A DNA stretch of 64,000 nucleotides, from positions 169,296-233,295 of the forward strand of contig DUMU01000035.1 of NCBI GenBank assembly GCA_012839805.1, written 5' to 3'. Within the stretch, counting starts at the first letter, position 1. Every line of letters starts with the position of its first letter. The stretch comes from Bacillota bacterium. Its GTDB lineage: Bacteria; Bacillota; Limnochordia; Limnochordales; DUMU01. Position numbers and translations under genes: made by a program. Positions 1 to 64,000 of the stretch are shown here, in pieces. Below the pieces are notes generated by a model. The model had not been told where the DNA came from and ran no database searches. It was given only the letters and a program-made list of their open reading frames with translations.

Positions 1-702
1 ACGGGGGAGGGGATAGGCGGGGTCACGTTGCTCTTTTCGGGTGGTTTCGGTACCGCGACGACCGACGCGGGCGGCAATTGGATGAAAACCGGACTGCAAG
101 GCCGGGTTACCATAACTCCGCTCCTGAACGGGTATCGTTTTGAACCAGCCAGCCGGACGGTGACGGGCAGGGCGACCGGCGTGAACTTCGGGGCAACCCA
201 GGACACCTCCGGCAAAACGCAGATCGCAGGTACGGCCATTCTGCCGGTTTCGCAAGCACAGGCTTGGGCCCAGCGACGCGGGGCGGAACCGATCTTCGTA
301 AACGTGGCTCCGTTATACTGGGAGCTTGCTCCCCAACTTGGGATCCGGCCCGAGGTCGCCTATGCGCAAAGTGCCAAAGAAACCGGCTTCGGGCACTTTG
401 GAGGTGCCGTTTCACCCGATTTCCACAACTGGTGCGGGTTAAAAACAAGGGATGCGACCGGCGACAGTCCCGAGGACCATGCCCGGTTTCCGGATGATCG
501 CACGGGGGTTCTGGCCCACCTGCAGCATCTGGCCGCCTATGCGGGATTACCGGTATCCCCGCCGATCGTCGACCCCCGTTACGACCTGGTGAGCAAAGGG
601 AGCGCTCGGTATGTCGAGGACCTGGGCGGCCGGTGGGCGCCCAATCCGGATTACGGCAACAGCATCGTCCGGGATTACCTGAACGACATGCTGGGTTCTT
701 GA
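1..702 (+). CDS. Secreted glucosaminidase-domain protein, 5' end outside window
   Basis: The reading frame is open to the window edge, so the gene starts upstream; the TTG at 28 is only the first internal start-like codon. The first ~65 residues form one end of a beta-rich repeat of the carboxypeptidase-regulatory/Ig-like kind (GYRFEPASRTVTG followed by VNFGATQ), which usually occurs in surface or secreted proteins. The last ~150 residues match the glucosaminidase family (PF01832, peptidoglycan beta-N-acetylglucosaminidase): AYAQSAKETGFGHF carries the expected catalytic Glu (about residue 127 from the edge), and the C-terminal YGNSIVRDYLNDM is typical of the domain end. Likely a cell-wall hydrolase of unknown specificity. 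Any signal peptide lies outside the window. Confidence 0.8.
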   Translation, partial: TGEGIGGVTLLFSGGFGTATTDAGGNWMKTGLQGRVTITPLLNGYRFEPASRTVTGRATGVNFGATQDTSGKTQIAGTAILPVSQAQAWAQRRGAEPIFVNVAPLYWELAPQLGIRPEVAYAQSAKETGFGHFGGAVSPDFHNWCGLKTRDATGDSPEDHARFPDDRTGVLAHLQHLAAYAGLPVSPPIVDPRYDLVSKGSARYVEDLGGRWAPNPDYGNSIVRDYLNDMLGS

Positions 703-756
703 GTCTTTCCCGGTTTGGGTCCGGGCGGCGGTGACGGCGCCCGCGGCGGCGCGGGG

Positions 757-778
757 GATCAGGCCGTTGGGCCTGATC
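757..778. terminator. Hairpin at the convergent gene ends
   Basis: A perfect 9-bp inverted repeat (GATCAGGCC / GGCCTGATC) with a 4-nt loop spans the stop codon of the minus-strand esterase gene and lies 55 nt past the glucosaminidase gene end. There is no clear T-tract on either side, so it is a likely but not certain two-way terminator. Confidence 0.45.
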
Positions 779-1445
779 GCGCCAGGGAAGCCAGCGCGGC
801 CAGGATGGTGGTGGCGATCACCATATGGCCGACCAGCGTAGGATGAACTCCGTCCGTGGTAAGCGAGAACTCGGGGTTGACGGCGCGACCGGCGGCGATT
901 ACGTCCCAGAATCTCCGGTTCATGTCGATCACGGGTAGACCGGACTCCTGCCCCAGGTCCTTAACCGCCTGGACGTAGGCGGCCAGGCGCCGGTTTTCCG
1001 GGTTCTCGCGATCTTCCCCGATGCAGGTGGGGGTGATAAGCAGGAGGCGTGCGCCTGTCTGTTCACGCAGGGTGGTGATCACCTGCCGGTAGCTGCGGGT
1101 GAACTCATCCAGCGGCACCCCCTGGAGGGCCGGCAGGAAATCGTGCCATACGTCGTTCACCCCGATCATGATCGTTACCCAATCCGGCTTGCGGTCAACT
1201 ACATCCCGCCGCAGCCTCGGCAACAGGTCGATCACCCTGTTCCCGCTCACTCCCGCGTTGATGAACTGCACCTGGCGCTCCGGATAGGCCGCGGTGACGA
1301 ATGCCCCGAGCAGGGATACGTAACCGGGTTGAGCTTCAGTGATGCTGTCTCCCAGGCAAACGAATCGTGCCTTTGGCTGCAGGGGTAGTTCTGGGAAGAA
1401 GGCGCGCGGACCATTGGGGCCAATGTCTGGTAGAATTTGGGACAT
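759..1445 (-). CDS. SGNH/GDSL-family hydrolase (esterase or lipase)
   Basis: A 228-residue SGNH hydrolase. The four family blocks are all present: GDSIT near the N-terminus with the Ser nucleophile, the Gly block in AGVSGNR, the Asn block in IGVNDVW, and the C-terminal DGVHPT with the catalytic Asp and His. Members cleave acyl or acetyl esters from lipids or polysaccharides; substrate is not predictable here. The open frame runs on to 1541, but ATG at 1445 is chosen because GGGGAGGTC lies about 9 nt upstream; the extra residues show no family similarity. No signal peptide is seen from this start, so a cytoplasmic enzyme is likely. Convergent with the upstream gene. Confidence 0.85.
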   Translation of the reverse strand: MSQILPDIGPNGPRAFFPELPLQPKARFVCLGDSITEAQPGYVSLLGAFVTAAYPERQVQFINAGVSGNRVIDLLPRLRRDVVDRKPDWVTIMIGVNDVWHDFLPALQGVPLDEFTRSYRQVITTLREQTGARLLLITPTCIGEDRENPENRRLAAYVQAVKDLGQESGLPVIDMNRRFWDVIAAGRAVNPEFSLTTDGVHPTLVGHMVIATTILAALASLARSGPTA

Positions 1446-1775
1446 AGGCTGATTTGACCTCCCCATCTGTTGAACGCCCATCCCCGCGGGTACGCTCAGG
1501 TAGACGCGTTCCACCGTACTCGCCATGATGACATGTGTCATGTGTATTCTAACATGCGATCACCTTGTTGCTCGTTAACCTCCAGCTTCTTTGTGCCCCT
1601 GATCGGTGGCTATCCGGTGCTCCCGTCGTTCATCATCGGCCGCCCTGCGTTCCTGTTTCTCTTCGCAGGCCATCCTGCCCGATGGTGCATCTTGCCAGGA
1701 GCTTCCTTCCGGAACTACGATTACCTTGGTGCTGTACTATCGGTGTGACGAACCGCCGGACTGGGGGGAAGAGCT
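1446..1775. other. Divergent intergenic region (330 bp)
   Basis: Separates the minus-strand esterase and the plus-strand SDR gene, so it should hold promoters for both. A minus-strand -10-like TAGAAT is at 1546-1551 with no good -35. A 14-bp perfect palindrome adjoins it (separate entry). No convincing coding sequence is seen. Confidence 0.6.
1528..1541. promoter_or_regulatory. Operator-like palindrome upstream of the esterase gene
   Basis: ATGACA-TG-TGTCAT is a perfect inverted repeat sitting directly downstream (minus-strand sense) of a -10-like TAGAAT at 1546-1551, which places it at about +1 of a possible esterase transcript. That is a typical repressor position. No cognate regulator is identified. 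Confidence 0.35.
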
Positions 1776-2555
1776 TTGGATCTGGGGCTCAAGGGAAAGG
1801 TAGCACTGGTGAGCGGTTCTTCCCGGGGGATCGGTCGGGCGATTGCCGCCGCGTTTCTCGCCGAAGGCGCCGAGGTAGTTCTGACGGGCAGGTCGCAGGA
1901 ACGGTTGCAGGAGGCGGTGCAGCAGCTGGAACGGCTCTCTCCGACGGCCGCCCGGGCCCATCCCTTCCCGGGCGACCTGACCGATCCGGAGGTACGCCGG
2001 CAGCTTTTCGTCTGGATCGAGGAGACCCGGGGGCGCCTTGACGTGCTGGTCAATAACCTGGGCGGTTCGGCGGGAGGCGCCATCGACGATACCAGTGACG
2101 CCGACTGGCAGGAGGTTTTCGAGCTCAACTTCTGGACCGCGCTCGACCTGACTCGCCGGGCGATCCCGTTCTTCCGGCGCCAGGGCGGGGGGTCAATCGT
2201 TTTCGTCACGTCGATCTGGGGCCGGGAGAGCGGGGGGAAACTCGCCTACAACGCGGCCAAAGCGGCCGAGATCAGCCTGGCCAAGAACCTGGCCAGGGAG
2301 CTGGCCCGCGAGAACATCCGGGTGAACGCGGTCGCTCCGGGTTCGATCCTGTTTCCGGGGGGAAGCTGGGACGAACGCATGCGGCGGGACCCCGAAGGGA
2401 TCCGCCGTTTCGTGGAGCAGGAGATACCGAGCGGGCGTTTCGGCCGGCCTGAGGAGGTGGCGGACTGCGTGGTGTTCCTGGCTTCGGAACGGGCGGGCTG
2501 GGTGCGAGGGGCATGCCTGCCGGTGGATGGGGGGCAGGGCCGGTCCAACATCTGA
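1776..2555 (+). CDS. SDR-family NAD(P)-dependent oxidoreductase
   Basis: A 259-residue classical short-chain dehydrogenase/reductase. The nucleotide-binding motif SGSSRGIGRAI is at residues 13-23, the NNLGG motif near residue 90, the catalytic Ser in FVTSIWG, and the Tyr-Lys pair in AYNAAKAAE. The C-terminal ACLPVDGGQ ends as in FabG-like enzymes. The family reduces ketones or oxidises alcohols on many small substrates; it resembles 3-oxoacyl-ACP reductase but has no fatty-acid gene next to it. Start TTG at 1776 follows a GGGGGGAA SD. It is followed on the same strand by an aminotransferase and an acetyltransferase, suggesting a small-molecule pathway. Confidence 0.88.
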   Translation: MDLGLKGKVALVSGSSRGIGRAIAAAFLAEGAEVVLTGRSQERLQEAVQQLERLSPTAARAHPFPGDLTDPEVRRQLFVWIEETRGRLDVLVNNLGGSAGGAIDDTSDADWQEVFELNFWTALDLTRRAIPFFRRQGGGSIVFVTSIWGRESGGKLAYNAAKAAEISLAKNLARELARENIRVNAVAPGSILFPGGSWDERMRRDPEGIRRFVEQEIPSGRFGRPEEVADCVVFLASERAGWVRGACLPVDGGQGRSNI

Positions 2556-2582
2556 GAAGGGATCTTGGGAGAAGGGATCTTG
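2552..2582 (+). repeat. Short tandem duplication after the SDR gene
   Basis: The string GAGAAGGGATCTTG occurs twice in tandem, the first copy overlapping the SDR stop codon. It looks like a recent local duplication. The next bases hold a C5G6 palindrome. No role is evident. Confidence 0.5.
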
Positions 2583-2782
2583 CCAACCCCCGGGGGGCTC
2601 GCTATGATCATTCCGTCGACCGCTTTGTGCACAGAACCGTGCAAACGCCAGTGAGTGAAGGCCCGCGGGCTAGACCGGCGGCCGGCGGTCCGAACCTTTT
2701 GACCCTTCCGGCGGGCCGGCGGGCGCTCGAGGGGCGAGATGACCGGATCACGGGATAAACCGGCGAAATTGAGGGATGAACG

Positions 2783-4180
2783 GTGGAAGTATCCGGATTT
2801 CAGACTCTGGATGATGCGTTGCGCCTGAGCCGGGCGGAGATGGTGGAAAACCACCGGCGCTACGGGAATCCGGGGCTGGTCCAGCTCCTCGGGCTGGTCG
2901 GGTATGACCGGCTCTTCGTGCGGGCGAGCGGGGTGGAGGTGTGGGATGCCGAGGGCAATCGTTACCTTGATTTCCTCGGCGGCTACGGAGCGCTCAACCT
3001 GGGGCACAACCACCCCCGGGTGGTCGCCGCCCTGGACCGGGTGAGGGATTACCCAAACTTGCTGCAGGCCGGGATCAGCCCGATCGTCTCGGCTCTGTTG
3101 CGGGACCTGGCGCTCATAACCCCCGGGGATCTGCAACATACCTTCCTCGGAAACAGCGGCGCCGAGGCCGTAGAAGGCGCTCTCAAACTGGCCAGGGCGG
3201 CTACGGGACGCACGCGGTTCATCTATTGTGAACGGGGTTTCCACGGTAAGACTTTCGGGGCGCTATCCGTAACCGGACGTCCCCAGTATCAAAAACCCTT
3301 TGCGCCGCTGGTGCCGGAATGCGAAGCCGTGCCTTTCGGTGATGCGGCCGCGCTCGAAAAGACATTCCAGCGTGGCGAACGGCCGGCCGCCTTCATCGTC
3401 GAGCCGATCCAGGGTGAGGGTGGGGTGATCATCCCGCCCGACGGGTATCTGAGGGTGGCCCGCGAGCTGTGCACCAGGTATGGCGTGGTCATGATTGTGG
3501 ACGAGGTTCAGACGGGGTTCGGGCGCACCGGGACGCTCTTCGCCTGCGAGGCGGAGGGGGTCGTGCCCGACGTCCTTTGTCTTTCCAAGTCGCTGGGCGG
3601 AGGAGTGATGCCCATCGGAGCGTTCATCACCACGCCGGCGCTCTGGCAGAAAGCTTTTGGAGGCGTGGAGCGTTCGCGCCTTCATACGTCAACGTTCGGG
3701 GGCAATACCCGGGCGGCGGCCGCGGCCCTGGCGGCCATCGAGGTCACGCTGGCGGAAGACCTGCCCCGGCAAGCGCGGGAGAAGGGTGAGTATCTGATTT
3801 CCCGGCTGCGGGAACTGCAGAAGGAGTTTCCCCTGATCAAAGAGGTACGCGGGCGGGGGCTCCTGGTGGGCATTGAATTTGAAAGCGGGACCGGGTGGCT
3901 GGGCCGGGTGACCGCGGGGGCGGCGGACCGGCTGGCCCAGGAATACCTGGCTTCCCTGGTCTCGGCCGAACTCTTCCGTGAGCACCACGTGATAACGGCG
4001 TATACTTTGAACAATCCCAACGTCATTCGCCTCGAGCCGCCCCTGGTGGTGACGAAAGAGCAGATTGACTACGTGGTGGAGGCGTTGCGGGCGACCCTGG
4101 CCTCCCGCCGCAGTGCGGCCGGTTTCGCGCTGGGAACGGCCAAGCAGGTGGTATCGGGTTGGTGGAAGAAGAACCTCTGA
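2783..4180 (+). CDS. Class III PLP aminotransferase (putrescine/ornithine-type)
   Basis: A 465-residue fold-type I, class III aminotransferase. Visible marks are GNSGAEAVEGALK (phosphate-binding region), ERGFHGKTFGALS, the PLP-ring Asp in IVDEVQTGFGRTG, and the Schiff-base Lys in LSKSLGGGVMPIGA, followed by TSTFGGN. This combination is closest to putrescine or ornithine aminotransferases, which move the terminal amino group of a diamine or ornithine to 2-oxoglutarate or pyruvate. Start GTG at 2783 has GAGGGA upstream. The 3' end overlaps the next gene by 22 nt, suggesting joint translation with the GNAT enzyme and a role in polyamine or amino-acid turnover. Confidence 0.85.
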   Translation: MEVSGFQTLDDALRLSRAEMVENHRRYGNPGLVQLLGLVGYDRLFVRASGVEVWDAEGNRYLDFLGGYGALNLGHNHPRVVAALDRVRDYPNLLQAGISPIVSALLRDLALITPGDLQHTFLGNSGAEAVEGALKLARAATGRTRFIYCERGFHGKTFGALSVTGRPQYQKPFAPLVPECEAVPFGDAAALEKTFQRGERPAAFIVEPIQGEGGVIIPPDGYLRVARELCTRYGVVMIVDEVQTGFGRTGTLFACEAEGVVPDVLCLSKSLGGGVMPIGAFITTPALWQKAFGGVERSRLHTSTFGGNTRAAAAALAAIEVTLAEDLPRQAREKGEYLISRLRELQKEFPLIKEVRGRGLLVGIEFESGTGWLGRVTAGAADRLAQEYLASLVSAELFREHHVITAYTLNNPNVIRLEPPLVVTKEQIDYVVEALRATLASRRSAAGFALGTAKQVVSGWWKKNL

Positions 4181-4836
4181 TCCGCCGGGCGGGGCTCACC
4201 GATCTGCCGGCGCTCGACCGGCTGGACATGACCGTTTTCTCTCCCGACTCTCTTGCCGTCGAGTTCAAAGCTCCGGGCGAGCTCGGTACTGCCATCCGAA
4301 GCCCGGAAGGGGTCAGGGCGGAAGAAGGCCGGGACGAAGATTGGTCGGGGTTTTGCCGCTTCTGGCGGCGGTGGCAGGGGCCGCCGTTTCAGCGTCGTTA
4401 TGCGGACTGGAAGTGGGAGGAGCTCGAGGATTTCCGCCTTCACCTCGAGCAGGGGTTGGTATGGGTGGCGGCCGAAGGGCCCGGCCGGAGCCGCATTCTC
4501 GGTGTGGTCGAAGCCGCGCTACCGGACGGGCGGGTGTGGGGTCACGAGGCCGGCGGAAGGATCCTCGAGCTCGTCAGCCTGTTCGTGGACCGGGGCGTGC
4601 GACGCCAGGGGATCGGCCGCCGGCTGGTCGAAGCCGTTGTCCGCGAAGCCCGGGCCCGTGGCCTGGACTACGTCGTGACCCAGGCCGAGGCCGGGAACCT
4701 GGCGGCGATCCGCTTCTATGTCTCCCTGGGCTTTGCCATCAGGGGCCTGGCGTTCCTGCATCCATCGGAGCTGGTGCACGGGGAGACCGCCATCTTCCTC
4801 GTCTATCCGGTTCGGGTAAAGGAAGAGACCTGCTAA
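4159..4836 (+). CDS. GNAT-family N-acetyltransferase
   Basis: A 225-residue protein with a C-terminal GNAT fold. Acetyl-CoA-binding motif A is clear: LVSLFVDRGVRRQGIG followed by RRLVEAV; motif B follows in AGNLAAIRFYVSLGF. The family moves an acetyl group to amines or protein N-termini. The first ~110 residues are less conserved and contain a Trp/Arg-rich stretch (around residues 62-90) that may form the acceptor site. The TTG start lies inside the aminotransferase gene, so the two are probably coupled, and an amine made or used by the aminotransferase is a reasonable but unproven substrate. Confidence 0.8.
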   Translation: MVEEEPLIRRAGLTDLPALDRLDMTVFSPDSLAVEFKAPGELGTAIRSPEGVRAEEGRDEDWSGFCRFWRRWQGPPFQRRYADWKWEELEDFRLHLEQGLVWVAAEGPGRSRILGVVEAALPDGRVWGHEAGGRILELVSLFVDRGVRRQGIGRRLVEAVVREARARGLDYVVTQAEAGNLAAIRFYVSLGFAIRGLAFLHPSELVHGETAIFLVYPVRVKEETC

Positions 4837-4949
4837 CCGTTGAAGTACGGCTCGAGCCAAAACCAGCGTGCTATCCGGACGCGGGCTATCCGAGATTACT
4901 ACTGAACTTGGAAGACGCACAAAAAGAACTAAGAAAGGAGTTCACCGTG

Positions 4950-5674
4950 ATGCAAGTAGGGATATTTACGTTCACCTTGGGGTTGGGATACCCGGCCGGG
5001 GTCGAGAAGGCGGCGGAATTGGGAGCGAAAGGGGTTCAGCTGTGGGTGAACGGCGAGCTGGCGCCAAATCTGACCGATGAGCAAGTCAATGAAGTCCGGG
5101 AACGGCTGGCGCGGCTCCACCTCACCCTGAGTGCCACCTGCGGCGAGGTGGGTGGATTTGCGGCCGGCTGGGAGCGCCGGTCATGACCGGTCACATCGGG
5201 GTGATCCCGGAGGACGAGAGCCGCCCCGAGTGGGGCCGGATCTATGAGGCGTTGGTTGAGATCGGGCGGGTGGCACAAGAGGTCGGAGTCCGGTACGCGG
5301 CAGAGACCGGGCCGGAACATCCGGTAGTTCAGCGGCGGATGTTGGAGAGAGTTGGCAATCCGTACGTCGGGGTGAACTACGACCCGGCCAACCTGGCCAT
5401 GCGCGGCTTTTCGCCGGCCGGCGGGGTGATGGTGCTGCGGGAGTTCATCTTCCACACCCATGCGAAGGACGGGCGGCAGTTGGGGCCGGGCAGGGCGCAA
5501 GAGCTTCCCCTGGGCGAAGGCGACGTGTGCTTCCCGCTTTACCTGCGCCGGTTGGCGGAGATAGGGTACACGGGCTTTCTCACCGTCGAACGGGAAACGG
5601 GTCAAGATCGGGTGGGCGACATCGGCCGGGCGGTGGAGTTTCTAAAGAAGCAGCTGGAAGCCTTGGGCGGTTGA
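4950..5674 (+). pseudogene. Sugar phosphate isomerase/epimerase, internal deletion and frameshift
   Basis: Two frames encode parts of one TIM-barrel protein of the xylose isomerase-like family (PF01261). The first part starts at ATG 4950 (or GTG 4947) after an AAGGAG SD and runs to about 5160 (MQVGIFTFTLG ... LSATCGEVGGF). It then shifts frame and stops at 5186. The second frame is already coding before its ATG at 5183: the codons from 5168 read LGAPVMTGHIGVIPED, as expected for the family, and it continues with the metal-ligand Glu (AAETGPE), NYDPANL, HTHAKDG and LTVERETG to the stop at 5674. Between GGF and LGAPV about 20-25 residues normally found in the family are missing, so this looks like a 60-80 nt deletion with a frameshift, in nature or in the assembly. 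Confidence 0.75.
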
Positions 5675-5826
5675 AGCTGGCCCTCGACGCCGGGGACGGC
5701 GAGTATACATTTGACTGAACTTGGGCCGGCCGGCAGGAATTCCAGGGTTGGCGTCGGACAGAGGGCAACGCTGGCGAATCCAGAGCAAGGAGCAGGAGTC
5801 TTCTCCACTCGGAGGCAGGCTGCACC

Positions 5827-6891
5827 ATCTATGACGTGGCCAGGGAGGCCGGAGTCTCCATTGCCACGGTCTCGCGGGTGTTCAATTCTCTCCCCCGCGT
5901 GGACGAAGAGACTCGCCGGCGGGTATTGCAGGCCGCGTCGCGCCTCGGATATGCGCCGAGTATTGTCGCGCGCACCCTCACGGGTAAGCAGAGTCGCACC
6001 CTTGCCCTGTTGGTTCCCGACGTGCGCAACCCCTACTTCCCCGAGGTCACGCTGGCAGTTCAAAAGGCGGTCCAGGCGGCCGGGTACAGCTTGTTGCTGC
6101 TGAATGCTCCCGGGGGAGCGGAACAGGAGGAGCAGTACGTGGCGGCACTGCGCGGCCGCCACGTGGATGCTCTGGTGGTCGCGGGTGGCTCTGTTCATGA
6201 TACGCGGAACCGCCCGGCATGGCTCGATCGTTATGTGATGCACAGGCCCGTCATTCTTATCAACGCGGATCTCGAGCCTCCGGCTCATGGGCAGGCCGCC
6301 CGGCGCTGGGCGAGAGTGCTGGTGGACGAGAAGGAAGGCGCCGTCAAAGCGGTAAAGCATCTGCTTTCGCTCGGACACCGGCGGATTGCTTTCCTGGGCG
6401 GGCCGGCTCACCTGTATCCCACCATTGTGAAACATCAGGGCTATCTCAAGGCTTTGTCTGCGGGTGGAGTGAGTGCCGATCCCGAACTGCAGGTTTTCGG
6501 CGAGTTTACGGGGGCATCGGGCCTGGAGATGGCGACGAAGCTGCTCTCGCTGCCGCCGGATCGCCGGCCCACCGCTATCCTCGCGGCCAACGATATGATC
6601 GCGGCCGGCTGCCTGCAGGCGGCTCGGGACAGGGGCGTATTGGTGCCGGAGCAGTTGTCGATAGTGGGTTTCGATGACGTCTTCGTCAATTCCCTCCTTT
6701 GGCCGCCACTTACCAGCGTCGCCCAGTCCTACGAGGAAATAGGGAAGGCAATAGTAAGGCTGGTCGGAGAGCTGCAGATGCCGGCCCCAACTGAACCCAG
6801 GCTGGCCGACGGCACGCTCCGGGCCCCGCTGGTGGTCCGCCTTGATCCGACCCTCCAGGTCCGTGCCTCGACCGGGCCACCGCCCGGGTAG
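5827..6891 (+). CDS. LacI/GalR-family transcriptional regulator (start codon unclear)
   Basis: The protein has an N-terminal LacI helix-turn-helix (DVAREAGVSIATVSRVFN), a hinge, and a periplasmic-binding-protein-like effector domain ending in SIVGFDDVFVNSLLWPPLTS. Such regulators bind palindromic operators and respond to sugars or nucleosides. The first standard start codon in frame is GTG at 5836, but that GTG is the Val of the conserved TIYDVA block, whose codons are present from 5824. No ATG, GTG or TTG is in frame upstream of 5836. A GGAGG at 5811-5815 sits 5 nt before codon 5821 (TGC), so a start codon may have been lost there, or a rare ATC start at 5827 is used. Likely targets are the adjacent sugar-metabolism or sugar-binding genes. 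Confidence 0.82.
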   Translation: MYDVAREAGVSIATVSRVFNSLPRVDEETRRRVLQAASRLGYAPSIVARTLTGKQSRTLALLVPDVRNPYFPEVTLAVQKAVQAAGYSLLLLNAPGGAEQEEQYVAALRGRHVDALVVAGGSVHDTRNRPAWLDRYVMHRPVILINADLEPPAHGQAARRWARVLVDEKEGAVKAVKHLLSLGHRRIAFLGGPAHLYPTIVKHQGYLKALSAGGVSADPELQVFGEFTGASGLEMATKLLSLPPDRRPTAILAANDMIAAGCLQAARDRGVLVPEQLSIVGFDDVFVNSLLWPPLTSVAQSYEEIGKAIVRLVGELQMPAPTEPRLADGTLRAPLVVRLDPTLQVRASTGPPPG

Positions 6892-7471
6892 CACTCCCCG
6901 GCAACTTCCCGAGAGCTCTCACGACAATCTACTCACCACGGCAGTGCCCCGGAGTTTGGCAGAGGGTGGAAGAATAATCCGCTTTGCATCAACGCGGGGC
7001 CGACCTCGTTCGCTGTTGGCGGTTTTTGGCATCTAGCGTGCAAATCCGTGGGGAGTTCCGGCTGTATCACGCTTGCTTGGCGGGCCCGGCGGATGGTTCA
7101 GCCGTGCCGGGGTGCGACCCGCGGCTGGCCGGCGAGGTCGTGGGCTAGCGCCACCCCGTTCGCCCGGGCTTCTTCGACGGAAGCGAACGACAGCCCCGGC
7201 GGAGACCGGCCCGACTAGGGGCATGGCCGGCTCTTTGGGCAGGAGATCGACGCGGCCGTTGACCCAGGCCGGTGAACTGCCTCCGAGCTTTCTACGCCTG
7301 GCATCTCCGGCGGGCTAAGGGCGGCAACTCCCGCGACGAGGCCACCGGTGAGGCCTGGCGTGAGTCCGCCGAGCAGAGCCGTAGTCAGACCGGCGATCAG
7401 CAGACCGGCGACCAGTGTGACTTTTGCCGCCTACCCGCACCAAGCAACGTGCGTGACGGTATTGGTCAGGA
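6892..7471. other. Gene-poor gap (580 bp) with possible decayed coding
   Basis: No convincing complete gene. On the minus strand, 7098-7196 has 33 codons of coding-like quality (LSFASVEEARANG ... ending at a TGA), which could be the tail of a lost gene. Another minus-strand stretch near 7310-7430 encodes a Gly/Leu-rich hydrophobic run without a start. A short direct repeat (CAGACCGGCGA) occurs twice at about 7388-7415. The gap lies where sugar ABC permease genes would be expected for the neighbouring binding protein. Confidence 0.45.
7098..7196 (-). pseudogene. Possible 3' remnant of an unidentified gene
   Basis: Minus-strand codons from about 7196 to a TGA at 7098-7100 read as a soluble, charged helix (SVEEARANGVALAHDL) with codon choices like the neighbouring genes. 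It is bounded upstream by a stop codon and has no start. I do not recognise the family, and chance is possible at this length. Confidence 0.2.
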
Positions 7472-8788
7472 TCATCGCGACTTCGTCCCTCTCTTCTTCA
7501 AGATCGTCGAGACGGCGGCATGCATCTTTTCCTGGGCGGCCGCGGGCGCAATCTCTCCCCGTAGCACCTGGAGCATCAACGGGTTGACTGCCTGCTCAAT
7601 CTCGTAAGTGAACGGGGTGACGATATCCGGGACGTTATGCGGGTAAAGCGAGATGGGAGCGAAGACTGCTCCGTTTTTCACTCCCTGGGGGAGCAGCTCG
7701 GCATACTTCGGCAAAAGCTCCACGCGGGCGGGGGGACGGCCGGTGAGTTCCACGAAGCGGAGCACGTTGGCGGGATCGAGGGTGATGAACTTCAACCATT
7801 CCCAGGTGGCAGCTTCGTTACGCGACCCGTAAGCTATCTGAAAGCCGTTGGCGAACAATGCCGTCCCGTTATTTGCCGGGCCCATGGGCATGGGGGCGAC
7901 GGCCAGCGACAGTCGCACCCGGTTGCCTTTCAAGATCCTCGGGTCGCGGAAGATGGTGGGACCATCGGATAGGCTGAGCGCCAGGGTTTCCTGTGCCAGG
8001 TCCAGCACCTCAAAGGGTGACACCCGGTAGGTGAAATAAAGATCACGCATCCATTCCAGGGTCTTCAGCACCGGAGGCGTGTTAAACCGGCTTTCGGTGG
8101 GGTCCACCGGCCGGTCATAAAACGACCCGCCCGCTTGGTGAACAAAGATGAACCACCGGTTGAGGCTCCAATACGCTTTGATCCCCCAGCGCTCGGGGGT
8201 GCCATCATCATTGCGGTCAATGGTGAGTTTCCGCCCGTATTCGATGACTTTGGACCAATCCCACTTCTCTTTAAGCACAAACGGTTCGATGAGGCCCGCC
8301 TCTTCCACATAGGCAGAGTTGTATATGGTAAGGATGGGATAGGTGGAGATAGGTAGGCTCCAAAGCTGGCCCTTCCACTTGAAGTCTTCCACTACCTGGG
8401 GGATGAACTGCCCGAGATCCACTCCATCCCTGGCCACCAGATCGTCGAGCATGCGGATAAGCCCGCGTTCGAGATAAGGAGCGGCCGAATCCGGATACGC
8501 TTCGAGGACGTCCGGCCCGATGCCGGCGGCCACGGTGCTGGTTACCTTGGTGAGGTACTCATGTCCGGGTACGTCGACGACGCGAATGTCCACGTCGGGA
8601 TGAGCTTTTTCATAGGCCTTTTCCATCTCGGCCAGGTAGCTTCGCCACGGGCTTCCATGCCAGGTGTTGTGGTAGTGGGTGATGATGGTCTTGGCCCCGT
8701 GGGCGACAGGCGCCGGCCCGGCCAGCGAGATGCTAACCGTGGTAGCCAGAAAGGCAAGCGGCACTAACCTGCGGAGTTCCTTGCACAT
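7472..8788 (-). CDS. Extracellular solute-binding protein, sugar ABC transporter type
   Basis: A 438-residue family 1 solute-binding protein. The N-terminus has Arg residues, a hydrophobic stretch (LVPLAFLATTVSISLAG) and an AHG-A-like cleavage region near residue 32; there is no lipobox Cys, so a free secreted or otherwise anchored form is predicted. Typical features follow: YLAEMEKAYEKAHPDVDIRV, PDVLEAYPDSAAPYL, and the calcium-loop-like DRNDDGTPERWGI. These proteins bind mono- or oligosaccharides and deliver them to an ABC importer. Start ATG 8788 is chosen for its AGGAGGTG SD 8 nt upstream; the frame continues to 8911. No permease or ATPase gene is adjacent, so the partner must be elsewhere or lost. 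Confidence 0.85.
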   Translation of the reverse strand: MCKELRRLVPLAFLATTVSISLAGPAPVAHGAKTIITHYHNTWHGSPWRSYLAEMEKAYEKAHPDVDIRVVDVPGHEYLTKVTSTVAAGIGPDVLEAYPDSAAPYLERGLIRMLDDLVARDGVDLGQFIPQVVEDFKWKGQLWSLPISTYPILTIYNSAYVEEAGLIEPFVLKEKWDWSKVIEYGRKLTIDRNDDGTPERWGIKAYWSLNRWFIFVHQAGGSFYDRPVDPTESRFNTPPVLKTLEWMRDLYFTYRVSPFEVLDLAQETLALSLSDGPTIFRDPRILKGNRVRLSLAVAPMPMGPANNGTALFANGFQIAYGSRNEAATWEWLKFITLDPANVLRFVELTGRPPARVELLPKYAELLPQGVKNGAVFAPISLYPHNVPDIVTPFTYEIEQAVNPLMLQVLRGEIAPAAAQEKMHAAVSTILKKRGTKSR

Positions 8789-8991
8789 GGTCTGAGCACC
8801 TCCTGGTACACGTACTGGAATCAGCCGGGGCTCACTAACAGTCATACTTTGCCAAGTGGTCGGGAAAGTCAAGGGGTGGCCCAGAGGATAGCCACGAGCG
8901 GCGCCCACCAATGATTTAGGTTATGATGGAGTTGGTCAGGGCCGTGGCCATAGTGTAGGGTGTGAAACGCGCCGGCGAGAGGTGACATTCA

Positions 8992-9438
8992 TTGAAAGGC
9001 AAAACGACCGGTCCCTGCTCTGAACCGTCTGTGATGCTGGCAAGCATGCAGCCGGTTACTCGAGATGAGCAAGCCAGGGCATGGGCGCCGTTTATAGAAG
9101 GTTGGAAGCAAAGGGCAGCCCGAGCCCGGGCCGAGTCCGAACGCCGCCTCGAGCAGGCGAGGGCGGATGCCCGCCGGCTGGCCGGCGTGCTTGCCCGAGA
9201 ATATGGGGTAAGCAAGGTATATCTTTTCGGTTCACTGGTCACGGGGCAGATGCACTCCCGATCGGACATCGACCTGGCCGTCGAGGGGCTGCCGCCGGCC
9301 CTGTACTATCAGGCCTGGGCGCGCTTGGAACGGGAGACCGACCTTCCCGTCGACCTGGTCGACCTGTCCCGTGCCGGGCCGTCGTTGGTGGAGCGAGTGG
9401 CAAGGGAGGGAGTTCTACTCTATGAACGTCACGGATGA
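8992..9438 (+). CDS. mntA: MntA-type nucleotidyltransferase antitoxin
   Basis: A 148-residue protein with a minimal nucleotidyltransferase domain. The defining GS-x10-DxD motif is exact: GS at residues 80-81 and DID at 92-94, with a further acidic VDLVDL segment near residue 118. MntA antitoxins transfer AMP to a Tyr of the partner HepT RNase and so silence it. Unusual here is a ~70-residue N-terminal extension, mostly a charged Arg/Ala/Glu helix (residues 38-70) that may form a coiled coil. The TTG start at 8992 follows GAGAGGTG; internal ATGs at codons 15 and 19 are alternatives. It overlaps the toxin gene by 17 nt. Confidence 0.82.
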   Translation: MKGKTTGPCSEPSVMLASMQPVTRDEQARAWAPFIEGWKQRAARARAESERRLEQARADARRLAGVLAREYGVSKVYLFGSLVTGQMHSRSDIDLAVEGLPPALYYQAWARLERETDLPVDLVDLSRAGPSLVERVAREGVLLYERHG

Positions 9439-9916
9439 CGAGTCCTTCCGATTGCGCATGCTTTCGCTGTCGGCGGCCCTTACCGAAGATTGGGAGGCGG
9501 CCGAGAAGAACTCGGTCCGGGCTCAGCAGCTACTCAAAGCCACTTGCTCAGAAGAATTGCGGGCTGCCGCCGCAGCCACGTTCCTTGTAAGGTTCTACAC
9601 CGGCATCGAGCAGATCTTCCAACGCATTGCCCAGGAGTTTGACGGCGGTTTGCCGGCCGGACCGGCATGGCATCGGGAGCTTCTAATGGCTATGGCCCGG
9701 AACATCCCGACTTCACGACCGGCATTTCTCTCTCCCGCCGTGCGCGACCGGCTCGATGAATACCGCGAGTTCAGGCATCGGGTCATTCACGCATACGAGG
9801 CCGAGCTTGATTGGGTTGCTATGCGGCCGTTAATAGAGCGGCTTGAGAGTTTGACCGGTGAACTCCGGGAAGCGCTCAACAGGTTTAAGGAGTTCCTGGA
9901 GAAGCTCGCCCAGTAG
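9422..9916 (+). CDS. hepT: HepT-like HEPN RNase toxin
   Basis: A 164-residue, mostly helical HEPN-domain protein. The catalytic and AMP-acceptor signature R-x4-H-x-Y is present as RHRVIHAY near residue 118-125. In characterised MntA-HepT systems HepT is an RNase that cuts RNA or tRNA, and the Tyr of this motif is the AMP acceptor. ATG 9422 is used because GGGAGGG lies upstream and the codons overlap the antitoxin gene end, as expected for a coupled pair; the frame is open from 9371. The C-terminal ~45 residues form a long charged helix. Toxicity is inferred from the family, not shown by sequence. Confidence 0.8.
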   Translation: MNVTDDESFRLRMLSLSAALTEDWEAAEKNSVRAQQLLKATCSEELRAAAAATFLVRFYTGIEQIFQRIAQEFDGGLPAGPAWHRELLMAMARNIPTSRPAFLSPAVRDRLDEYREFRHRVIHAYEAELDWVAMRPLIERLESLTGELREALNRFKEFLEKLAQ

Positions 9917-9997
9917 GAACCGAACGCAGCTCTAGCGATAATAGTTGACCGGGCCATAGACTTGGCGTCGAAGCATCGGACGAAGAGAGGAGGGGCC

Positions 9998-10144
9998 GTG
10001 TCCATCTTCGTCCTGCCCATCGCCGCGGGTCAGCTCGCCATCGCCGGGTTGCTCGCGGCCGGCGGGCGTTGGATCTTGTTCGCTGCCGCCCTGTACGTGA
10101 TGTGGGCGAGGATGCCGGCGATGGCCGCCAGGGCGCGACAGTAG
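9998..10144 (+). CDS. Small hydrophobic membrane protein
   Basis: A 48-residue peptide starting at GTG 9998 just after a GAGAGGAGGGG purine stretch. It has two hydrophobic stretches (VLPIAAGQLAIAGLLAAGG and ILFAAALYVMWA) and a basic C-terminus (ARARQ), as in small two-helix membrane proteins. The frame is open from 9962 but that start lacks an SD. I do not recognise the family. Its place after the MntA-HepT pair may be chance. It could be non-coding. Confidence 0.4.
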   Translation: MSIFVLPIAAGQLAIAGLLAAGGRWILFAAALYVMWARMPAMAARARQ

Positions 10145-10269
10145 GGGTCACCAGTGGGGGAGAATCGTTCTCTACCGAAGCTGTTTGTGCTTCCAAACCT
10201 TGGATAGGTCGACCCGCGCCGGCGGGCGGCCGGAAGGTGGGACGGGCGAGGGGCGCAGACCTAGGAAAT

Positions 10270-10314
10270 GTTCACCTAATGTTCACGCTGCAGTAATCAC
10301 GGGCCTGGTATGAT
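10270..10314 (+). promoter_or_regulatory. PhoB/OmpR-type direct repeat and -10 box for the first ABC exporter
   Basis: Two GTTCAC hexamers start exactly 11 bp apart (10270 and 10281), the spacing typical of PhoB/OmpR-family response-regulator sites. A -10 box TATGAT is at 10309-10314, and the position 17 bp upstream has no good -35, as expected for an activator-dependent promoter. The start codon of the permease gene is 25 nt downstream. No two-component genes lie in the window. Confidence 0.5.
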
Positions 10315-10338
10315 CCAGCGGGTGAGGAGGAGTCAAAC

Positions 10339-11520
10339 TTGGAACTGATCCGGAACCTAATGCGGCGCAAGCTCCGGGTGTTTCTTACCGTATTCGGCAT
10401 TACCATCGGTATTTTCGCCCTGGTGGTGCTGGGCGGGATGGCCGAGAAGATGAATCGTCTGATCGCGGGCGGTGCCGAGGCCATCACTGCTCGCATCCTC
10501 ATCAGCGAACGTGGGGGAGCCTTCATGGGCATGGGGCTCATGGATACGAGTCGCATGTCCGAGATCGAGAAGATTCCTGGAGTGGGGCTGGTCGCGGCCA
10601 GCATCGACCTGCCGTTCTCAGATCCGAGTGAGGACATGGTGGAAGTGAGCTTTGGCATGCCGGAGATTATCGAAGGGATCGACATTTCCAAGAATATCGA
10701 AGATCCCAGGTTGGCTGAGTCTCCCTTTAAGCTGAGCTTTCTTTCCGGAGGGTGGTGGAAGCCGGGGGAGACCAACAAGATCGTTCTCGGGGCCGACATC
10801 GCCCAGCGCCTCCAGAAGAAGGTCGGCGATCCGGTTACCGTGCGCGGCCAGGACCTCGTGGTGTCCGGTATCCTGGAGCGGACTCTGAGCGGGCCGGATA
10901 AAATGGCGTTCACCTCCCTCGAGGCGGCTCGGGAAATGCTGAAGCGGGCCTTCCCGCTGGTTCGTTCCCTCAACGTGGACCAGTTGGCGACCTCGGTGGT
11001 GGCCGTCCCGTGGAAGGGCGAAGATCCCTCCGAGGTAGCGGCCCGCATCCGCGAGCGTTTCCCCGAGTACGTGGTGGTCGACCCCGAGAAGGCGAAGCAG
11101 CAGATGGCCAGCGCCACGATCATCATGAACCTGATCATCATGGGGAGCGCGCTCATCGCCATCATTGTGGGGGGTCTGTCGGTGATCAACACGATGGTGA
11201 TGGCGATCAGCGAACGAACGCGGGAGATCGGCACCAAGAAGGCGGTCGGGGCGGAGGATAAAGATATCCTGCGTGAGTACCTGGGTGAAGCGGGGGCCAT
11301 CGGACTCCTGGGCGGGCTCTTCGGCCTGGGAGGGGGCTACCTGGTCACTCTCCTGCTCAACCGGGCCACGGCCTCCACCGGCAGCACCATCTTCATGGTT
11401 ACGCCCAGGTTGGCTCTGGGGGCGGTGCTTTTCGCGCTGGTGCTGGGCCTCATCGCCGGCTACTTGCCGGCGCGGCATGCTGCCCGTTTGAACCCCATCG
11501 ACGCTTTGCGCTATGAGTGA
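10339..11520 (+). CDS. ABC transporter permease, FtsX/MacB type
   Basis: A 393-residue permease with one N-terminal membrane helix (residues ~13-32, RVFLTVFGITIGIFALVVLGG), a ~230-residue extracytoplasmic core (MacB-type PCD), and a C-terminal FtsX domain with three helices (from ~258). The cytoplasmic TREIGTKKAVGA coupling segment and the terminal LNPIDALRYE are family hallmarks. Such permeases work as mechanotransmitters that drive export of lipoproteins, peptides or antibiotics, or signal to envelope proteins. TTG start at 10339 follows GAGGAGGA. It forms an operon with the ATPase gene 48 nt downstream. Confidence 0.9.
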   Translation: MELIRNLMRRKLRVFLTVFGITIGIFALVVLGGMAEKMNRLIAGGAEAITARILISERGGAFMGMGLMDTSRMSEIEKIPGVGLVAASIDLPFSDPSEDMVEVSFGMPEIIEGIDISKNIEDPRLAESPFKLSFLSGGWWKPGETNKIVLGADIAQRLQKKVGDPVTVRGQDLVVSGILERTLSGPDKMAFTSLEAAREMLKRAFPLVRSLNVDQLATSVVAVPWKGEDPSEVAARIRERFPEYVVVDPEKAKQQMASATIIMNLIIMGSALIAIIVGGLSVINTMVMAISERTREIGTKKAVGAEDKDILREYLGEAGAIGLLGGLFGLGGGYLVTLLLNRATASTGSTIFMVTPRLALGAVLFALVLGLIAGYLPARHAARLNPIDALRYE

Positions 11521-11568
11521 TGAGATGACGGAGTAAAAATCCGGTAAGACCCAAGGGGGGGAAGCGGC

Positions 11569-12288
11569 GTGCAGCAGTGGAGTGTGCGGGCGGAGAGCCT
11601 GACCAAGGTATACAAGATGGGGAAGAACGAAGTTCACGCGCTGCGGGGAGTCGACCTGGAGCTGGAGGAGGGGGCATTTGTCTCCATAATGGGTCGTTCG
11701 GGGAGCGGGAAGTCGACGCTCTTGCACATTCTCGGCTGCCTGGACCGTCCTACCAGCGGCCGGGTTTACCTCGGCGGGGAAGAGGTGACCGCTCTGGCCC
11801 AGCGGGTCCTCCCCCGAGTCCGGCGGGAAAAGGTAGGGTTCATGTTCCAGGACCGGAATCTCATTCCGACCCTCACCGCTTTGGAGAACGTCATGCTGCC
11901 GATGAAGTACGCGCGCGTACCCCGGCAGGCGGCGCGAGGCCGGGCCGAACAGCTTTTATCCTGGGTGGGGCTCTCCGATCGGGCCCGTCACCTGCCCGCG
12001 GAACTCTCCGGGGGTGAGCAGGCCCGGGTGGCGCTGGCCCGGGCGCTGGCCAATGCTCCCACGGTGGTGCTGGCCGATGAGCCAACCGGGGCGCTGGATA
12101 GCCAGACGGCGGCGGAGGTGGTAGCCCTCATGCACCGGCTGAACCGGGAGTCGGGCACTACCTTCCTCATCGTGACCCACGATCCGCTGGTGGCGCAAAG
12201 AACCGATCGCATCTACCACATGATGGACGGCAAGATCACCCGTGTAGAAAAAGCTGCTGGAGAGGCAGGACAGGAAGCCGTGCGGTAA
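11569..12288 (+). CDS. ABC transporter ATP-binding protein, LolD/MacB type
   Basis: A 239-residue ATPase partner of the preceding permease. Walker A is GRSGSGKST (about residues 43-51), the Q-loop is in FMFQDRNLIPTLTALENV, the signature is LSGGEQARVALARAL, Walker B is VVLADEPTGALD, and the switch His is in IVTHD. FMFQDRNLIPTLTA is typical of the LolD/MacB/FtsE class that pairs with FtsX-like permeases. GTG start at 11569 has a run of G plus GAAG upstream. ATP binding and hydrolysis here should drive the permease. Confidence 0.92.
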   Translation: MQQWSVRAESLTKVYKMGKNEVHALRGVDLELEEGAFVSIMGRSGSGKSTLLHILGCLDRPTSGRVYLGGEEVTALAQRVLPRVRREKVGFMFQDRNLIPTLTALENVMLPMKYARVPRQAARGRAEQLLSWVGLSDRARHLPAELSGGEQARVALARALANAPTVVLADEPTGALDSQTAAEVVALMHRLNRESGTTFLIVTHDPLVAQRTDRIYHMMDGKITRVEKAAGEAGQEAVR

Positions 12289-12319
12289 GCGGGAGAGCCA
12301 GCGGGGGGAAAGAAGGAAC

Positions 12320-13342
12320 ATGAGTATCGCCGGCATCCAAGCCCGTCAGAACCGCGATACGTCCCGGAGCCCGGGAGAAACCCCGCGGGCCGGCGCCGTT
12401 TCGCCCGCCAACCCGCCGGTCATCGTGGTTGAGGGTCTTACCAAGCGGTATGGCAACCTTACTGCCGTCCGAGAAGTCAGTTTTTCGGTCGAGCAAGGCG
12501 AGATCTTTGGCCTGCTCGGCCCGAACGGCGCCGGCAAAACAACGACGTTGGAAATCATCGAAGGCCTGCGCCGGGCCGATGCGGGGCGCGTCACCGTCCG
12601 GGGGATCGATGTGGCGGTCGAGCCGCGGCGGGCGCGGTCGGTCATGGGAGTTCAGCTGCAAGAGGCCGGTTTCTTCGAGAAACTGACGGTGACCGAGACC
12701 ATCGCTACGTTTGCCAGCTTCCATCGCCGGAGCCTCCCGGTGCGCCGGCTGATTGAACGGCTGCAACTGCAAGACAAAGCTCGGACGCTGGTGGAAAACC
12801 TCTCCGGCGGGCAGCGCCAGCGGCTGTCGGTAGCCCTGGCGCTGGTAAACGACCCCGACATCGTATTCCTCGATGAACCCACTACCGGCCTTGATCCGCA
12901 GGCGCGCCGCAATCTGTGGGACATCATCCGGAGCATCCGGGAGGAGGGCCGTACGGTGGTCCTTACCACCCACTACATGGAAGAGGCCGAAGAGCTGTGC
13001 GATCGAGTGGCCATCATGGATCACGGGGAGATCATCGCGCTGGACACGCCGGCGCGGTTGGTTCAAACGCACGCGCCGGGGGCGAAGGTGTTCGTTACCC
13101 CGGGCCGCGACGGGATGACCGGGGAGATGCTTTCTATCCTTTCGGAACTGCCCGCAGCCGCCGGGGTAGACGCTAACGGCAATGGCGAGCTGGCCGTACA
13201 CACCCAGGACCTGGAGACTACGGTCGCGGCGCTGATCGACTGGGGGCGCAGCGGGCGCATACAGTACAAGTCGCTACGCGTCGAGGTTTCCAACCTGGAG
13301 GATGTATTCTTGAAGCTGACCGGCCGCCGGCTACGAGAGTGA
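12320..13342 (+). CDS. ABC transporter ATP-binding protein, ABC-2 (drug/multidrug) type
   Basis: A 340-residue ATPase. Walker A is GPNGAGKTT (about residue 72), signature LSGGQRQRLSVALAL, Walker B DIVFLDEPTTGLDP, switch His LTTHYMEEAEELC. The C-terminal ~100 residues after the ATPase core are typical of DrrA/CcmA-like exporters and may regulate the dimer. The first ~35 residues are a disordered Ala/Pro-rich stretch before VIVVEGLTKRYG. It is 31 nt downstream of the preceding ATPase and is followed by its own ABC-2 permease, so two exporters of different type lie in one transcript. ATG start with a GAAGGA SD. Confidence 0.92.
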   Translation: MSIAGIQARQNRDTSRSPGETPRAGAVSPANPPVIVVEGLTKRYGNLTAVREVSFSVEQGEIFGLLGPNGAGKTTTLEIIEGLRRADAGRVTVRGIDVAVEPRRARSVMGVQLQEAGFFEKLTVTETIATFASFHRRSLPVRRLIERLQLQDKARTLVENLSGGQRQRLSVALALVNDPDIVFLDEPTTGLDPQARRNLWDIIRSIREEGRTVVLTTHYMEEAEELCDRVAIMDHGEIIALDTPARLVQTHAPGAKVFVTPGRDGMTGEMLSILSELPAAAGVDANGNGELAVHTQDLETTVAALIDWGRSGRIQYKSLRVEVSNLEDVFLKLTGRRLRE

Positions 13343-13441
13343 ACGGCGGGCGGCCGGTGGGGTCGGCAGTCGTCGGTGGCCTGGCAGTTGCCGGTGGCTT
13401 TGGCGGTGCCGATGCTCGTGGCGGTGGAGGAGGGAAGAAGT

Positions 13442-14617
13442 GTGCGGCGCGGCTTTTGGGCGGTGACCGGGATGGCGCTACGTACCTTCCTGAGGGACCG
13501 GACCGCCCTCTTTTGGGGGGTGGCCTTCCCGCTACTGCTGATGGGGCTGATCGGGAGTGTATTCGGCCGCGGGGGCGACCTCGTTTTTACCACCTCCGTG
13601 GTGAAGCAGGGGGACGACCCGATTAGCGATGGTATTGTGGCTGCGTTCCGGCAGATCCCCGCGCTCAAGGTGAAGGAAGAGGACGAAGCGACTGCTCTCG
13701 CGGCGTTGAAGAAGGGCGATCGGAGCCTGGTGGTGATTCTGCCCGCCGCGGGCGAGATGGCACCGGGGACAACGGCCGGGCCGGGGTTCCCGACCATGCT
13801 GCCGCCCCCGGGTCGGGGAACGGCCGCCGGTACTGCTGACCTGGCGGGCCTGCCGGAGCCGCTGCGGGTGAGAGTATACTACGACCAGGCCCATGCCCAG
13901 GTGGCCCAGGCGGGAGTAGCCATCGTGCGCAGTGTGATCGAGGAGACCAACCGGCGTTTGACCCACCGGCCGGACCTGCTCACGGTGGAAGCCGAGGCGG
14001 TTGCCTCCAAGTCCCGCCATCTCGACATGTTCGATTTCCTTCTCCCCGGCATGCTGGCGATGACCATAATGTCCAGCGGTCTCATGGGGGTTACCTGGGT
14101 TATCAGCACCTATCGTGAACGGAAAGTGCTCAAGCGAGTGCTCGCCACCCCCTTCCATCCGGCCGCCTTTCTTGCCGGCATGGTAGCCCGCTTCAGCCTG
14201 ACCAACTTGCTGCAGGCGGCCATCATCGTGCTGGTGGGGGTGCTGGTTTTCCACGCCCGGGTGATAGGAAGCTATCTGAATCTGGCCGCCCTGGCCGTGT
14301 TAGGGTCGATCACTTTCGTGGCGGTGGGCTTTGCGGTTTCGACCGTCTCGAAGACGCCCGAAGCGGCGAGCAACCTGGGTAACGCCATCGCCTTCCCCAT
14401 GATGTTTTTGTCGGGAACGTTTTGGCCCAAAGAGATGATCCCCGACGCCCTGCAACCGGTCATCCGGGCGCTGCCACTGACTCCGCTGGTAGACGCGATG
14501 CGGGGGGTAGCGACGCAGGCGGACTCGCTCGCCGTTCACCTGGGGGGCATTCTCTACATGATGGCGTGGGCGGTGGCGGCTTTCGCCTTAGCCAGCTGGC
14601 GCTTCCGGTGGGAGTAA
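13442..14617 (+). CDS. ABC-2 type transporter permease
   Basis: A 391-residue permease: one N-terminal helix (ALFWGVAFPLLLMGLIGSVFG), a ~170-residue extracytoplasmic loop rich in Pro and Gly, then a C-terminal block of about five helices containing the ABC-2 signature region (FLSGTFWPKEMIPDALQPV and LPLTPLVDAMRGV). It should export a drug, lipid or polymer with the preceding ATPase. Start GTG 13442 is preferred because GAGGAGGG is about 8 nt upstream; the frame is open from 13376, but the added 22 residues lack an SD. Its end is 1 nt from the convergent hsdR gene end, with no room for a separate terminator. Confidence 0.88.
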   Translation: MRRGFWAVTGMALRTFLRDRTALFWGVAFPLLLMGLIGSVFGRGGDLVFTTSVVKQGDDPISDGIVAAFRQIPALKVKEEDEATALAALKKGDRSLVVILPAAGEMAPGTTAGPGFPTMLPPPGRGTAAGTADLAGLPEPLRVRVYYDQAHAQVAQAGVAIVRSVIEETNRRLTHRPDLLTVEAEAVASKSRHLDMFDFLLPGMLAMTIMSSGLMGVTWVISTYRERKVLKRVLATPFHPAAFLAGMVARFSLTNLLQAAIIVLVGVLVFHARVIGSYLNLAALAVLGSITFVAVGFAVSTVSKTPEAASNLGNAIAFPMMFLSGTFWPKEMIPDALQPVIRALPLTPLVDAMRGVATQADSLAVHLGGILYMMAWAVAAFALASWRFRWE

Positions 14618-14618
14618 G

Positions 14619-17600
14619 TCAGCTTGCGGTGCCCGTGCCAGTCGCCTGGCAGTGTGAACGCAGGTACAGGTCGAAGAGAAAGTCCTTGACCGCTTCACCG
14701 AATGCCTGATCGTCGATGATACGCCTGTAGAGCTCGAAGTTGGAGTCTACGATTTCTTGAATTGCTTGTTCGAGCTTCTGATCAAACGTCAGGCGGACAT
14801 TCTCGCGGGTGTTGACCCGAGCGCTGGCGTCAAGAGCAGGGTCGGCATCGAGTCTTGCCATTATCTGGCCGAGCGTAACGCGGTGCTCTGGTCCGAGATT
14901 GAGCCCGAAGCGTTCGTTCAGTTCCGCAATGATGCGCGAGAGCGGCTCGAGTTCTTCCGGCGCTAGTCCATACCGCCCCTTACTGCTTTGCGGATCGAGC
15001 AGGCCGGCTTTCCGATCCAGCGCGATCATCCCGCTACTTGTTTGTTGGATGCGGTAGGATTCCATGTCGATGTTTTGCTGAATTTCCCAGGGCAGCGTGT
15101 CGCGGTCGGCAGGGAGCAGCCGTCGCAGGTGACGTGCAAAGACGTACAGCTTTTCCAGCTCGACGTCCGCGAAGGTTAGAACCTGTGCGAGGAAGGCATA
15201 GAGGCGGAGGAAATCCGTGAGCTCGCCGCGGAAATCTTTCTGTTCATCTGCGGGCAACGCACGGAAACGTTCCAAGACGGGCGTAAGAGCCGCATACAGT
15301 TGGTCTTGGGTGGTTTTCTTGTCGAAGTACATTTTGGCAAAAGCGTCGACGTCCGCCTCGGTATACACCGAGAAGCTGCTCAAGCGAGCCTGAATCTCGT
15401 AGAGTAGGTTTGGATCCGTCTCCTCGGACAGCAGGGTCGTTTCATAATACGGCTCGAAGGACTCCTTGATCTCGTCGGCCTCGTTGGCAAAATCGAGCAC
15501 CATTGTGCCCCTCTTTTCAGGATGGGTGCGGTTCAGACGCGAAAGCGTCTGAACCGCGTTCACTCCGCCCAGCTTTTTGTCGACGTACATTGTGTGCAGG
15601 AGGGGCTGGTCAAAGCCGGTCTGGAACTTGTTGGCCACGATCAGGAAGCGGTACTCCGGGCGCTCGAAAGCCTTCGCGGTTTGGGCTTCCGGGAAGCCGT
15701 TCATGCCGGCTTCGGTGTAAGACTGGCCGCCGTCCTGAACTGTTCCCGAGAAGGCAACCAGCGCCTTGAATGGATATCCGCGCTCGGCGAGATATTTGTC
15801 TATGGCGAGCTTGTAGCGCACGGCGTGGAGACGCGACCGGGTGACGATCATCGCTTTCGCCTTACCGCCGATCTCGTCTTGCACTTGGGTGGCGAAGTGT
15901 TCGACCATGATGCGCACTTTCTCGTTGATCGCATGCGGGTGGAGCTCCACGAAAGACTTTAGGAGGTACTCGGCCTTTTTCTTATCATACCGGGGGTCGT
16001 CCTCGATCTTCTTGAGCAACCGCCAATAGGCCTTGTACGTGGTGTAGTTGGCGAGCACGTCCAGAATGAACCCTTCTTCGATGGCCTGACGCATGCTGTA
16101 CAGGTGGAACGGCTCGAACTTTCCGTCCGCGCGGCGGGTGCCGAAAAGCTCGAGCGTTTTGGGCTTGGGCGTGGCGGTGAAGGCGAACATGGAGAGGTTC
16201 GGTAGCCGCCCGCGCTTTTCGATCTCGGCGAGAATAATGCTTTCTAGCTCTTCCTCGGGCGTTGCCTCCCCGGCCTCTTCGCGCTCCGCCTCCTCGAGCG
16301 AACCCGAGGCCAGCACGGCCTTGAGGCTCTTGGTGCTCTCGCCCGATTGGGAGGAGTGGGCCTCGTCCACGATCACGGCGAAGTGCTTGCCAGGAAGCTC
16401 ACCGATCTGGTTCACGATCACGGGGAACTTCTGCAGCGTGGTGACGATGATCGTCTTCCCAGACTCCAGCGCCTCCTTGAGCTGGCGTGACGTGGTATCG
16501 ATGTTCTCCACCACCCCCAGCGTTTGTTCGAACTGGCGCATGGTGCGCTGCAGCTGTCGGTCGAGCACCCGCCGGTCGGTGACGACCACGATGGAGTCGA
16601 AAACCCGCCGGTCAGTAGCATCGTGCAAGGTTGCCAGCTGATGGGCCAGCCAGGCGATGGTGAAACTCTTGCCGCTCCCCGCCGAGTGCTGGATGAGGTA
16701 GCGTTGCCCCGGGCCATGCCGTCGGGCATGGGCGATGAGCTTACGGACACAGTCGAGTTGGTGGTAGCGCGGAAAGATCAGAAACCGCCGGCCGGTCTTG
16801 CGGCCCTTCTCGTCTTCCTCCTCCGCCTCGTGGATGAACTGGCGGATGAGGTCGAGCACGCTGTCTCGCGCCCAGGTCTCCTCCCACAAGTAGCTCGTAG
16901 CGTAGCCATGGCGTGTGGGCGGCACCGGCGGATTCCCCGCGCCGCCAAAGCGACCCTTGTTGAAAGGCAGGAACCGCGTTTTGACGCCCTGCAGGTGCGT
17001 GGTCACATAGACGAGATCGGGGTCCACGGCGAAGTGCGCCAAGCAGCGCCCGTAGGCGAAGAGCGGCTCGCGGGGGTCGCGGTCGGTCTTGTACTGCCGC
17101 ATCGCGTCCTCCACCGTCTGGCCGGTGAGCGGGTTCTTGAGTTCGGCGGTGAAGATCGGGATGCCGTTCAGAAACAGCACCAGATCGATGCTCTTCTCGT
17201 TCTTCATACTGTAGCGGAGCTGGCGCACCACGGAAAAGAGGTTTGCCTGATAGAGGCGCTGCGTCTCCTCGTTGAGCCCGCTGGCCGGGCGGAAGTAGGC
17301 GAGCTTGAACTTGCAGCCCGAATCCTTAATGCCGTTGCGCAGCACATCCAGCGCTCCGCGGCGCTCGATCTCGGAGGAAAGCCGCTTGAGGAACTGCTCC
17401 TTCACTGCCCCGCCGTGGTGCTGCTTGAGTTTAGCCCATTCCTTGGGCTGGGTGGCGAGGACGAAGTCCACCACGTCGCGCGGGATCAGGCAGAGCACAC
17501 GGTCGTATTCGTCGGGGCGGCGCTTGTGGTAGCCGCCCGGAGGCATCTCGCCGTAAGGTACCGGCGTCTCGTGCACCCCGCTGGTGTCGCCATCGCCGGC

Positions 17601-17678
17601 GTAGGAGTCAGGACCGTATTGGAGCAACGCCGCCTCGATGGCGTCCTCAAAACTGCGCTCAGAGATGTCCGGGCTCAC
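14619..17678 (-). CDS. hsdR: Type I restriction enzyme R subunit (HsdR)
   Basis: A 1019-residue translocase/endonuclease. The N-terminal nuclease core has the PD-(D/E)xK-like element ending FTAELKNPLTG near residue 190. The SF2 motor follows: HSAGSGKSFTIAWLA (Walker A, about residue 332), VIVDEAHSSQSGE (motif II) and AFTATPKPKTL (motif III), then the helicase C lobe with SRLNRTHPEKRGT. The C-terminal helical part should bind the methylase. With HsdM and HsdS it cuts unmodified DNA after ATP-driven translocation. It starts inside the stop of fic (4-nt overlap), so the two are translationally coupled. Full length for the family, no lesions seen. Confidence 0.95.
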   Translation of the reverse strand: MSPDISERSFEDAIEAALLQYGPDSYAGDGDTSGVHETPVPYGEMPPGGYHKRRPDEYDRVLCLIPRDVVDFVLATQPKEWAKLKQHHGGAVKEQFLKRLSSEIERRGALDVLRNGIKDSGCKFKLAYFRPASGLNEETQRLYQANLFSVVRQLRYSMKNEKSIDLVLFLNGIPIFTAELKNPLTGQTVEDAMRQYKTDRDPREPLFAYGRCLAHFAVDPDLVYVTTHLQGVKTRFLPFNKGRFGGAGNPPVPPTRHGYATSYLWEETWARDSVLDLIRQFIHEAEEEDEKGRKTGRRFLIFPRYHQLDCVRKLIAHARRHGPGQRYLIQHSAGSGKSFTIAWLAHQLATLHDATDRRVFDSIVVVTDRRVLDRQLQRTMRQFEQTLGVVENIDTTSRQLKEALESGKTIIVTTLQKFPVIVNQIGELPGKHFAVIVDEAHSSQSGESTKSLKAVLASGSLEEAEREEAGEATPEEELESIILAEIEKRGRLPNLSMFAFTATPKPKTLELFGTRRADGKFEPFHLYSMRQAIEEGFILDVLANYTTYKAYWRLLKKIEDDPRYDKKKAEYLLKSFVELHPHAINEKVRIMVEHFATQVQDEIGGKAKAMIVTRSRLHAVRYKLAIDKYLAERGYPFKALVAFSGTVQDGGQSYTEAGMNGFPEAQTAKAFERPEYRFLIVANKFQTGFDQPLLHTMYVDKKLGGVNAVQTLSRLNRTHPEKRGTMVLDFANEADEIKESFEPYYETTLLSEETDPNLLYEIQARLSSFSVYTEADVDAFAKMYFDKKTTQDQLYAALTPVLERFRALPADEQKDFRGELTDFLRLYAFLAQVLTFADVELEKLYVFARHLRRLLPADRDTLPWEIQQNIDMESYRIQQTSSGMIALDRKAGLLDPQSSKGRYGLAPEELEPLSRIIAELNERFGLNLGPEHRVTLGQIMARLDADPALDASARVNTRENVRLTFDQKLEQAIQEIVDSNFELYRRIIDDQAFGEAVKDFLFDLYLRSHCQATGTGTAS

Positions 17679-18838
17679 AGCGGCTCCGTCCCCTCGTTCA
17701 ACACGCGAAGGTATCGATCGTACGCAAAAACCCTGTTTCGCCTTTTTCCGGTCAGCTCGCGGGCCACGCCGAGCTTTAGCAGTACATTCATGCCCGTCGC
17801 CGCGGCCGGGAAGGAGAGCCCGGTGCGCCGGCAGATCTCCTTGAGCGAGATCACGGGTCGCTCCTGCAGCGCGGCGTGCACGCGCAACGCCGAACCGGCC
17901 GCGCGGCCGCTACCCTGAATGCGCACAGCGTCGGCGTTGAACAGTTCCACCAGGCGCTGCGCCGTCGCGACGGCACCTGCGGCGGTGGTTTGTACACCCT
18001 CCAGGAAGAAGTCGAGCCACGCCTCCCAGTCGCCCTCCGCGCGCACCTGGTCCAGCAATCGGTAGTACTCGGCGCGGTTTCGCTTGAAGAAAAGACTCAG
18101 GTACAAAAGTGGTTGGGTGAGTATGCCGGCATCGCACAGAATCAGCGTGATGAGCAGCCGGCCCATCCGCCCGTTGCCGTCAAGGAAAGGATGGATCGTC
18201 TCGAACTGGACATGCGCCAGGGCGGCCTTCACCAGGACCGGTAGCGCTATATCGTCCTCATGCAGAAACCGCTCGAGATGGCCCATGCACTCGGCCACGG
18301 CGTGTGGCGGCGGTGGCACGAAGTGGGCTTTCCCCGGCCGGGTGCCGCCGATCCAGTTCTGCGAGCGGCGGAACTCGCCGGGCAGCTTGTCGCTTCCCCG
18401 GCCGCGGGAGAGGAGCTTGGCATGGACCTCACGGATCAACCGGTTCGAAAGGGGAAAGCCTCCCTTCAGCCGTTCCAGCCCATGCTCCAGCGCCCCCACA
18501 TAGTTGGACACCTCTACTACATCGTCCATCGGCGCGCCCGGCGCCTCCTCGAGCTCGAACAGCAGGAGATCGGAGAGGGAGGACTGGGTGCCCTCGATCT
18601 GCGACGAAAGCACGGCTTCCTTACGTACATAGGCGTAAAGGAAGAGATGCGGGTCGGGCAACAGGGTGGCAATGCTGTCCAGGCGTCCCAAGGCCAGCAA
18701 GGCTCGTTCAAGCAGGATCTGGCGTGCGCCGTCCAGAACGAGCGGCGGCTCGGGGGGCAACGGATCCGGCACGAAGGCCCGCACCGTTTCGCCCCCGGCG
18801 CGGAAGATCTCGAAACGTCCTGTCAGGCCTCTCTTCAC
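17675..18838 (-). CDS. fic: Fic-family AMP-transferase with C-terminal winged helix
   Basis: A 387-residue Fic protein. The catalytic motif HPFLDGNGRMGR is at residues 216-227 and matches the active consensus. An inhibitory helix of the (S/T)xxxE(G/N) type is at residues 78-83 (SSQIEG), before the Fic core, which makes it a class II, self-inhibited Fic. Residues ~320-380 form a winged helix (SLKEICRRTGLSF ... GVARELTGKRRNRVFAYDRYL). Fic enzymes transfer AMP to Ser, Thr or Tyr of target proteins. This type (Fic_N/DUF-linked) is often found inside type I R-M loci, but its role there is not known. GTG start at 18838. An inverted-repeat operator lies just upstream. Confidence 0.9.
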   Translation of the reverse strand: MKRGLTGRFEIFRAGGETVRAFVPDPLPPEPPLVLDGARQILLERALLALGRLDSIATLLPDPHLFLYAYVRKEAVLSSQIEGTQSSLSDLLLFELEEAPGAPMDDVVEVSNYVGALEHGLERLKGGFPLSNRLIREVHAKLLSRGRGSDKLPGEFRRSQNWIGGTRPGKAHFVPPPPHAVAECMGHLERFLHEDDIALPVLVKAALAHVQFETIHPFLDGNGRMGRLLITLILCDAGILTQPLLYLSLFFKRNRAEYYRLLDQVRAEGDWEAWLDFFLEGVQTTAAGAVATAQRLVELFNADAVRIQGSGRAAGSALRVHAALQERPVISLKEICRRTGLSFPAAATGMNVLLKLGVARELTGKRRNRVFAYDRYLRVLNEGTEPL

Positions 18839-18864
18839 GGCGCATCCCCTGATTCAGCTTTGCT

Positions 18865-18912
18865 CAATAAGAGAATAGCTTATTTAGTGATACAGGCGCA
18901 ACACTTAATAAG
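18865..18912 (-). promoter_or_regulatory. AT-rich operator/promoter of fic-hsdR
   Basis: Within a GC-rich region this 48-bp AT-rich stretch holds three copies of one half-site. CTTATTTAGTG (18879-18889) and, inverted, CACTTAATAAG (18902-18912) match at 10 of 11 bases with a 12-nt gap; AATAAG (18866-18871) forms a second inverted pair with CTTATT (18879-18884). A weak minus-strand promoter (TTGCGC, 18 nt, TATTCT) overlaps it. The winged helix at the Fic C-terminus makes autoregulation a natural guess. Confidence 0.5.
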
Positions 18913-18932
18913 CCCGTGACCTGGCTCGGTTG

Positions 18933-20261
18933 TCATGACGCGGCCTCGTCCCGCACGTCGATCTTACCCGTCACCGCGGCGGAGATGAGCGCTGTGCGGT
19001 ACTCCTTGAGCCGCTCGACGCCCTCGCGAATCTTGGCGATCAGCGCGTCGATCTTCGCCGTCTCCCGGTCGAGGAACGCGGCGATAGTACGTTGTTCGTG
19101 GTCTGGCGGTATTGCGACCGGTAACTCCCGAACCTGCCCCTCATTTACCGATGGTACGGCTCCCGGATTCGCTAGCTCGCCGAGGTCAAGACCGCTCAAC
19201 CAGTAGAAAGCCCAGTTATGGTCACAAGATCCCGGTATGAATCCCATCATATTGTTGTCTATACAGGACGGCGTTGTAAGTATCCGACGCCTATTGAGCT
19301 TAAGCGCCGCACCAACCTTTGGGAACACGATAGCTCCAGCCGGAAAAATGAATGCGCGTAGGCGTCGCGCGGTCTGTCGCGAAACCGAGTTAGGCGCGGT
19401 TTCGATGTGCTTCTCGTCCGGAGACAGCACCATATCCCCGACCTTGAAGAAGGGCAGCTCTTCGTCCGGAATTCCCTGCTCTTCTTCTGGGAATCCAGCC
19501 CCAGCCTGAAGTGATCCCAGCCGCTTCAGTCGCGTCACCTCCCAGTGCGCAGGGATCTCCCCCAGCCACTCGACGCCGGAGTCCTTCATGGGGACCTCTG
19601 GGTCAAGCCCCTTAGTGACAGCTCGGGTGATGAGCGCGGTGCGCTTTTCCTGCAACAGCTCGATGAGGCGCTGCTTCTTCGCCACCAGCGCGTCGATCTT
19701 CGCCGTCTCCCGGTCGAGGAAGGCGACGATGGCGCGTTGTTCGTCCGTGGGGGGCAACGGTATGGCTGTTGCGGCGAGATGGTCAGGACTCACGCGCGGC
19801 ATCTTGGTGCCATAGGTCAGCGAGTCAATCCACCGGATGAACGTAGGATTTAGCAAACAATAGAAGAGATACTCTTGACTGCACTGCCCTGTCGGGTTCA
19901 TTACGACAAGCTCGCTAGTGCATACTCCGCTAAAATCGGGGCGCGCCACTTTGGCTAAATATGGACGCAACTTGCCAAAAAGCACATCGCCAGCCGTGAA
20001 GGAGACAACGACACTTTCGACGGTCTCGGGTTGAGCATCGAGCAGCAAACGTCCGGTCCAAGACTCAATGTGCTCGAGGCCCAGATAGGGGGCATCGCCT
20101 GTTTTCTCGGCCATTTTCCTGCGAATTGGTGCCGCATGCTTGAGCCGCTTTACCTCCCAGTGCGCCGGGATCTCCTCCAGCCACTCGACGCCGGAGTCCT
20201 TATAGGCCGGGTAGGGCTTGAAGCGGCGCAGGATTTGACGTTCCTCAGGGCCTTTGTTCAA
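18933..20261 (-). CDS. hsdS: Type I restriction specificity subunit (HsdS)
   Basis: A 442-residue HsdS with two target-recognition domains and two conserved helices. Each half starts with the same phrase (KDSGVEWLEEIPAHWEVKR and KDSGVEWLGEIPAHWEVTR) and ends in a shared helix (FLDRETAKIDAL ... RTALI). The two recognition domains between them differ, so a two-part asymmetric DNA target is expected. Start TTG at 20261 overlaps the abiEii stop (TTGA) and follows a GGGAGGGA SD; the open frame extends to 20378 but those residues lack family similarity. HsdS joins HsdM for methylation and HsdR for cutting. Confidence 0.92.
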   Translation of the reverse strand: MNKGPEERQILRRFKPYPAYKDSGVEWLEEIPAHWEVKRLKHAAPIRRKMAEKTGDAPYLGLEHIESWTGRLLLDAQPETVESVVVSFTAGDVLFGKLRPYLAKVARPDFSGVCTSELVVMNPTGQCSQEYLFYCLLNPTFIRWIDSLTYGTKMPRVSPDHLAATAIPLPPTDEQRAIVAFLDRETAKIDALVAKKQRLIELLQEKRTALITRAVTKGLDPEVPMKDSGVEWLGEIPAHWEVTRLKRLGSLQAGAGFPEEEQGIPDEELPFFKVGDMVLSPDEKHIETAPNSVSRQTARRLRAFIFPAGAIVFPKVGAALKLNRRRILTTPSCIDNNMMGFIPGSCDHNWAFYWLSGLDLGELANPGAVPSVNEGQVRELPVAIPPDHEQRTIAAFLDRETAKIDALIAKIREGVERLKEYRTALISAAVTGKIDVRDEAAS

Positions 20262-20659
20262 GGCGCAACTCCCTCCCGCCGGGGCGACGGCGCCCAGGGG
20301 GCGCCGGCCTGCCAGACGAAACGAAAATTCCCTGCTCGCGCGGCGGCACCGAAGACGGGTTCCACGTTTACGGAGCACACCTCCGCGAACATCGCGGCCA
20401 GGGTATCATCCGATAGATCGCCGAAGCCAAGGAGGTCCGCATCGCGCGTCGGGCGGATGGTCTCGCCCAGCCACATGAGAAGCAAGAGCGCCCCTTTGAG
20501 CACAAAGCGCTCGGCGTGTCGCGATCGGGACAGCCGGTAGACCAGGCGTTCGGTGGCGAAGCGGGTCAACACCAGATTCGGATCCACGCCCAAGGACGGC
20601 GCATGTCGGATCAGGCGCGTATGGATGGACTGCACCAGGCCACTGGTTGTTTCACTCAT
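20258..20659 (-). CDS. abiEii: AbiEii/AbiGii-type nucleotidyltransferase toxin, C-terminally truncated
   Basis: A 133-residue protein matching only the N-terminal third of AbiEii toxins, which are usually 220-300 residues. The GALLLLMWLGETIRPTRDADLL segment (shown here in parts: KGALLLLMW and RPTRDADLL) corresponds to motif I with the metal-binding D-x-D as DAD. The later catalytic motifs and the helical C-terminal domain are absent; the frame ends at the hsdS start. AbiEii toxins in type IV toxin-antitoxin systems pyrimidylate tRNA acceptor ends, so this short form is probably inactive. Its ATG at 20659 overlaps the AbiEi stop by 4 nt, and its stop overlaps the hsdS start. Confidence 0.75.
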   Translation of the reverse strand: MSETTSGLVQSIHTRLIRHAPSLGVDPNLVLTRFATERLVYRLSRSRHAERFVLKGALLLLMWLGETIRPTRDADLLGFGDLSDDTLAAMFAEVCSVNVEPVFGAAARAGNFRFVWQAGAPWAPSPRREGVAP

Positions 20660-21279
20660 GATACCAGCGCCTCCAGATAAGGGGTCATGACCCGTTGAAC
20701 GCGGCAAATGCGCGCATAGCGATCCAGCTCATCTATGGTGAAGCGGCGTTCGCGCCAGGCTTCACGCAGGGCTTCGAGCGCCACGTCAAGGCCGACCTTG
20801 TTCCGGTACTTGAAGAGGTCGGCCAGCGTTTTGGCGATGCCGTAGATTCTGACCGGTTGTCCTTCTACAAAATGCGTCTCTATCCCCGCCGTGAAGGCTT
20901 CGCCGCTGAAACGCACGACGTGTAGGGGAGGGTAGCGCAGGTTCGGCCAGCGGGCGCGGCGGTCGATGGCGACCCAAACCTCGGCGGGGAGCTGCGTGCC
21001 GATGCCGTGAAAAGTTAGCGCAGAGAGCAGGCAGATCACGCCAGATGGTATCGCGCGGGCCACGATGACGAGGCTGTGATGCTCGGTGAACGACTGGTTG
21101 GCCAGTCGGTATTGCCCGCGGGCGATGCGTTCCAGGGTACCCTCCCGCACGAGGCGGGTGAGAACCTGGCTGTGAATCCCCCTCTGGGCGGCCTCGCGCG
21201 CCGTAAGGAACCCGTGCTTGTGAACGAGTTGCAGTACCTCTTCGCGATGCGGGGATGCCATGTGTGATATTGTACTCAC
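20656..21279 (-). CDS. abiEi: AbiEi-family antitoxin/transcriptional regulator
   Basis: A 207-residue protein of the AbiEi type. The N-terminal winged helix (about residues 10-60, GFLTAREAAQRGIHSQVLTR then LVREGTLERIARGQYRL) is followed by the AbiEi C-terminal domain with LLSALTFHGIGTQLP, VWVAIDRRAR and YGIAKTLADLFKYRNKVG. In characterised AbiE systems this antitoxin represses its own promoter and counters AbiEii. Here it sits between hsdM (34 nt upstream) and the truncated toxin, so it may still regulate the R-M transcript although the toxin looks incomplete. Confidence 0.82.
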   Translation of the reverse strand: MSTISHMASPHREEVLQLVHKHGFLTAREAAQRGIHSQVLTRLVREGTLERIARGQYRLANQSFTEHHSLVIVARAIPSGVICLLSALTFHGIGTQLPAEVWVAIDRRARWPNLRYPPLHVVRFSGEAFTAGIETHFVEGQPVRIYGIAKTLADLFKYRNKVGLDVALEALREAWRERRFTIDELDRYARICRVQRVMTPYLEALVS

Positions 21280-21312
21280 TTGCGCTCAAATGTCAACGGT
21301 TCCACAACCGCA

Positions 21313-23463
21313 TCACGACGAGCTTTCCGTCAGTTCCGCCAGCATCCGCTCGATGTCTTGCACGATGGTGCGTATGTCGGCCTCGATCTCTTCCAGAGGC
21401 CGCGGTGGGGTGTAGCGGTAGAAGTAGCGGTTGAAGTTGATCTCGTAGCCCACAATGCCGACCTTGCCGTCCTTGGGGTCACGCTTACTGGTGTCGATCC
21501 ACGCGTCGGGCACATGGGGTTTGACCTCGCGCTCGAAGAACGCGCGCACGCTCGCCGGCACGCCCTGGGAATCCACGGGATCGTCGCCGTCAGGTAGGGG
21601 CACGTTCTCCGTGTCGCGCAGCTCAGGGTCGGGCTCAGGGTAGCCATCCTCATCGCGGCAGATCGCAGCGGTCCCATCGCGTTCGGAGAGTGCGGAAAGG
21701 ATGGCTTTCAACACGGGCGCGGGGAGCTTCAAGCCGGCCTGCTTCGCTTCGCTTTCCAGCATGCGCAAAAATCCCTCGCGGTCTTTATAAAGCGTCGGCG
21801 GAAGCCTTTGGAGAAACCGGCGGATGGCTTCCTGCTGCGCGCGACCCTCTGCAGTCTCCCTTTCCCCTGCGCTCCCCTTTTTCTTGGACTGGGCAAGGTT
21901 CTGGAACGCCCTTTCCTCTTCGAGCCGGGCGATGCGCTCGGGGCTTGCCTGGAAACTGAGCCGGAGCGCGCGCTCTACCGTGATTTTGCGGTAACCAAAG
22001 TAGGTGGCGGGGAAGATCCGGCTCACCACAACTTCCTCTTCTTTCCCGTCTTTCACGATGCGGCGAGTTTCGCCATCCCGGAAGTTGCGCAGAATGCGGA
22101 CGATGTCTTCTGCTTGCTCGGGCGAGATCTCGCGGCGCTTGTCGCCGAGGCTCTTGCGCATCGGCGTCCAGAACGATGAGGCATCAATGAGCTGCACCTT
22201 GCCACGGCGCTGGGGCGCTTTGCGGTTGGTGAGCACCCAGACGTAAGTGGCAATGCCGGTGTTGTAGAAAAGCTGCTCAGGGAGCGCAATCAGCGCCTCG
22301 AGCCAGTCGTTCTCCAGAATCCAGCGGCGGATCTCGCTCTCGCCGCTGCCGGCATCGCCGGTGAAGAGCGGCGAGCCGTTCATTATGATGGCGATCCGCG
22401 AGCCGCCTTCTTCGGGCTTCTTGGCGTGTGCCAGCATGTGCAGCAGGAAAAGGAGCTGCCCGTCACTGATGCGCGGCAGCCCCGGGCCAAAACGACCTGC
22501 CGCGCCCCGTTCGTGCTCGGCGCGCACGGCTTCCTCGTCACGATTCCAATCCTTGCCATAGGGTGGGTTGGCAATCAGGTAGTCAAAGGTGCGGCCCGCG
22601 TGGCGGTCGTTAGACAGCACGCTGCCGAAGGCGATGTTGTCTGCATCGCGACCGGTCGGGTCTTTTATAAACAGGTCGGATTTGCAGACGGCCCAGGTCT
22701 CGGGATTGACCTCCTGACCAAAAAGGTGGATTTCGGCATCGGGATTGATGGGCGGACGGATGATTTGGCCGTTTTTGCGCACGCCGATCGTGATGTGCTC
22801 CTTAGTGATCATCAGCATGCCGCCCGAGCCGCAACAGGGGTCGTAGACCGTGCAGACAATGCCCTTGCGGCGGATGCGTTCCTCATCACCGGCGAGCATC
22901 AGGTCCACCATGAGGTGCACCACGTCGCGAGGCGTGAAGTGCTCGCCCGGGTTTTCATTCAGCGCCTCATTGAAGCGACGGATCAGTTCCTCGAAGATCG
23001 TGCCCATCGTCGGGTTGTCTACCTTGTCCGGATGCAGGTCCACGTTCTTGAAGCGCTCGAGTACCTTGAAGAGGAGCCCCGCCTCGTCGAGTTTGCTGAT
23101 GGTGTTATCGAAGTCGAACCGCTCGAGCACCTCGCGCATGTTGGGGCTGAACCCCGCGATGTAGTTCCGGAGGTTGGCGGCGAGGTGCGGCGCATCGGCC
23201 AGGAGCTTCTCGAAATCGTAGCGCGAGGTGTTGTAGAAGGCGAAGCCGGAGGCCTGGCGCAATAGCGGATCGAGGTTCTCGAGCTTGCCCTTGAAGCGCG
23301 CCTGGGTCTCCAGCACCCTCTCCTTAGTCGGCGCCAACACGCAGTCCAGCCGCCGGAGTACCGTAAGTGGCAAAATCACGTCCTGATACTTGCCGCGTTT
23401 GAAGGTGTCGCGGATGAGGTCTGCAACACCCCAGATGAAGCTGACGATCTCGCTGTGGTTCAT
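21313..23463 (-). CDS. hsdM: Type I restriction-modification methyltransferase (HsdM)
   Basis: A 716-residue N6-adenine methyltransferase subunit. The N-terminal helical domain (MNHSEIVSFIWGVADLIRD) is that of HsdM. The SAM-binding motif DPCCGSGGML and the catalytic NPPYG motif place it in the gamma class. About 200 C-terminal residues carry a charged helix and a domain ending in VGYEINFNRYFYRY. With HsdS it methylates adenines in both strands of the target and protects host DNA. ATG 23463 is chosen because family similarity starts there and a GGGAG SD precedes it; the frame is open to 23538. First gene of the minus-strand island. Confidence 0.94.
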   Translation of the reverse strand: MNHSEIVSFIWGVADLIRDTFKRGKYQDVILPLTVLRRLDCVLAPTKERVLETQARFKGKLENLDPLLRQASGFAFYNTSRYDFEKLLADAPHLAANLRNYIAGFSPNMREVLERFDFDNTISKLDEAGLLFKVLERFKNVDLHPDKVDNPTMGTIFEELIRRFNEALNENPGEHFTPRDVVHLMVDLMLAGDEERIRRKGIVCTVYDPCCGSGGMLMITKEHITIGVRKNGQIIRPPINPDAEIHLFGQEVNPETWAVCKSDLFIKDPTGRDADNIAFGSVLSNDRHAGRTFDYLIANPPYGKDWNRDEEAVRAEHERGAAGRFGPGLPRISDGQLLFLLHMLAHAKKPEEGGSRIAIIMNGSPLFTGDAGSGESEIRRWILENDWLEALIALPEQLFYNTGIATYVWVLTNRKAPQRRGKVQLIDASSFWTPMRKSLGDKRREISPEQAEDIVRILRNFRDGETRRIVKDGKEEEVVVSRIFPATYFGYRKITVERALRLSFQASPERIARLEEERAFQNLAQSKKKGSAGERETAEGRAQQEAIRRFLQRLPPTLYKDREGFLRMLESEAKQAGLKLPAPVLKAILSALSERDGTAAICRDEDGYPEPDPELRDTENVPLPDGDDPVDSQGVPASVRAFFEREVKPHVPDAWIDTSKRDPKDGKVGIVGYEINFNRYFYRYTPPRPLEEIEADIRTIVQDIERMLAELTESSS

Positions 23464-23565
23464 CGCTGGCAACTCCCTGCAAATAAATGTCCTTGCCCCG
23501 GGATCCGAGCCAATGGATTTCATCCTTCTCCGGGGCATTCCTGTTGGTCCGAGCCGGCATGAAGC

Positions 23566-25392
23566 TCAAGCCGGACCGACCCGTACCGACAGCGAACGCA
23601 GCCGGTTGATGGCTGCCCCCACCTCAAAAAGGCGCGGCAGGGCCAAGTCGCCTACCGGCGAACCATGAGGAGAAAGAATGTCCAGGCCGCGTTCTTTGAT
23701 CTCGGCCATCAGCTTCTCCAAAGCCTCCCGCAACGGGGTGCGCCCGTCCAGGTAATGCTCGGCGAGATACTGGATCATTGCTCCGATGGCCCGGGTCTGG
23801 CCGGGGTGGACGATCTGTTCCACGGCGGCCAGGTCGATCTCCTCGAAGCCGAACGCGATCTCATCGACGCCCCGGGCTTTGATCTTCACCCGGCTTCCTC
23901 GCCGCGGGTCGACACTTTCCGGAACCGGCCGGCGGGGCAAGAGGACCGGAAAGGGTTGCGGATCTTCCTGCAAACGTCCCGTGACAAAGCGGGCGGCCAC
24001 CTCCCGGGCGGCGGCGGTGGCGTCGAGGGGGCGGTAGTGGTCCATGTGGATCACCGTGTCGGCAACGTCCAGGTAATCGCCTGCTCCGCCTACTACGATC
24101 ACCGAGGAAACGCCCCGGTCTTCCCAGAGGGAGCGCACCCGGTCGATGAACGGGGTGATCGGTTCCCGGTCTTTGCTGATCAGGGCCTGCATGCGACGGT
24201 CGCGGATCATGAAATTGGTGGCACTGGTATCCTCGTCGATGAGGAGCACCCGGGCTCCCAGCTCCAGGGCTTCGACTATGTTCGCCGCCTGAGAAGTGCT
24301 TCCCGACGCCTCCTCGGTAGAAAAGCGCCGGGTGTCCGCACCAAAGGGGAGGTTCCGGATGAACGGGCTGATGTCTACCTGCTCAACGCGGCGGCCATCC
24401 TCGGCTCGTATCTTCACGGCCGTGGGGTCGGTGACTACCCGCTCGCGGCCGTCGCCGGGAACGTGGTTGTAGATTCCGAGGGCGAGGGAGCGCAGTAACG
24501 TGGATTTGCCGTGGTAGCCGCCACCCACGATCAAGGTTACGCCGGCGGGGATCCCGAGTCCCCTGACCGGGCCCCCGTGCGGGGTGTCGAGGGTGACGGC
24601 GAGGGAGTCGGGCGCGGTGAAGGGGACCACGTTCGGACCGCGCCGCGGCCGGTCGCTGATGCCGCTTTCCCGGGGAAGGATCGAGCCGTCGGCGACGAAA
24701 GCGATGAGGCGGTGGGCGGCCAGGGCGGCCCGCAGAGCCTCCTGATCTTCAACGGTAAAGATGTGGGTTTCGAGGTCGGAAAGATCCCGAGACCCCAGTA
24801 CCAGCGAGCGGTTCACCAGAGCAGGAATTTCCGAGGCGAGCATCGCGGCGGCCTGGCGGCCGAGAATCCGGCGCCCGGCCGCCGGAAGCCCGGCAACGAA
24901 GCGCAGTTCAACCCGGGCGGGAGTGACCACCGCCGCGGTGGAGGGCAGGATTTGCTGCCCGGGCCGGTCGATATCGATGAGACCGCTCTTGCCGCTTCCA
25001 TACCAGGGCCTCCCGTTTCCGGCCCCGCCTTCGCTAACCGGCCGGGGGCTGCTGCTCGCGGGCATCGAGACCGGCGGGCGACGGCGACGTTCATCCAGGG
25101 CACGGGCAAAACGCCGGACCAGCCAGTCGGCGGTGGCGATGCACCGCAGATCGGTGGAGCAGGCCCAGGGCGGTAGCCCCATGGAAGAGGGTGTGAGCAG
25201 GAGCCGCAGCCGGGAGGGGGCGGCGAACGGGTCTCCTTGTACGTGGTCGATGACCAGAACGAAACGGCCGAAATCGTAGGCTCCCTTGACGTCCTTGTAG
25301 GCGGGATATCCCCGCCCGTCGATTTCATGAAGCAGCTTTTCCAGATCTCGGGCCGGCCGTACCCCGGCCCGAGCTCCCGATTCTATGTTCAA
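23566..25392 (-). CDS. COG3044-type predicted ATPase of the ABC class
   Basis: A 608-residue protein matching the ABC_ATPase family (PF09818). The family-typical N-terminus LHEIDGRGYPAYKDVKGAYDF is present (given here in part: YPAYKDVKGAYDFGRF). A P-loop GGGYHGKSTLLRSLA follows in the middle, then LLIDEDTSATNFMIRD as the Walker B region, and IVVGGAGDYLDVADTVI. There are no membrane segments. The function of this family is not established; it is a soluble ABC-like ATPase. Start TTG at 25392 is preferred because GGAGGT lies 8 nt upstream; the frame is open to 25419. It is on the same strand as hsdM, 102 nt upstream of it, but probably not part of the R-M unit. Confidence 0.8.
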   Translation of the reverse strand: MNIESGARAGVRPARDLEKLLHEIDGRGYPAYKDVKGAYDFGRFVLVIDHVQGDPFAAPSRLRLLLTPSSMGLPPWACSTDLRCIATADWLVRRFARALDERRRRPPVSMPASSSPRPVSEGGAGNGRPWYGSGKSGLIDIDRPGQQILPSTAAVVTPARVELRFVAGLPAAGRRILGRQAAAMLASEIPALVNRSLVLGSRDLSDLETHIFTVEDQEALRAALAAHRLIAFVADGSILPRESGISDRPRRGPNVVPFTAPDSLAVTLDTPHGGPVRGLGIPAGVTLIVGGGYHGKSTLLRSLALGIYNHVPGDGRERVVTDPTAVKIRAEDGRRVEQVDISPFIRNLPFGADTRRFSTEEASGSTSQAANIVEALELGARVLLIDEDTSATNFMIRDRRMQALISKDREPITPFIDRVRSLWEDRGVSSVIVVGGAGDYLDVADTVIHMDHYRPLDATAAAREVAARFVTGRLQEDPQPFPVLLPRRPVPESVDPRRGSRVKIKARGVDEIAFGFEEIDLAAVEQIVHPGQTRAIGAMIQYLAEHYLDGRTPLREALEKLMAEIKERGLDILSPHGSPVGDLALPRLFEVGAAINRLRSLSVRVGPA

Positions 25393-25766
25393 TGCCCGGC
25401 ACCTCCGGCTTCCAACCATTCAGATTAACATAGCCATGTCTTCCCCAATAGTTTCAAGCTGCCGAGGCTCCCGGCCGTTCCCGGGGCGGTCCGGGTCGTT
25501 CCGGTACCGCCCGGCTCGCCGACGACGGCCGCCCGCGTTCAACATTTCAAACATTTCAACATCCGGTGGCGGCGATGGCCGGGCCGGGAGGACACCGGCA
25601 CCGGTTGTCGAAGCAATACTCGCTCGTAGCTCCCGCGGTCCGGCCTCGGTGGTCCGGTCGCCGTCGATTCCGGCCGGCATCGCCCGGGCCGGCCAGGCCT
25701 AGGGTCGCGGGCAGCGGGTAGATTACTGGGGGTAATCACGACCGGAATGGGAGGAGACAAAGCAGC
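25393..25766. other. Intergenic region (374 bp)
   Basis: Lies between divergent genes and should hold both promoters; none is clear. A short repeat of the motif ACATTTCAA occurs around 25540-25560 in an otherwise GC-rich, Arg-codon-like stretch. No coding sequence is convincing. Confidence 0.5.
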
Positions 25767-26885
25767 ATGGTCAAGGCAAGGAGCAGGAAGTCGGACAAGG
25801 TACGGGTTGGCATCATCGGCGTAGGGGGCATCGCCAACGGCAAGCACATGCCCAGCCTCGCCAAGCTGCCGAACGTGGAGATGGTAGCTTTCTGCGACAT
25901 CATCGAAGAGAGGGCAGTGGAGGGCGCCAAGAAGTACGGAACTCCGGACGCCAAAGTCTATACGGACTACCGTGAGCTGCTGGAGCGGGACGACATCGAC
26001 GTGGTCCACGTCCTCACCCCCAACAACCTTCACTCGAAAATGACGGTGGATGCTTTGGAGGCGGGCAAGCACGTCATGTGCGAAAAGCCCATGGCTAAGA
26101 CTTATGCCGAGGCCAAGGCCATGGTCGATGCTGCCCGGCGTACCGGCAAGAAGCTTACCATCGGTTACCAGAATCGTTACCGGGCCGATTCCACCTACCT
26201 CAAGAAGGTGGTGGAGGCGGGGGAGCTGGGCGAGATCTACTTCGCCAAGGCTTTGGCCATCCGCCGGCGTGCCGTCCCCACCTGGGGAGTCTTCCTGGAC
26301 GAGGAGAAGCAGGGCGGAGGCCCCCTCATCGACATTGGCACCCATGCTCTCGACCTGACCCTCTGGTTAATGAATAACTACGAGTGGGAGTCGGTCATGG
26401 GGAGTACCTTCTACAAGCTGGGTAAGCGGGCCAACGAGGCCAATGCGTGGGGACCTTGGGATCCGGCCAAGTACACGGTGGAAGACTCGGCTTTCGGGTT
26501 CATCCGGTTCACCAATGGGGCGACGGTGATCTTGGAGTCCAGCTGGGCGCTGAATACGTTGCAGGTCGGAGAAGCCATCTGCGTGCTTTGCGGGACCGAG
26601 GGTGGAGCCGACTTCTTCGACGGCCTGCGGATCAACGGGTCCAAGTTTGGCCAGCTTTATACCACCAAGGTTGAACTGGGGGCCGGCGGAGTCGCCTACT
26701 ACGAAGGCAAGTCGGTAGATCCGGGCTACCTGGAGGCGAAGCACTGGATCGAGGCGGTGACGGAAGACAAACCTCTGGTGGTACTGCCCGAGCAAGCCGC
26801 CACGATAACCCAGATCCTCGAGGCGATTTACACCTCGGCCCGCACGGGAGAGCCCGTGTACAACCCGGCGGTCAAGGGTAAGTAG
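25767..26885 (+). CDS. Gfo/Idh/MocA-family oxidoreductase
   Basis: A 372-residue dehydrogenase. The N-terminal Rossmann fold has VRVGIIGVGGIANGKH (residues ~13-28), and the family's catalytic/cofactor motif CEKPM is at about residue 94. The C-terminal alpha/beta domain contains GGGPLIDIGTHALDLTLWLM with the usual Asp-x3-His pair. These enzymes oxidise or reduce sugars, sugar phosphates or cyclitols with NAD(P). The substrate cannot be told from the sequence. ATG start at 25767 follows GGGAGGAG. The tail of the gene has a near-duplicate of GGGTAAGTAG overlapping the stop codon (26875-26904). Confidence 0.9.
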   Translation: MVKARSRKSDKVRVGIIGVGGIANGKHMPSLAKLPNVEMVAFCDIIEERAVEGAKKYGTPDAKVYTDYRELLERDDIDVVHVLTPNNLHSKMTVDALEAGKHVMCEKPMAKTYAEAKAMVDAARRTGKKLTIGYQNRYRADSTYLKKVVEAGELGEIYFAKALAIRRRAVPTWGVFLDEEKQGGGPLIDIGTHALDLTLWLMNNYEWESVMGSTFYKLGKRANEANAWGPWDPAKYTVEDSAFGFIRFTNGATVILESSWALNTLQVGEAICVLCGTEGGADFFDGLRINGSKFGQLYTTKVELGAGGVAYYEGKSVDPGYLEAKHWIEAVTEDKPLVVLPEQAATITQILEAIYTSARTGEPVYNPAVKGK

Positions 26886-26943
26886 CCGGCAGACAAGGGT
26901 AAGTAGGCGGCAGAGGGGAAGCCGAAGGGCGGGTAAGATAGCG

Positions 26944-26972
26944 CCGGGTGCCGGGTGATCTCCGGCACCCGG
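26944..26972. terminator. Strong hairpin between convergent genes
   Basis: A perfect 11-bp stem (CCGGGTGCCGG / CCGGCACCCGG) with a 7-nt loop lies between the oxidoreductase gene and the convergent PII pseudogene. There is no T-tract after it. It is a probable bidirectional transcription end or RNA-stabilising hairpin. Confidence 0.6.
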
Positions 26973-27042
26973 TTCACGTCCGGTGGACCGTGTCCAGTAA
27001 GCTCTGTCCGGTGACTCCTTGATCCCTTCCGGCCGGGCCGGG

Positions 27043-27286
27043 TCAGATGGCGTCTTCGCCCCGCTCGCCGGTGCGGACCCGTACCGTCGGGTACTACCAG
27101 CTCCAGCTTGATCTTGGGCAGGAAGTTCACCCGGATCTCGGTGCCCCGGTAGACCTCGGTCAACCCTTTCTGTAGACCGTGTCCCCGCACGTCGGATATG
27201 GTCATCCCGTGAAGATCCATCGCCTCGAGTCGTTCTACCACGGCGGCAAGCCGTTCCGGCCGGATGATGGCCACGATCATCTTCAT
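27043..27286 (-). pseudogene. glnK: P-II nitrogen regulator, internal deletion and frameshift
   Basis: From ATG 27286 (GGCGGAGA SD) the frame encodes a good PII N-terminus: MKMIVAIIRPERLAAVVERL, then GMTISDVRGHG, then TEVYRG with the uridylylation-site Tyr of the T-loop, then LPKIKLELVVPD. Directly after this, in another frame, comes the PII C-terminus VRVRTGERGEDAI with stop at 27043-27045. About 31 residues between VVPD and VRVRTGE (the B-loop region GRIGDGKIFV) are missing, so ~95 nt are deleted and the frame shifted. Read straight through, the frame gives a chimeric 152-residue protein that is unlikely to fold. It lies 59 nt after amt, the usual amt-glnK order. Confidence 0.82.
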
Positions 27287-27345
27287 GCTGGTCTCCGCCT
27301 TTCTGCTGTAAGTGCGGCGCTTACCCCGCTTACCCCAGGCCCGGC

Positions 27346-29007
27346 TCAGCGGGTGGCGGGAGCGGTGCTTGCTTTGGGGGCATCCGCCAGTGCGGGGTTG
27401 AGGTTCAGGCCGCTACCCGGCGTGCTGGAGGCGGCTACCGCCACCGGTACACCGGATCCCAGCATGTCCGGATAGGCCAGGACACCCATCTCGGGCAGGT
27501 CGAGACCCTGGCTTTCGAATTCGGGGGCCACCCTGATCCCCATGACGGCATCCAGTACCTTGAAAAAGACGTACGAAAGGCCAAAGCCCCACGCCAGGGC
27601 GACCAGGCCGCCGATCAACTGGGCCCAAAATTGACCGGCATCGCCATAGAAGAGGCCGGTGACGCCCTGTCCGGCTACTCCCAGATACTCCGCGCCCCCG
27701 ACGCCATTCCAGCCGGCGCCATAGGTTCCGTCGGCGAAGAGGCCGAGGGCGAGAAGACCCCAGAAACCGTTCACCAGGTGAACTGATATCGCCCCTACCG
27801 GGTCGTCGACTTTCAGTACCCGGTCGAACAGATTGACACTTTCTACAACCAGCACCCCGGCCACGAGGCCAATCAGCACGGAGACGGTGGGGTTTACGAA
27901 CGCGCTGGGGGCAGTGATGGCCACCAGACCTGCGAGGGTGCCGTTGCACATCATGGAAGGATCGGGTTTACCATAGCGCAGCCATACGTAGAGCATGGCG
28001 GCCAGGCCCCCGATCGCGCCTGCCAGCATGGTGTTGACCGCGACTACCGCGAGGCGCAGATCCGTTCCGGCCATGGTGCTGCCGGCGTTGAAGCCGAACC
28101 AGCCGAAAAAGAGGATGATCGTCCCCAGAACGGCCATGGGAATATGGTGGCCGGGGATGGCCGTGGGCTTACCTTTCACGTACTTGCCGAGGCGAGGTCC
28201 CAGGACGATAGCTCCCGCCAGACCGGCGGCGCCGCCGATCATGTGGACCACGCCCGACCCGGCGAAATCGACCATTCCGTGACCCAGCCCCAGTTTGGCT
28301 CCGAGTTGAGCGAGCCAGCCGCCGCCCCAGACCCAGTTACCGAAGATCGGGTAAAGGATCATGGAGATGAAAAGCGAGCTGAAGACTATGGCGAGGAACT
28401 TGACCCGCTCGGCCATGGCCCCGGTCGGTATGGTGACTGCCGTATCCATGAAAACGAGCTGGAAGACGAAGAGGGCCAGAACACCGACATCGTAGGTGCC
28501 GCCCGAAGAAAGGAAGAAGCCCTTGTACCCAAAAAGACCCCAGCCGCCGGCGGTGAACTGTCCGTTCAATGGGGCAGTGCCGCCCAGGTTGGCGAGGGCT
28601 CCCACCCCACCGAATTGCAGGGCGAATCCAACCAGGTAATAGCCGAGGGCGCCGATCAAGAAGACCATCAGGTTCACAGCCATGGTATGAGCTGCGTTCT
28701 TGGCCCGGACGAACCCGGTTTCCACCAGTGCGAAGCCGGCCTGCATGAAGAAAATCAGGAAACCAGAGATCAAGGTCCAGACGAAATTGAGGGCGATCTT
28801 GTTGTGGCCCACCTCGGCGGCCAGCTCGGAGAGGGAAGGCGAGCCGGGGGTGGCCGACCTGACGTCGAGAGCGGTGCCAGTGGAGATTCCAGATGGATCA
28901 CCGGCCCGGACTGACCCGGAGAAGCCGGCCAGGGCGACAGCAGCCAACACGATGGAAGCCGTCAGAAAAACCGTTTTTCGAGACATTCGCTCAAGTACTC
29001 CTTTCAC
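27346..29007 (-). CDS. amt: Ammonium transporter (Amt)
   Basis: A 553-residue Amt/MEP/Rh-family channel with about 11 membrane helices after an N-terminal signal-like segment (KTVFLTASIVLAAVALAG, cut near VRA). Family marks: FMQAGFALVETGF, MDTAVTIPTGAMAERVKF, DFAGSGVVHMIGG, and the twin-His region (VHMIGG and SVHLVNGFWG). It moves ammonium/ammonia into the cell and would normally be gated by the PII protein encoded next to it, which is broken here. GTG at 29007 has an AGGAGG SD 8 nt upstream; an ATG at 28986 (AAAGGAG) is an alternative start. Confidence 0.95.
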   Translation of the reverse strand: MKGVLERMSRKTVFLTASIVLAAVALAGFSGSVRAGDPSGISTGTALDVRSATPGSPSLSELAAEVGHNKIALNFVWTLISGFLIFFMQAGFALVETGFVRAKNAAHTMAVNLMVFLIGALGYYLVGFALQFGGVGALANLGGTAPLNGQFTAGGWGLFGYKGFFLSSGGTYDVGVLALFVFQLVFMDTAVTIPTGAMAERVKFLAIVFSSLFISMILYPIFGNWVWGGGWLAQLGAKLGLGHGMVDFAGSGVVHMIGGAAGLAGAIVLGPRLGKYVKGKPTAIPGHHIPMAVLGTIILFFGWFGFNAGSTMAGTDLRLAVVAVNTMLAGAIGGLAAMLYVWLRYGKPDPSMMCNGTLAGLVAITAPSAFVNPTVSVLIGLVAGVLVVESVNLFDRVLKVDDPVGAISVHLVNGFWGLLALGLFADGTYGAGWNGVGGAEYLGVAGQGVTGLFYGDAGQFWAQLIGGLVALAWGFGLSYVFFKVLDAVMGIRVAPEFESQGLDLPEMGVLAYPDMLGSGVPVAVAASSTPGSGLNLNPALADAPKASTAPATR

Positions 29008-29376
29008 GGGGAACGCCTCCTAGTTCAGAACGGAGTCGATACCAGCGAGCCTGTCCCAAAAACCCTGGCGGACCACCACACCGGGCCGGCGGTGGGCGAC
29101 GGCAAACGCGCCGGGGCGTGGCAGGTAGCTCAGGCATTGCCTGCTTGCCATAGAGCTTACACTTGGGGCACAGGCGATGTCAAGAATACTGACGAATACA
29201 TGGCTTCTGAATTACGCCAGGCTGGCTCACCAGGTGGCGGCCCCGGAGGGAACGTTGCCGGAGTGTCATAGAGTTGTTAGGTTATTGGGAGATCAGCCGG
29301 CCGGGGAAGGGGAAGGCCGGGCCAAACGACTGTGCCGTCTTCCCCGTGAACTGCCAACCCTCCTAATTCCGCCTTC
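29008..29376. other. Intergenic region (369 bp) upstream of amt
   Basis: Between amt and the end of asnB. It holds the likely amt promoter (separate entry). A 29177-29398 plus-strand frame has no SD and no family features and is not called. Nothing else is seen. Confidence 0.6.
29154..29183 (-). promoter_or_regulatory. Sigma-A-type promoter for amt
   Basis: On the minus strand TTGACA (29178-29183) is followed after 18 nt by TAAGCT (29154-29159). The perfect -35 makes this a fair promoter candidate, about 140 nt before the amt start codon. Confidence 0.45.
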
Positions 29377-31302
29377 TCACCGAACGTTCACGCGGTAGCG
29401 GCGCATCCAGATGTCGATCTGGAACAGATAGGCGAGAAACTGGGGGGTGGTCATCAGTTGCCCGAACCACGGAGTCTCTGAACCGCCTTCCGGGCCGAGG
29501 TGGCGGTGCCGGCTGCCGGCGCGGTCTATCAGCCCCGCAAGGGTCCGTCGATCAACGAAGGGGAGGAGAGGCGAGCCCGGGTCGGAGAGAATCTCCCGGA
29601 GCTTTGCCACCACCGCGGCCTCGTAGGCCGGGTGATGAGTCTTCGGATAGGGGCTCTTGCGCCGGTTGACTACGGGGTCCGGTAGTACTTTGACCAGGGC
29701 CCGGCGAAGTATTGCCTTCGGTTGTTCCCCGGCAGGCCCCCGGACTTTCATCTCCCAAGGTATGTTCCAGACATACTCGACGAGACGGTGATCGCAAAAG
29801 GGGACGCGGATCTCGAGTCCCCAGGCCATGCCCATCCGATCCTTGCGATCAAGGAGCGTGGGCAGGAAACGGCTGAGGCTCAGGTAGGCGACTTCCACCA
29901 GCCGCCGGGCCCGCGTCGCCGAGATGCCGGCCTGATCGCCGGAGGGCGGCACTTCGGCCAGCGCCTCGTGATACCGGCGACTCACGTATTCCCGGGGGCG
30001 GGCGTACCGGAGCAGATCGGCGGAGTAGAAATGCAAGCGGGCGTCCAGATGTCGCATCCACGGGAAGGTGCCGGCGGCGAGGGCATCTTCCCGCCAAAAC
30101 CAGGGATAACCGCCGAAAAGCTCGTCGGCTGCCTCACCCGAGAGTACCACGGTGGTTTTCGCTTTTACCGCCCGGGAGAAAAGGTAGAGCGAGGAGTCGA
30201 TGTCGGCCATGCCCGGCAGGTCCCGGGCCACGACCGCTCGGTCCAGAGCTTCCGCCAGCTGCTCGGGTTCGATGATGACCGTGTGGTGATCCGTGCCCAG
30301 GAACTCCGCCACCCTGGACGCCCACTGCCGGTCGGCTTCCGGTTGGAATGCGTTGCTGATGAAGTAACGGTCGTTGTCCGGGTAGTCTACCGCCCAGGTG
30401 ATCAGGGGAGAGCCCGAGACCCCGGACGGGCCGGGTGCCGCGGTCGCCTGAACCGCCAGCGTAGTAACGGCACTGCTGTCGAGCCCTCCTGAGAGGAGCG
30501 TGCCGAGGGGAACGTCAGACACGAGCTGCCGGGCTACCGAATCCGCCAGGAGCTCGAGTACCTTTTCGGCGGTGGTTTCCAGATCATCAGTGTGTTCGCG
30601 CCACTCTAGCCTCCAGTACTGGTGTTGGTGAACTCCTTGCCGGTCAAACCGCATCCACCAGCCCGGCCGCAGCTCTTCGATACCGTGGAACACTCCGTGC
30701 CCGGGCGTCCTTCCCGGCCCCAGCGCGAAGACCTCGGCGAGACCTTCCGCGTCGACCTCGGCGGGAACAAGGGGATGGGCAAGCAAGGCCTTGATCTCGG
30801 ACCCGAAGAGCAGCGCGCGGCCTCCCCTCCGGACCGTGTAAAAGAGCGGCTTGACTCCCAGCCGGTCCCTGGCGAGGAATAGACTTTCCGCCGCCACGTC
30901 CCAGATCGCCAAGGCGAAGATACCGTTCAGCCGCTCGACACACTCCGGCCCCCATTCGATGTAGCAGGATAGCAGGGTTTCCGTGTCCGAGTGGCCCGCG
31001 AAGATATAGCCCCGCTTCTCGAGCTCGTTCCGTAGTTCTCCGGTGTTATAAAGTTCACCGTTATAGACGATCACGTACTCCTCGGTGGTACCCGGTCTTG
31101 ACCGGACCATGGGTTGCCGGCCTCCTTCCGGGTCGACCACCACCAGCCGGCGGTGCGCCAGGCCGGTGTGGGGCCCGAACCACGCTCCCGATTCGTCAGG
31201 CCCGCGGTGCGCCAGCGCTTCCCCCATCGCGTGTACTACGATCTGGTTTCGAGGATCGCTGAGGTCATCGTCCCAGTCCACCCATCCGGCTATCCCGCAC
31301 AC
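29377..31302 (-). CDS. asnB: Asparagine synthase (glutamine-hydrolysing)
   Basis: A 641-residue class B asparagine synthetase. After the initiator, MCGIAG places Cys2 as the glutaminase nucleophile of the N-terminal Ntn domain. The synthetase domain has the ATP pyrophosphatase P-loop SGGLDSSAV near residue 271 and VVLSGEAADELFGGYPWF. It uses glutamine and ATP to make asparagine from aspartate. GTG start at 31302 is preceded by GGAGGAGG. The C-terminus extends past the core by ~80 residues (LVNRRKSPYPKTHHP onward), as in the long AsnB class. Monocistronic on the minus strand, with queG ending about 200 bp upstream. Confidence 0.95.
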   Translation of the reverse strand: MCGIAGWVDWDDDLSDPRNQIVVHAMGEALAHRGPDESGAWFGPHTGLAHRRLVVVDPEGGRQPMVRSRPGTTEEYVIVYNGELYNTGELRNELEKRGYIFAGHSDTETLLSCYIEWGPECVERLNGIFALAIWDVAAESLFLARDRLGVKPLFYTVRRGGRALLFGSEIKALLAHPLVPAEVDAEGLAEVFALGPGRTPGHGVFHGIEELRPGWWMRFDRQGVHQHQYWRLEWREHTDDLETTAEKVLELLADSVARQLVSDVPLGTLLSGGLDSSAVTTLAVQATAAPGPSGVSGSPLITWAVDYPDNDRYFISNAFQPEADRQWASRVAEFLGTDHHTVIIEPEQLAEALDRAVVARDLPGMADIDSSLYLFSRAVKAKTTVVLSGEAADELFGGYPWFWREDALAAGTFPWMRHLDARLHFYSADLLRYARPREYVSRRYHEALAEVPPSGDQAGISATRARRLVEVAYLSLSRFLPTLLDRKDRMGMAWGLEIRVPFCDHRLVEYVWNIPWEMKVRGPAGEQPKAILRRALVKVLPDPVVNRRKSPYPKTHHPAYEAAVVAKLREILSDPGSPLLPFVDRRTLAGLIDRAGSRHRHLGPEGGSETPWFGQLMTTPQFLAYLFQIDIWMRRYRVNVR

Positions 31303-31504
31303 GGTGATTCCTCCTCCGCCACGGCCACGCAGGGAGCAACCTGGTATCCCGTTGCCGCTAACGGAAGGGAGTTACCCCCCGCCGATCATCCCGGCCGTCG
31401 AAACCAATGTATGCGGTGGGGAGTTGTCATGTTCGTTTTGTGAACGTAAAGCTACCAGCATATCGCGGGTTTATGTTAGGAATTGGTCGGGTTGCTACCT
31501 TGCC

Positions 31505-32614
31505 TTACTCGCGGGGGCTCAGGTCCGCGGGGTCGTGCTCGGACGCCCCGAGCTGAGCCAGGGCCCAGCGGGCGTGGCTGCTGAGTACGGGCGAAGGATG
31601 CCGGGCAAACCTCCGGAGCAGTGGGATCGCCGACGGATCTGCGGAGTTACCCAGGGCGATGATCGCGTTGCGTTGGAGCACCCGGGCTCCCCGCCAGCCG
31701 TGAGCCCGTCCCCGTATCCGCTCTTCGACGCGGCGGGACGGCTCCAGGAACTGGGCGAGCGGCGGGAAAGCGGAATCTTCATCCACCGGTGCGCCCAGGG
31801 GGGAGCCACCTTTTCCCGGACGGGCTTTGGCGTTCCACGGGCAGACCTCCTGGCAGATATCACAACCGAAGATGAAGTTGCCAAAATCGCGTCTCAGTTC
31901 GACAGGAACCATGCCGGGGCGCTGCGTCCACTCGGACACACAGCGCGACGCGTCGAGCACGCCCGGCGCCACCAGGGCCCCGGTCGGGCAGGCCCGGAGA
32001 CACCGGTCACACCGGCCACACCGGTTGGCCAGCGGTTCATCAGGAGTGATCATCAAGGTGGTCACAATCTGACCCAGGACAATCCATGAACCGTACACCG
32101 GGTTGATCAGACAGCCGTTCTTGCCTATCCAGCCCACGCCGGCGGCTGCGGCTGCCGCCCGGTCGAGGAGGGAACCGCCGTCTACCAGAACCACCGACTC
32201 CACTGGTTCTCCGGAGAGTTCGGGCAGCCGGCGGGCGAGTTCCTGCAGCTGCCGGCGGAGCAGAGGATGGTAGTCCGGCCCCCAGGTGTACCGGGCGAGG
32301 CGTCCCCGCAGGCGAGACGGCCGGCCGGCCGGGTGGGCGATGTCGAGGGGGTGGGTAGCCTTAGCGTCCCGGAGAGCTCGGGGAGAGACGGGACAAAGAT
32401 AAGACAAGGCCCCGACGATGATCGACCGGGCGCCGGGCAAGACGCGCTCGGGGTCCGTATGCGCAAAAAGGGGGCCGGGCAGAAAGCGGGAGAGGTATCC
32501 GGCCGCGGAGAGGTCTGCCAGATGCTGCTCCAGCTCGGGAAGGCGCCTCGCGGGGGCAAAGCCAACTACGTCCAGCCCAAGCTCTTTTCCTGCCTGCCGG
32601 ATCGACTCCTTTAA
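31505..32614 (-). CDS. queG: Epoxyqueuosine reductase QueG (start codon unclear)
   Basis: QueG reduces epoxyqueuosine to queuosine in tRNA, using cobalamin and two [4Fe-4S] clusters. Both clusters are visible: CGRCDRCLRACPTGA and CDICQEVCP. GWIGKNGCLI and the C-terminal HEAT-like repeats (NAIIALGNSADPSAIPLL) are also family features. The first standard start in frame is TTG 32440 (MPGARSIIVG), but the conserved N-terminus (KESIRQAGKELGLDVVGF and APARRLPEL) is encoded without a stop upstream of it, back to a TTA codon at 32612-32614 in the expected start position. No ATG, GTG or TTG is available there, so the start may be mutated (TTG to TTA), non-standard, or a sequencing error. If 32440 is used, ~58 residues are lost. 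Confidence 0.85.
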   Translation of the reverse strand, partial: LKESIRQAGKELGLDVVGFAPARRLPELEQHLADLSAAGYLSRFLPGPLFAHTDPERVLPGARSIIVGALSYLCPVSPRALRDAKATHPLDIAHPAGRPSRLRGRLARYTWGPDYHPLLRRQLQELARRLPELSGEPVESVVLVDGGSLLDRAAAAAAGVGWIGKNGCLINPVYGSWIVLGQIVTTLMITPDEPLANRCGRCDRCLRACPTGALVAPGVLDASRCVSEWTQRPGMVPVELRRDFGNFIFGCDICQEVCPWNAKARPGKGGSPLGAPVDEDSAFPPLAQFLEPSRRVEERIRGRAHGWRGARVLQRNAIIALGNSADPSAIPLLRRFARHPSPVLSSHARWALAQLGASEHDPADLSPRE

Positions 32615-32926
32615 TCCCGCCGTTTCTCCGTCACTATCGTAGTTTCGCCGGCACTTCTCGCCCGCCGTATCCCTTGACCGGAGCTCGTCGCTTACCCCAC
32701 TGCTTGACCGGCGCTCGCCGCCCGCGGGAGCGCCGGACCGGCGCCCGTTGGCTACCGTGGCTTACCACCCCTGTTTTCAAGTATAGCTCTTATGGTACTT
32801 TGGTTCAGGTACCGCTGGCTAAGAGGAGATGGGGGGCCGGCAGGCGAAATCCGAACCGCAAGGACGGCACGAGAGTGCGGCAGCTCAGGGGTTGCCGGAC
32901 CGATTCGCGGTTATTTGGGGGTGACC
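32615..32926. other. Intergenic region (312 bp) between divergent queG and the hydrolase
   Basis: Holds four degenerate 30-bp repeats (separate entry) and then an AT-richer stretch (32765-32815) that probably contains the promoter of the downstream gene. No clear coding sequence. Confidence 0.55.
32644..32763. repeat. Four degenerate 30-bp tandem repeats
   Basis: Units start at 32644, 32674, 32704 and 32734, exactly 30 bp apart. Shared core: TTNNCCGGCNCT followed by a C/G-rich tail; units 2 and 3 both begin TTGACCGG and unit 4 begins CGGACCGG. Identity between units is partial. They lie just upstream of the start region of queG and ~160 bp before the hydrolase start. Role unknown. Confidence 0.5.
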
Positions 32927-34273
32927 ATGCCCGTGGAGCGCATGCCCGCGGAGAGGGCCGCTTCGCTCATATCAGACATATCTGAGACCGTTACCCGCGC
33001 GGTGGAAGAGACACCGGTTACGGACGTCCACACCCACCTCTACCCGCCGGGCTTCGGTTCACTCTTACTCCGGGGGGTGGATGAACTTCTGACATACCAC
33101 TACCTCGTGGCCGAGGTCATGCGGGTGGTGGACCTTTCCTATGATCGATTCTGGGCTCTATCCAAGCGAGAGCAAGCCAATCTCATCTGGCAGGCACTTT
33201 TCCTGGAACGCTCTCCCGTGAGTGAAGCCTGCCGGGGCGTGGTGACGACCCTGGCCAGGCTCGTGCGTTCAGACCACCGCCAGGCGGCCGGCGACCCGGT
33301 CAGGACCGGCCCGGTGAGCCGGGATCTCGATTATTACCGCGCGGCCCTGGCGGGGTTGAGTGCCCAAGAGCACGTAGACCGGGTTTTCGCCCTGGCCAAC
33401 GTGCGCCGGGTCGTGATGACCAACGATCCCTTCGACCCGGTGGAACGGGAGTTCTGGTTGGCCGGGACCGATCGTGATCCCCGCTTCCTTGCCGCCCTGC
33501 GCCTCGACCCTCTCCTCGTCGCCTGGCCGGCCGCCGCTTCGCAACTGCTGGCCTGGGGTTATAAGGTAGAGACTTCCCTGGGCGGCCGAACCGTTTCTGA
33601 GGTGCGGCGTTTCCTCGAAGAGTGGATCGCCCGCCTCGACCCCGTCTACCTGGCGGTTTCCCTCGGGCCCGACTTCGTCTATCCGGGTGCAAGTACCGCC
33701 GAGCCGGCTGAGGAGGCCGTCATCCGGGCTCGGCTGATCGATGAGGTTGTCCTCCCCGTTGCCCGCGAGCACGGGCTTCCTTTCGCGCTGATGATCGGGG
33801 TCAAGCGACAGGTCAACCCGGCTTTACGCCTGGCCGGAGACGGGGTGGGCAGGGCGTGCGTGGAAGCCGTGGAGCATCTTTGCAAGGCCCATCCGGAGAA
33901 TAAGTTCATGGTGACCATGCTATCTCGGGAAAACCAGCACGAGTTGACAGTCGCCGCCCGCAAGTTCAGGAATCTCATGCCTTTCGGGTGCTGGTGGTTT
34001 CTGAATAACCCGAGCTTGATCACAGAGATTACCCGTTTCCGCTTGGAGCTGCTGGGAACTAGCTTCATTCCCCAGCACTCTGATGCCCGGGTGCTCGATC
34101 AGCTAATCTACAAGTGGGCCCACTCTCGAAGCTTGATCGCCCAGGCTTTGACTCGCCAATATGAGTTACTGGTGGAGTCGGGATGGGTACCCACCAGAGA
34201 AGAGATCGAGCGGGATGTCAAGGCACTGATGGGAGGAAACTTCTGGACTTTCCTTGGACGCGGGGAGCCCTGA
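32927..34273 (+). CDS. Amidohydrolase-superfamily protein, glucuronate isomerase-like
   Basis: A 448-residue TIM-barrel protein. The N-terminal metal-binding His pair is in TDVHTHLYPPG, and the body follows the pattern of proteins annotated as glucuronate isomerase-like: VDELLTYHYLVAEV, LSKREQANLIWQALF, RVVMTNDPFDPVE, FALMIGVKR, and FWLFNNP-like (CWWFLNNPSLI) near the end. Uronate isomerases interconvert aldo- and ketouronic acids, but family assignment here is by overall pattern and the reaction is not proven. ATG 32927 is chosen after GGGGGTG; the frame is open to 32792, and an ATG at 32942 is possible. The next gene follows in 52 nt. Confidence 0.7.
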   Translation: MPVERMPAERAASLISDISETVTRAVEETPVTDVHTHLYPPGFGSLLLRGVDELLTYHYLVAEVMRVVDLSYDRFWALSKREQANLIWQALFLERSPVSEACRGVVTTLARLVRSDHRQAAGDPVRTGPVSRDLDYYRAALAGLSAQEHVDRVFALANVRRVVMTNDPFDPVEREFWLAGTDRDPRFLAALRLDPLLVAWPAAASQLLAWGYKVETSLGGRTVSEVRRFLEEWIARLDPVYLAVSLGPDFVYPGASTAEPAEEAVIRARLIDEVVLPVAREHGLPFALMIGVKRQVNPALRLAGDGVGRACVEAVEHLCKAHPENKFMVTMLSRENQHELTVAARKFRNLMPFGCWWFLNNPSLITEITRFRLELLGTSFIPQHSDARVLDQLIYKWAHSRSLIAQALTRQYELLVESGWVPTREEIERDVKALMGGNFWTFLGRGEP

Positions 34274-34325
34274 TGGCTGCCAAACGCAGTAAAAAACGTA
34301 ATGACCGCGGGGAGGATCTTATGCT

Positions 34326-35786
34326 ATGCCCGACATAGCCCCGTTTCGAGGGATCCGATATGATGCCGAACGAGTTCCCATCGAGAAAGTGGTGACCCCA
34401 CCTTACGATGTCATTTCGCCGGCAGAACGCAGGCATTTCCATGCCGTTCACCCGATGAATGTGATCCGCTTGATACTTGGCGAAGAGTTCCCGGACGACA
34501 ACTCCACGAACAATCGCTACACCCGTGCCGGGAAATACTGGCGGGCCTGGCGGGAAGAGGGGATACTTCAAACGGAAAGCCGGCCGTGTTACTACGTTTA
34601 CCGGCAGCAGTTCACCGTGAACGGGAAACTTTTCACCCGGTGTGGTTTTCTCGCCCGCTTGCGCTTGGTACCTTTCGAGACCGGTATCGTTCAGGCTCAC
34701 GAGGAGACCCACAGTGCCCCCAAAGAGGAGTTGTTCGCGCTTTTGCGGGCTACCGCGGCCAACTTCAGCCCGGTCTGGGCTCTATATCACGATGGAGAGG
34801 GGCGGGCACGCCGCTGCCTGGAACAGACGATGGAGCGCGTCGCGCCTCTTTACCGGTTCGTGGACGAAGCCGGCGTCACCCAGGAGCTCTGGGCCTTGCC
34901 GGCGGGCACGGAGGCGGCGCTCGGGCTCGAACAGGTGCTGGCCGGCCAGCCGGTGGTGATAGCCGACGGGCACCACCGCTACGAGTCGCGCCTTCGCTAT
35001 CAGGCGGAACGGCGAGCGGCCGAGCTGGCCCGGCGTTCTGACCGCGCGGGCAGCCCGGAGGTCAATAGCGGCGCTGATCTGGAGAAAGCTGGTTGGAACT
35101 ATACTCTTACTTATTTCCTCGCCCTGGAAGATCCCGGGCTGGTGATCTTACCAACCCACCGCTTGGTGCACCTGCCTGCACTCAAAGGGGGCGATGCCAG
35201 GGCGGGGACCCGCTCGGGATCCATCTTGGAGCTGCTGGGACCGGTCACTTCGCCGTTCACGGTTACGAGCCTCCGGCCGGGAGCCGGCGGCGCAGTGGGT
35301 GCCGCCGTGGAGGCGGCGCTGGGGGCTTTGGAGGCCGCACCCGCCGGGCGGCCGGCCTTCGCCCTGGTCGGCAGCACCGGAGAGGCGTATCTTTTCGTCC
35401 TGAATGACGATGAAGCCATGCGCAGGGCCGCGCCCGAGCATGGCGACGTCTGGCGGCGCCTCGACGTGGCGGTGCTGCACCGGCTCTTCCTTGACCCGTT
35501 GCTCGCGGCTAGCGTGGGCGATGCCGGGCGTGATACTAGTGAGCAAGCCCAGGTGGTGGCGGGGAATATCGAGTACACTCAGCAGGTGGGACGAGTGAAA
35601 GAAGCCCTGGAGGCAGGGGGGAGCGGTGGTGGGGCGGACCTGGCCGTGCTCTTGCGGCCGACCAGGGCCTGGGAGGTAGCTGCCGTGGCCGGCAGGGGGG
35701 AGAAGATGCCGCCGAAATCCACTTTCTTCCATCCCAAGCTGCTAACAGGTCTGGTCATGGACGACCTGGAGATTCCCACCGGTTGA
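34326..35786 (+). CDS. DUF1015-family protein
   Basis: A 486-residue soluble protein of the DUF1015 family (COG4198). The N-terminal phrase APFRGIRYDAERV with VVTPPYDVISPAERR, and the central VIADGHHRYESRLRY, are the family's strongest marks. The function is not established; the conserved DGHHRYE looks like a catalytic or metal site. The ATG at 34326 has GGGGAGGA 9 nt upstream. It follows the glucuronate-isomerase-like gene closely on the same strand and is 159 nt before guaB's start, separated by guaB's own promoter. The middle third (residues ~300-350) is Ala/Gly-rich. Confidence 0.82.
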   Translation: MPDIAPFRGIRYDAERVPIEKVVTPPYDVISPAERRHFHAVHPMNVIRLILGEEFPDDNSTNNRYTRAGKYWRAWREEGILQTESRPCYYVYRQQFTVNGKLFTRCGFLARLRLVPFETGIVQAHEETHSAPKEELFALLRATAANFSPVWALYHDGEGRARRCLEQTMERVAPLYRFVDEAGVTQELWALPAGTEAALGLEQVLAGQPVVIADGHHRYESRLRYQAERRAAELARRSDRAGSPEVNSGADLEKAGWNYTLTYFLALEDPGLVILPTHRLVHLPALKGGDARAGTRSGSILELLGPVTSPFTVTSLRPGAGGAVGAAVEAALGALEAAPAGRPAFALVGSTGEAYLFVLNDDEAMRRAAPEHGDVWRRLDVAVLHRLFLDPLLAASVGDAGRDTSEQAQVVAGNIEYTQQVGRVKEALEAGGSGGGADLAVLLRPTRAWEVAAVAGRGEKMPPKSTFFHPKLLTGLVMDDLEIPTG

Positions 35787-37472
<1,686 letters not shown>

Positions 37473-37512
37473 CGATCACGGCCACGAGCCGTCTCCTTCA
37501 CCGTCGACGGGG

Positions 37513-38334
37513 GTGCCGCAGGCCGACCTTGCCTCGCCGGACTGGCGCCACATCCGCCACCTGGACATCTTCCTGACTCTCCTCTTCGGCCTGGTAGTGG
37601 TGCCCATCACGGCCGGATTCCTGGGCGGGCTTTTCATCCGGTTCCTTTATCCAGGCGCGGCCGCGACGAAGGCCATCGAGGCGAACCGGGGTCTGGTTTT
37701 GATCGCGGCCGGATTGATCCAGGAAGCTTTTCTCGTTCTCCTCGCGGTGCTGCTGGCGCGACGCCGGCTGGGTCGAGGGGATGACCGCCATGGCGACCTC
37801 CTCGCCGACTGGCTGGGTCTTGGCGAACCTCCTCGTTTCCGCTATCTCATCCTCGGCACCGGCCTTGGCTTTCTCTTGCTCTTGCTGGAAGCCCTGGGGT
37901 CCGGTCTGTCATACGGCATCTTGTTTGCACTCTACGGGGCCGAAAAAGCCCGGGTGCTGGTTGAGCAGAGCGGTGCTCCCGTTTGGGAGTGGCTCAGGTC
38001 AACCACCGGCCCCAACCAGCGCCTGGCCCTGGTAGTCCTGCTGGTTGTCCTCGGGCCCCTCGCGGAAGAGATCTGGTTTCGAGGTGTGGTCTATCCGGCC
38101 TGGCGGGCCCGCTGGGGGCGGTGGGTGGCCCTTCTGGTCGAAAGCGCGTTTTTCGGTCTCCTTCACCTCAACTGGGTGGCGTGGCCCGCTCTCTTTCTGG
38201 TCGGGTGCGCGCTCACCCTCGTATATGAGCATTACCGGTCGCTATGGCCGGCGGTTTTCGCCCATGCGTTCCTCAACGGGATGGTTGTTCTCGCGCTCCT
38301 TGCCCAGACCGGTTCATCGGGGCCTGCCGTCTAA
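37513..38334 (+). CDS. CPBP-family intramembrane metalloprotease
   Basis: A 273-residue membrane protein with about seven helices. The CPBP/Abi active-site motifs are present in the C-terminal half: EExxxR as AEEIWFRG, the lone His in FGLLHLN, and the HxxxN in FAHAFLNG. Family members (Rce1/CAAX-like) cut peptides in the membrane and act in bacteriocin immunity or signalling; substrate unknown. GTG start at 37513, 40 nt after guaB, without a strong SD. Co-transcription with guaB is likely. A hairpin (CCTCCGG/CCGGAGG) lies just after its stop. Confidence 0.85.
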   Translation: MPQADLASPDWRHIRHLDIFLTLLFGLVVVPITAGFLGGLFIRFLYPGAAATKAIEANRGLVLIAAGLIQEAFLVLLAVLLARRRLGRGDDRHGDLLADWLGLGEPPRFRYLILGTGLGFLLLLLEALGSGLSYGILFALYGAEKARVLVEQSGAPVWEWLRSTTGPNQRLALVVLLVVLGPLAEEIWFRGVVYPAWRARWGRWVALLVESAFFGLLHLNWVAWPALFLVGCALTLVYEHYRSLWPAVFAHAFLNGMVVLALLAQTGSSGPAV

Positions 38335-38336
38335 AA

Positions 38337-38354
38337 CCTCCTCCGGGCGCCGGA
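38337..38354 (+). terminator. Hairpin between the CPBP gene and folP
   Basis: CCTCCGG-GCG-CCGGAGG forms a 7-bp stem directly after the protease stop codon. There is no T-tract, so it may be a weak terminator or attenuator rather than a full stop. Confidence 0.35.
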
Positions 38355-38429
38355 GGCAGAGGTAAACGCAGGGAGGAAAGAACCAGAAGGCAGCAAAAGG
38401 TTGCGAGATCCGGAAAGGAGTCGGGGCGA

Positions 38430-39332
38430 TTGGAGAGCCTGTCGTTGGCGAGACCGGCCGTGCCACCGCCGGTCTGGAAACTGGGCAGAGGCGTGGAGCT
38501 GGTCCTGGATCACACGGTGGTAATGGGCATTCTCAACGTGACTCCGGACTCATTTTCCGACGGAGGGCGCTTTCTTGAACCGCGAGCGGCCATTGAGCAT
38601 GGCCTGGCCATGGCCGCGGCCGGGGCCGAGATCATCGATGTGGGCGGCGAGTCGACCCGGCCGGGTTCTCCCGGGGTTGATGAAAAGGAAGAGTTGCGGC
38701 GAGTGATCCCGGTCATCCAGGAGCTTGCCGGCCGGCTCCCGGCGGGTGTGTTTCTATCCATAGACACCCGCAAGGCCGAAGTAGCAAGGCAAGCGGTGGC
38801 CGCCGGCGCAGCCATCGTCAACGATGTAAGTGGCCTGCAATACGATCCCGCCATGATAGAATTCCTCCGATCGACGGAGGCCGGCGTGGTGGTAATGCAC
38901 ATGCGGGGGACCCCTGCCACCATGCAGCAGTTCACCCAGTACCATGACGTGGTGACGGAGGTGCGTGACTATCTGGCGGAGCGGGTTGCCTGGCTCGAGA
39001 AACAGGGCATTGCCCGCGAGCGAGTAGTCGTCGATCCCGGATTCGGTTTCAGCAAGAATCTTGCCCAAAACCTGGAACTGCTACGGCGCCTGCCGGTCCT
39101 CCGTAAGATAGGCCGGCCTTTGCTGGTAGGGACGTCTCGGAAATCCATGATCGGCCAGGTTCTGCAACTTCCGGTGAACGAACGGCTGGAAGGTACGGCC
39201 GCCACCGTCGTGCTCGCGATCGCCGGAGGGGCAGACATCGTCCGCGTGCACGACGTGCTGCCCATGGTACGGGTTTGCCGCATGACGGATGCGTTGGTAC
39301 GGGTCCCCGCGGAAGCTGCGAGTCAAGGGTGA
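38430..39332 (+). CDS. folP: Dihydropteroate synthase
   Basis: A 300-residue DHPS, which joins p-aminobenzoate to the pterin pyrophosphate in folate synthesis. The TIM-barrel signature MGILNVTPDSFSDGG is near residue 31, with DVGGESTRPG, SIDTRKAEVA, NDVSGLQYD and DPGFGFSKN further on, and VGTSRKSMIG and RVHDV at the end. TTG start at 38430 follows AAAGGAG by 9 nt; the frame is open from 38244. folK follows immediately. folB is not beside them, while folE lies 9 kb downstream on the other strand. Confidence 0.95.
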   Translation: MESLSLARPAVPPPVWKLGRGVELVLDHTVVMGILNVTPDSFSDGGRFLEPRAAIEHGLAMAAAGAEIIDVGGESTRPGSPGVDEKEELRRVIPVIQELAGRLPAGVFLSIDTRKAEVARQAVAAGAAIVNDVSGLQYDPAMIEFLRSTEAGVVVMHMRGTPATMQQFTQYHDVVTEVRDYLAERVAWLEKQGIARERVVVDPGFGFSKNLAQNLELLRRLPVLRKIGRPLLVGTSRKSMIGQVLQLPVNERLEGTAATVVLAIAGGADIVRVHDVLPMVRVCRMTDALVRVPAEAASQG

Positions 39333-39338
39333 GGCGCC

Positions 39339-39905
39339 GTGCCCGGAACCGTTTATTTCCTCAGCTTGGGATCAAACCTGGGGGATAGGCGAAACTACCT
39401 CCGGGAGGCCATCGAAAGGCTGCGGACGGTCGCGACGGTACCGGGGGAACTTCCCGGCATCGAGATCACGGGCATCGCCTCCCTTTATGAGACGACCCCC
39501 GTCGGTTATACGGACCAGCCACTATTCTTAAACACTGCCGTACAGGTTGAGACCGCCCTCGACCCCCCCGAGATGCTTGCAGCCTGCAAACGGGTCGAGC
39601 AGGAGCTGGGGCGCAACACGCCCTTTCGTTGGGGGCCGCGCGAGATTGACCTGGATCTGGTCTGGTGGGGAGATGGCCGGCCGTGGCGGGAGCGGAGGTG
39701 GGTGGCGCCTGGCCTGGTGATTCCCCACCCGCGGGCCACCGAGCGGCTCTTCGTCCTCGTTCCCCTGGCGGAACTGGCTCCCGGCCTTCCGGTCGCCGGG
39801 CGACCGGTAGAAGACTGGATCAAGCTCCTGGGGGTCGCGGAAACAGCCGAAACCGCCGGCCAGGCAGTCCGCAGGGTGTTCTCAGGCCCCGGCTGGGTGA
39901 GCTGA
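39339..39905 (+). CDS. folK: HPPK, 2-amino-4-hydroxy-6-hydroxymethyldihydropteridine diphosphokinase
   Basis: A 188-residue HPPK, which pyrophosphorylates the pterin used by FolP. The opening FLSLGSNLGDRRNYL, the Met/Pro loop LYETTPVGYTDQPLFLN, and the catalytic block RWGPREIDLDLVWWGD are typical. The C-terminal ~30 residues past the usual end are Ala/Glu-rich. GTG start at 39339 lies 6 nt after folP, so the two are translated together. Confidence 0.93.
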   Translation: MPGTVYFLSLGSNLGDRRNYLREAIERLRTVATVPGELPGIEITGIASLYETTPVGYTDQPLFLNTAVQVETALDPPEMLAACKRVEQELGRNTPFRWGPREIDLDLVWWGDGRPWRERRWVAPGLVIPHPRATERLFVLVPLAELAPGLPVAGRPVEDWIKLLGVAETAETAGQAVRRVFSGPGWVS

Positions 39906-39991
39906 AGCAGACTCCGGCAGAGGGGCCGGTGCCACTCCCCGTCCCCCGGTAACGCCGCGAGACGCCTCGCCCGGGCAGGGCTCATACACCG

Positions 39992-40312
39992 TCAGATGCG
40001 GTAGAAAGCCTCTACGTCGAGGGTGAAAACGATCGCCCCGCCAATTTCGACTTCGATGGGCGGGCTCAGATGGGAGATACCTTCGGCGGCGGCGGTGGGC
40101 AGAAGCAGGCGGCGGCGGACCGCGACCTTCCGGATGATCTGCATGACCTCTTCGACCCGGGAGTCATCGACCCCGATGAGCAGCGTGGTGTTACCCTGGC
40201 GCAAGAACCCGCCGGTGCTGGCCAGCTTGGTGGTGCCGACCCGGGCGGCGCCCAGCGCTTCGGTGAGCGCCGGCACGTCGTCGTCTTCCACGATGGCAAG
40301 CATCAGCTTCAT
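39992..40312 (-). CDS. darA: Cyclic-di-AMP receptor DarA-like (DUF970/YaaQ)
   Basis: A 106-residue PII-like signal-binding protein. The N-terminal MKLMLAIVEDDDVPALTEAL and the long T-loop segment GTTKLASTGGFLRQGNTTLLIG (read in parts TKLASTGGFL and NTTLLIGVDD) are the DarA/PstA hallmark; this family binds cyclic-di-AMP as a trimer. Its output partner is not known. In Bacillus it is near tmk and recA-linked genes; here it is next to tRNA-Leu. ATG 40312 follows GGGAGGCAGG. It converges with folK. Confidence 0.88.
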   Translation of the reverse strand: MKLMLAIVEDDDVPALTEALGAARVGTTKLASTGGFLRQGNTTLLIGVDDSRVEEVMQIIRKVAVRRRLLLPTAAAEGISHLSPPIEVEIGGAIVFTLDVEAFYRI

Positions 40313-40369
40313 GCCCCTGCCTCCCGCCGGCCTACGAAAAAGCACCGGCGCGAACCGGTGCACAAAAAC

Positions 40370-40456
40370 TGGTGCCGAAGGCGGGATTTGAACCCGCACG
40401 GGCGTAAGCCCACTACACCCTGAATGTAGCGCGTCTGCCAATTCCACCACTTCGGC
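40370..40456 (-). tRNA. tRNA-Leu(CAG)
   Basis: Class II tRNA of 87 nt with encoded CCA (40370-40372 on the plus strand). Acceptor stem GCCGAAG / CTTCGGC, anticodon stem CTACA / TGTAG around loop TTCAGGG giving anticodon CAG, a variable arm (GTGGGCTTACGCCC), and T arm GCGGGTTCAAATCCCGC. All stems pair well, so it should be functional. It lies just upstream of darA on the minus strand and shares a promoter direction with it. Confidence 0.95.
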
Positions 40457-40472
40457 ACCGTCTGACGCCGCT

Positions 40473-40501
40473 ATTTTACCACGGGTCCTGCCGGGCGGCA
40501 A
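40473..40501 (-). promoter_or_regulatory. Promoter of tRNA-Leu
   Basis: Minus-strand TTGCCG (40496-40501), 17 nt, TAAAAT (40473-40478), about 17 nt before the tRNA 5' end. Good spacing and position; may also serve darA. Confidence 0.65.
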
Positions 40502-40591
40502 GCCCCACCGGGATTCTTCGAAAAAAAGCCAGGCGATCCTGGGCAAAGGAAGGAAACCGCTGGGTAATTGCGAATCCACCCCATGAATTCG

Positions 40592-40620
40592 TTGACAAGG
40601 AGGGAGCATGTCGGTATACT
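40592..40620 (+). promoter_or_regulatory. Sigma-A promoter of codY
   Basis: TTGACA at 40592-40597, 17 nt spacer, TATACT at 40615-40620. The -35 is perfect and the -10 has five of six consensus bases. Leader to the codY start is about 80 nt and AT-rich; no CodY box close to consensus was seen by eye. Confidence 0.75.
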
Positions 40621-40710
40621 TGCAGGGAAATACTTTTTTGGTAATAGGAAATTCTCCTGGCAAATCTGACGATAGGGTTGGCAAGCCTGGGAGCGGAGCG
40701 GAGGTCGACG

Positions 40711-41517
40711 GTGGGGATGGTCGGAATGGATGAAAAGGTATTCCGTAAGCGGTGCGCACGCTTAATCCAGCTGGTACAGCGGGAGGGCATGGCGGTCGAT
40801 TTCGGTGACGTAGCTGCCTGCCTGGTCGAAGGCTCGGACAGGGCCAGCGTTTACGTGGTATCGCAACGGGGGCGGATCATGGGCTACGCCTCCTGGGCGG
40901 AGGGGCAGCCCCTGCCGTTCGAGAACGAATGGCTGGCGGAGCAGCACCTTTCCGACGAGATCAGCGAAGCCTTACTCAAAGTCGGCGCGGTCTCATCGGG
41001 ACCCGAGGCAGAGCGCCTGGTAGGGCATGCCTCGATGATCGTTCCCATCATCGGCGCCGGCCAGCGGGTCGGAAGCATTCTTTTCATCTATCACGGCGGA
41101 CGATCCTCTCCGGAGGACGAGCTTTTGGGCGAGGTGGCGGCGGCGATAGTGGGGATGGTCATTGCCAACGCCCAGGATCTGGAAGAGGAGGACGAGGCCG
41201 AAGAGCGGCAGCGGGCCCGGGCGGCCATTCGCAGCCTCTCCTATTCGGAACGGGTTGCCATGCAGCGTATTCTGGATCAGCTGAATGGGGACGAGGGAAT
41301 GCTGGTCGCGAGCCGGGTGGCGGATGAAGCCCGGATCACCCGGTCCGTGATCGTCAACGCGCTGCGCAAACTGAGCTCGGCCAACGTGATCGAAAGCCGT
41401 TCACTGGGAATGAAGGGTACTTACCTGCGAATCCTCAACCGCCGGATTCGCCAGGAGCTCGAACGCGAACGTTCTCCGTTTGCCAGGACGGCGGAAATGG
41501 CGCGACGGCGCGCCTGA
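40711..41517 (+). CDS. codY: GTP-sensing transcriptional pleiotropic regulator CodY
   Basis: A 268-residue CodY. The N-terminal GAF domain binds branched-chain amino acids (central VGHASMIVPIIGAGQRVGSI and ILFIYHGGR), and the C-terminal winged helix is close to the CodY consensus: VASRVADEARITRSVIVNAL then LRKLSSANVIESRSLGMKG. CodY also senses GTP and represses nutrient-uptake, amino-acid and motility genes when nutrients are rich. The GTG at 40711 has GGAGGT 5 nt upstream; ATG 40717 is an alternative. A strong intrinsic terminator follows. Single-gene transcript, not in the usual xerC-clpQY operon. Confidence 0.93.
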   Translation: MGMVGMDEKVFRKRCARLIQLVQREGMAVDFGDVAACLVEGSDRASVYVVSQRGRIMGYASWAEGQPLPFENEWLAEQHLSDEISEALLKVGAVSSGPEAERLVGHASMIVPIIGAGQRVGSILFIYHGGRSSPEDELLGEVAAAIVGMVIANAQDLEEEDEAEERQRARAAIRSLSYSERVAMQRILDQLNGDEGMLVASRVADEARITRSVIVNALRKLSSANVIESRSLGMKGTYLRILNRRIRQELERERSPFARTAEMARRRA

Positions 41518-41547
41518 CCTTGCCCGGCCGAAAAGCTGCAGTGCTGT

Positions 41548-41577
41548 CGGGGCGAAAGCCCCGGTTGTTTTGTTGTT
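41548..41577 (+). terminator. Intrinsic terminator after codY
   Basis: CGGGGC-GAAA-GCCCCG (6-bp stem, GNRA tetraloop) followed by a T-rich GTTGTTTTGTTGTT. Clear rho-independent terminator for codY, placed 30 nt after its stop. Confidence 0.85.
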
Positions 41578-41595
41578 CTATCGACGCCTTGCTTC

Positions 41596-42669
41596 CTACG
41601 CCAGGGGAAGCGGGAGCTGGCGAAAGGGTACGAGCCCGGCGAGGGAAAGACCCAGCAGGCGAAAGGGTCCCTGGGGGCGAGGCAATTCGGGTAAGAGTAA
41701 CGAAGCGACTCGGTAAAGATCCTCGGCCTCCCAAACCGGCTGGGGGAGGGTCCGGCTGCGGGTGCAGGTGGTGAAATCGGCGTAACGGGCTTTCAGGACC
41801 ACCGTTCGGCCGGCCTGAGCCTCTTCGCCCAGGCGACTTGCGACCATACGGGCAAGGTGCTTGAGTTCGGCCCGTACCCGGGCTTCCCCGGCGATGTCGT
41901 GTGCGAAGGTCAATTCGCGTCCCACTGATCTGGCCGGCAGCGGAGCCGCGACCGGACGCTCGTCGATGCCGCGGATCAGATCGAACACCTCTTCCCCCCA
42001 GACCCCCAGCAGCGCGCGCAGTTCAGCCCGGGAGAGCCGGCGTAGCTGGGCCACGCTGGTGATTCCTGCCTTGGCCAGCCGTTCCCGACTCTTAACTCCT
42101 ACTCCCCACAAGCGTTCTAGCGGCAGTCCCAGCAGGAGATTCTCCACCTCTTCGGGCCTGACCACGGTGAGCCCGTCGGGTTTATGCAGGTCAGAGGCAA
42201 TCTTGGCCAGGAACTTGTTGGGAGCAAGGCCAAGGGAGGCCGTGAGGGCGAGACGCTGCCGGATGGTGTCTTTGATCCGCCGCCCCAGTGCCTCCGCTTC
42301 GTCGTAACTTCGTACCAGTGGAGTAAGATCAAGGAATGCCTCGTCGATGGAGACCGGTTCTATGGCCGGGGTAAAAGAGGCGAGGAGACGGAAGAGCTCC
42401 TCCGATACCGCTGCGTAGCGCGGCATATCGACCGGAAGGAAGATGGCTTGCGGGCAGAGGCGCCGTGCCGTCGCCAGGGGCATGGCGGAACGTATTCCGA
42501 AACGCCTCGCCTCGTAGGAGGCAGTAGAGACTACTGCCCGGGGCTCCCCGGGACGCCCACCGATGACCAGCGGCTTCCCCTTAAGCTCGGGCCGGTCACG
42601 GGCTTCCACCGCGGCAAAGAAAGCATCCATGTCGACGTGGCCGATCAAGCGGGGCGGCCGGATCACCAT
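41596..42669 (-). CDS. dinB: DNA polymerase IV (Y-family)
   Basis: A 357-residue translesion polymerase. Catalytic acidic residues are in GHVDMDAFFAAVE (near the start) and VSIDEAFLDLT (about residue 106), with the fingers and little finger following (LGLAPNKFLAKIASDLHKPD, GVGVKSRERLAKAGI). It lacks the usual C-terminal beta-clamp motif in a clear QxxLF form; the end LVPFRQLPLPLA resembles the QLPLF-type clamp-binding peptide. Start ATG or GTG at 42669. It is convergent with codY, whose terminator lies between them. Confidence 0.92.
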   Translation of the reverse strand: MVIRPPRLIGHVDMDAFFAAVEARDRPELKGKPLVIGGRPGEPRAVVSTASYEARRFGIRSAMPLATARRLCPQAIFLPVDMPRYAAVSEELFRLLASFTPAIEPVSIDEAFLDLTPLVRSYDEAEALGRRIKDTIRQRLALTASLGLAPNKFLAKIASDLHKPDGLTVVRPEEVENLLLGLPLERLWGVGVKSRERLAKAGITSVAQLRRLSRAELRALLGVWGEEVFDLIRGIDERPVAAPLPARSVGRELTFAHDIAGEARVRAELKHLARMVASRLGEEAQAGRTVVLKARYADFTTCTRSRTLPQPVWEAEDLYRVASLLLPELPRPQGPFRLLGLSLAGLVPFRQLPLPLA

Positions 42670-42784
42670 CCTGCTCCGACTCCTCTCATTCCCTCCTCAT
42701 TCCCTCCCCACCGGGAGAATACCACGTCCGGCGCGGGAGACCCTATCTGGCGACCTCTAACCGGGGGCTCCCCTGGCCGGCCGG

Positions 42785-42819
42785 CCGGCTGGAACGAGCA
42801 GAGCCGGCCGGAACGAGCA
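42785..42819. repeat. Short direct repeat pair
   Basis: CCGGCTGGAACGAGCA (42785-42800) and CCGGCCGGAACGAGCA (42804-42819) differ by one base, 19 bp apart, within a run of GGCCGG palindromes (42770-42830). Position is the dinB upstream region. Role unknown. Confidence 0.45.
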
Positions 42820-42925
42820 AGACCGGCCGGTGATCGTCCGGGCGGGACGGGCCGGACCCCGCCCGAGCCCGGGGACCGCCGGGTCAGAGGGAAATCGACC
42901 CCTGAAGGGGAAAGGAGCAGCGAGA

Positions 42926-43225
42926 ATGGTACACCTTCTGGGAGAACCGGGCGCGAGCAGCCGCCTGGCAGGGGAGGTGGAACGGGTTACCCAGGAGTAT
43001 CTGGGACCCGGTGCCCAGGACGTCTCCGAACTCGCCCCGGAAGAGCGACAGGAGCTTCTGGAATACCTCCAGGATGAACTGGGGATCGTCCTTGACGAGG
43101 AGAGGGTGGAAGCGCTCGCCGAAAAGCCACGCCTGCGGCTGGACGACATCGTGGCCGCCTTCAGCCAGGCGGGAAGGGAGTACGGCGAAGAGGAGGACCT
43201 CTTTCCGGACGAAAGCGAGTACTGA
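42926..43225 (+). CDS. Unrecognised acidic protein, 99 residues
   Basis: ATG 42926 has AAAGGAG 8 nt upstream. The protein is very acidic in its second half (ELAPEERQELLEYLQDELGI, then EEEDLFPDESEY) and helical in prediction by eye, with no membrane segment or signal peptide. It ends right before a strong intrinsic terminator. I do not recognise it. An acidic helical protein of this size could be an adaptor or chaperone-like protein; nothing in the sequence proves a role. It lies between dinB and the HEAT-like gene. Confidence 0.65.
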   Translation: MVHLLGEPGASSRLAGEVERVTQEYLGPGAQDVSELAPEERQELLEYLQDELGIVLDEERVEALAEKPRLRLDDIVAAFSQAGREYGEEEDLFPDESEY

Positions 43226-43270
43226 AACCCTTTTCGCCTGGGGCCTTTCAGGTATAAAATAGAAAAGGGA

Positions 43271-43296
43271 GAGCCCCCGATGGGGCTCTTTTCCTT
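43271..43296 (+). terminator. Intrinsic terminator after the acidic-protein gene
   Basis: GAGCCCC-CGAT-GGGGCTC stem followed by TTTTCCTTTCCC. A strong rho-independent terminator; upstream A-rich sequence may make it active on the other strand also. Confidence 0.85.
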
Positions 43297-43414
43297 TCCC
43301 TTGGCGCCGGTGACGGAACTAGGGCCGGCCAGACCGGTCTTTTGGGTAACGGCGAGCCTTCGCGGTCGCAGGCACGAAATGAAGGAAAGCGCAAGGCGGA
43401 AAGGGGGATCGGCC

Positions 43415-44950
43415 TTGACGGGGAAAGGGTCCAACCAGTCGAAGATCGACTACCAGCTGCTTGCCCGTCGTAAAGTTACCGATAGCCTCCTGCTCTTGGC
43501 CGATCCACAGACGAGTCGCCGGGAGAAAGAGGCGGCCTTACGCCGCCTCGTGCGCCTGGGCCGTTACACGGTACCGGTTTGCATCGACCATCTTGCCCGG
43601 CGTCCCGGATCGCTGGACGTCGTGATCGCCCAGGTGTTCCGGGCTCTCGACGACCCCTCCTGCCTGGAGGAGCTCGCGCCGATCATGCTCGATAGCCGGA
43701 TACCGGATGAGACCAAAGCAGCGCTCCTGCCGGTTTTTCAGCACTATGGCGTGGACATGGAGGCCATGCCGTGGCAGGACCTCTTCCAGGACGCCGGCCG
43801 CGTTGCTCGCCGCGAGCTTTTGCGTCTCCTGGACCTGGCGGCCGCCGATCAGAATATCACCCAGCAGATTCTGGACGAGCTCGATCGCATGCCACCGGAC
43901 GGAAAGCTCGTTTATACCCGGTACCTGGCCGAGTCCCGTTCGGTTCACGCCGTGCCGTTCCTGGCCGCTTTGGCGTGGAACGAGGACGCGGAGATTGCTC
44001 TGTCGGCCGTAGACGGGCTGGCCTCCATACCTGCTCTTTCAGCGCAGCGGGAGCTCCAGGCCCTCGCGGTTGAGCTTCCCCCGGGGGGCCGGGTGCACGA
44101 AGCGGCAGTTCGCGCCCTGGCGGCTCGGGGGGAGGGGTGGCCGGTCACCTCCTCCTCCCAACCCGAGGTCCGGCTGGATCAGGCCGCGGTTAGTGCGGTG
44201 GATGGGGCCGGTAACCGGGCCATCTGGCTCGCGTACGGGGAGCCGGGCCACTCCCGCCGCCCGTGGCGAGGTCTCTACCTTCTGGTTCACGACGAGAACG
44301 GGATCTCTCTCTGCTTTGGAACCGCTGCTACGCGGCGAAACACGTTTCGGCAGATGGTTCGGCAGCTGCGCCAGGATACGGCGGTACTGGTAGACGATGG
44401 GGAATACGCCGCGGCGCTGGTACAGGACGCGCTCTGGCGCAACCGCCGGTCGGGGAACCCCGTCCCGGTATCGTTCCATTATTGGCGCAGAATGCTCGGC
44501 CTGGTTCCGTTCAAGCCCTATCCTTATACGCCCCGCTTTTCCCGGCGCGAACGCGCGGAGGCCCAAGAAGAGATCGGTGCGGCGCAAACTCGCCGTCTCC
44601 TCGAGTACCACGAGTTTGCCGACTGGTTTCTCGTGGAACCGGCGGTGTACGACTGGGCCGACCGCATTGCTTCCCGGGGAGCGCCGGCGGACACGGTACG
44701 TGCCCTTCTTACCCCCTCGGTGGTGCGCTGGCGGCGACGGCTGGCCCTGATGGCGGACTTTTACCGGCGGGCGGGGAAGAGAGAGCGGTTCAAGCTGGCC
44801 CTGGCCACCTGGCTTCACTTCCGGCCGGGGCAGTTGGAAAGCCTGCCTTTCGCGGTGCGACTGATTGGCAGGAGCCTCGAGGTGGCCCGGGGGAACATGC
44901 GGGAGGGATTCGACCCCCGGCTATTACCCGAGGCCTTCGGTGGTTTATGA
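43415..44950 (+). CDS. Unrecognised protein with HEAT-like helical repeats
   Basis: A ~511-residue protein. Residues ~20-240 look like HEAT/Armadillo-type helical repeats (VCIDHLARRPGSLDVVIAQV, DETKAALLPVFQHYGVDMEA, RYLAESRSVHAVPFLAALA, AEIALSAVDGLASIPAL), the rest is a separate, partly beta domain (VRLDQAAVSAVDGAGNRAIW, LYLLVHDENGISLC, RQLRQDTAVLVDDGEYAAAL) rich in Trp/Arg. The second part has DENGISLCFGTAATRRNTF. I do not recognise the family. TTG 43415 is preferred for a GGGGG SD; ATG 43379 lacks an SD. It starts after the terminator of the upstream gene and is 41 nt before prfA, so it may lead that operon. Confidence 0.68.
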   Translation: MTGKGSNQSKIDYQLLARRKVTDSLLLLADPQTSRREKEAALRRLVRLGRYTVPVCIDHLARRPGSLDVVIAQVFRALDDPSCLEELAPIMLDSRIPDETKAALLPVFQHYGVDMEAMPWQDLFQDAGRVARRELLRLLDLAAADQNITQQILDELDRMPPDGKLVYTRYLAESRSVHAVPFLAALAWNEDAEIALSAVDGLASIPALSAQRELQALAVELPPGGRVHEAAVRALAARGEGWPVTSSSQPEVRLDQAAVSAVDGAGNRAIWLAYGEPGHSRRPWRGLYLLVHDENGISLCFGTAATRRNTFRQMVRQLRQDTAVLVDDGEYAAALVQDALWRNRRSGNPVPVSFHYWRRMLGLVPFKPYPYTPRFSRRERAEAQEEIGAAQTRRLLEYHEFADWFLVEPAVYDWADRIASRGAPADTVRALLTPSVVRWRRRLALMADFYRRAGKRERFKLALATWLHFRPGQLESLPFAVRLIGRSLEVARGNMREGFDPRLLPEAFGGL

Positions 44951-44990
44951 CGGGGTTGACCGATGATGGGAAAGGGGAAGACACGTCGGT

Positions 44991-46076
44991 ATGAAAGCGT
45001 GGTGGGAGCAGGCGAAGCGCCTTGCCGCGGAGTACGAGCGTTTCTCGGCCGAGCTCGCCGACCCGGCCGTTCTCCAGGATCCTGACCGGTATCGGCGTCT
45101 CGCCAAAGAGGTGGCCGACCGGGAAGAGGTGGCGACGAGAGTCGCCCAATACGAGCGGGCAGAGAAGGAGCTGGCCGAAGTACGGGAGCTCCTGCGGGAG
45201 GATGATGCCAAGGCAGCCGACTTGCGGGAACTGGCGGCGGAAGAAGAGGCGCGACTCGAAGCCCGCCTGGAGCAACTGGAGCGGGAGCTCCGGGAGTTGC
45301 TTGCCCCGCGCGATCCCAACGACGAGCGCAACGTCTTCCTGGAGGTTCGAGCGGGGGCCGGGGGCGAGGAGGCGGCGTTGTTTGCGGCCGACCTCGTCCG
45401 CATGTACGCCCGGTATGCCGAGCGGCATGGATGGCGAGCCGAACTGGTGGATGCCAACCCGACGGAACTCGGCGGGTTCAAGGAAGCAGTGCTCCTCATC
45501 GAAGGAAAGGGAGCGTATAGCCGGCTGAAATTCGAGAGCGGGGTTCACCGGGTGCAGAGGGTGCCGGTCACGGAGGCGAGCGGCCGGATCCATACTTCCA
45601 CGGCGACGGTGGCGGTACTCCCGGAAGCGCAAGAGGTGGAGGTGGACATCGATCCCGAGGATTTACGGATCGACGTATACCGTTCCACCGGCCACGGCGG
45701 CCAGTCCGTCAATACCACCGATTCGGCGGTTCGCATCACCCACCTGCCTACCGGAATCGTGGTTACCTGCCAGGATGAAAGGTCTCAGCTCAAAAACAAG
45801 GAAAAGGCATTACGGGTGCTGCGGGCCCGGCTGCTCGACCGGGCGAAGGAAGCGCAAAAGGAGCAAATAGATGAGGCCAGACGCAGCCAGGTGGGAACGG
45901 GTGAACGCAGTGAGCGCATCCGCACCTATAACTTCCCTCAGGGCCGTGTCACCGACCACCGTATCGGCCTTACCCTCTATCGCCTCGAGCAGTTCCTCGA
46001 CGGTGAGCTGGACGAGATGATCGATGCCCTGCGCCTGGCCGGGCAGGAGGCGGCGCTGAAGGCGGTCGAAGCATGA
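44991..46076 (+). CDS. prfA: Peptide chain release factor 1
   Basis: A 361-residue class I release factor that reads UAA and UAG. The catalytic GGQ is in [18 protein letters not shown], the tripeptide reading loop in [20 protein letters not shown] (PVT in place of the usual PAT), and the coiled-coil domain 1 is at residues ~1-100. PVT at this place marks RF1 rather than RF2. ATG 44991 has an AAGGGGA SD. Its stop overlaps the prmC start by 4 nt, so the GGQ methyltransferase is co-translated, an order common in many bacteria. Confidence 0.95.
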
Positions 46077-47062
46077 GCCGTAGCGTGAGCGGGCCGCCGG
46101 CGGCGCGTAAGCCGATGCCCACCATCCTCGAGCTGATACGCCTGGCTACCCCCTACCTCGCGGCGCGGGGCGTACCCAACCCGCGCCTGGACGCCGAGGT
46201 TTTGCTCGCCGACGAGCTGGGGCTTTCCCGGCTCGATCTCTATGTCCAGTTCGACCGGCCGCTGGTCAAATCGGAGGTGGACGAGTACCGGCGACGCATC
46301 GTGGCCCGGGGACACCGGTGCCCGGTAGCCCTCATCACCGGCAAGAAGGAGTTTTTCGGGTTGGAGCTCATGATTCGCCCGGGGGTGCTCATCCCCCGGC
46401 CCGAGACGGAGACGGTGGTGGAGGAAGCACTGCGGGTCGCCGCGGACCGGCTCAGTTCTCGTCGCCTGGAAACTGCGGGCGGGCCTTCGGCGGAGGGCCC
46501 GGGCGAAGCGCCCGTCGCCGGGGAGGCCGGGCCCGGGCTCAAGGTGGCCGACGTCGGTTGCGGGTCGGGCGCGATCGGCCTGGCCATTGCCTCCCGGGTC
46601 TCGGGCTCGGAGGTCTGGGCCATCGATTGCTCTCCGGTGGCGCGGGAATTGACGCAAGCCAACGCCCGGCGTCTCGGGCTCGTCGATCGGGTGCACGTGG
46701 TGGCCGGCGATCTCCTGCAGACGTCTACGCCCCTGCCGCTGCTGGACCTGGTAGTGAGCAACCCACCCTACATTCCCAGCGCCGAGCTTACCCGGCTGGC
46801 CCCGGAGATCCGTGACTATGAACCCCGTCTTGCTCTCGACGGCGGCCCCGACGGCCTCGCGGTTTACCGCCGGCTTCTGCCCGAGGCGCGCCGGTTCCTG
46901 GCCGGCGGCGGGTACGCAGTGGTAGAAATCGCGCCCGACCGGGGCGAAGCGGTACGGCGAATCGGCGAGGCAGCGGGGCTTAGCTTCCTGCGGATAACTC
47001 GAGACCTCGCCGGGCACGATCGAGTGGCAATATTCCGCAAAGATGAAGGCGAGGCCCCATGA
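46073..47062 (+). CDS. prmC: Release factor glutamine methyltransferase PrmC (HemK)
   Basis: A 329-residue SAM-dependent methyltransferase that modifies the Gln of the GGQ motif in release factors. The SAM motif is [16 protein letters not shown], the catalytic NPPYIP motif is at about residue 228, and the N-terminal helical substrate-binding domain is typical. An insertion of ~25 Gly/Ala/Glu-rich residues lies after [15 protein letters not shown] (about residues 126-150), not usual in the family. ATG 46073 overlaps prfA by 4 nt, and the next gene overlaps by 4 nt. Confidence 0.95.
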
Positions 47063-48171
47063 CCCGGGTAGTGCGAGTCGACGATAGAGTCCCTCGCGAG
47101 GAACGCCGGCGGGCGCTGGCCGAGGCGGGGCGACGGCTACGAGCAGGGGAACTGGTGGCTTTCCCCACGGAGACGGTTTACGGCCTGGGAGCGGATGCTA
47201 CCAATCCCGCGGCGGTCCGGCGCATCTTTGCCGCCAAAGGGAGGCCGGCCGACAACCCGCTCATAGTTCACATCGAACAGGTAGAGAGACTCCGGGAGGT
47301 TGCCGCCACGATCCCGGGGCCGGCGCTGGAACTTGCCGGTCTCTTTTGGCCCGGTCCGCTTACCCTCGTCTTACCCCGGCGTGACACCATCTGCCCGGAG
47401 GTCTCCGCCGGGCTTCCCACCGTGGCGGTTCGTTGTCCCGAGCATCCCGTCGCCCGGGAGCTGATCGCGTTTGCCGACCGGCCGGTGGCCGCCCCCAGTG
47501 CCAACCTATCCGGCCGGCCGAGCCCCACCCGGGCCGAACATGTTCTCCGGGATCTCGGGGGGCGGATACCGCTCCTGCTGGACGGGGGGCCGTGCCGGGT
47601 AGGGGTAGAGTCGACCGTCCTCGACCTCACGTCCCGCCCGCCGGTGCTCCTGCGACCGGGCGGGGTCACCCTGGAGGAACTGCGTAGCGTTCTCGGCCGG
47701 GTTGACCTGGACCCCGGCGTGCTGGGCGAGCCCCATTCGGGGCCGGTACGTTCACCGGGCATGAAGTATCGTCACTATGCCCCGGCGGCACCTGCCTGGC
47801 TGGTTGAGGGCACCCCCCCTGCCGTGGCCAGGAAGGTTTTCCAGCTGGTGAAGGAGTGGGCGGGGGCGGGAGAGAGAGTAGGTCTTCTGATCTCTGAGGA
47901 GACGGCTCAGCAGCTTGGTGAACTTTTATCTGCGGATTTGCCGGGCGGGGGCGGCACGCTTCAGGTCGAGGTAGTGGGGCCGCGCGATCATCCGGAGGAG
48001 TATGCGCGGCGGCTCTTTGCTCTTTTGCGCCGGCTGGACGAGGCCGGGGCGAGCCGCATACTGATGGAGGGCGTGCCTCCCGTCGGGATGGGCCTGGCGG
48101 TTGCCAACCGGCTCCGGCGGGCCGCCGGCCACCAGGTGATCAAAGCCGAGCCGGGCGGCGCGCCAGAGTGA
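47059..48171 (+). CDS. L-threonylcarbamoyladenylate synthase (Sua5/YrdC)
   Basis: A 370-residue Sua5-type enzyme. The N-terminal YrdC domain binds ATP and threonine (FPTETVYGLGADATN; KGRPADNPLIVHI; RCPEHPVAREL), and the C-terminal Sua5 domain is linked by SPGMKYRHYAPAAP. It makes threonylcarbamoyl-AMP for the t6A37 base of ANN-decoding tRNAs. Start overlaps prmC by 4 nt. Its last 32 nt overlap the convergent folE gene, leaving no intergenic space. Confidence 0.94.
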   Translation: MTRVVRVDDRVPREERRRALAEAGRRLRAGELVAFPTETVYGLGADATNPAAVRRIFAAKGRPADNPLIVHIEQVERLREVAATIPGPALELAGLFWPGPLTLVLPRRDTICPEVSAGLPTVAVRCPEHPVARELIAFADRPVAAPSANLSGRPSPTRAEHVLRDLGGRIPLLLDGGPCRVGVESTVLDLTSRPPVLLRPGGVTLEELRSVLGRVDLDPGVLGEPHSGPVRSPGMKYRHYAPAAPAWLVEGTPPAVARKVFQLVKEWAGAGERVGLLISEETAQQLGELLSADLPGGGGTLQVEVVGPRDHPEEYARRLFALLRRLDEAGASRILMEGVPPVGMGLAVANRLRRAAGHQVIKAEPGGAPE

Positions 48172-48715
48172 GGGTGATGGCTTCGCTGCGCAGCTTTTCG
48201 TCGGCGGCCAGGACCCCCCGGGCCGCGGTAGAAACTGCCAGGGTCCCCGGCTTGTTGATCCCTCGCATGCTGAGGCAGAGGTGTTCGGCCTCTATCACCA
48301 CCAGGACACCTCTTGGCTTCAACCCTTCCATGAGGACATCCGCGATCTCTTCGGTCATCCGTTCCTGAACCTGGGGACGGCGCGCGATCACCTCCACTAC
48401 TCGAGCGAGCTTGCTCAGGCCGGTCAGGCGGCCCCCCTGGGGTAAGTACGTAACATGTGCGCGGCCAAGAAAGGGGATCAGATGGTGTTCACACATGGAG
48501 TAGAAGGGAATGTCCCGCAGGATGATCATCCCCGTCTGCTCCGCGTCCTGGAAGACGGTGAGCTCTTCCCGCGGGTCACGCCCGAGACCTGCGAACACCT
48601 CGGCGTACATCTCCGCCACCCGGGACGGCGTTTCTTTCAAACCGGGGCGATCGACTCTTTCCCCAATCGCCTCGAGAATCATTCTCACACCCTGCTCGAG
48701 CTTCTCCCGATCCAT
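48140..48715 (-). CDS. folE: GTP cyclohydrolase I
   Basis: A 191-residue GTP cyclohydrolase I, first step of folate (and pterin) synthesis from GTP. The Zn ligands are in SMCEHHLIPF and the Cys of LCLSMRG, with GLSKLARVV and TSTAARG-like STAARGVL also present. ATG 48715 follows AGGAGGG by 9 nt. It is convergent with the sua5 gene and divergent from the phosphatase gene. Its promoter was not found by eye; a GC hairpin (CCGCGG/CCGCGG) lies at 48787-48802. Confidence 0.96.
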   Translation of the reverse strand: MDREKLEQGVRMILEAIGERVDRPGLKETPSRVAEMYAEVFAGLGRDPREELTVFQDAEQTGMIILRDIPFYSMCEHHLIPFLGRAHVTYLPQGGRLTGLSKLARVVEVIARRPQVQERMTEEIADVLMEGLKPRGVLVVIEAEHLCLSMRGINKPGTLAVSTAARGVLAADEKLRSEAITLTLARRPARL

Positions 48716-48930
48716 TTCCGGCTACCCTCCTGGCTTCTCGTGAGCCACCGCCGCGTGCAGGCCACCGGTGGCCAGGGGCTTTGAAAACCGCGGCTTGCCG
48801 CGGGCGTTTGCGAACAGCATAGCATAGCGAGGCCGAACCGGGGGGTGGCAGCACCGCCACGGGACGCCGGCCGCGTTCGCCGGGAAGCGGGCTCTTGTGG
48901 TAGACTCATTGGTAGTGCTCTAAGGTTGGG

Positions 48931-49677
48931 GTGGCTAGGTCAGTGCCGTACCGGATCTGGCTCGTCTGTACGGGTAATACCTGCCGCAGCAGTATGGCCG
49001 AGCCTATGCTGCGCCGCCTCCTGGACGAGCGGGGGATACGCGAGGTCGAGGTCCACAGTGCGGGGTTGGCAGCGGTAGAGGGGGCGCCCGCCAGTCCGCA
49101 GGCGATCGAGGTCATGAAAGAGGAAGGCCTGGACCTGAGCGGACATCGGGCTCACCGGTTGACGGCCCGCGAGGTGGCGGCGGCGGACCTGATCCTCACC
49201 ATGACCAGCGAGCACAAGCGGACGCTTTTACAGCAGTACCCCGAAGCGAGCGGCCGGGTATTCGTCCTGCGAGAGTACGCGGAAGGCAAAGAGCTCGATC
49301 CTCTGCTCGTGCGCGCCCACGTGTTGGAACAGCTCGAGGATGCCCGTCGCCGCCAGGCGATCCGTATGCCACGCCTGAAGCCGGGCGAAAACGCCGGGAA
49401 TACCGGATCTGAGGCCGACAAGGGCGCCGGGCCGGCGCCCGGGGGGGCAGCCGGAGCCGCTGAGGCTCCGCCCTCCTCGGAGGCCCAAGAGTTACTCAAC
49501 TTGCAGGCGGAACTGGCCGCTTATGATATCGAGGATCCCATCGGTGGGGATCGGGAGCGCTATCGGGAAACGGCCCGCCGGCTGCGGGAAGCACTGGCCC
49601 AGGTGGTCGCACGTCTCGAGCGCGAGCTCTCTCCGGGAAACGACCGGGGGAAAGGTGGGAAGAAGGAGAGTGACTGA
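48931..49677 (+). CDS. ywlE: YwlE-like protein arginine phosphatase with a large insertion
   Basis: A 248-residue low-molecular-weight phosphatase. The P-loop C-x5-R is at residues 13-19 (CTGNTCRS), and Thr at position 17 is the residue that makes YwlE specific for phosphoarginine rather than phosphotyrosine. The C-terminal DP motif (YDIEDPIGG, Asp 202) supplies the general acid. The usual enzyme has ~150 residues with these loops ~110 apart; here ~75 residues (about 122-195), mostly Gly/Ala/Pro/Glu-rich, sit between. Phosphoarginine phosphatases oppose the McsB kinase. GTG start at 48931 with weak SD; GTG 48943 is an alternative. No McsB is in the window. Confidence 0.82.
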   Translation: MARSVPYRIWLVCTGNTCRSSMAEPMLRRLLDERGIREVEVHSAGLAAVEGAPASPQAIEVMKEEGLDLSGHRAHRLTAREVAAADLILTMTSEHKRTLLQQYPEASGRVFVLREYAEGKELDPLLVRAHVLEQLEDARRRQAIRMPRLKPGENAGNTGSEADKGAGPAPGGAAGAAEAPPSSEAQELLNLQAELAAYDIEDPIGGDRERYRETARRLREALAQVVARLERELSPGNDRGKGGKKESD

Positions 49678-49693
49678 GGGGAAAACGGGGAAG

Positions 49694-50778
<1,085 letters not shown>

Positions 50779-50793
50779 GCGAGCAAGTGCCCT

Positions 50794-50821
50794 TTGCTTA
50801 ACGGGGGGGATACCCTATAAT
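50794..50821 (+). promoter_or_regulatory. Promoter of the ATP synthase operon
   Basis: A perfect TATAAT at 50816-50821, with TTGCTT at 50794-50799 and a 16-nt spacer. It lies about 88 nt before the first atp-linked gene. Confidence 0.65.
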
Positions 50822-50909
50822 AGGCAGAAGCGGCCGGGATCCCCGTGACCGGGCCATACCGCCGCCCCGGCCGGATGGGCCGGGGGAGCGGGACGGGCAG
50901 GGCGAGCGA

Positions 50910-51158
50910 GTGAGGCCGGGTGGGCAAGGGGGGCCGGGCCTGGAGGGAATACGCTACAGTGCACTAGGAATCAGCCTCGTCCTGACCGCGCTCATCTATC
51001 TGGGGGCCGGAATCTGGGGTGGCCTCTATCTCGACCGTCGCTACGGGACAGAGCCGGCGTTTCTCTTGCTCGGGCTGGGCTTTGGATTGGCGGCCAGCCT
51101 GGGGAGCCTTTATCTGCAGGGTCGGGCCGTATGGCGCCGGGGGAGGTCACGCCGATGA
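50910..51158 (+). CDS. atpZ: AtpZ/AtpI-type small membrane protein
   Basis: An 82-residue protein with two membrane helices (LGISLVLTALIYLGAGIWGGL and PAFLLLGLGFGLAASLGSLYL) and a short basic tail. AtpZ-like proteins sit at the head of ATP synthase operons and are thought to help assembly or ion transport; their exact role is not settled. The GTG start at 50910 lies in a G-rich leader. It overlaps the next gene by 4 nt. Confidence 0.75.
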   Translation: MRPGGQGGPGLEGIRYSALGISLVLTALIYLGAGIWGGLYLDRRYGTEPAFLLLGLGFGLAASLGSLYLQGRAVWRRGRSRR

Positions 51159-51574
51159 GCGGGGAGCCGGGCCGGACCCCGGAAGCTGCCAGGCTCGGGG
51201 ACACCCCGCGCCGGCCTGGTCCGGGAGCGGATCCTGTACTGGTGGTCATGGTCGTTCTCCTGGCCGTGAGCGCTGCTTTGTCGCTTGCTTTCGGCCTTGA
51301 GCGGGCGGCCGCGGGCGTGGGCGCCGGAACGCCGGTTGCCTTGGTGAACCACTGGTGGCTGGCCCGGACCCGGGGCCGGATGGAAAAGCTTTCGCTGGCC
51401 CAAGGAACGCGGCAGTTGCTGTTGACTTACTGGGGGCGGCTCGGGCTCGACCTGGTCGCGCTGCTGGTGGCGACCCGGCTCGGGGCCGAGTTCCTGATTG
51501 GGGTCTTGATAGCGCTGGTCACGGAGATGATGGCGTACGTCTGGGACCAGGCTCAGCGTTTGGGCAGGGGGTAA
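51155..51574 (+). CDS. atpI: ATP synthase subunit I
   Basis: A 139-residue protein with a disordered N-terminus (~35 residues) and about four hydrophobic stretches (VLVVMVVLLAVSAALSLAFG, then AAAGVGAGTPVALVNHWWLA, GRLGLDLVALLVATRLGAEF, LIGVLIALVTEMMAYVWDQ). AtpI is thought to help c-ring assembly. ATG 51155 has GGAGGT 7 nt upstream and overlaps atpZ; the frame is open to 51131. Confidence 0.75.
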   Translation: MSGEPGRTPEAARLGDTPRRPGPGADPVLVVMVVLLAVSAALSLAFGLERAAAGVGAGTPVALVNHWWLARTRGRMEKLSLAQGTRQLLLTYWGRLGLDLVALLVATRLGAEFLIGVLIALVTEMMAYVWDQAQRLGRG

Positions 51575-51583
51575 GACAGGGAA

Positions 51584-52270
51584 GTGCAGGAAAGGCTCGC
51601 GCACCTGCTGGAGGAAGTTCAGCCTCATACGGTGTTTCGTTTGGGCCCGGTAGAGATCACCAGCACGGTGGTGAACACCTGGGCGGCCATGGTAGTCCTC
51701 TTTGTCCTCCTGTACTTGCTCACCCGCCGCCTCAACTTCCTTCCCCGCGGGGCCCAAAACCTCCTGGAGCTACTCGTCGAGTTCATCTGGGGCCTGACCG
51801 ACCCGCTTATGGGCCGGCAGGGACGAAAGTACGTGGGCGTAGTAGGCACGTTTTTCGTCTTCATCTTGTTTTTGAACTTTGCCTGGTTCATCCCGGGAGT
51901 GATCCCGCCCACCTCGGACTTGAGCGTTACGGCCGCCCTGGCCGTCACTTCGATACTATCGGTTCAGGTGATTGCCATCCGGGAACACGGTTTTCGCAAG
52001 TACGCAGGGCGCTTCTTCAAACCATTTCCGCCGATGGTAATCATGAACGTCATTGAACAGCTCGTACGCCCGTTCTCGCTGGCTCTCCGTCTTTTTGGCA
52101 ACCTCTTCGGGGAAGAGCTGGTAGTGGGGGCGTTTTTTGCCATGATCCCCCTTTTCGTCCCGGTGCCCATCATGATGCTGGGTTTGATTTTTGGCTTCGT
52201 TCAAGCTCTCGTTTTTACCGCCTTGACGGCAACGTATCTGGCAGAGGCTGTGGAAGAGGGAGAAGACTGA
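51584..52270 (+). CDS. atpB: ATP synthase Fo subunit a
   Basis: A 228-residue membrane protein. The essential Arg of the half-channels is in SLALRLFGNLFGEE, with FVQALVFTALTATYL closing the helix bundle. TFFVFILFLNFAWFIPG and TAALAVTSILSVQVIA are earlier helices. Subunit a carries protons to the c-ring. GTG start at 51584, 9 nt after atpI. Its c-ring partner is the unusual subunit described next. Confidence 0.95.
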   Translation: MQERLAHLLEEVQPHTVFRLGPVEITSTVVNTWAAMVVLFVLLYLLTRRLNFLPRGAQNLLELLVEFIWGLTDPLMGRQGRKYVGVVGTFFVFILFLNFAWFIPGVIPPTSDLSVTAALAVTSILSVQVIAIREHGFRKYAGRFFKPFPPMVIMNVIEQLVRPFSLALRLFGNLFGEELVVGAFFAMIPLFVPVPIMMLGLIFGFVQALVFTALTATYLAEAVEEGED

Positions 52271-52341
52271 TGTCCGGGGGACGGGCTTCCAACGGCCTGT
52301 GGGTACGGTGCTAAGGGGGGCCAGAGGGAGGTGAGGGATCG

Positions 52342-52557
52342 GTGCAGGTCTTGGCAGCAGCCCTGGTAATGGCACTGCCGGCCATGATGTCGGCCTTCGC
52401 GCAAGCGTGGACGGCCACCCACGCTATGGACGGCATGGCCCGGCAGCCGGAAGCGGCCGGAGAGATTCGCAACAGTCTCTTCCTGCCGCTCGCGTTCATG
52501 GAGGCTTTGACGCTCTTCTCGTTCGTCATTGCCTTGTTGCTCTGGCTCAAGATTTGA
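52342..52557 (+). CDS. atpE: ATP synthase Fo subunit c, atypical
   Basis: A 71-residue hairpin of two helices. The polar loop MARQPEA (residues 32-38) and the ion-binding Glu54 ([11 protein letters not shown]) are intact. Unusual is helix 1: the family's GxGxGxG packing motif is absent; aligned from the loop, those positions hold Ala, Met, Ala and Ala ([10 protein letters not shown], residues 14-23). A Gln (residue 21) lines up with the Gln of sodium-binding rings, but the residue after Glu54 is Ala rather than Ser/Thr, which argues for protons. GTG start at 52342 follows GGAGGTGAGG. Confidence 0.9.
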
Positions 52558-52675
52558 ATCTGAATCTGAGCGTTGGGTCAGCAGCCCGGCGGGGGTGGTG
52601 GAGGCGGGGCCCGCGTGCAAGGCGCGGGCCGGCGCTATGCCGCCCCCATCCTTCTCGGGCAGGGGGTTGGCAGGG

Positions 52676-53278
52676 ATGTTACGACTCGGGCCACTGGAGG
52701 TCAACCTGTGGACCTTCCTTTTCACGGTGCTGAACGTCTCCGCCGTCATGTGGTTACTGTCGCGCTTTCTCTTCAAACCGGTAAGCGAGATCCTCGAAAG
52801 ACGTGAAAGGTCGGTCCAGGAGACCCTGGCCTCGGCGCAGCGCCGGCAGGAGGAAGCGGAGCAGCTCCTGCGCGATTACCAGGGTAAACTCGCCGATGCC
52901 GACGCGCGGGCGCAAGCCATTTTGAACAAGGCGGCCCGAGACGCCGAGCGACTCCGGGAGGAGCGGCGACAGGCGGCCGAAGCCGAAGCCGAGTCGCTGC
53001 TTTCCCGGGCTCGGAAAGAGATTGACGAGGAAAAGGAGAAGGCCATCCGGGAGCTCCGCCAGGAGGCGGTGGACCTGGCGATCCGGACTGCCTCGCGGCT
53101 CTTGAGCCGGGAGATCACCGCCCAGGACGACCATAAGTTCGTGGAGGAGTTCGTGAGCGCCTTGGCCGAAACCGGGGGTGAGACCGCCCCGGCCGGGCAG
53201 ACCGTCGGCGCCACGGCGGCGGGGTCGAGGGCGGAGAGCCAGGGAGACAGTTCGGTGAAGCGGGGGAGAGAGGCGTGA
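52676..53278 (+). CDS. atpF: ATP synthase Fo subunit b
   Basis: A 200-residue stator arm: one N-terminal membrane helix (VNLWTFLFTVLNVSAVMWLLS), then a long charged coiled coil (residues ~35-150, RRQEEAEQLLRDYQ, RARAQAILNKAARDAERL). The end is an Ala/Gly-rich tail. ATG 52676 is chosen after an AGGGGG SD; the frame is open from 52529. It overlaps atpH by 4 nt. Confidence 0.92.
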   Translation: MLRLGPLEVNLWTFLFTVLNVSAVMWLLSRFLFKPVSEILERRERSVQETLASAQRRQEEAEQLLRDYQGKLADADARAQAILNKAARDAERLREERRQAAEAEAESLLSRARKEIDEEKEKAIRELRQEAVDLAIRTASRLLSREITAQDDHKFVEEFVSALAETGGETAPAGQTVGATAAGSRAESQGDSSVKRGREA

Positions 53279-53829
53279 AGCATACCCGCGCCGCGAAGCA
53301 GTACGCCCGCGCCCTGGTGGAAGCTGCTCGGGCTCGTGGCCTTCTCGACCGTATCGAAGAGGATCTCTCCCTGTTCCGGGATACGCTGGACCTGCCGGAA
53401 TGGTCGCTTTTTCTGACCAACCCGGCTGTTCCACTGGATCAACGCTATCAAACCCTGGAGCGGGTGTTCGCACCGTACCTCGATCCGTTGACCCTATCTT
53501 TCCTGCGCGTGTTGCTTCAACACGGACGCGTGAGGCTTCTACCCGAGATCGCCGATCTTTACCGGCAATTGGCCCGGGCGGCACGGCAGGAGGTAGAAGC
53601 CGCACTCTACTCGGCCCGCCCGCTGGGGGCCGATGAGCTGGATCTGGTGCGCGGGCGGCTCGAGATGTTCACCGGCCGCCGGGTGCGCCTGCGCCCGGTG
53701 GTGGACGCATCTCTCCTCGGCGGCATCCGGGTTCAGATCGAGGACTTGATCATCGACGGAAGCCTCCGGGCTCGCCTTCGCCAGCTGGAAGAGCGGATGC
53801 TGCAGGCGGGGATAGAACGGAGTAGTTAA
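53275..53829 (+). CDS. atpH: ATP synthase F1 subunit delta
   Basis: A 184-residue subunit linking the stator to the alpha/beta ring. N-terminal helical domain (AAKQYARALVEAARARG) and the C-terminal VVDASLLGGIRVQIEDLIIDGSLRARL (in parts, GGIRVQIEDLIIDGSL) are typical. GTG start overlaps atpF by 4 nt. It is followed by atpA after 32 nt. Confidence 0.92.
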   Translation: MKHTRAAKQYARALVEAARARGLLDRIEEDLSLFRDTLDLPEWSLFLTNPAVPLDQRYQTLERVFAPYLDPLTLSFLRVLLQHGRVRLLPEIADLYRQLARAARQEVEAALYSARPLGADELDLVRGRLEMFTGRRVRLRPVVDASLLGGIRVQIEDLIIDGSLRARLRQLEERMLQAGIERSS

Positions 53830-53861
53830 AGCGGAACACGGTGAGTTGGAGGGAATAAAGC

Positions 53862-55430
53862 ATGGCGATCCGGCCGGAGGAGATCAGCGCCGTCTTGCGC
53901 CGGGAGATCGAGCAATTCCGGCCTTCCCTGGAGATCGAGAATGTAGGCACGGTCATCCAGGTGGGCGATGGCATCGCGCGGGTCTACGGCCTGCGCCAGG
54001 CCATGGCCAGCGAGCTTTTGGAGTTCCCCCGGGGGCTGATGGGGATCGCGCTCAACCTGGAAGAAGATGAGATCGGAGCGATCCTTCTTGGCCCGTACGA
54101 ACACTTGAAGGAAGGCGATCAGGTCCGGCGCACCGGCCGTGTGATCGAGGTGCCGGTGGGAGAGGCGCTCATCGGGCGGGTAGTTAACCCGCTGGGTGAA
54201 CCGCTGGACGGCGGCGGGCCCATTAAAACCGACCGCCGCCGCCCGCTGGAACGGAAAGCGCCGGGGGTGGTGGAAAGGCGGGCAGTTCACCAGCCGCTGC
54301 AGACCGGTTTGAAGGCGATCGATGCCATGACTCCCATCGGGCGCGGCCAGCGGGAGCTCATCATCGGCGACCGGCAGACCGGCAAGACCGCCCTGGCGAT
54401 CGACACCATCCTCAATCAGAAGGGCGAGGATGTGATCTGTATCTACGTGGCCATCGGGCAGAAGGCGTCCACCGTGGCCGGCGTGGTGGAGGTATTGCGA
54501 GAGCACGGTGCCATGGAGTACACGATCGTGGTGGCGGCTACGGCGGCCGATCCGGCGCCGCTGCTTTACATTGCTCCGTATGCCGGCTGCGCTATGGGCG
54601 AGGAGTTCATGTTCAACGGGAAGCATGCACTGGTCGTCTATGACGACCTGACCAAGCATGCCGCCGCGTATCGTGAGGTCTCGTTGCTTTTGCGGCGACC
54701 GCCGGGGCGGGAGGCTTTCCCGGGGGACATTTTCTACCTGCATTCCCGCCTTCTGGAACGGGCTGCCAAACTCAGTGATGAATTGGGCGGCGGTTCGTTG
54801 ACCGCGCTACCCATCGTGGAAACGCAGGCGGGCGATATCTCGGCGTACATCCCGACCAACGTGATTTCCATCACCGACGGGCAGATTTACCTGGAAACCG
54901 ACCTTTTCTACGCCGGGGTGCGGCCGGCCATCAACGTGGGCCGGTCGGTTTCCCGGGTCGGCGGCGACGCTCAAGTGAAGATGATGAAGCAGGTGGCCGG
55001 GAGCCTGCGGCTCGACCTTTCCCAGTACCGGGAGCTCGCGGCTTTCGCCCAGTTCGGTTCCGAGCTGGACAAGGCGACCCAGGCCCGGCTCATCCGGGGC
55101 GAGCGGGTGGTGGAAATCCTGAAGCAAGACCAGTATGAACCGATGCCCGTGGTTGACCAGGTGATGGCGATTTTCGCCGCCGTCAACGGCTTCCTGGACG
55201 ACCTGCCGGTAGAACAGGTGCGGCCCTTCGAGAAGCAGTTCCTCGAGTACATGCACGTAAGTGAATCCGAGCTGGTCAAAGAGCTCGCGCAAAAGCAAGC
55301 CTTCGATGACCGGCTGCGGGAACGGCTGGCCGCGGCGGTGAAAGTCTTCAAAGAACGCTTCGTCCGGCAAGGGCAGGCGGCACGAGAAGCGCCGGGAGCA
55401 CCGAGTAACGGGCAGGCGAGGCGAGGGTAG
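53862..55430 (+). CDS. atpA: ATP synthase F1 subunit alpha
   Basis: A 522-residue non-catalytic alpha subunit. Walker [11 protein letters not shown] is near residue 169, followed by [13 protein letters not shown] and the alpha signature [14 protein letters not shown] near residue 350. It binds ATP and couples with beta and gamma in the ring. ATG 53862 follows GGAGGG by 8 nt. Confidence 0.97.
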
Positions 55431-55461
55431 AGGTGGTCGTATGAAGGGAGCGGCAGGCTAG

Positions 55462-56358
55462 ATGCCCCGTTCAACCAGGGAGATACGAAGACGGATCAAT
55501 ACGATCCGGAACACGCAGCAGATCACCCGGGCCATGGAGATGGTGTCCGTGGCCAAGCTACGCCGGGCCCAGGGCCAGGTGCTTTCGGCCCGGCCTTATG
55601 CGGACCAGCTCGGCCAGGTTCTGCGCCGGCTTCTCGCCGACCCCCGTCTTCTGCGTACCCCCGGGGTCGATCCCGTACTGGTGCACGGCCGTCCCGGACC
55701 GGTTGCCCGGCTGGTTTACGTGGTCATCACCGCCGACCGGGGGCTGGCCGGTGGCTACAACGTCAATCTGATCCGGTTTGCCATGAGCGTCCTGGATCGG
55801 GAAGAAAGGCCCTACCAGCTGATCTGCATCGGAAGAAAGGGCCGCGACTTTTTCGCGCGCCGGGGATACCCGCTGTTCGCCGAGATAACAGGGTTGAACG
55901 ACACTATCGATTTCCCGGTGGCGCACCGTCTCAGTCGCCGGCTCGTAAGCCTGCTCGAGGATGGAACGGCAGACGAGGTGAGCGTGATCTACAGCCGCTT
56001 CCTCGGGCCCGGGCGGGAGCGTCCTACCGTGGAGAAACTCCTTCCCCTGGACCGGATGGCCGGTGAGGTCACCGCCGAGGCAGCCGGTGAAACGATATAC
56101 GTTCCGTCCCGGGCTGCTCTGCTTCGCCTGTTGCTCCCGAGGATCGTCGATGCCGAGGTTTACCGTATATTGCTCGAGGCCAAAGCCAGCGAGCACGGCG
56201 CGCGGATGGCGGCCATGCACAATGCCACCGAAAACGCCGAAGAGCTGATCGATACGCTGCAGCTTTCCTACAACAAAGCCCGCCAGGCGGCCATCACCAA
56301 GGAACTGGCCGAGATTGTCGGCGGTTCCGAGGCGCTCACCCAGGGGGGCGGGCAGTAG
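55462..56358 (+). CDS. atpG: ATP synthase F1 subunit gamma
   Basis: A 298-residue central rotor shaft. N-terminal helix (REIRRRINTIRNTQQITRAM with MVSVAKLRRAQ) and C-terminal helix (ARMAAMHNATENAEELI) form the coiled coil that turns in the alpha/beta ring; VITADRGLAGGYN is the other family mark. ATG 55462. The upstream gap to atpA is 31 nt. Confidence 0.96.
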   Translation: MPRSTREIRRRINTIRNTQQITRAMEMVSVAKLRRAQGQVLSARPYADQLGQVLRRLLADPRLLRTPGVDPVLVHGRPGPVARLVYVVITADRGLAGGYNVNLIRFAMSVLDREERPYQLICIGRKGRDFFARRGYPLFAEITGLNDTIDFPVAHRLSRRLVSLLEDGTADEVSVIYSRFLGPGRERPTVEKLLPLDRMAGEVTAEAAGETIYVPSRAALLRLLLPRIVDAEVYRILLEAKASEHGARMAAMHNATENAEELIDTLQLSYNKARQAAITKELAEIVGGSEALTQGGGQ

Positions 56359-56452
56359 CCTGCGGCCTGCCCATGCGGCCGGACCGCCCGCGCGAAGAAA
56401 GATAAGGAGACGGCACCCGGGGTCGACTGAAGGGCAACCAGGACCAGAGTGA

Positions 56453-58407
<1,955 letters not shown>

Positions 58408-58425
58408 GGAACCGGCGAGGAAAAA

Positions 58426-58450
58426 GGCCAGGGCCGACCCGGCCCTGGCC
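58426..58450 (-). terminator. Terminator between the ATP operon and the convergent binding-protein gene
   Basis: GGCCAGGGCC and its complement form a perfect 10-bp stem with a 5-nt loop. On the minus strand it is followed by TTTTT, a clear intrinsic terminator for the convergent solute-binding-protein gene; on the plus strand it ends the atp transcript less well. Three TTTGCTACT repeats (58458-58488) lie beside it, overlapping the stop codon. Confidence 0.8.
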
Positions 58451-58483
58451 CGGGCGGTTTGCTACTTTGCTACTGCCACTTTG

Positions 58484-59749
58484 CTACTGCTGCTTCAGGA
58501 TCGCGTTGATCTTGGGCTCGACCGTGCTCAAAGCGTGCTGGGCGTCCTCCGTACCCGCCCAGACCGGAGAGAGCGCCTTGTCGATCGCGTCGTTCATCTC
58601 TTTCCATACCGTAGTGACCGGGTCGATGCGTCCCCACTGCAACGACTCGACGAACGCTCGGCGGTTCTTGGGAATTCCGGAAATGACCGACGGGTGAAGG
58701 GCAGCCTGCCTATGGGCAGGGATGGCGGTCCCGCTTTCGCCGATGGCCACCCCCGCCTCATAGCTTGCAAGGAACTTGAGCAGGTCCCAGGCGGCCTCTT
58801 TCTGTTTGGAACCGGCCGGAATGGCGTAGCCGCCCGTTCCGGTGCGAACGAACCTTCCGGCCGGACCGGACGGGAGTACCTGGGCGTCCCAGGCGAACTT
58901 GTTGTTTTTGTGGTAACCGATGTCCCAGTATCCGGCGAAGAACATACCGGCTTTGCCAGTGGTAAACGAGTAATAGAGGTTCGTGGGTGCTACCTTGTAG
59001 CGGTGCATTAGGTCGGCAATCCACTGGATCGCCCGGACGGCCGGTTCCTGGTGCATCGTGAACGCGGTGTAATCGGAATTCAGTATCGAGCCGCCAAAGG
59101 CCCAGACTACGTTCACCCGCTGGAACCACTGCCAGGGAGCAATGATTCCCCACGTATCGGGCGTTCCGTCGTTGTTGGTGTCCTTGGTGAGCTTTTTGGC
59201 GACGTCCAGGACCGTATCATAGGTCCATTGCAGGGACGGATAGGCCAGGCCGTAGGTGTCGAAGAGCTCGGCATTGTAGAACATCACGATGCTGCTGGTC
59301 TCCCGGGGGATGGCAAGGCCTTCCTTGCCTTTATATGTCATTTGCCACCGGGTGACGGGGAAGAATATATCGAGATCGAACTTGTCCCGCTTGATGAAAT
59401 CTGTGAGGTCGTACAGGGCACCAGACTTGGCGTATTGGGGGAACCGGCTGTAGTGGATGTACATGACGTCGGGCGGGTTCCCCGCCGCCATCTCTACCAG
59501 TATCTTGTCGTCGTAAACGGAAGCATCGTAGTTTTCGATACGGATCTCGACGTTGGGATGGTCGGCCTTGTACTGTTCGAGCAGTTTCTGATAGGTCGCA
59601 AGCTCGGTGGGCCCCATGCGCCCGGCGTAAGTGAGCGTGATCCTGTCGGCCGCGCTTGCGACCGGCACCGGCATGGCAATAAGGAGCATCCCGGCCATCA
59701 CGAGACCGGCCAGGCCGGCAAGAACGGGTAGCACGGCATGACGACCCAT
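58484..59749 (-). CDS. Extracellular solute-binding protein, sugar type (second copy)
   Basis: A 421-residue family 1 solute-binding protein with a signal peptide (LAGLAGLVMAGMLLIAMPV, cut near ASA-AD) and no lipobox. Typical marks: LLEQYKADHPNVEIRIENYD, PPDVMYIHYSRFPQYA, the DTNNDGTPDTWGI loop, and GGYAIPAGSKQKEAAWDLLKFL. It should bind sugar for an ABC importer whose permeases are not nearby. ATG 59749 follows GGAGGAGG. It lies between the ATP operon and spoIIQ, where Bacillus has other genes. It belongs to the same family as the protein at 7.5-8.8 kb but is not a close copy by eye. Confidence 0.87.
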   Translation of the reverse strand: MGRHAVLPVLAGLAGLVMAGMLLIAMPVPVASAADRITLTYAGRMGPTELATYQKLLEQYKADHPNVEIRIENYDASVYDDKILVEMAAGNPPDVMYIHYSRFPQYAKSGALYDLTDFIKRDKFDLDIFFPVTRWQMTYKGKEGLAIPRETSSIVMFYNAELFDTYGLAYPSLQWTYDTVLDVAKKLTKDTNNDGTPDTWGIIAPWQWFQRVNVVWAFGGSILNSDYTAFTMHQEPAVRAIQWIADLMHRYKVAPTNLYYSFTTGKAGMFFAGYWDIGYHKNNKFAWDAQVLPSGPAGRFVRTGTGGYAIPAGSKQKEAAWDLLKFLASYEAGVAIGESGTAIPAHRQAALHPSVISGIPKNRRAFVESLQWGRIDPVTTVWKEMNDAIDKALSPVWAGTEDAQHALSTVEPKINAILKQQ

Positions 59750-59782
59750 CGTTCCATCGCCTCCTCCAGACGGTATTATCGC

Positions 59783-59790
59783 TAACGTTA
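59783..59790. promoter_or_regulatory. LacI-type operator-like palindrome upstream of the binding-protein gene
   Basis: TAACGTTA has the central CG dyad of LacI-family operators. It overlaps a weak minus-strand -10 (TATAAC, 59787-59792), and a TTGACA (59824-59829) with TAAAGG spaced 17 nt lies close by. A LacI-type regulator of sugar transport is a reasonable guess. Short site, so low confidence. Confidence 0.3.
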
Positions 59791-59843
59791 TATTGTTCCG
59801 CCTTTATTGGCAGTTTCCTTCCCTGTCAATTCACTCCGTTCTT

Positions 59844-59874
59844 GCATAACCCGGCTATCCGGCGGGACAAACTA
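59844..59874 (+). promoter_or_regulatory. Sigma-F/sigma-G-type promoter of spoIIQ
   Basis: GCATA at 59844-59848, 16-nt spacer, GGACAAACTA at 59865-59874. This closely fits the forespore sigma-F consensus (GYATA, N16, GGnrAnAnTW), with a mismatch only at the r position. The predicted start of transcription is about 12 nt before the ATG, so the leader is nearly only the SD. Sigma-F control is expected for spoIIQ. Confidence 0.6.
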
Positions 59875-59893
59875 CCGCCCGAGGTGGTCGGAA

Positions 59894-60835
59894 ATGAAAG
59901 AAAAAGATGCCGATCGTGACGCCCGTGGTAAAGTTGCCCGCCCGGCCGCGGGCCGGGGAGCGGCCCGAACCGCGGCCGGGGCCGTCGCCGGGGCAGTCCG
60001 GCGAACCTTGGCCGCGGTCGGGAAAGGAGCCGGGGTCGCCCGCCGGTGGGCCCTGCCCGTGGGAATAGGCATGGCCGCCGGCGCCGTGATCGTGGTATTG
60101 GCCATCGCTCTTTACGTCGGCTTTGGCATGCCTGCTCCGGTAGGTCCGGGGTTCCTTGCGCGGTTGGGAACAGGAGAAGAAGAGGCGGTAGGCCAGGGCG
60201 CCATCCCGGGGAGGGCGGCGACCGGGACCACCGCCACCGCAGGGCAGCCGGGCGGCGGTCCCGCGACGGGTAGCAGCGCTTCGGGGGGCACGGAAAGCAG
60301 TTCTGGTAGTGGCTCTGGTGCGGCGAGCACGCCGGACCGAGGCTCAGAGCCGGGGCAAGGCAAGAGTGACGGTACGGGCTCAGGTAGCCCTTCAACCTCG
60401 TTGAGCCCTGACGAACAGGTCGGGGCAATATCCTGGTCCTGGCCGGTGCAAGGCCCCATCCAGGCCCGCTTCGGGTGGCACCAGCATCCGGTCTACCAGG
60501 ATTGGCGGCTCCACGCCGGCCTGGACATTCAGGTCGCGCCCGGAACCTCCGTGAAAGCCGCGGCCGCCGGCGAAGTGCACTCGGTCTACAACGATCCCGT
60601 CAACTCTTTGACCATTGTCCTCGACCATGGTAACGGCGTGCAGTCTTTCTACGGCGGCCTCGCCCAGGTCACCGTTAAGGTCGGCCAAACGGTGTCCAAA
60701 GCGGAGGTGGTAGGGCGAGCGGGAGGAGCGACTTCGCCAGATGGTCGTCCTTACCTGTACTTTGCGATCAAAGCCGGAGACGAACCGGTCGACCCTTTGC
60801 CGCTCCTGCCCCTTGTCTCCACCTTGGTTCGTTGA
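59894..60835 (+). CDS. spoIIQ: SpoIIQ-like M23/LytM-domain sporulation protein
   Basis: A 313-residue single-pass membrane protein: basic N-terminus, one helix (WALPVGIGMAAGAVIVVLAI near residue 55), a Gly/Ser/Thr-rich linker, then a C-terminal LytM domain (about 185-300). The domain has WSWPVQGPIQARFGWHQHP and HAGLDI with the first His-Asp pair, but the second zinc motif HxH reads YLYFAIK, so the zinc site is incomplete. SpoIIQ of Bacillus is also a non-catalytic LytM protein that pairs with SpoIIIAH across the two spore membranes. ATG 59894 follows GAGGTGG and a forespore promoter. Gene order with spoIIID and mbl matches Bacillus. Confidence 0.75.
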   Translation: MKEKDADRDARGKVARPAAGRGAARTAAGAVAGAVRRTLAAVGKGAGVARRWALPVGIGMAAGAVIVVLAIALYVGFGMPAPVGPGFLARLGTGEEEAVGQGAIPGRAATGTTATAGQPGGGPATGSSASGGTESSSGSGSGAASTPDRGSEPGQGKSDGTGSGSPSTSLSPDEQVGAISWSWPVQGPIQARFGWHQHPVYQDWRLHAGLDIQVAPGTSVKAAAAGEVHSVYNDPVNSLTIVLDHGNGVQSFYGGLAQVTVKVGQTVSKAEVVGRAGGATSPDGRPYLYFAIKAGDEPVDPLPLLPLVSTLVR

Positions 60836-60917
60836 AACGGGCGTTCGTCGAACCCGGCCGCGCGTAGCGAGCCGCAGAGGCGAGGGTCCGGCGGGCGCCG
60901 GCGCCTGCCCCGCGATC

Positions 60918-60945
60918 AGCATAGGGCGGCCCTCTCGCCCATATA
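60918..60945 (+). promoter_or_regulatory. Possible sigma-E promoter of spoIIID
   Basis: AGCATA (60918-60923) and CATATA (60940-60945) are separated by 16 nt and resemble the mother-cell sigma-E consensus (ATATT-like -35, CATACA -10). It lies ~145 nt before spoIIID, a sigma-E-dependent gene in Bacillus. The -35 match is weak. Confidence 0.3.
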
Positions 60946-61089
60946 GATTCTGCGGTGGCGCGCCTTGCAAGCGGGCGCCGTGCACGGTGAACGCAACGCC
61001 TGCCCGTGTCATGTGACTGCCGTGACCGTGACGCCGGCGCCGGTCCGCCGGCCGCTGGAGAACGCCTAGATCGCGAGGGGGCCGCGTCG

Positions 61090-61356
61090 ATGAGAGACTA
61101 CATCCGACGCCGGGTGGTCGAGATTAGCAATTACATAGTGGAGGAAAAGGCGACCGTCCGGCAGGCGGCTTCCGTCTTCGGGGTGAGCAAGAGTACAGTT
61201 CACAAGGATGTCACCGAGCGCCTTCCCCGGGTGAGCAAGGAGCTGGCTCGCCAGGTCAAAAAAGTCCTCGACCGCAACAAGGCGGAAAGGCACCTCCGGG
61301 GCGGTGAGGCGACCCGCCGCAAATACCGCCGCGGCCAGGAAAAGAAGGCATCCTGA
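61090..61356 (+). CDS. spoIIID: Sporulation transcriptional regulator SpoIIID
   Basis: An 88-residue DNA-binding protein; in Bacillus it switches mother-cell genes between sigma-E and sigma-K. The helix-turn-helix (ATVRQAASVFGVSKSTVHKDV) and basic C-terminal helix (LARQVKKVLDRNKAERHLRGG, rich in Arg/Lys) match SpoIIID along its length. ATG 61090 has GAGGGGG 8 nt upstream. A good marker that the organism is a spore former. The next gene is mbl, as in Bacillus. Confidence 0.95.
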   Translation: MRDYIRRRVVEISNYIVEEKATVRQAASVFGVSKSTVHKDVTERLPRVSKELARQVKKVLDRNKAERHLRGGEATRRKYRRGQEKKAS

Positions 61357-61461
61357 CGCGGCCGGGCCACGAAACGCCCATCGGGACTGGGCAGGGTTTT
61401 CCTGTCTTCCCGTCGAACCACCTTTCACAAGGCGTGGGAGGTTGGGGGGACGGGGTCACTG

Positions 61462-62487
61462 ATGTTCGGGCTGGACATGGGAATCGACCTGGGCACGGCG
61501 AGCGTGCTCGTTTATGTACGCGGCCGCGGCATCGTCTTGCGCGAGCCGTCGGTGGTCGCGATCGATCAGGATACAGGCGCAGTACAGGCAGTGGGAGAAG
61601 AGGCCCGGCGCATGATCGGGCGGACGCCGGGCAACATCGTGGCGATCCGTCCTCTCCGCGAGGGAGTCATCGCCGACTATGACGTGACCCAGAAGATGCT
61701 GGACACCTTCATCCGGCGGGTGGCCGGCCGGCGGCGGCTCTTCGGCCCGCGGGTGGTGATCGGCATTCCCTCCGGTGTCACCAGCGTGGAACGGCGGGCA
61801 GTGGTGGAAGCCGCCCATCAGGCGGGAGCCCGCCAGGTCTACCTGATTACCGAACCCATGGCAGCTGCCATCGGTGCCGGCCTGAAAGTCCACGAGGCCA
61901 GCGGCAACATGGTGGTGGATATCGGAGGCGGTTCAACCGATATCGCGGTAATCTCCCTCGGTGGCGAAGTAGTCAGCGAGCAGCTGCGGGTGGCGGGCGA
62001 CCGGATGGATGAAGCGATCACCCGCTACATACGCCGGGTCCACAACCTCCTGATTGGTGAACGTACTGCCGAAGACATCAAGATCCAGGTGGGCACGGCG
62101 CTGCCGCCGCAAGAAGAGCGCTACGTGGAAGTGCGGGGGCGGGACATGGTTACCGGACTGCCCCGCAACATTCGCTTCGGCAGTTCCGAAGCCTACGAGG
62201 CGCTGCAAGAACCGGTCCTCGCCATCCTGGAGAGCATCAACCGGGTTCTCGAGCAAACGCCGCCGGAGCTTGCCTCCGACATCATGGAAAAAGGGATCGT
62301 GCTCACCGGGGGCGGTTCACTCCTTGCAGGGCTGCCACAGCTGATCGCCGAGCGCACCGGCATACCCGTGCACCTGGCGGAGGACCCGGTCTCCTGCGTG
62401 GTGATGGGAACTGCCCGCTACCTCGAAGCGTTGTCCCGGTTGGACCTCGCGCCGGAAAAGCCGGCCCGCTACGCAGCCCGCCACTGA
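61462..62487 (+). CDS. mbl: MreB-like rod-shape protein (Mbl)
   Basis: A 341-residue bacterial actin. The phosphate loops are GIDLGTASVLVYV near the start and VVDIGGGSTDIAVISLGG near residue 157; the second nucleotide-binding patch is IVLTGGGSLLAGLPQLI. It guides cell-wall synthesis by moving with the elongation machine. The name Mbl is given by the gene order (after spoIIID, before flhO), since MreB, MreBH and Mbl are hard to split by sequence alone. Confidence 0.93.
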   Translation: MFGLDMGIDLGTASVLVYVRGRGIVLREPSVVAIDQDTGAVQAVGEEARRMIGRTPGNIVAIRPLREGVIADYDVTQKMLDTFIRRVAGRRRLFGPRVVIGIPSGVTSVERRAVVEAAHQAGARQVYLITEPMAAAIGAGLKVHEASGNMVVDIGGGSTDIAVISLGGEVVSEQLRVAGDRMDEAITRYIRRVHNLLIGERTAEDIKIQVGTALPPQEERYVEVRGRDMVTGLPRNIRFGSSEAYEALQEPVLAILESINRVLEQTPPELASDIMEKGIVLTGGGSLLAGLPQLIAERTGIPVHLAEDPVSCVVMGTARYLEALSRLDLAPEKPARYAARH

Positions 62488-62621
62488 TCAGCCACGCTAT
62501 CGTTGACCGGCCCGGTGTGGCAGCTCTCGCCCTCCGGGGCGCGGGCAACCCTCAACCTTCATCCCCGGGTTGCCGAAAACGCGACTGGAGCAAGTCGGCG
62601 GGACCGGAGGGGGGTGAAAGG

Positions 62622-63446
62622 ATGAGGGGGCTTTTCACCGCGGCTTCGGGTATGCTCTCAAGCCAGCTCAACCTGGATCGGGTGGCCAACGACCTCGCCA
62701 ACGTCAACACCGTGGGCTACCGGGGTGAGATCTTTACCCACCGCAGCTATCCGGGGGCAACCATCCACCGGTTTGAGGGCACTTCTCCTTTTCGGCTGGC
62801 GGCGACCGGCCGGTTTTCCCGGGGAACGGTAGCGGCCATCCGTCCGGTGGTCGGCCGGATCGGCCAGGGGACGGCCATCGACGGCGTCTATCTCAACACG
62901 GAACACGGGCTCCTGCGCGAAACGGGGAATCCCCTGGACGTGGCGCTGGAAGACGATAGCTTCCTGCAGGTGGTAACCCCCCAGGGCGTGCTGCTGACCC
63001 GGGCCGGCAACCTGACTTTAGATGCCAACGGTTTTCTCGTAACTGCCGATGGTGAACCGGTTCTCGGGGAAGCCGGGCCCCTGCGTGTTCCGCCGCCGGG
63101 GGCCGGCGGGGCCGGCGCGGCCCGCGTTGAGATCGACGCTGACGGGCGTCTCCTGGTGGACGGTGTAGTGCAGGGGAGGCTGGCCCGGGTGACGGTGCCC
63201 AGGCCCGAGTTACTCGAGCCGGCCGGAGCCAACCGCTTCCGGGTGACGGGCGGCTCGGGGGCGGCGACCCCGGTACCGGCGGGAAGTGGCGGAGTGCGCT
63301 CGGGGTGGCTGGAATTCGCCAATGTCTCGCCGATAACAGCCATGGTGGAGATGATCGCTGCCACTCGCACCTACGAGGCGGCAGCAAAGGTAGTTCAGGC
63401 GTATGACGAGCAGTACGGCCGGCTGATCAACGCGGTCCTGGCTTGA
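62622..63446 (+). CDS. flhO: Flagellar basal-body rod protein FlgF (FlhO-like)
   Basis: A 274-residue rod/hook protein. The N-terminal flagellar basal-body motif AASGMLSSQLNLDRVANDLAN then NVNTVGYR, and the C-terminal EFANVSPITAMVEMIAATRTYEA and AKVVQAYDEQ, define the FlgBCFG class. Synteny with mbl and the next gene gives the name flhO. ATG 62622 follows GAGGGGGGTG; the frame is open from 62517. FlgF forms part of the proximal rod. Confidence 0.92.
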   Translation: MRGLFTAASGMLSSQLNLDRVANDLANVNTVGYRGEIFTHRSYPGATIHRFEGTSPFRLAATGRFSRGTVAAIRPVVGRIGQGTAIDGVYLNTEHGLLRETGNPLDVALEDDSFLQVVTPQGVLLTRAGNLTLDANGFLVTADGEPVLGEAGPLRVPPPGAGGAGAARVEIDADGRLLVDGVVQGRLARVTVPRPELLEPAGANRFRVTGGSGAATPVPAGSGGVRSGWLEFANVSPITAMVEMIAATRTYEAAAKVVQAYDEQYGRLINAVLA

Positions 63447-63803
63447 GGGCCGAACCACGGGCGAGGCCCCAACAAGCAAGCAAGAGGGGGAAGCCGGGAG
63501 GGCGGAGTAAGAGGCAGGGAAAGGGCGGCGGAAGAAGCGGGGAGTCCGGAGCGGCGGGAACGGCCGGACCTGGAGACGGGAGACGCTCCAGGAGGCCGTG
63601 GTGATGCGGAACGACCGAAGCATCACCCCGGGAAGGACCAAGCCCTTCTGCCTCTGTGGATGGTGTGACGCCCGGGGGCCGGGTAGACAACCCCGTTCGG
63701 CAGCCCTGGGCGGGCGATCCCTCCTTCGCGCTTCCGGCTGCCAATACGCTCACGGCCCCAGCCGGGAACGGGGATCACATCCAGGAAGACAGGAGGGCTT
63801 TTC
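63447..63803. other. Intergenic region (357 bp) with a purine-rich tract
   Basis: Between flgF and flgG, unusual for two such closely related flagellar genes. A purine-rich, almost C/T-free stretch lies at about 63478-63560 and begins with a tandem AAGC repeat. No convincing coding sequence or promoter was seen. Confidence 0.5.
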
Positions 63804-64000
63804 ATGATGCGTTCATTGTGGACTGCCGCGTCGGGCATGATCGCTCAGCAGTTCAACATCGACAGTATCGCCAACAACCTGGCCAACGTGAATACAGTAG
63901 GCTTCAAACGCAGCCGGGTGGACTTTCAAGATCTGCTCTACCAGACCGTACGTTATGCCGGAAGTCCGGTGAGCGCCGGGGCGCAATTGCCCACCGGCAT
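63804..64000 (+). CDS. flhP: Flagellar basal-body rod protein FlgG (FlhP-like), 3' end outside window
   Basis: Open to the window edge (65 codons visible). ATG 63804 has AGGAGG 7 nt upstream; ATG 63807 is also possible. The codons give [20 protein letters not shown] then [18 protein letters not shown] and [14 protein letters not shown], the standard FlgG N-terminus. FlgG forms the distal rod. It is the gene after flhO in the same order as in Bacillus (flhO-flhP). Confidence 0.92.

Follow-up and report, generated by a model that had tools for sequence, protein, structure and literature searches.

Why should a toxin–antitoxin (TA) pair sit inside a type I restriction–modification (R-M) operon, between the methyltransferase and specificity genes, and what is left for it to do there once its toxin is damaged? 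The question is raised by a minus-strand locus of the window, by which we mean the whole 64,000-nucleotide stretch of bacterial DNA that was analysed. A previous sequence-only reading had listed six genes in transcript order, hsdM, abiEi, abiEii, hsdS, fic and hsdR, and this order is confirmed by coordinates and protein families (Table 1), as are the three 4-nt overlaps it described, at abiEi/abiEii (ATGA), abiEii/hsdS (TTGA) and fic/hsdR (GTGA). Its 94-nt gap between hsdS and fic also stands, whereas the 34 nt given between hsdM and abiEi is 33 nt if translation begins at GTG and 51 nt if, as is likelier, it begins at ATG. As set out below, the type I R-M operon of the window is an ordinary one; the AbiE cassette that it carries was inactivated recently, and together they are part of a conserved arrangement.

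Table 1. Features of the hsdM–hsdR locus, listed in transcript order (window positions)
Feature	Position	Strand	Description
hsdM	21313..23463	-	Type I R-M methyltransferase; DPCCGSGG and NPPY motifs; Pfam N6_Mtase E 2e-55, HsdM_N 3.5e-24
Predicted sigma-70 promoter	21269..21296	-	TTGACA-16 nt-TACAAT, directly before abiEi; 11/12 consensus matches
abiEi	20656..21261	-	AbiEi-family antitoxin/repressor, full length; AbiEi_4; PADLOC AbiEi 282 bits; alternative GTG start 21279
abiEii	20258..20659	-	Internal deletion that keeps the frame; residues left: 101 N-terminal, with motifs I and II, and 32 C-terminal; AbiEii family positions 1-73 of 238
Approximate abiEii deletion junction	20350..20362	-	Short microhomology inferred by comparison with loci L011 and L096
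hsdS	18933..20261	-	TTG start, 4-nt overlap with abiEii stop; Methylase_S twice (two target-recognition halves)
fic	17675..18838	-	SoFic-like class II Fic protein; Fic_N and Fic; HPFLDGNGRMGR active site, SSQIEG inhibitory motif
hsdR	14619..17678	-	HSDR_N nuclease domain (D..ELK), Walker A GSGKS, DEAH motor, SWI2/SNF2

HsdM, HsdS, HsdR and Fic are encoded by unbroken reading frames with the expected domains or motifs. HsdM scores 92 bits against the NCBIfam hsdM equivalog, misses its cut-off of 243 and is therefore assigned to a divergent subfamily; HsdS reaches 401 bits against PADLOC Specificity_I, and HsdR, which combines the PD-(D/E)xK nuclease domain and SF2 motor of a type I HsdR, remains under the TIGR00348 cut-off (228 bits against 285). 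Judged by these genes, the R-M system appears complete. Fic carries the HPFx(D/E)GNGRxxR signature of class II Fic AMP transferases and the N-terminal [ST]xxxE[GN] motif, and is predicted to be autoinhibited; at 146.6 bits against the curated 550 of the SoFic equivalog NF046030, it is SoFic-like rather than an equivalog by cut-off. Apart from their position, nothing was found to connect Fic with AbiE: this fic is missing from most of the AbiE-bearing R-M loci in our profile-read scan. A full-length fic also precedes hsdR in two loci without abiE (L002 and L019).

The toxin gene, which the sequence-only reading had called truncated, is not shortened at its C-terminus. Alignment with 28 other AbiEii matches, some full length and some partial, reveals that about 180 codons are missing from its interior, with the loss of motifs III and IV and the retention of motifs I and II. 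Residue 101 is followed, in frame, by a 32-residue tail, which is the C-terminus (W..GGPW) conserved in intact homologues; the deletion also left the stop codon in place, together with its TTGA overlap into hsdS. According to a mutational study, each of motifs I–IV is needed, as a point mutation in any one abolished toxicity in the AbiEii examined there (PMC3985639), and the motifs are recognisable in many related loci. Because motifs III and IV are deleted, the window's AbiEii is, from its sequence and the published mutants, very likely non-toxic, and with these motifs lost the layered abortive defence once suggested for this genome is unsupported. The remaining N-terminal piece shows no decay (dN/dS 0.16 against the nearest relative, in genome G012 of the same taxonomic order), which implies that the deletion is recent and that selection on AbiEi after it is not measurable; we therefore set such selection aside as evidence. 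In G012, abiEii is interrupted by a transposase-like sequence, the transposase being read by eye. A full AbiE copy was sought elsewhere in the genome of the window, with no match to P0004.

The window's AbiEi possesses the winged helix-turn-helix and antitoxin domain of AbiE-type AbiEi proteins, and its residues 13-194 are homologous to the solved AbiEi 6y8q, which we take to be that of S. agalactiae. It is 83% identical to the G012 protein over the aligned length (86% over tree columns), and AbiEi is under purifying selection in the compared pairs, with dN/dS values of about 0.08-0.24 that mix the periods before and after toxin loss. The solved AbiEi structure is described in PMC7319586, according to which published AbiEi proteins autorepress via inverted repeats and AbiEii adds nothing to the repression.

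The predicted promoter directly upstream of abiEi has a -10 element that ends 7 nt before the ATG, and a leaderless abiEi mRNA is possible. It is the sole match in the 9.4 kb scanned; for promoters with at least 11 of 12 consensus positions, none is expected per strand and two occur in the whole 64 kb. Since the alternative GTG falls inside the promoter spacer, and since the promoter stands at an unchanged distance from an ATG in the related loci L096, L011 and L023, we prefer the ATG at 21261 as the start of abiEi.

At the same junction, many relatives carry a candidate operator. In the main AbiEi lineage, the palindrome TGTCGGCA-N12/13-TGCCGACA precedes abiEi in 23 of 31 loci at no more than three mismatches and is absent at that threshold from the other 8; it precedes hsdM in 0 of 31, and we therefore rejected an operator at the hsdM promoter for joint control. 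At no more than two mismatches, 27 copies fall in hsdM–abiEi gaps, against 7 elsewhere in 1.37 Mb and 3 in one mononucleotide shuffle. Most of these counts come from the loci in which the palindrome was spotted by eye; the independent ones are those from 18 non-duplicate, out-of-sample AbiEi loci, 5 of which have the site, compared with 1.8% of random windows. In a second AbiEi lineage, 4 of 4 loci have a different palindrome, CGTCGGGG-N12-CCCCGACG, so the site follows the AbiEi lineage; and because the main-lineage site also precedes free-standing AbiE pairs (L142, L148 and L152), it belongs to the cassette. In the AbiEi lineage of the window itself, we looked for the main-lineage palindrome without success and found no clear palindrome; promoter spacing alone is conserved there.

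The sequence-only reading had regarded independent promoters for its units as evidence against a single block. They were found in part: abiEi has a strong predicted promoter of its own inside the block, and the palindrome of the relatives lies at the same junction, so the six genes probably do not form one simple transcript. A layered abortive defence run from one transcript was accordingly rejected for the window, given this promoter and the missing toxin motifs.

The arrangement itself recurs widely. We scanned GTDB genomes with HsdM, kept the best 80 loci and read them with profiles of the six proteins; because the pattern scan favours relatives sharing certain peptides and the best 80 were kept, locus frequencies hold for this sample. 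In trees from quick searches, with SH-aLRT as the only support, one HsdM clade (SH-aLRT 97) includes 50 rows, 42 of them informative. In 38 of these 42 loci, from many phyla, abiEi lies directly or shortly after hsdM, and it is absent from 4; the 38 consist of 28 loci with abiEii, 9 without it, and the window. Outside the clade, abiEi occupies the hsdM–hsdS slot in 0 of the 22 informative loci of this sample (32 rows in all); among the uninformative rows, abiEi follows hsdM in L075, where the contig ends, and lies upstream in L047. The insertion of a type IV TA pair at the hsdM–hsdS junction, noted by the sequence-only reading, is thus borne out, and the co-occurrence whose absence was to speak against it is kept across phyla. 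The full order with intact abiEii, which was to be sought in related genomes, exists in L008, exactly as in the window and including fic, and in L155, from a separate Gemmatimonadota search, with extra DNA between genes (1.4 and 1.7 kb) and split hsdS and hsdR. Because unrelated genomes show the same order again, it goes beyond chance. In the literature that we searched, to which subscription journals mostly did not belong, we found no paper describing abiE between hsdM and hsdS; the prior art there on TA genes in type I R-M comprised DarTG2 and PrrC.

Closer to home, the upstream neighbour of hsdM is a 617-aa ABC-class ATPase. The same-genus genome G001 is without this hsdM and the adjacent ATPase and has the transporter that flanks the hsdR end, a pattern that fits horizontal acquisition of the island; in this comparison, the transporter was the sole match and no empty site was delimited.

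Within the R-M family, the hsdM–hsdS junction seems to be a recurrent TA slot rather than the site of a single insertion. Sister loci without AbiE hold MNT-HEPN there (L069, tested with Pfam; L070 and L073, by similarity), a FitA-like/PIN pair occupies it in L077 and PIN in L060 and L042, and DarT with a macrodomain is found in L005, a locus inside the AbiE clade. At least three lineages are represented among the AbiEi copies of R-M loci, and free-standing plasmid pairs are interspersed with these copies. Loci L006, L008, L010 and L023 have closely related HsdM and AbiEi of differing lineages; three of them (L006, L010 and L023) keep main-lineage palindromes just after hsdM, yet their AbiEi comes from another lineage, and L023 bears traces of two palindromes. 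Related HsdM combined with mismatched AbiEi and palindromes is best read as serial replacement of AbiE cassettes in the slot.

The interpretation that we favour, with confidence a little above even, is that the window carries an AbiE cassette with its own promoter in the TA slot of a type I R-M operon, the toxin inactivated and AbiEi kept and probably repressing. It builds on what can be read directly from the DNA, namely gene order, overlaps, the deletion, the promoter consensus, conservation across phyla and the operator palindromes of relatives. AbiEi would bind at the promoter before its own gene and most likely still represses it; as the hsdS start falls within the stop codon of abiEii, with fic and hsdR behind it, this promoter would also feed hsdS, fic and hsdR, with transcription running through to hsdR, and would not feed hsdM. 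AbiEi would then probably repress transcription entering hsdS-fic-hsdR, and the benefit of keeping it would be regulatory. On this view, the R-M system of the window is complete, its Fic enzyme is autoinhibited, and AbiEi is left as an orphan. Considering position and sequence, regulation of the operon by AbiEi is the most likely single mechanism; transcription may also read through from an hsdM promoter into abiEi–hsdR.

Much of this could also be produced by a selfish AbiE that repeatedly lands in a permissive R-M junction, stabilises the operon while its toxin is active and then decays, its operator serving AbiE only and AbiEi having no R-M role, an explanation that we hold to be rather unlikely. 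Its close homologues are free-standing pairs on plasmids, which AbiE is able to stabilise (PMC3985639), the AbiEi tree intermixes R-M and free-standing copies with at least two forced switches, and other TA types occupy the same slot. Moreover, among 16 free-standing AbiEi-bearing loci sampled in one phylum, 6 have the toxin lacking (L141, L143 and L153) or broken (L145, L150 and L154). Because free-standing AbiE often loses its toxin too, we did not accept the survival of AbiEi without its toxin as proof that it serves R-M, and its retention may be ordinary TA decay. However, abiEi in 38 of 42 informative clade loci of the best-80 scan is a high figure for a dispensable passenger, and the palindrome is kept in several toxin-less loci (L031, L034 and L065).

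It is considerably less probable that, in toxin-intact relatives, AbiEii is set free to kill or stall the cell, as PrrC does in EcoPrrI, when the R-M complex is inhibited by phage or the host is shut off, the window then carrying a dead arm. The PrrC precedent and the hypothesis of immunity–suicide coupling (PMC3506569 and PMC12707154) lend this some plausibility, as do AbiEii motifs I, III and IV, recognisable in many loci, and the DarTG2 embedded in type I R-M, which is part of an active anti-phage island (PMC12255303). Against it, AbiE has a dedicated antitoxin in AbiEi, which makes the R-M complex unnecessary as an inhibitor; toxin loss is recurrent, with 8 changes on the HsdM tree; and, apart from a single abiEii-hsdS frame in L022, no fusion or motif ties AbiE to Hsd. 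Least probable is a function for the shortened AbiEii, for example as a leader that couples translation to hsdS or as a peptide that binds AbiEi in a dominant manner. The in-frame deletion with stop and hsdS overlap kept and the dN/dS of the N-terminal part might suggest one, but the frame is kept by chance in one-third of deletions, other toxin-less loci keep different remnants or none, and the low dN/dS fits a recent deletion.

Returning to AbiEi as a repressor, we propose only tentatively, as something possible rather than probable, that, in a type I R-M clade spanning phyla, hsdM–hsdS is a replaceable TA slot in which AbiEi was co-opted as the transcriptional governor of hsdS-(fic)-hsdR via lineage-matched operators and retained after toxin loss, as in the window. 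TA genes in R-M loci are usually read as suicide arms held by the R-M complex, and a survey describes immunity loci as apparently lacking typical antitoxins (PMC3506569). The R-M clade studied here runs counter to that description, because a standard antitoxin lies inside its hsd operon in many phyla.

Among known systems, EcoPrrI-PrrC likewise has a toxin gene inside a type I hsd operon, but PrrC comes without an antitoxin gene and is kept in check by the Hsd complex (PMC3506569, PMC12707154), whereas AbiE brings its own antitoxin and promoter. With type IV AbiE systems (PMC7319586; PMC3985639), the window shares the abiEi-abiEii overlap, an AbiEi homologous over its length, a promoter directly upstream and, in relatives, inverted repeats; it differs in the hsd embedding and in the deletion of motifs III and IV from the toxin. 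A TA system is also embedded in the type I R-M operon of the RptR-R-M-DarTG2-M48 island of E. coli E2348/69 (PMC12255303), where a small autorepressor acts on an operon promoter, as proposed here for AbiEi. There, however, DarTG2 lies between hsdS and hsdR and not, like abiE, between hsdM and hsdS, and all genes are controlled by RptR, a small repressor encoded separately in front of hsdM (PMC12255303), whereas in the window the ABC-class ATPase stands in the place of a small RptR gene and the candidate repressor is the antitoxin itself. The controller (C) proteins of type II R-M have in common with the window an autoregulator inside the R-M locus, with the difference that both hsdS and hsdR would come under the predicted AbiEi site. 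Their fold is unrelated to that of AbiEi. Should AbiEi govern hsdS and hsdR, type I R-M would have an analogue of a controller protein in a TA antitoxin.

Palindromes of the main AbiEi lineage, the largest AbiEi group in these R-M loci, lie directly 3′ of hsdM in four related loci (L006, L008, L010 and L023) whose neighbouring AbiEi comes from outside the main clade, and L002 carries a half-site of such a palindrome with no AbiEi alongside. Judged from sequence, these palindromes, together with the half-site, look like a record of replaced cassettes.

The slot between hsdM and hsdS, filled by AbiE in the window, holds different toxin–antitoxin or toxin genes in seven other loci: MNT-HEPN (L069, L070, L073), FitA-like/PIN (L077), PIN (L060, L042) and DarT plus macrodomain (L005). 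In L033, a ThsB-like TIR protein is flanked by abiEii and hsdS. The joint abiEii–hsdS frame of L022 is possibly a natural toxin–specificity fusion, or else the product of a lost stop codon.

Features in the window and in related loci
Locus	Feature	Position	Strand	Remarks
Window	Gap 5′ of fic	18839-18932		94 nt, AT-rich; inverted repeat CTAAATAAG...CTTATTGAG, by eye
Window	ABC-class ATPase	23566-25419		PF09818, MRB1590_C; adjoins hsdM
L022	ORF spanning abiEii and hsdS	~6950-9329	+	single ORF, 793 residues
L033	ThsB-like TIR protein	13779-14288		

The ABC-class ATPase of the window had no match in the same-genus genome G001. The inverted repeat preceding fic could, on its sequence, represent a fic operator; this repeat was not found in the corresponding gaps of L002, L008 and L019, relatives with full-length fic before hsdR. 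Where the window has fic, the hsdS–hsdR gap of L020 and L036 encodes an XRE/IrrE-peptidase and DUF4411 pair, assigned by Pfam in L020 and by similarity in L036.

Follow-up and report, generated by a model that had tools for sequence, protein, structure and literature searches.

The window, by which we mean the whole stretch of 64,000 nucleotides that was analysed, carries an atpE gene whose product has Met, Ala, Ala and Ala at the four places of the glycine packing motif GxGxGxG of the inner helix. We consider it probable that this is the sole and ordinary c subunit of a proton-coupled F-type ATP synthase of the Limnochordales, with an inner-helix motif that is specific for its clade. Few sequence features are known to shift the size of the c-ring, and hence the proton cost of ATP, and the inner-helix motif is among them. 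What we describe is a real, modest and clade-wide variant of a well-known part. Among open-licence papers, judged by title and the start of the abstract, none was found that describes the motif in Limnochordia.

Gene and operon

The gene and the places of interest in it are the following.

52327 to 52334, + strand: ribosome-binding site GGAGGTGA, 7 nt 5' of the atpE start (from sequence)
52342 to 52557, + strand: atpE, F-type ATP synthase c subunit of 71 amino acids with a GTG start (open reading frame; PF00137; AF2 hairpin)
52378 to 52380, + strand: codon of Pro13, present in all 20 Limnochordia proton-type c subunits that were read
52387 to 52407, + strand: codons 16 to 22, M-S-A-F-A-Q-A, replacing GxGxGxG of the inner helix packing motif (gapless alignment to 2wie and chloroplast c subunits)
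52501 to 52506, + strand: ion-binding Glu54, followed by Ala55 (alignment)

The product has the marks of an F-type c subunit. It matches the profile PF00137 (ATP-synt_C) over residues 4 to 67 (1.8e-14; 54.1 bits against a cut-off of 24), and is predicted by AF2 to form as a monomer a two-helix hairpin (pLDDT 92.2, helices at residues 2-34 and 47-69). It has the RQP loop and a membrane carboxylate in helix 2, and R34, Q35, P36 and E54 are invariant across 34 c-subunit sequences. In the gapless alignment with solved c subunits, GPGLGQG of 2wie stands opposite MSAFAQA, which gives M16-x-A18-x-A20-x-A22 (codons ATG GCC GCG GCG) where GxGxGxG is usual, although not universal, in PF00137. The residue numbers are those of Bacillus pseudofirmus, with which they coincidentally are identical. 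The sequence-only reading had held that the glycine motif is absent, with Ala or Met at the aligned places, and that Glu54 is kept with a Gln at the sodium-ring Gln place and Ala after the Glu, and the alignment bears out both, the latter residues being Q21, E54 and A55. What stands in place of the glycines resembles AxAxAxA. The outer helix also contains Pro49 (codon 49, 52486-52488), five residues ahead of Glu54, which occurs only in the window and in the same-genus MAG Bu89 (two of the 20 Limnochordia rows) and is not at the position of the alkaliphile Pro51.

In comparison with Bu89, atpE has a dN of 0.136 and a dS of 1.17, and the gene looks to be under purifying selection. Because of this low ratio, and because the loss of Gly16 is common to all 20 proton-type c subunits of the class that were read, the motif is more than a chance feature of one sequence. 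The genome from which the window comes (G000, 96.4% complete) gave one match to PF00137, which is this atpE. Another c gene in use would have spoken against the reading of the motif, and neither a second c gene nor a V/A-type ring was found in the genome by that profile.

The rest of the operon is given below, with Pfam matches in brackets.

50910 to 51158, + strand: AtpZ-like gene (PF09527 ATPase_gene1, 2.5e-09)
51131 to 51574, + strand: atpI-like gene (PF03899, 5e-07)
51584 to 52270, + strand: atpB, a subunit (PF00119, 1.2e-43), with the essential Arg present and Glu at Arg+8
52676 to 53278, + strand: atpF, b subunit (PF00430, 1.6e-28)
53275 to 53829, + strand: atpH, delta subunit (PF00213, 8.7e-42)
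53862 to 55430, + strand: atpA, alpha subunit (PF00006, 4.6e-84)
55462 to 56358, + strand: atpG, gamma subunit (PF00231, 5.4e-90)
56456 to 57895, + strand: atpD, beta subunit (PF00006, 6.4e-74)
57892 to 58407, + strand: atpC, epsilon subunit (PF02823, 1.8e-25)

By Pfam the order is AtpZ-like, AtpI-like, a, c, b, delta, alpha, gamma, beta and epsilon, that of an intact F-type operon. The start of atpF is uncertain and is either the ATG at 52676 or the upstream TTG at 52529; the PF00430 match starts at residue 62 of the long open reading frame. An N-type ATPase is encoded by an additional atp operon beside an F/A-type one, whereas the gene in the window is the sole c gene found and stands in a standard F operon with a delta subunit.

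Distribution among relatives

The c subunits were read from 79 loci of a genome-contig scan, from 30 loci of a search for relatives (other matches left out) and from 20 further stretches. Twenty Limnochordia genomes have a proton-type (EALT-like) c subunit, namely all 14 that were sampled from the order and six others from the class. At position 16 these have Ala (7), Met (6), Val (5) or Thr (2) and never Gly, position 18 is Ala in all of them, position 20 is Ser (12), Gly (5) or Ala (3), and position 22 is Gly (11) or Ala (9). Pro13, Gln21, Glu54, Ala55 and Phe59 are each present in 20 of 20. All four glycines are missing in seven of the 20 (G000, G001, G006, G009, G011, G013 and G024). We also read 103 other rows, one per locus, with sodium-type and V-type c subunits included and with duplicates of the 20 genomes and the window's own copy dropped; 77 of these have Gly at 16, one has Met there (L130), and one lacks all four glycines (L066, TxAxAxS). 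Close relatives with typical glycine motifs would likewise have spoken against the reading of the motif, and the close relatives turned out to be without such motifs.

Some of the genomes and families have further features of their own. In three genomes of the order (G003, G006 and G013) there is, beside the EALT type, a second and different c subunit (L021, L116 and L029, GQGR..QQPDAS..ES/ETTA), which by its kind might belong to an additional Na+- or N-type ATPase. The genome of the window is without one. Family f4 (L078, L115, L119, L121 and L123) has GGDM after the essential Arg of the a subunit, where most other rows have GE[EK], and its alpha subunits nevertheless fall inside the Limnochordia clade.

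The phylum was surveyed over 398 genomes with sequence patterns, which give a rough rate only. A pattern with Ala, Gly, Ser, Cys or Trp at 18, 20 and 22 was found in 295 of the 398 genomes, chance matches included, and a pattern with only Ala or TCN-encoded Ser at these places in nine. The latter came from 10 places, of which seven read as c subunits and three are chance matches (one in G135 and two in G431). Six of the seven c subunits lack Gly16 as well (G000, G001, G142, G257, G413 and G432), while G196 has it. The count is a lower bound, as AGY-encoded Ser is missed (for example in G006, which is sampled and glycine-free) and the pattern also is blind to residues other than Ala and Ser at 18, 20 and 22. 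On these counts, glycine-free c subunits are uncommon, yet they occur in several families.

The respiratory genes vary within the order. Heme-copper oxidase subunit I (COX1) was not found in G000, G001 and G002, the three sampled members of the window's family, and has two to five matches in each of the 11 other sampled genomes of the order. Three MAGs of the family DUMU01, which is probably the family of the window, are reported to be without heme-copper oxidase and to look fermentative (PMC11456536). Cytochrome bd was not found in G000 and one is present in G001; G000 has a complex I gene cluster (L155). We rejected the idea that the glycine-free state is tied to loss of the respiratory oxidase, which is absent in 2 of the 7 glycine-free and in 4 of the 13 other Limnochordia genomes (Fisher p = 1), so that over the 20 genomes there is no association.

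Evolution of the motif

A quick tree was made of 82 alpha subunits (87 were found and five duplicates dropped). A branch with an SH-aLRT of 99 separates the 18 Limnochordia rows from all others, and Gly16 is present in none of these 18, whereas it is present in 20 of 20 rows of the Moorella-type clade. On the whole tree, the state with no glycine at all (seven rows, L066 among them) requires four changes, and well-supported branches force at least three of these. Because of this pattern, Gly16 was most likely lost a single time and early, before the Limnochordia proton-type operons diverged, and the other glycines were most likely lost later in several lineages, one of which is the window's genus.

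The most likely course of events is then as follows. In the ancestral proton-type operon of the Limnochordia, Gly16 would have been replaced once, by what is now Ala, Met, Val or Thr, together with the appearance of Pro at 13. In some lineages, including the window's genus, the glycines at 20 and 22 would later have become Ala or Ser, and this would have given the MxAxAxA of the window.

Ring size

By analogy with established c-ring biochemistry, bulkier residues at 16, 18, 20 and 22 may keep neighbouring inner helices further apart, and the ring would then be wider, with probably about 13 or more subunits and a higher number of H+ per ATP. A ring of about 13 or more subunits is plausible since the position that matters most is occupied by a bulky residue, and since published Ala/Gly mutants and rings point in that direction. 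In B. pseudofirmus OF4, AxAxAxA is reported to give c13, A16G to give both c12 and c13, and A16G/A20G to give c12 (PMC4453477, PMC2914638). An N-type ATPase with AxGxAxAxG has a c17 ring, a size that the authors relate to the motif (PMC5376962), and a review states that smaller residues go with closer packing and smaller rings (PMC7003800). No characterised precedent for Met at 16 was found.

The rule does not extend freely between families. The c subunits of Spirulina and of chloroplasts have all four glycines although their rings are large, c15 in Spirulina (PMC2914638) and c14 in chloroplasts by chain counts (196 chains in 14 entries). As full-glycine rings reach c14-c15, the glycine motif by itself does not fix the ring size across families. 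In a Foldseek search with the monomer model of the window the best matches were 2wie, 6fkf and 6tqj, and the model fits rings of differing size about equally well (TMq 0.88 for 2x2v, which is c13, 0.86 for 6n2d, 0.83 for 6fkf and 0.82 for 2wie), so the fit of the predicted monomer carries no information on ring size.

It is conceivable, if unlikely, that packing is instead set by other residues, such as Pro13 and bulky side chains, and that the glycine places have relaxed to small or medium-sized residues in a ring of ordinary size. Positions 16 (M, A, V or T), 20 (A, S or G) and 22 (A or G) do vary among closely related genera while 13, 18 and 21 are fixed, and the missing link between the glycine-free state and loss of the heme-copper oxidase fits such a relaxation. 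On the other hand, residue volume at the motif places, and at 16 above all, is reported to go with ring size elsewhere (PMC4453477, PMC5376962), and none of the 20 genomes has Gly16. A step in the opposite direction, which we regard as quite doubtful, would be that the Limnochordia rings without Gly16 and with a fixed Pro13 have 14-17 subunits in place of the usual 9-13, with a high H+/ATP ratio. This would enable the window's family, for which no heme-copper oxidase was found, to synthesise ATP when the proton gradient is very low, or to use the enzyme as an efficient ATP-driven proton pump. To return to the wider ring of about 13 or more subunits, the series of Limnochordia proton-type c subunits that were read, in which Gly16 always is replaced by Ala, Met, Val or Thr and the number of glycines runs from zero to two, is a natural test of whether residue volume at 16, 20 and 22 sets the size of the ring.

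External pH

The sequence-only reading had also suggested that the operating pH may differ, and this part found no support. In this view the Ala-rich motif would, like AxAxAxA of alkaliphilic Bacillus, be an adaptation that serves ATP synthesis when the external pH is high. It has in its favour that A18, A20 and A22 agree with 16AxAxAxA22 of B. pseudofirmus OF4 and that cultivated relatives are described as tolerating pH up to 9.0-9.5 (PMC11456536), but we find it very improbable. Ala is present at three of the four places only, with Met at 16. Neither Pro51 nor Val21 is there, A51 and Q21 being found in 20 of 20. Where an alkaliphile a subunit has Lys180 (Arg+8), the window has Glu, and none of 55 a-subunit rows, duplicates included, has Lys. 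MnhB was searched for in the window's genome and was not found. The MAG Bu05, whose c subunit has MxAxGxG (L078), is given as conspecific with Carboxydochorda subterranea (AAI 97.13%), which grows between pH 6.5 and 9.0 and best at 7.0-7.5, and Geochorda grows between 6.0 and 9.5 and best at 7.5-8.0 (all as reported in PMC11456536). A MAG of Dethiobacter alkaliphilus (L072) has the full motif GGGG. We therefore rejected alkaliphily, on the grounds of the residues Pro51, Val21 and Lys180, of MnhB and of how relatives grow. Since the conspecific of the glycine-poor Bu05 prefers near-neutral pH and the D. alkaliphilus MAG is full-glycine, motif and high-pH life are here uncoupled in both directions, and an alanine-type motif alone is not a sign of high-pH life. 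The locus L072 contains two c-subunit open reading frames, both GGGG, at about 4.9 kb and about 6.8 kb in the locus and about 1.9 kb apart.

Coupling ion

Coupling to protons is likely, as judged from the residues around the site, and Glu54 would be the proton-binding residue, close to Gln21 in the inner helix. Proton use had been called the more likely alternative before, and it gains support from A55, where sodium-type rows have Ser or Thr, and from the solved rings closest in sequence, which are the proton rings of Spirulina and chloroplasts. More precisely, the window has Ala55 and Phe59 where sodium-type rows of the class have Thr or Ser and Tyr. The Gln at the place of position 21 belongs to the Na+ site in sodium rings. 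The window thus has the helix 1 Gln and helix 2 Glu of a Na+-coupled ring, Q21 and E54, and lacks the Ser or Thr after the Glu. A sodium-coupled ring is hardly credible even though Gln21 and Glu54 stand at the places of two Na+ ligands and a helix 1 Gln or Glu is followed by ETT or EST in c subunits from other families of the class, as A55 is not Ser or Thr and F59 not Tyr in 20 of 20, and the proton rings of Spirulina and chloroplasts have Q and EALT as well.

The class Limnochordia seems to be split between two kinds of ATP synthase. Fourteen loci (L006-L015, L017, L019, L020 and L022, in families f7, f8, f9, f11 and f15) have Gln or Glu in helix 1 with ETT or EST in helix 2, the signature of sodium rings, and full glycine motifs.

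Comparison with known systems

The c subunits of Moorella and related Clostridia have the same outer-helix sequence as the window, Q21 and as a rule A18, at 51-68% identity. They are mostly GxAxGxG, with Gly16 in 20 of 20 tree rows and mostly Gly20 and Gly22, glycines that the window is without, and the Pro13 of the window occurs among them only in L036 and L040.

The c13 ring of B. pseudofirmus OF4 (2x2v; 16AxAxAxA22, 51PxxExxP57) shares with the window A18, A20 and A22, a motif free of Gly, Glu54 and the hairpin. The window differs from it by having M16 where that ring has Ala and Q21 where it has V21, and by lacking P51 and the Lys180 of the a subunit; the identity is 32%, and the window has no sign of alkaliphily.

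Spirulina platensis (2wie) and chloroplast (4mjn, 6tqj) c subunits are the highest-scoring solved sequences and the best fold matches, with 48% identity. They share with the window the RQPEA loop, the Gln at the place of Q21 and FMEALT, but have kept the four glycines and have Tyr where the window has F59. The N-type c17 ring has, as reported in PMC5376962, inner-helix glycines that partly are Ala, as in the window. Its operon is of another kind, while that of the window is a standard F-type operon with a delta subunit.
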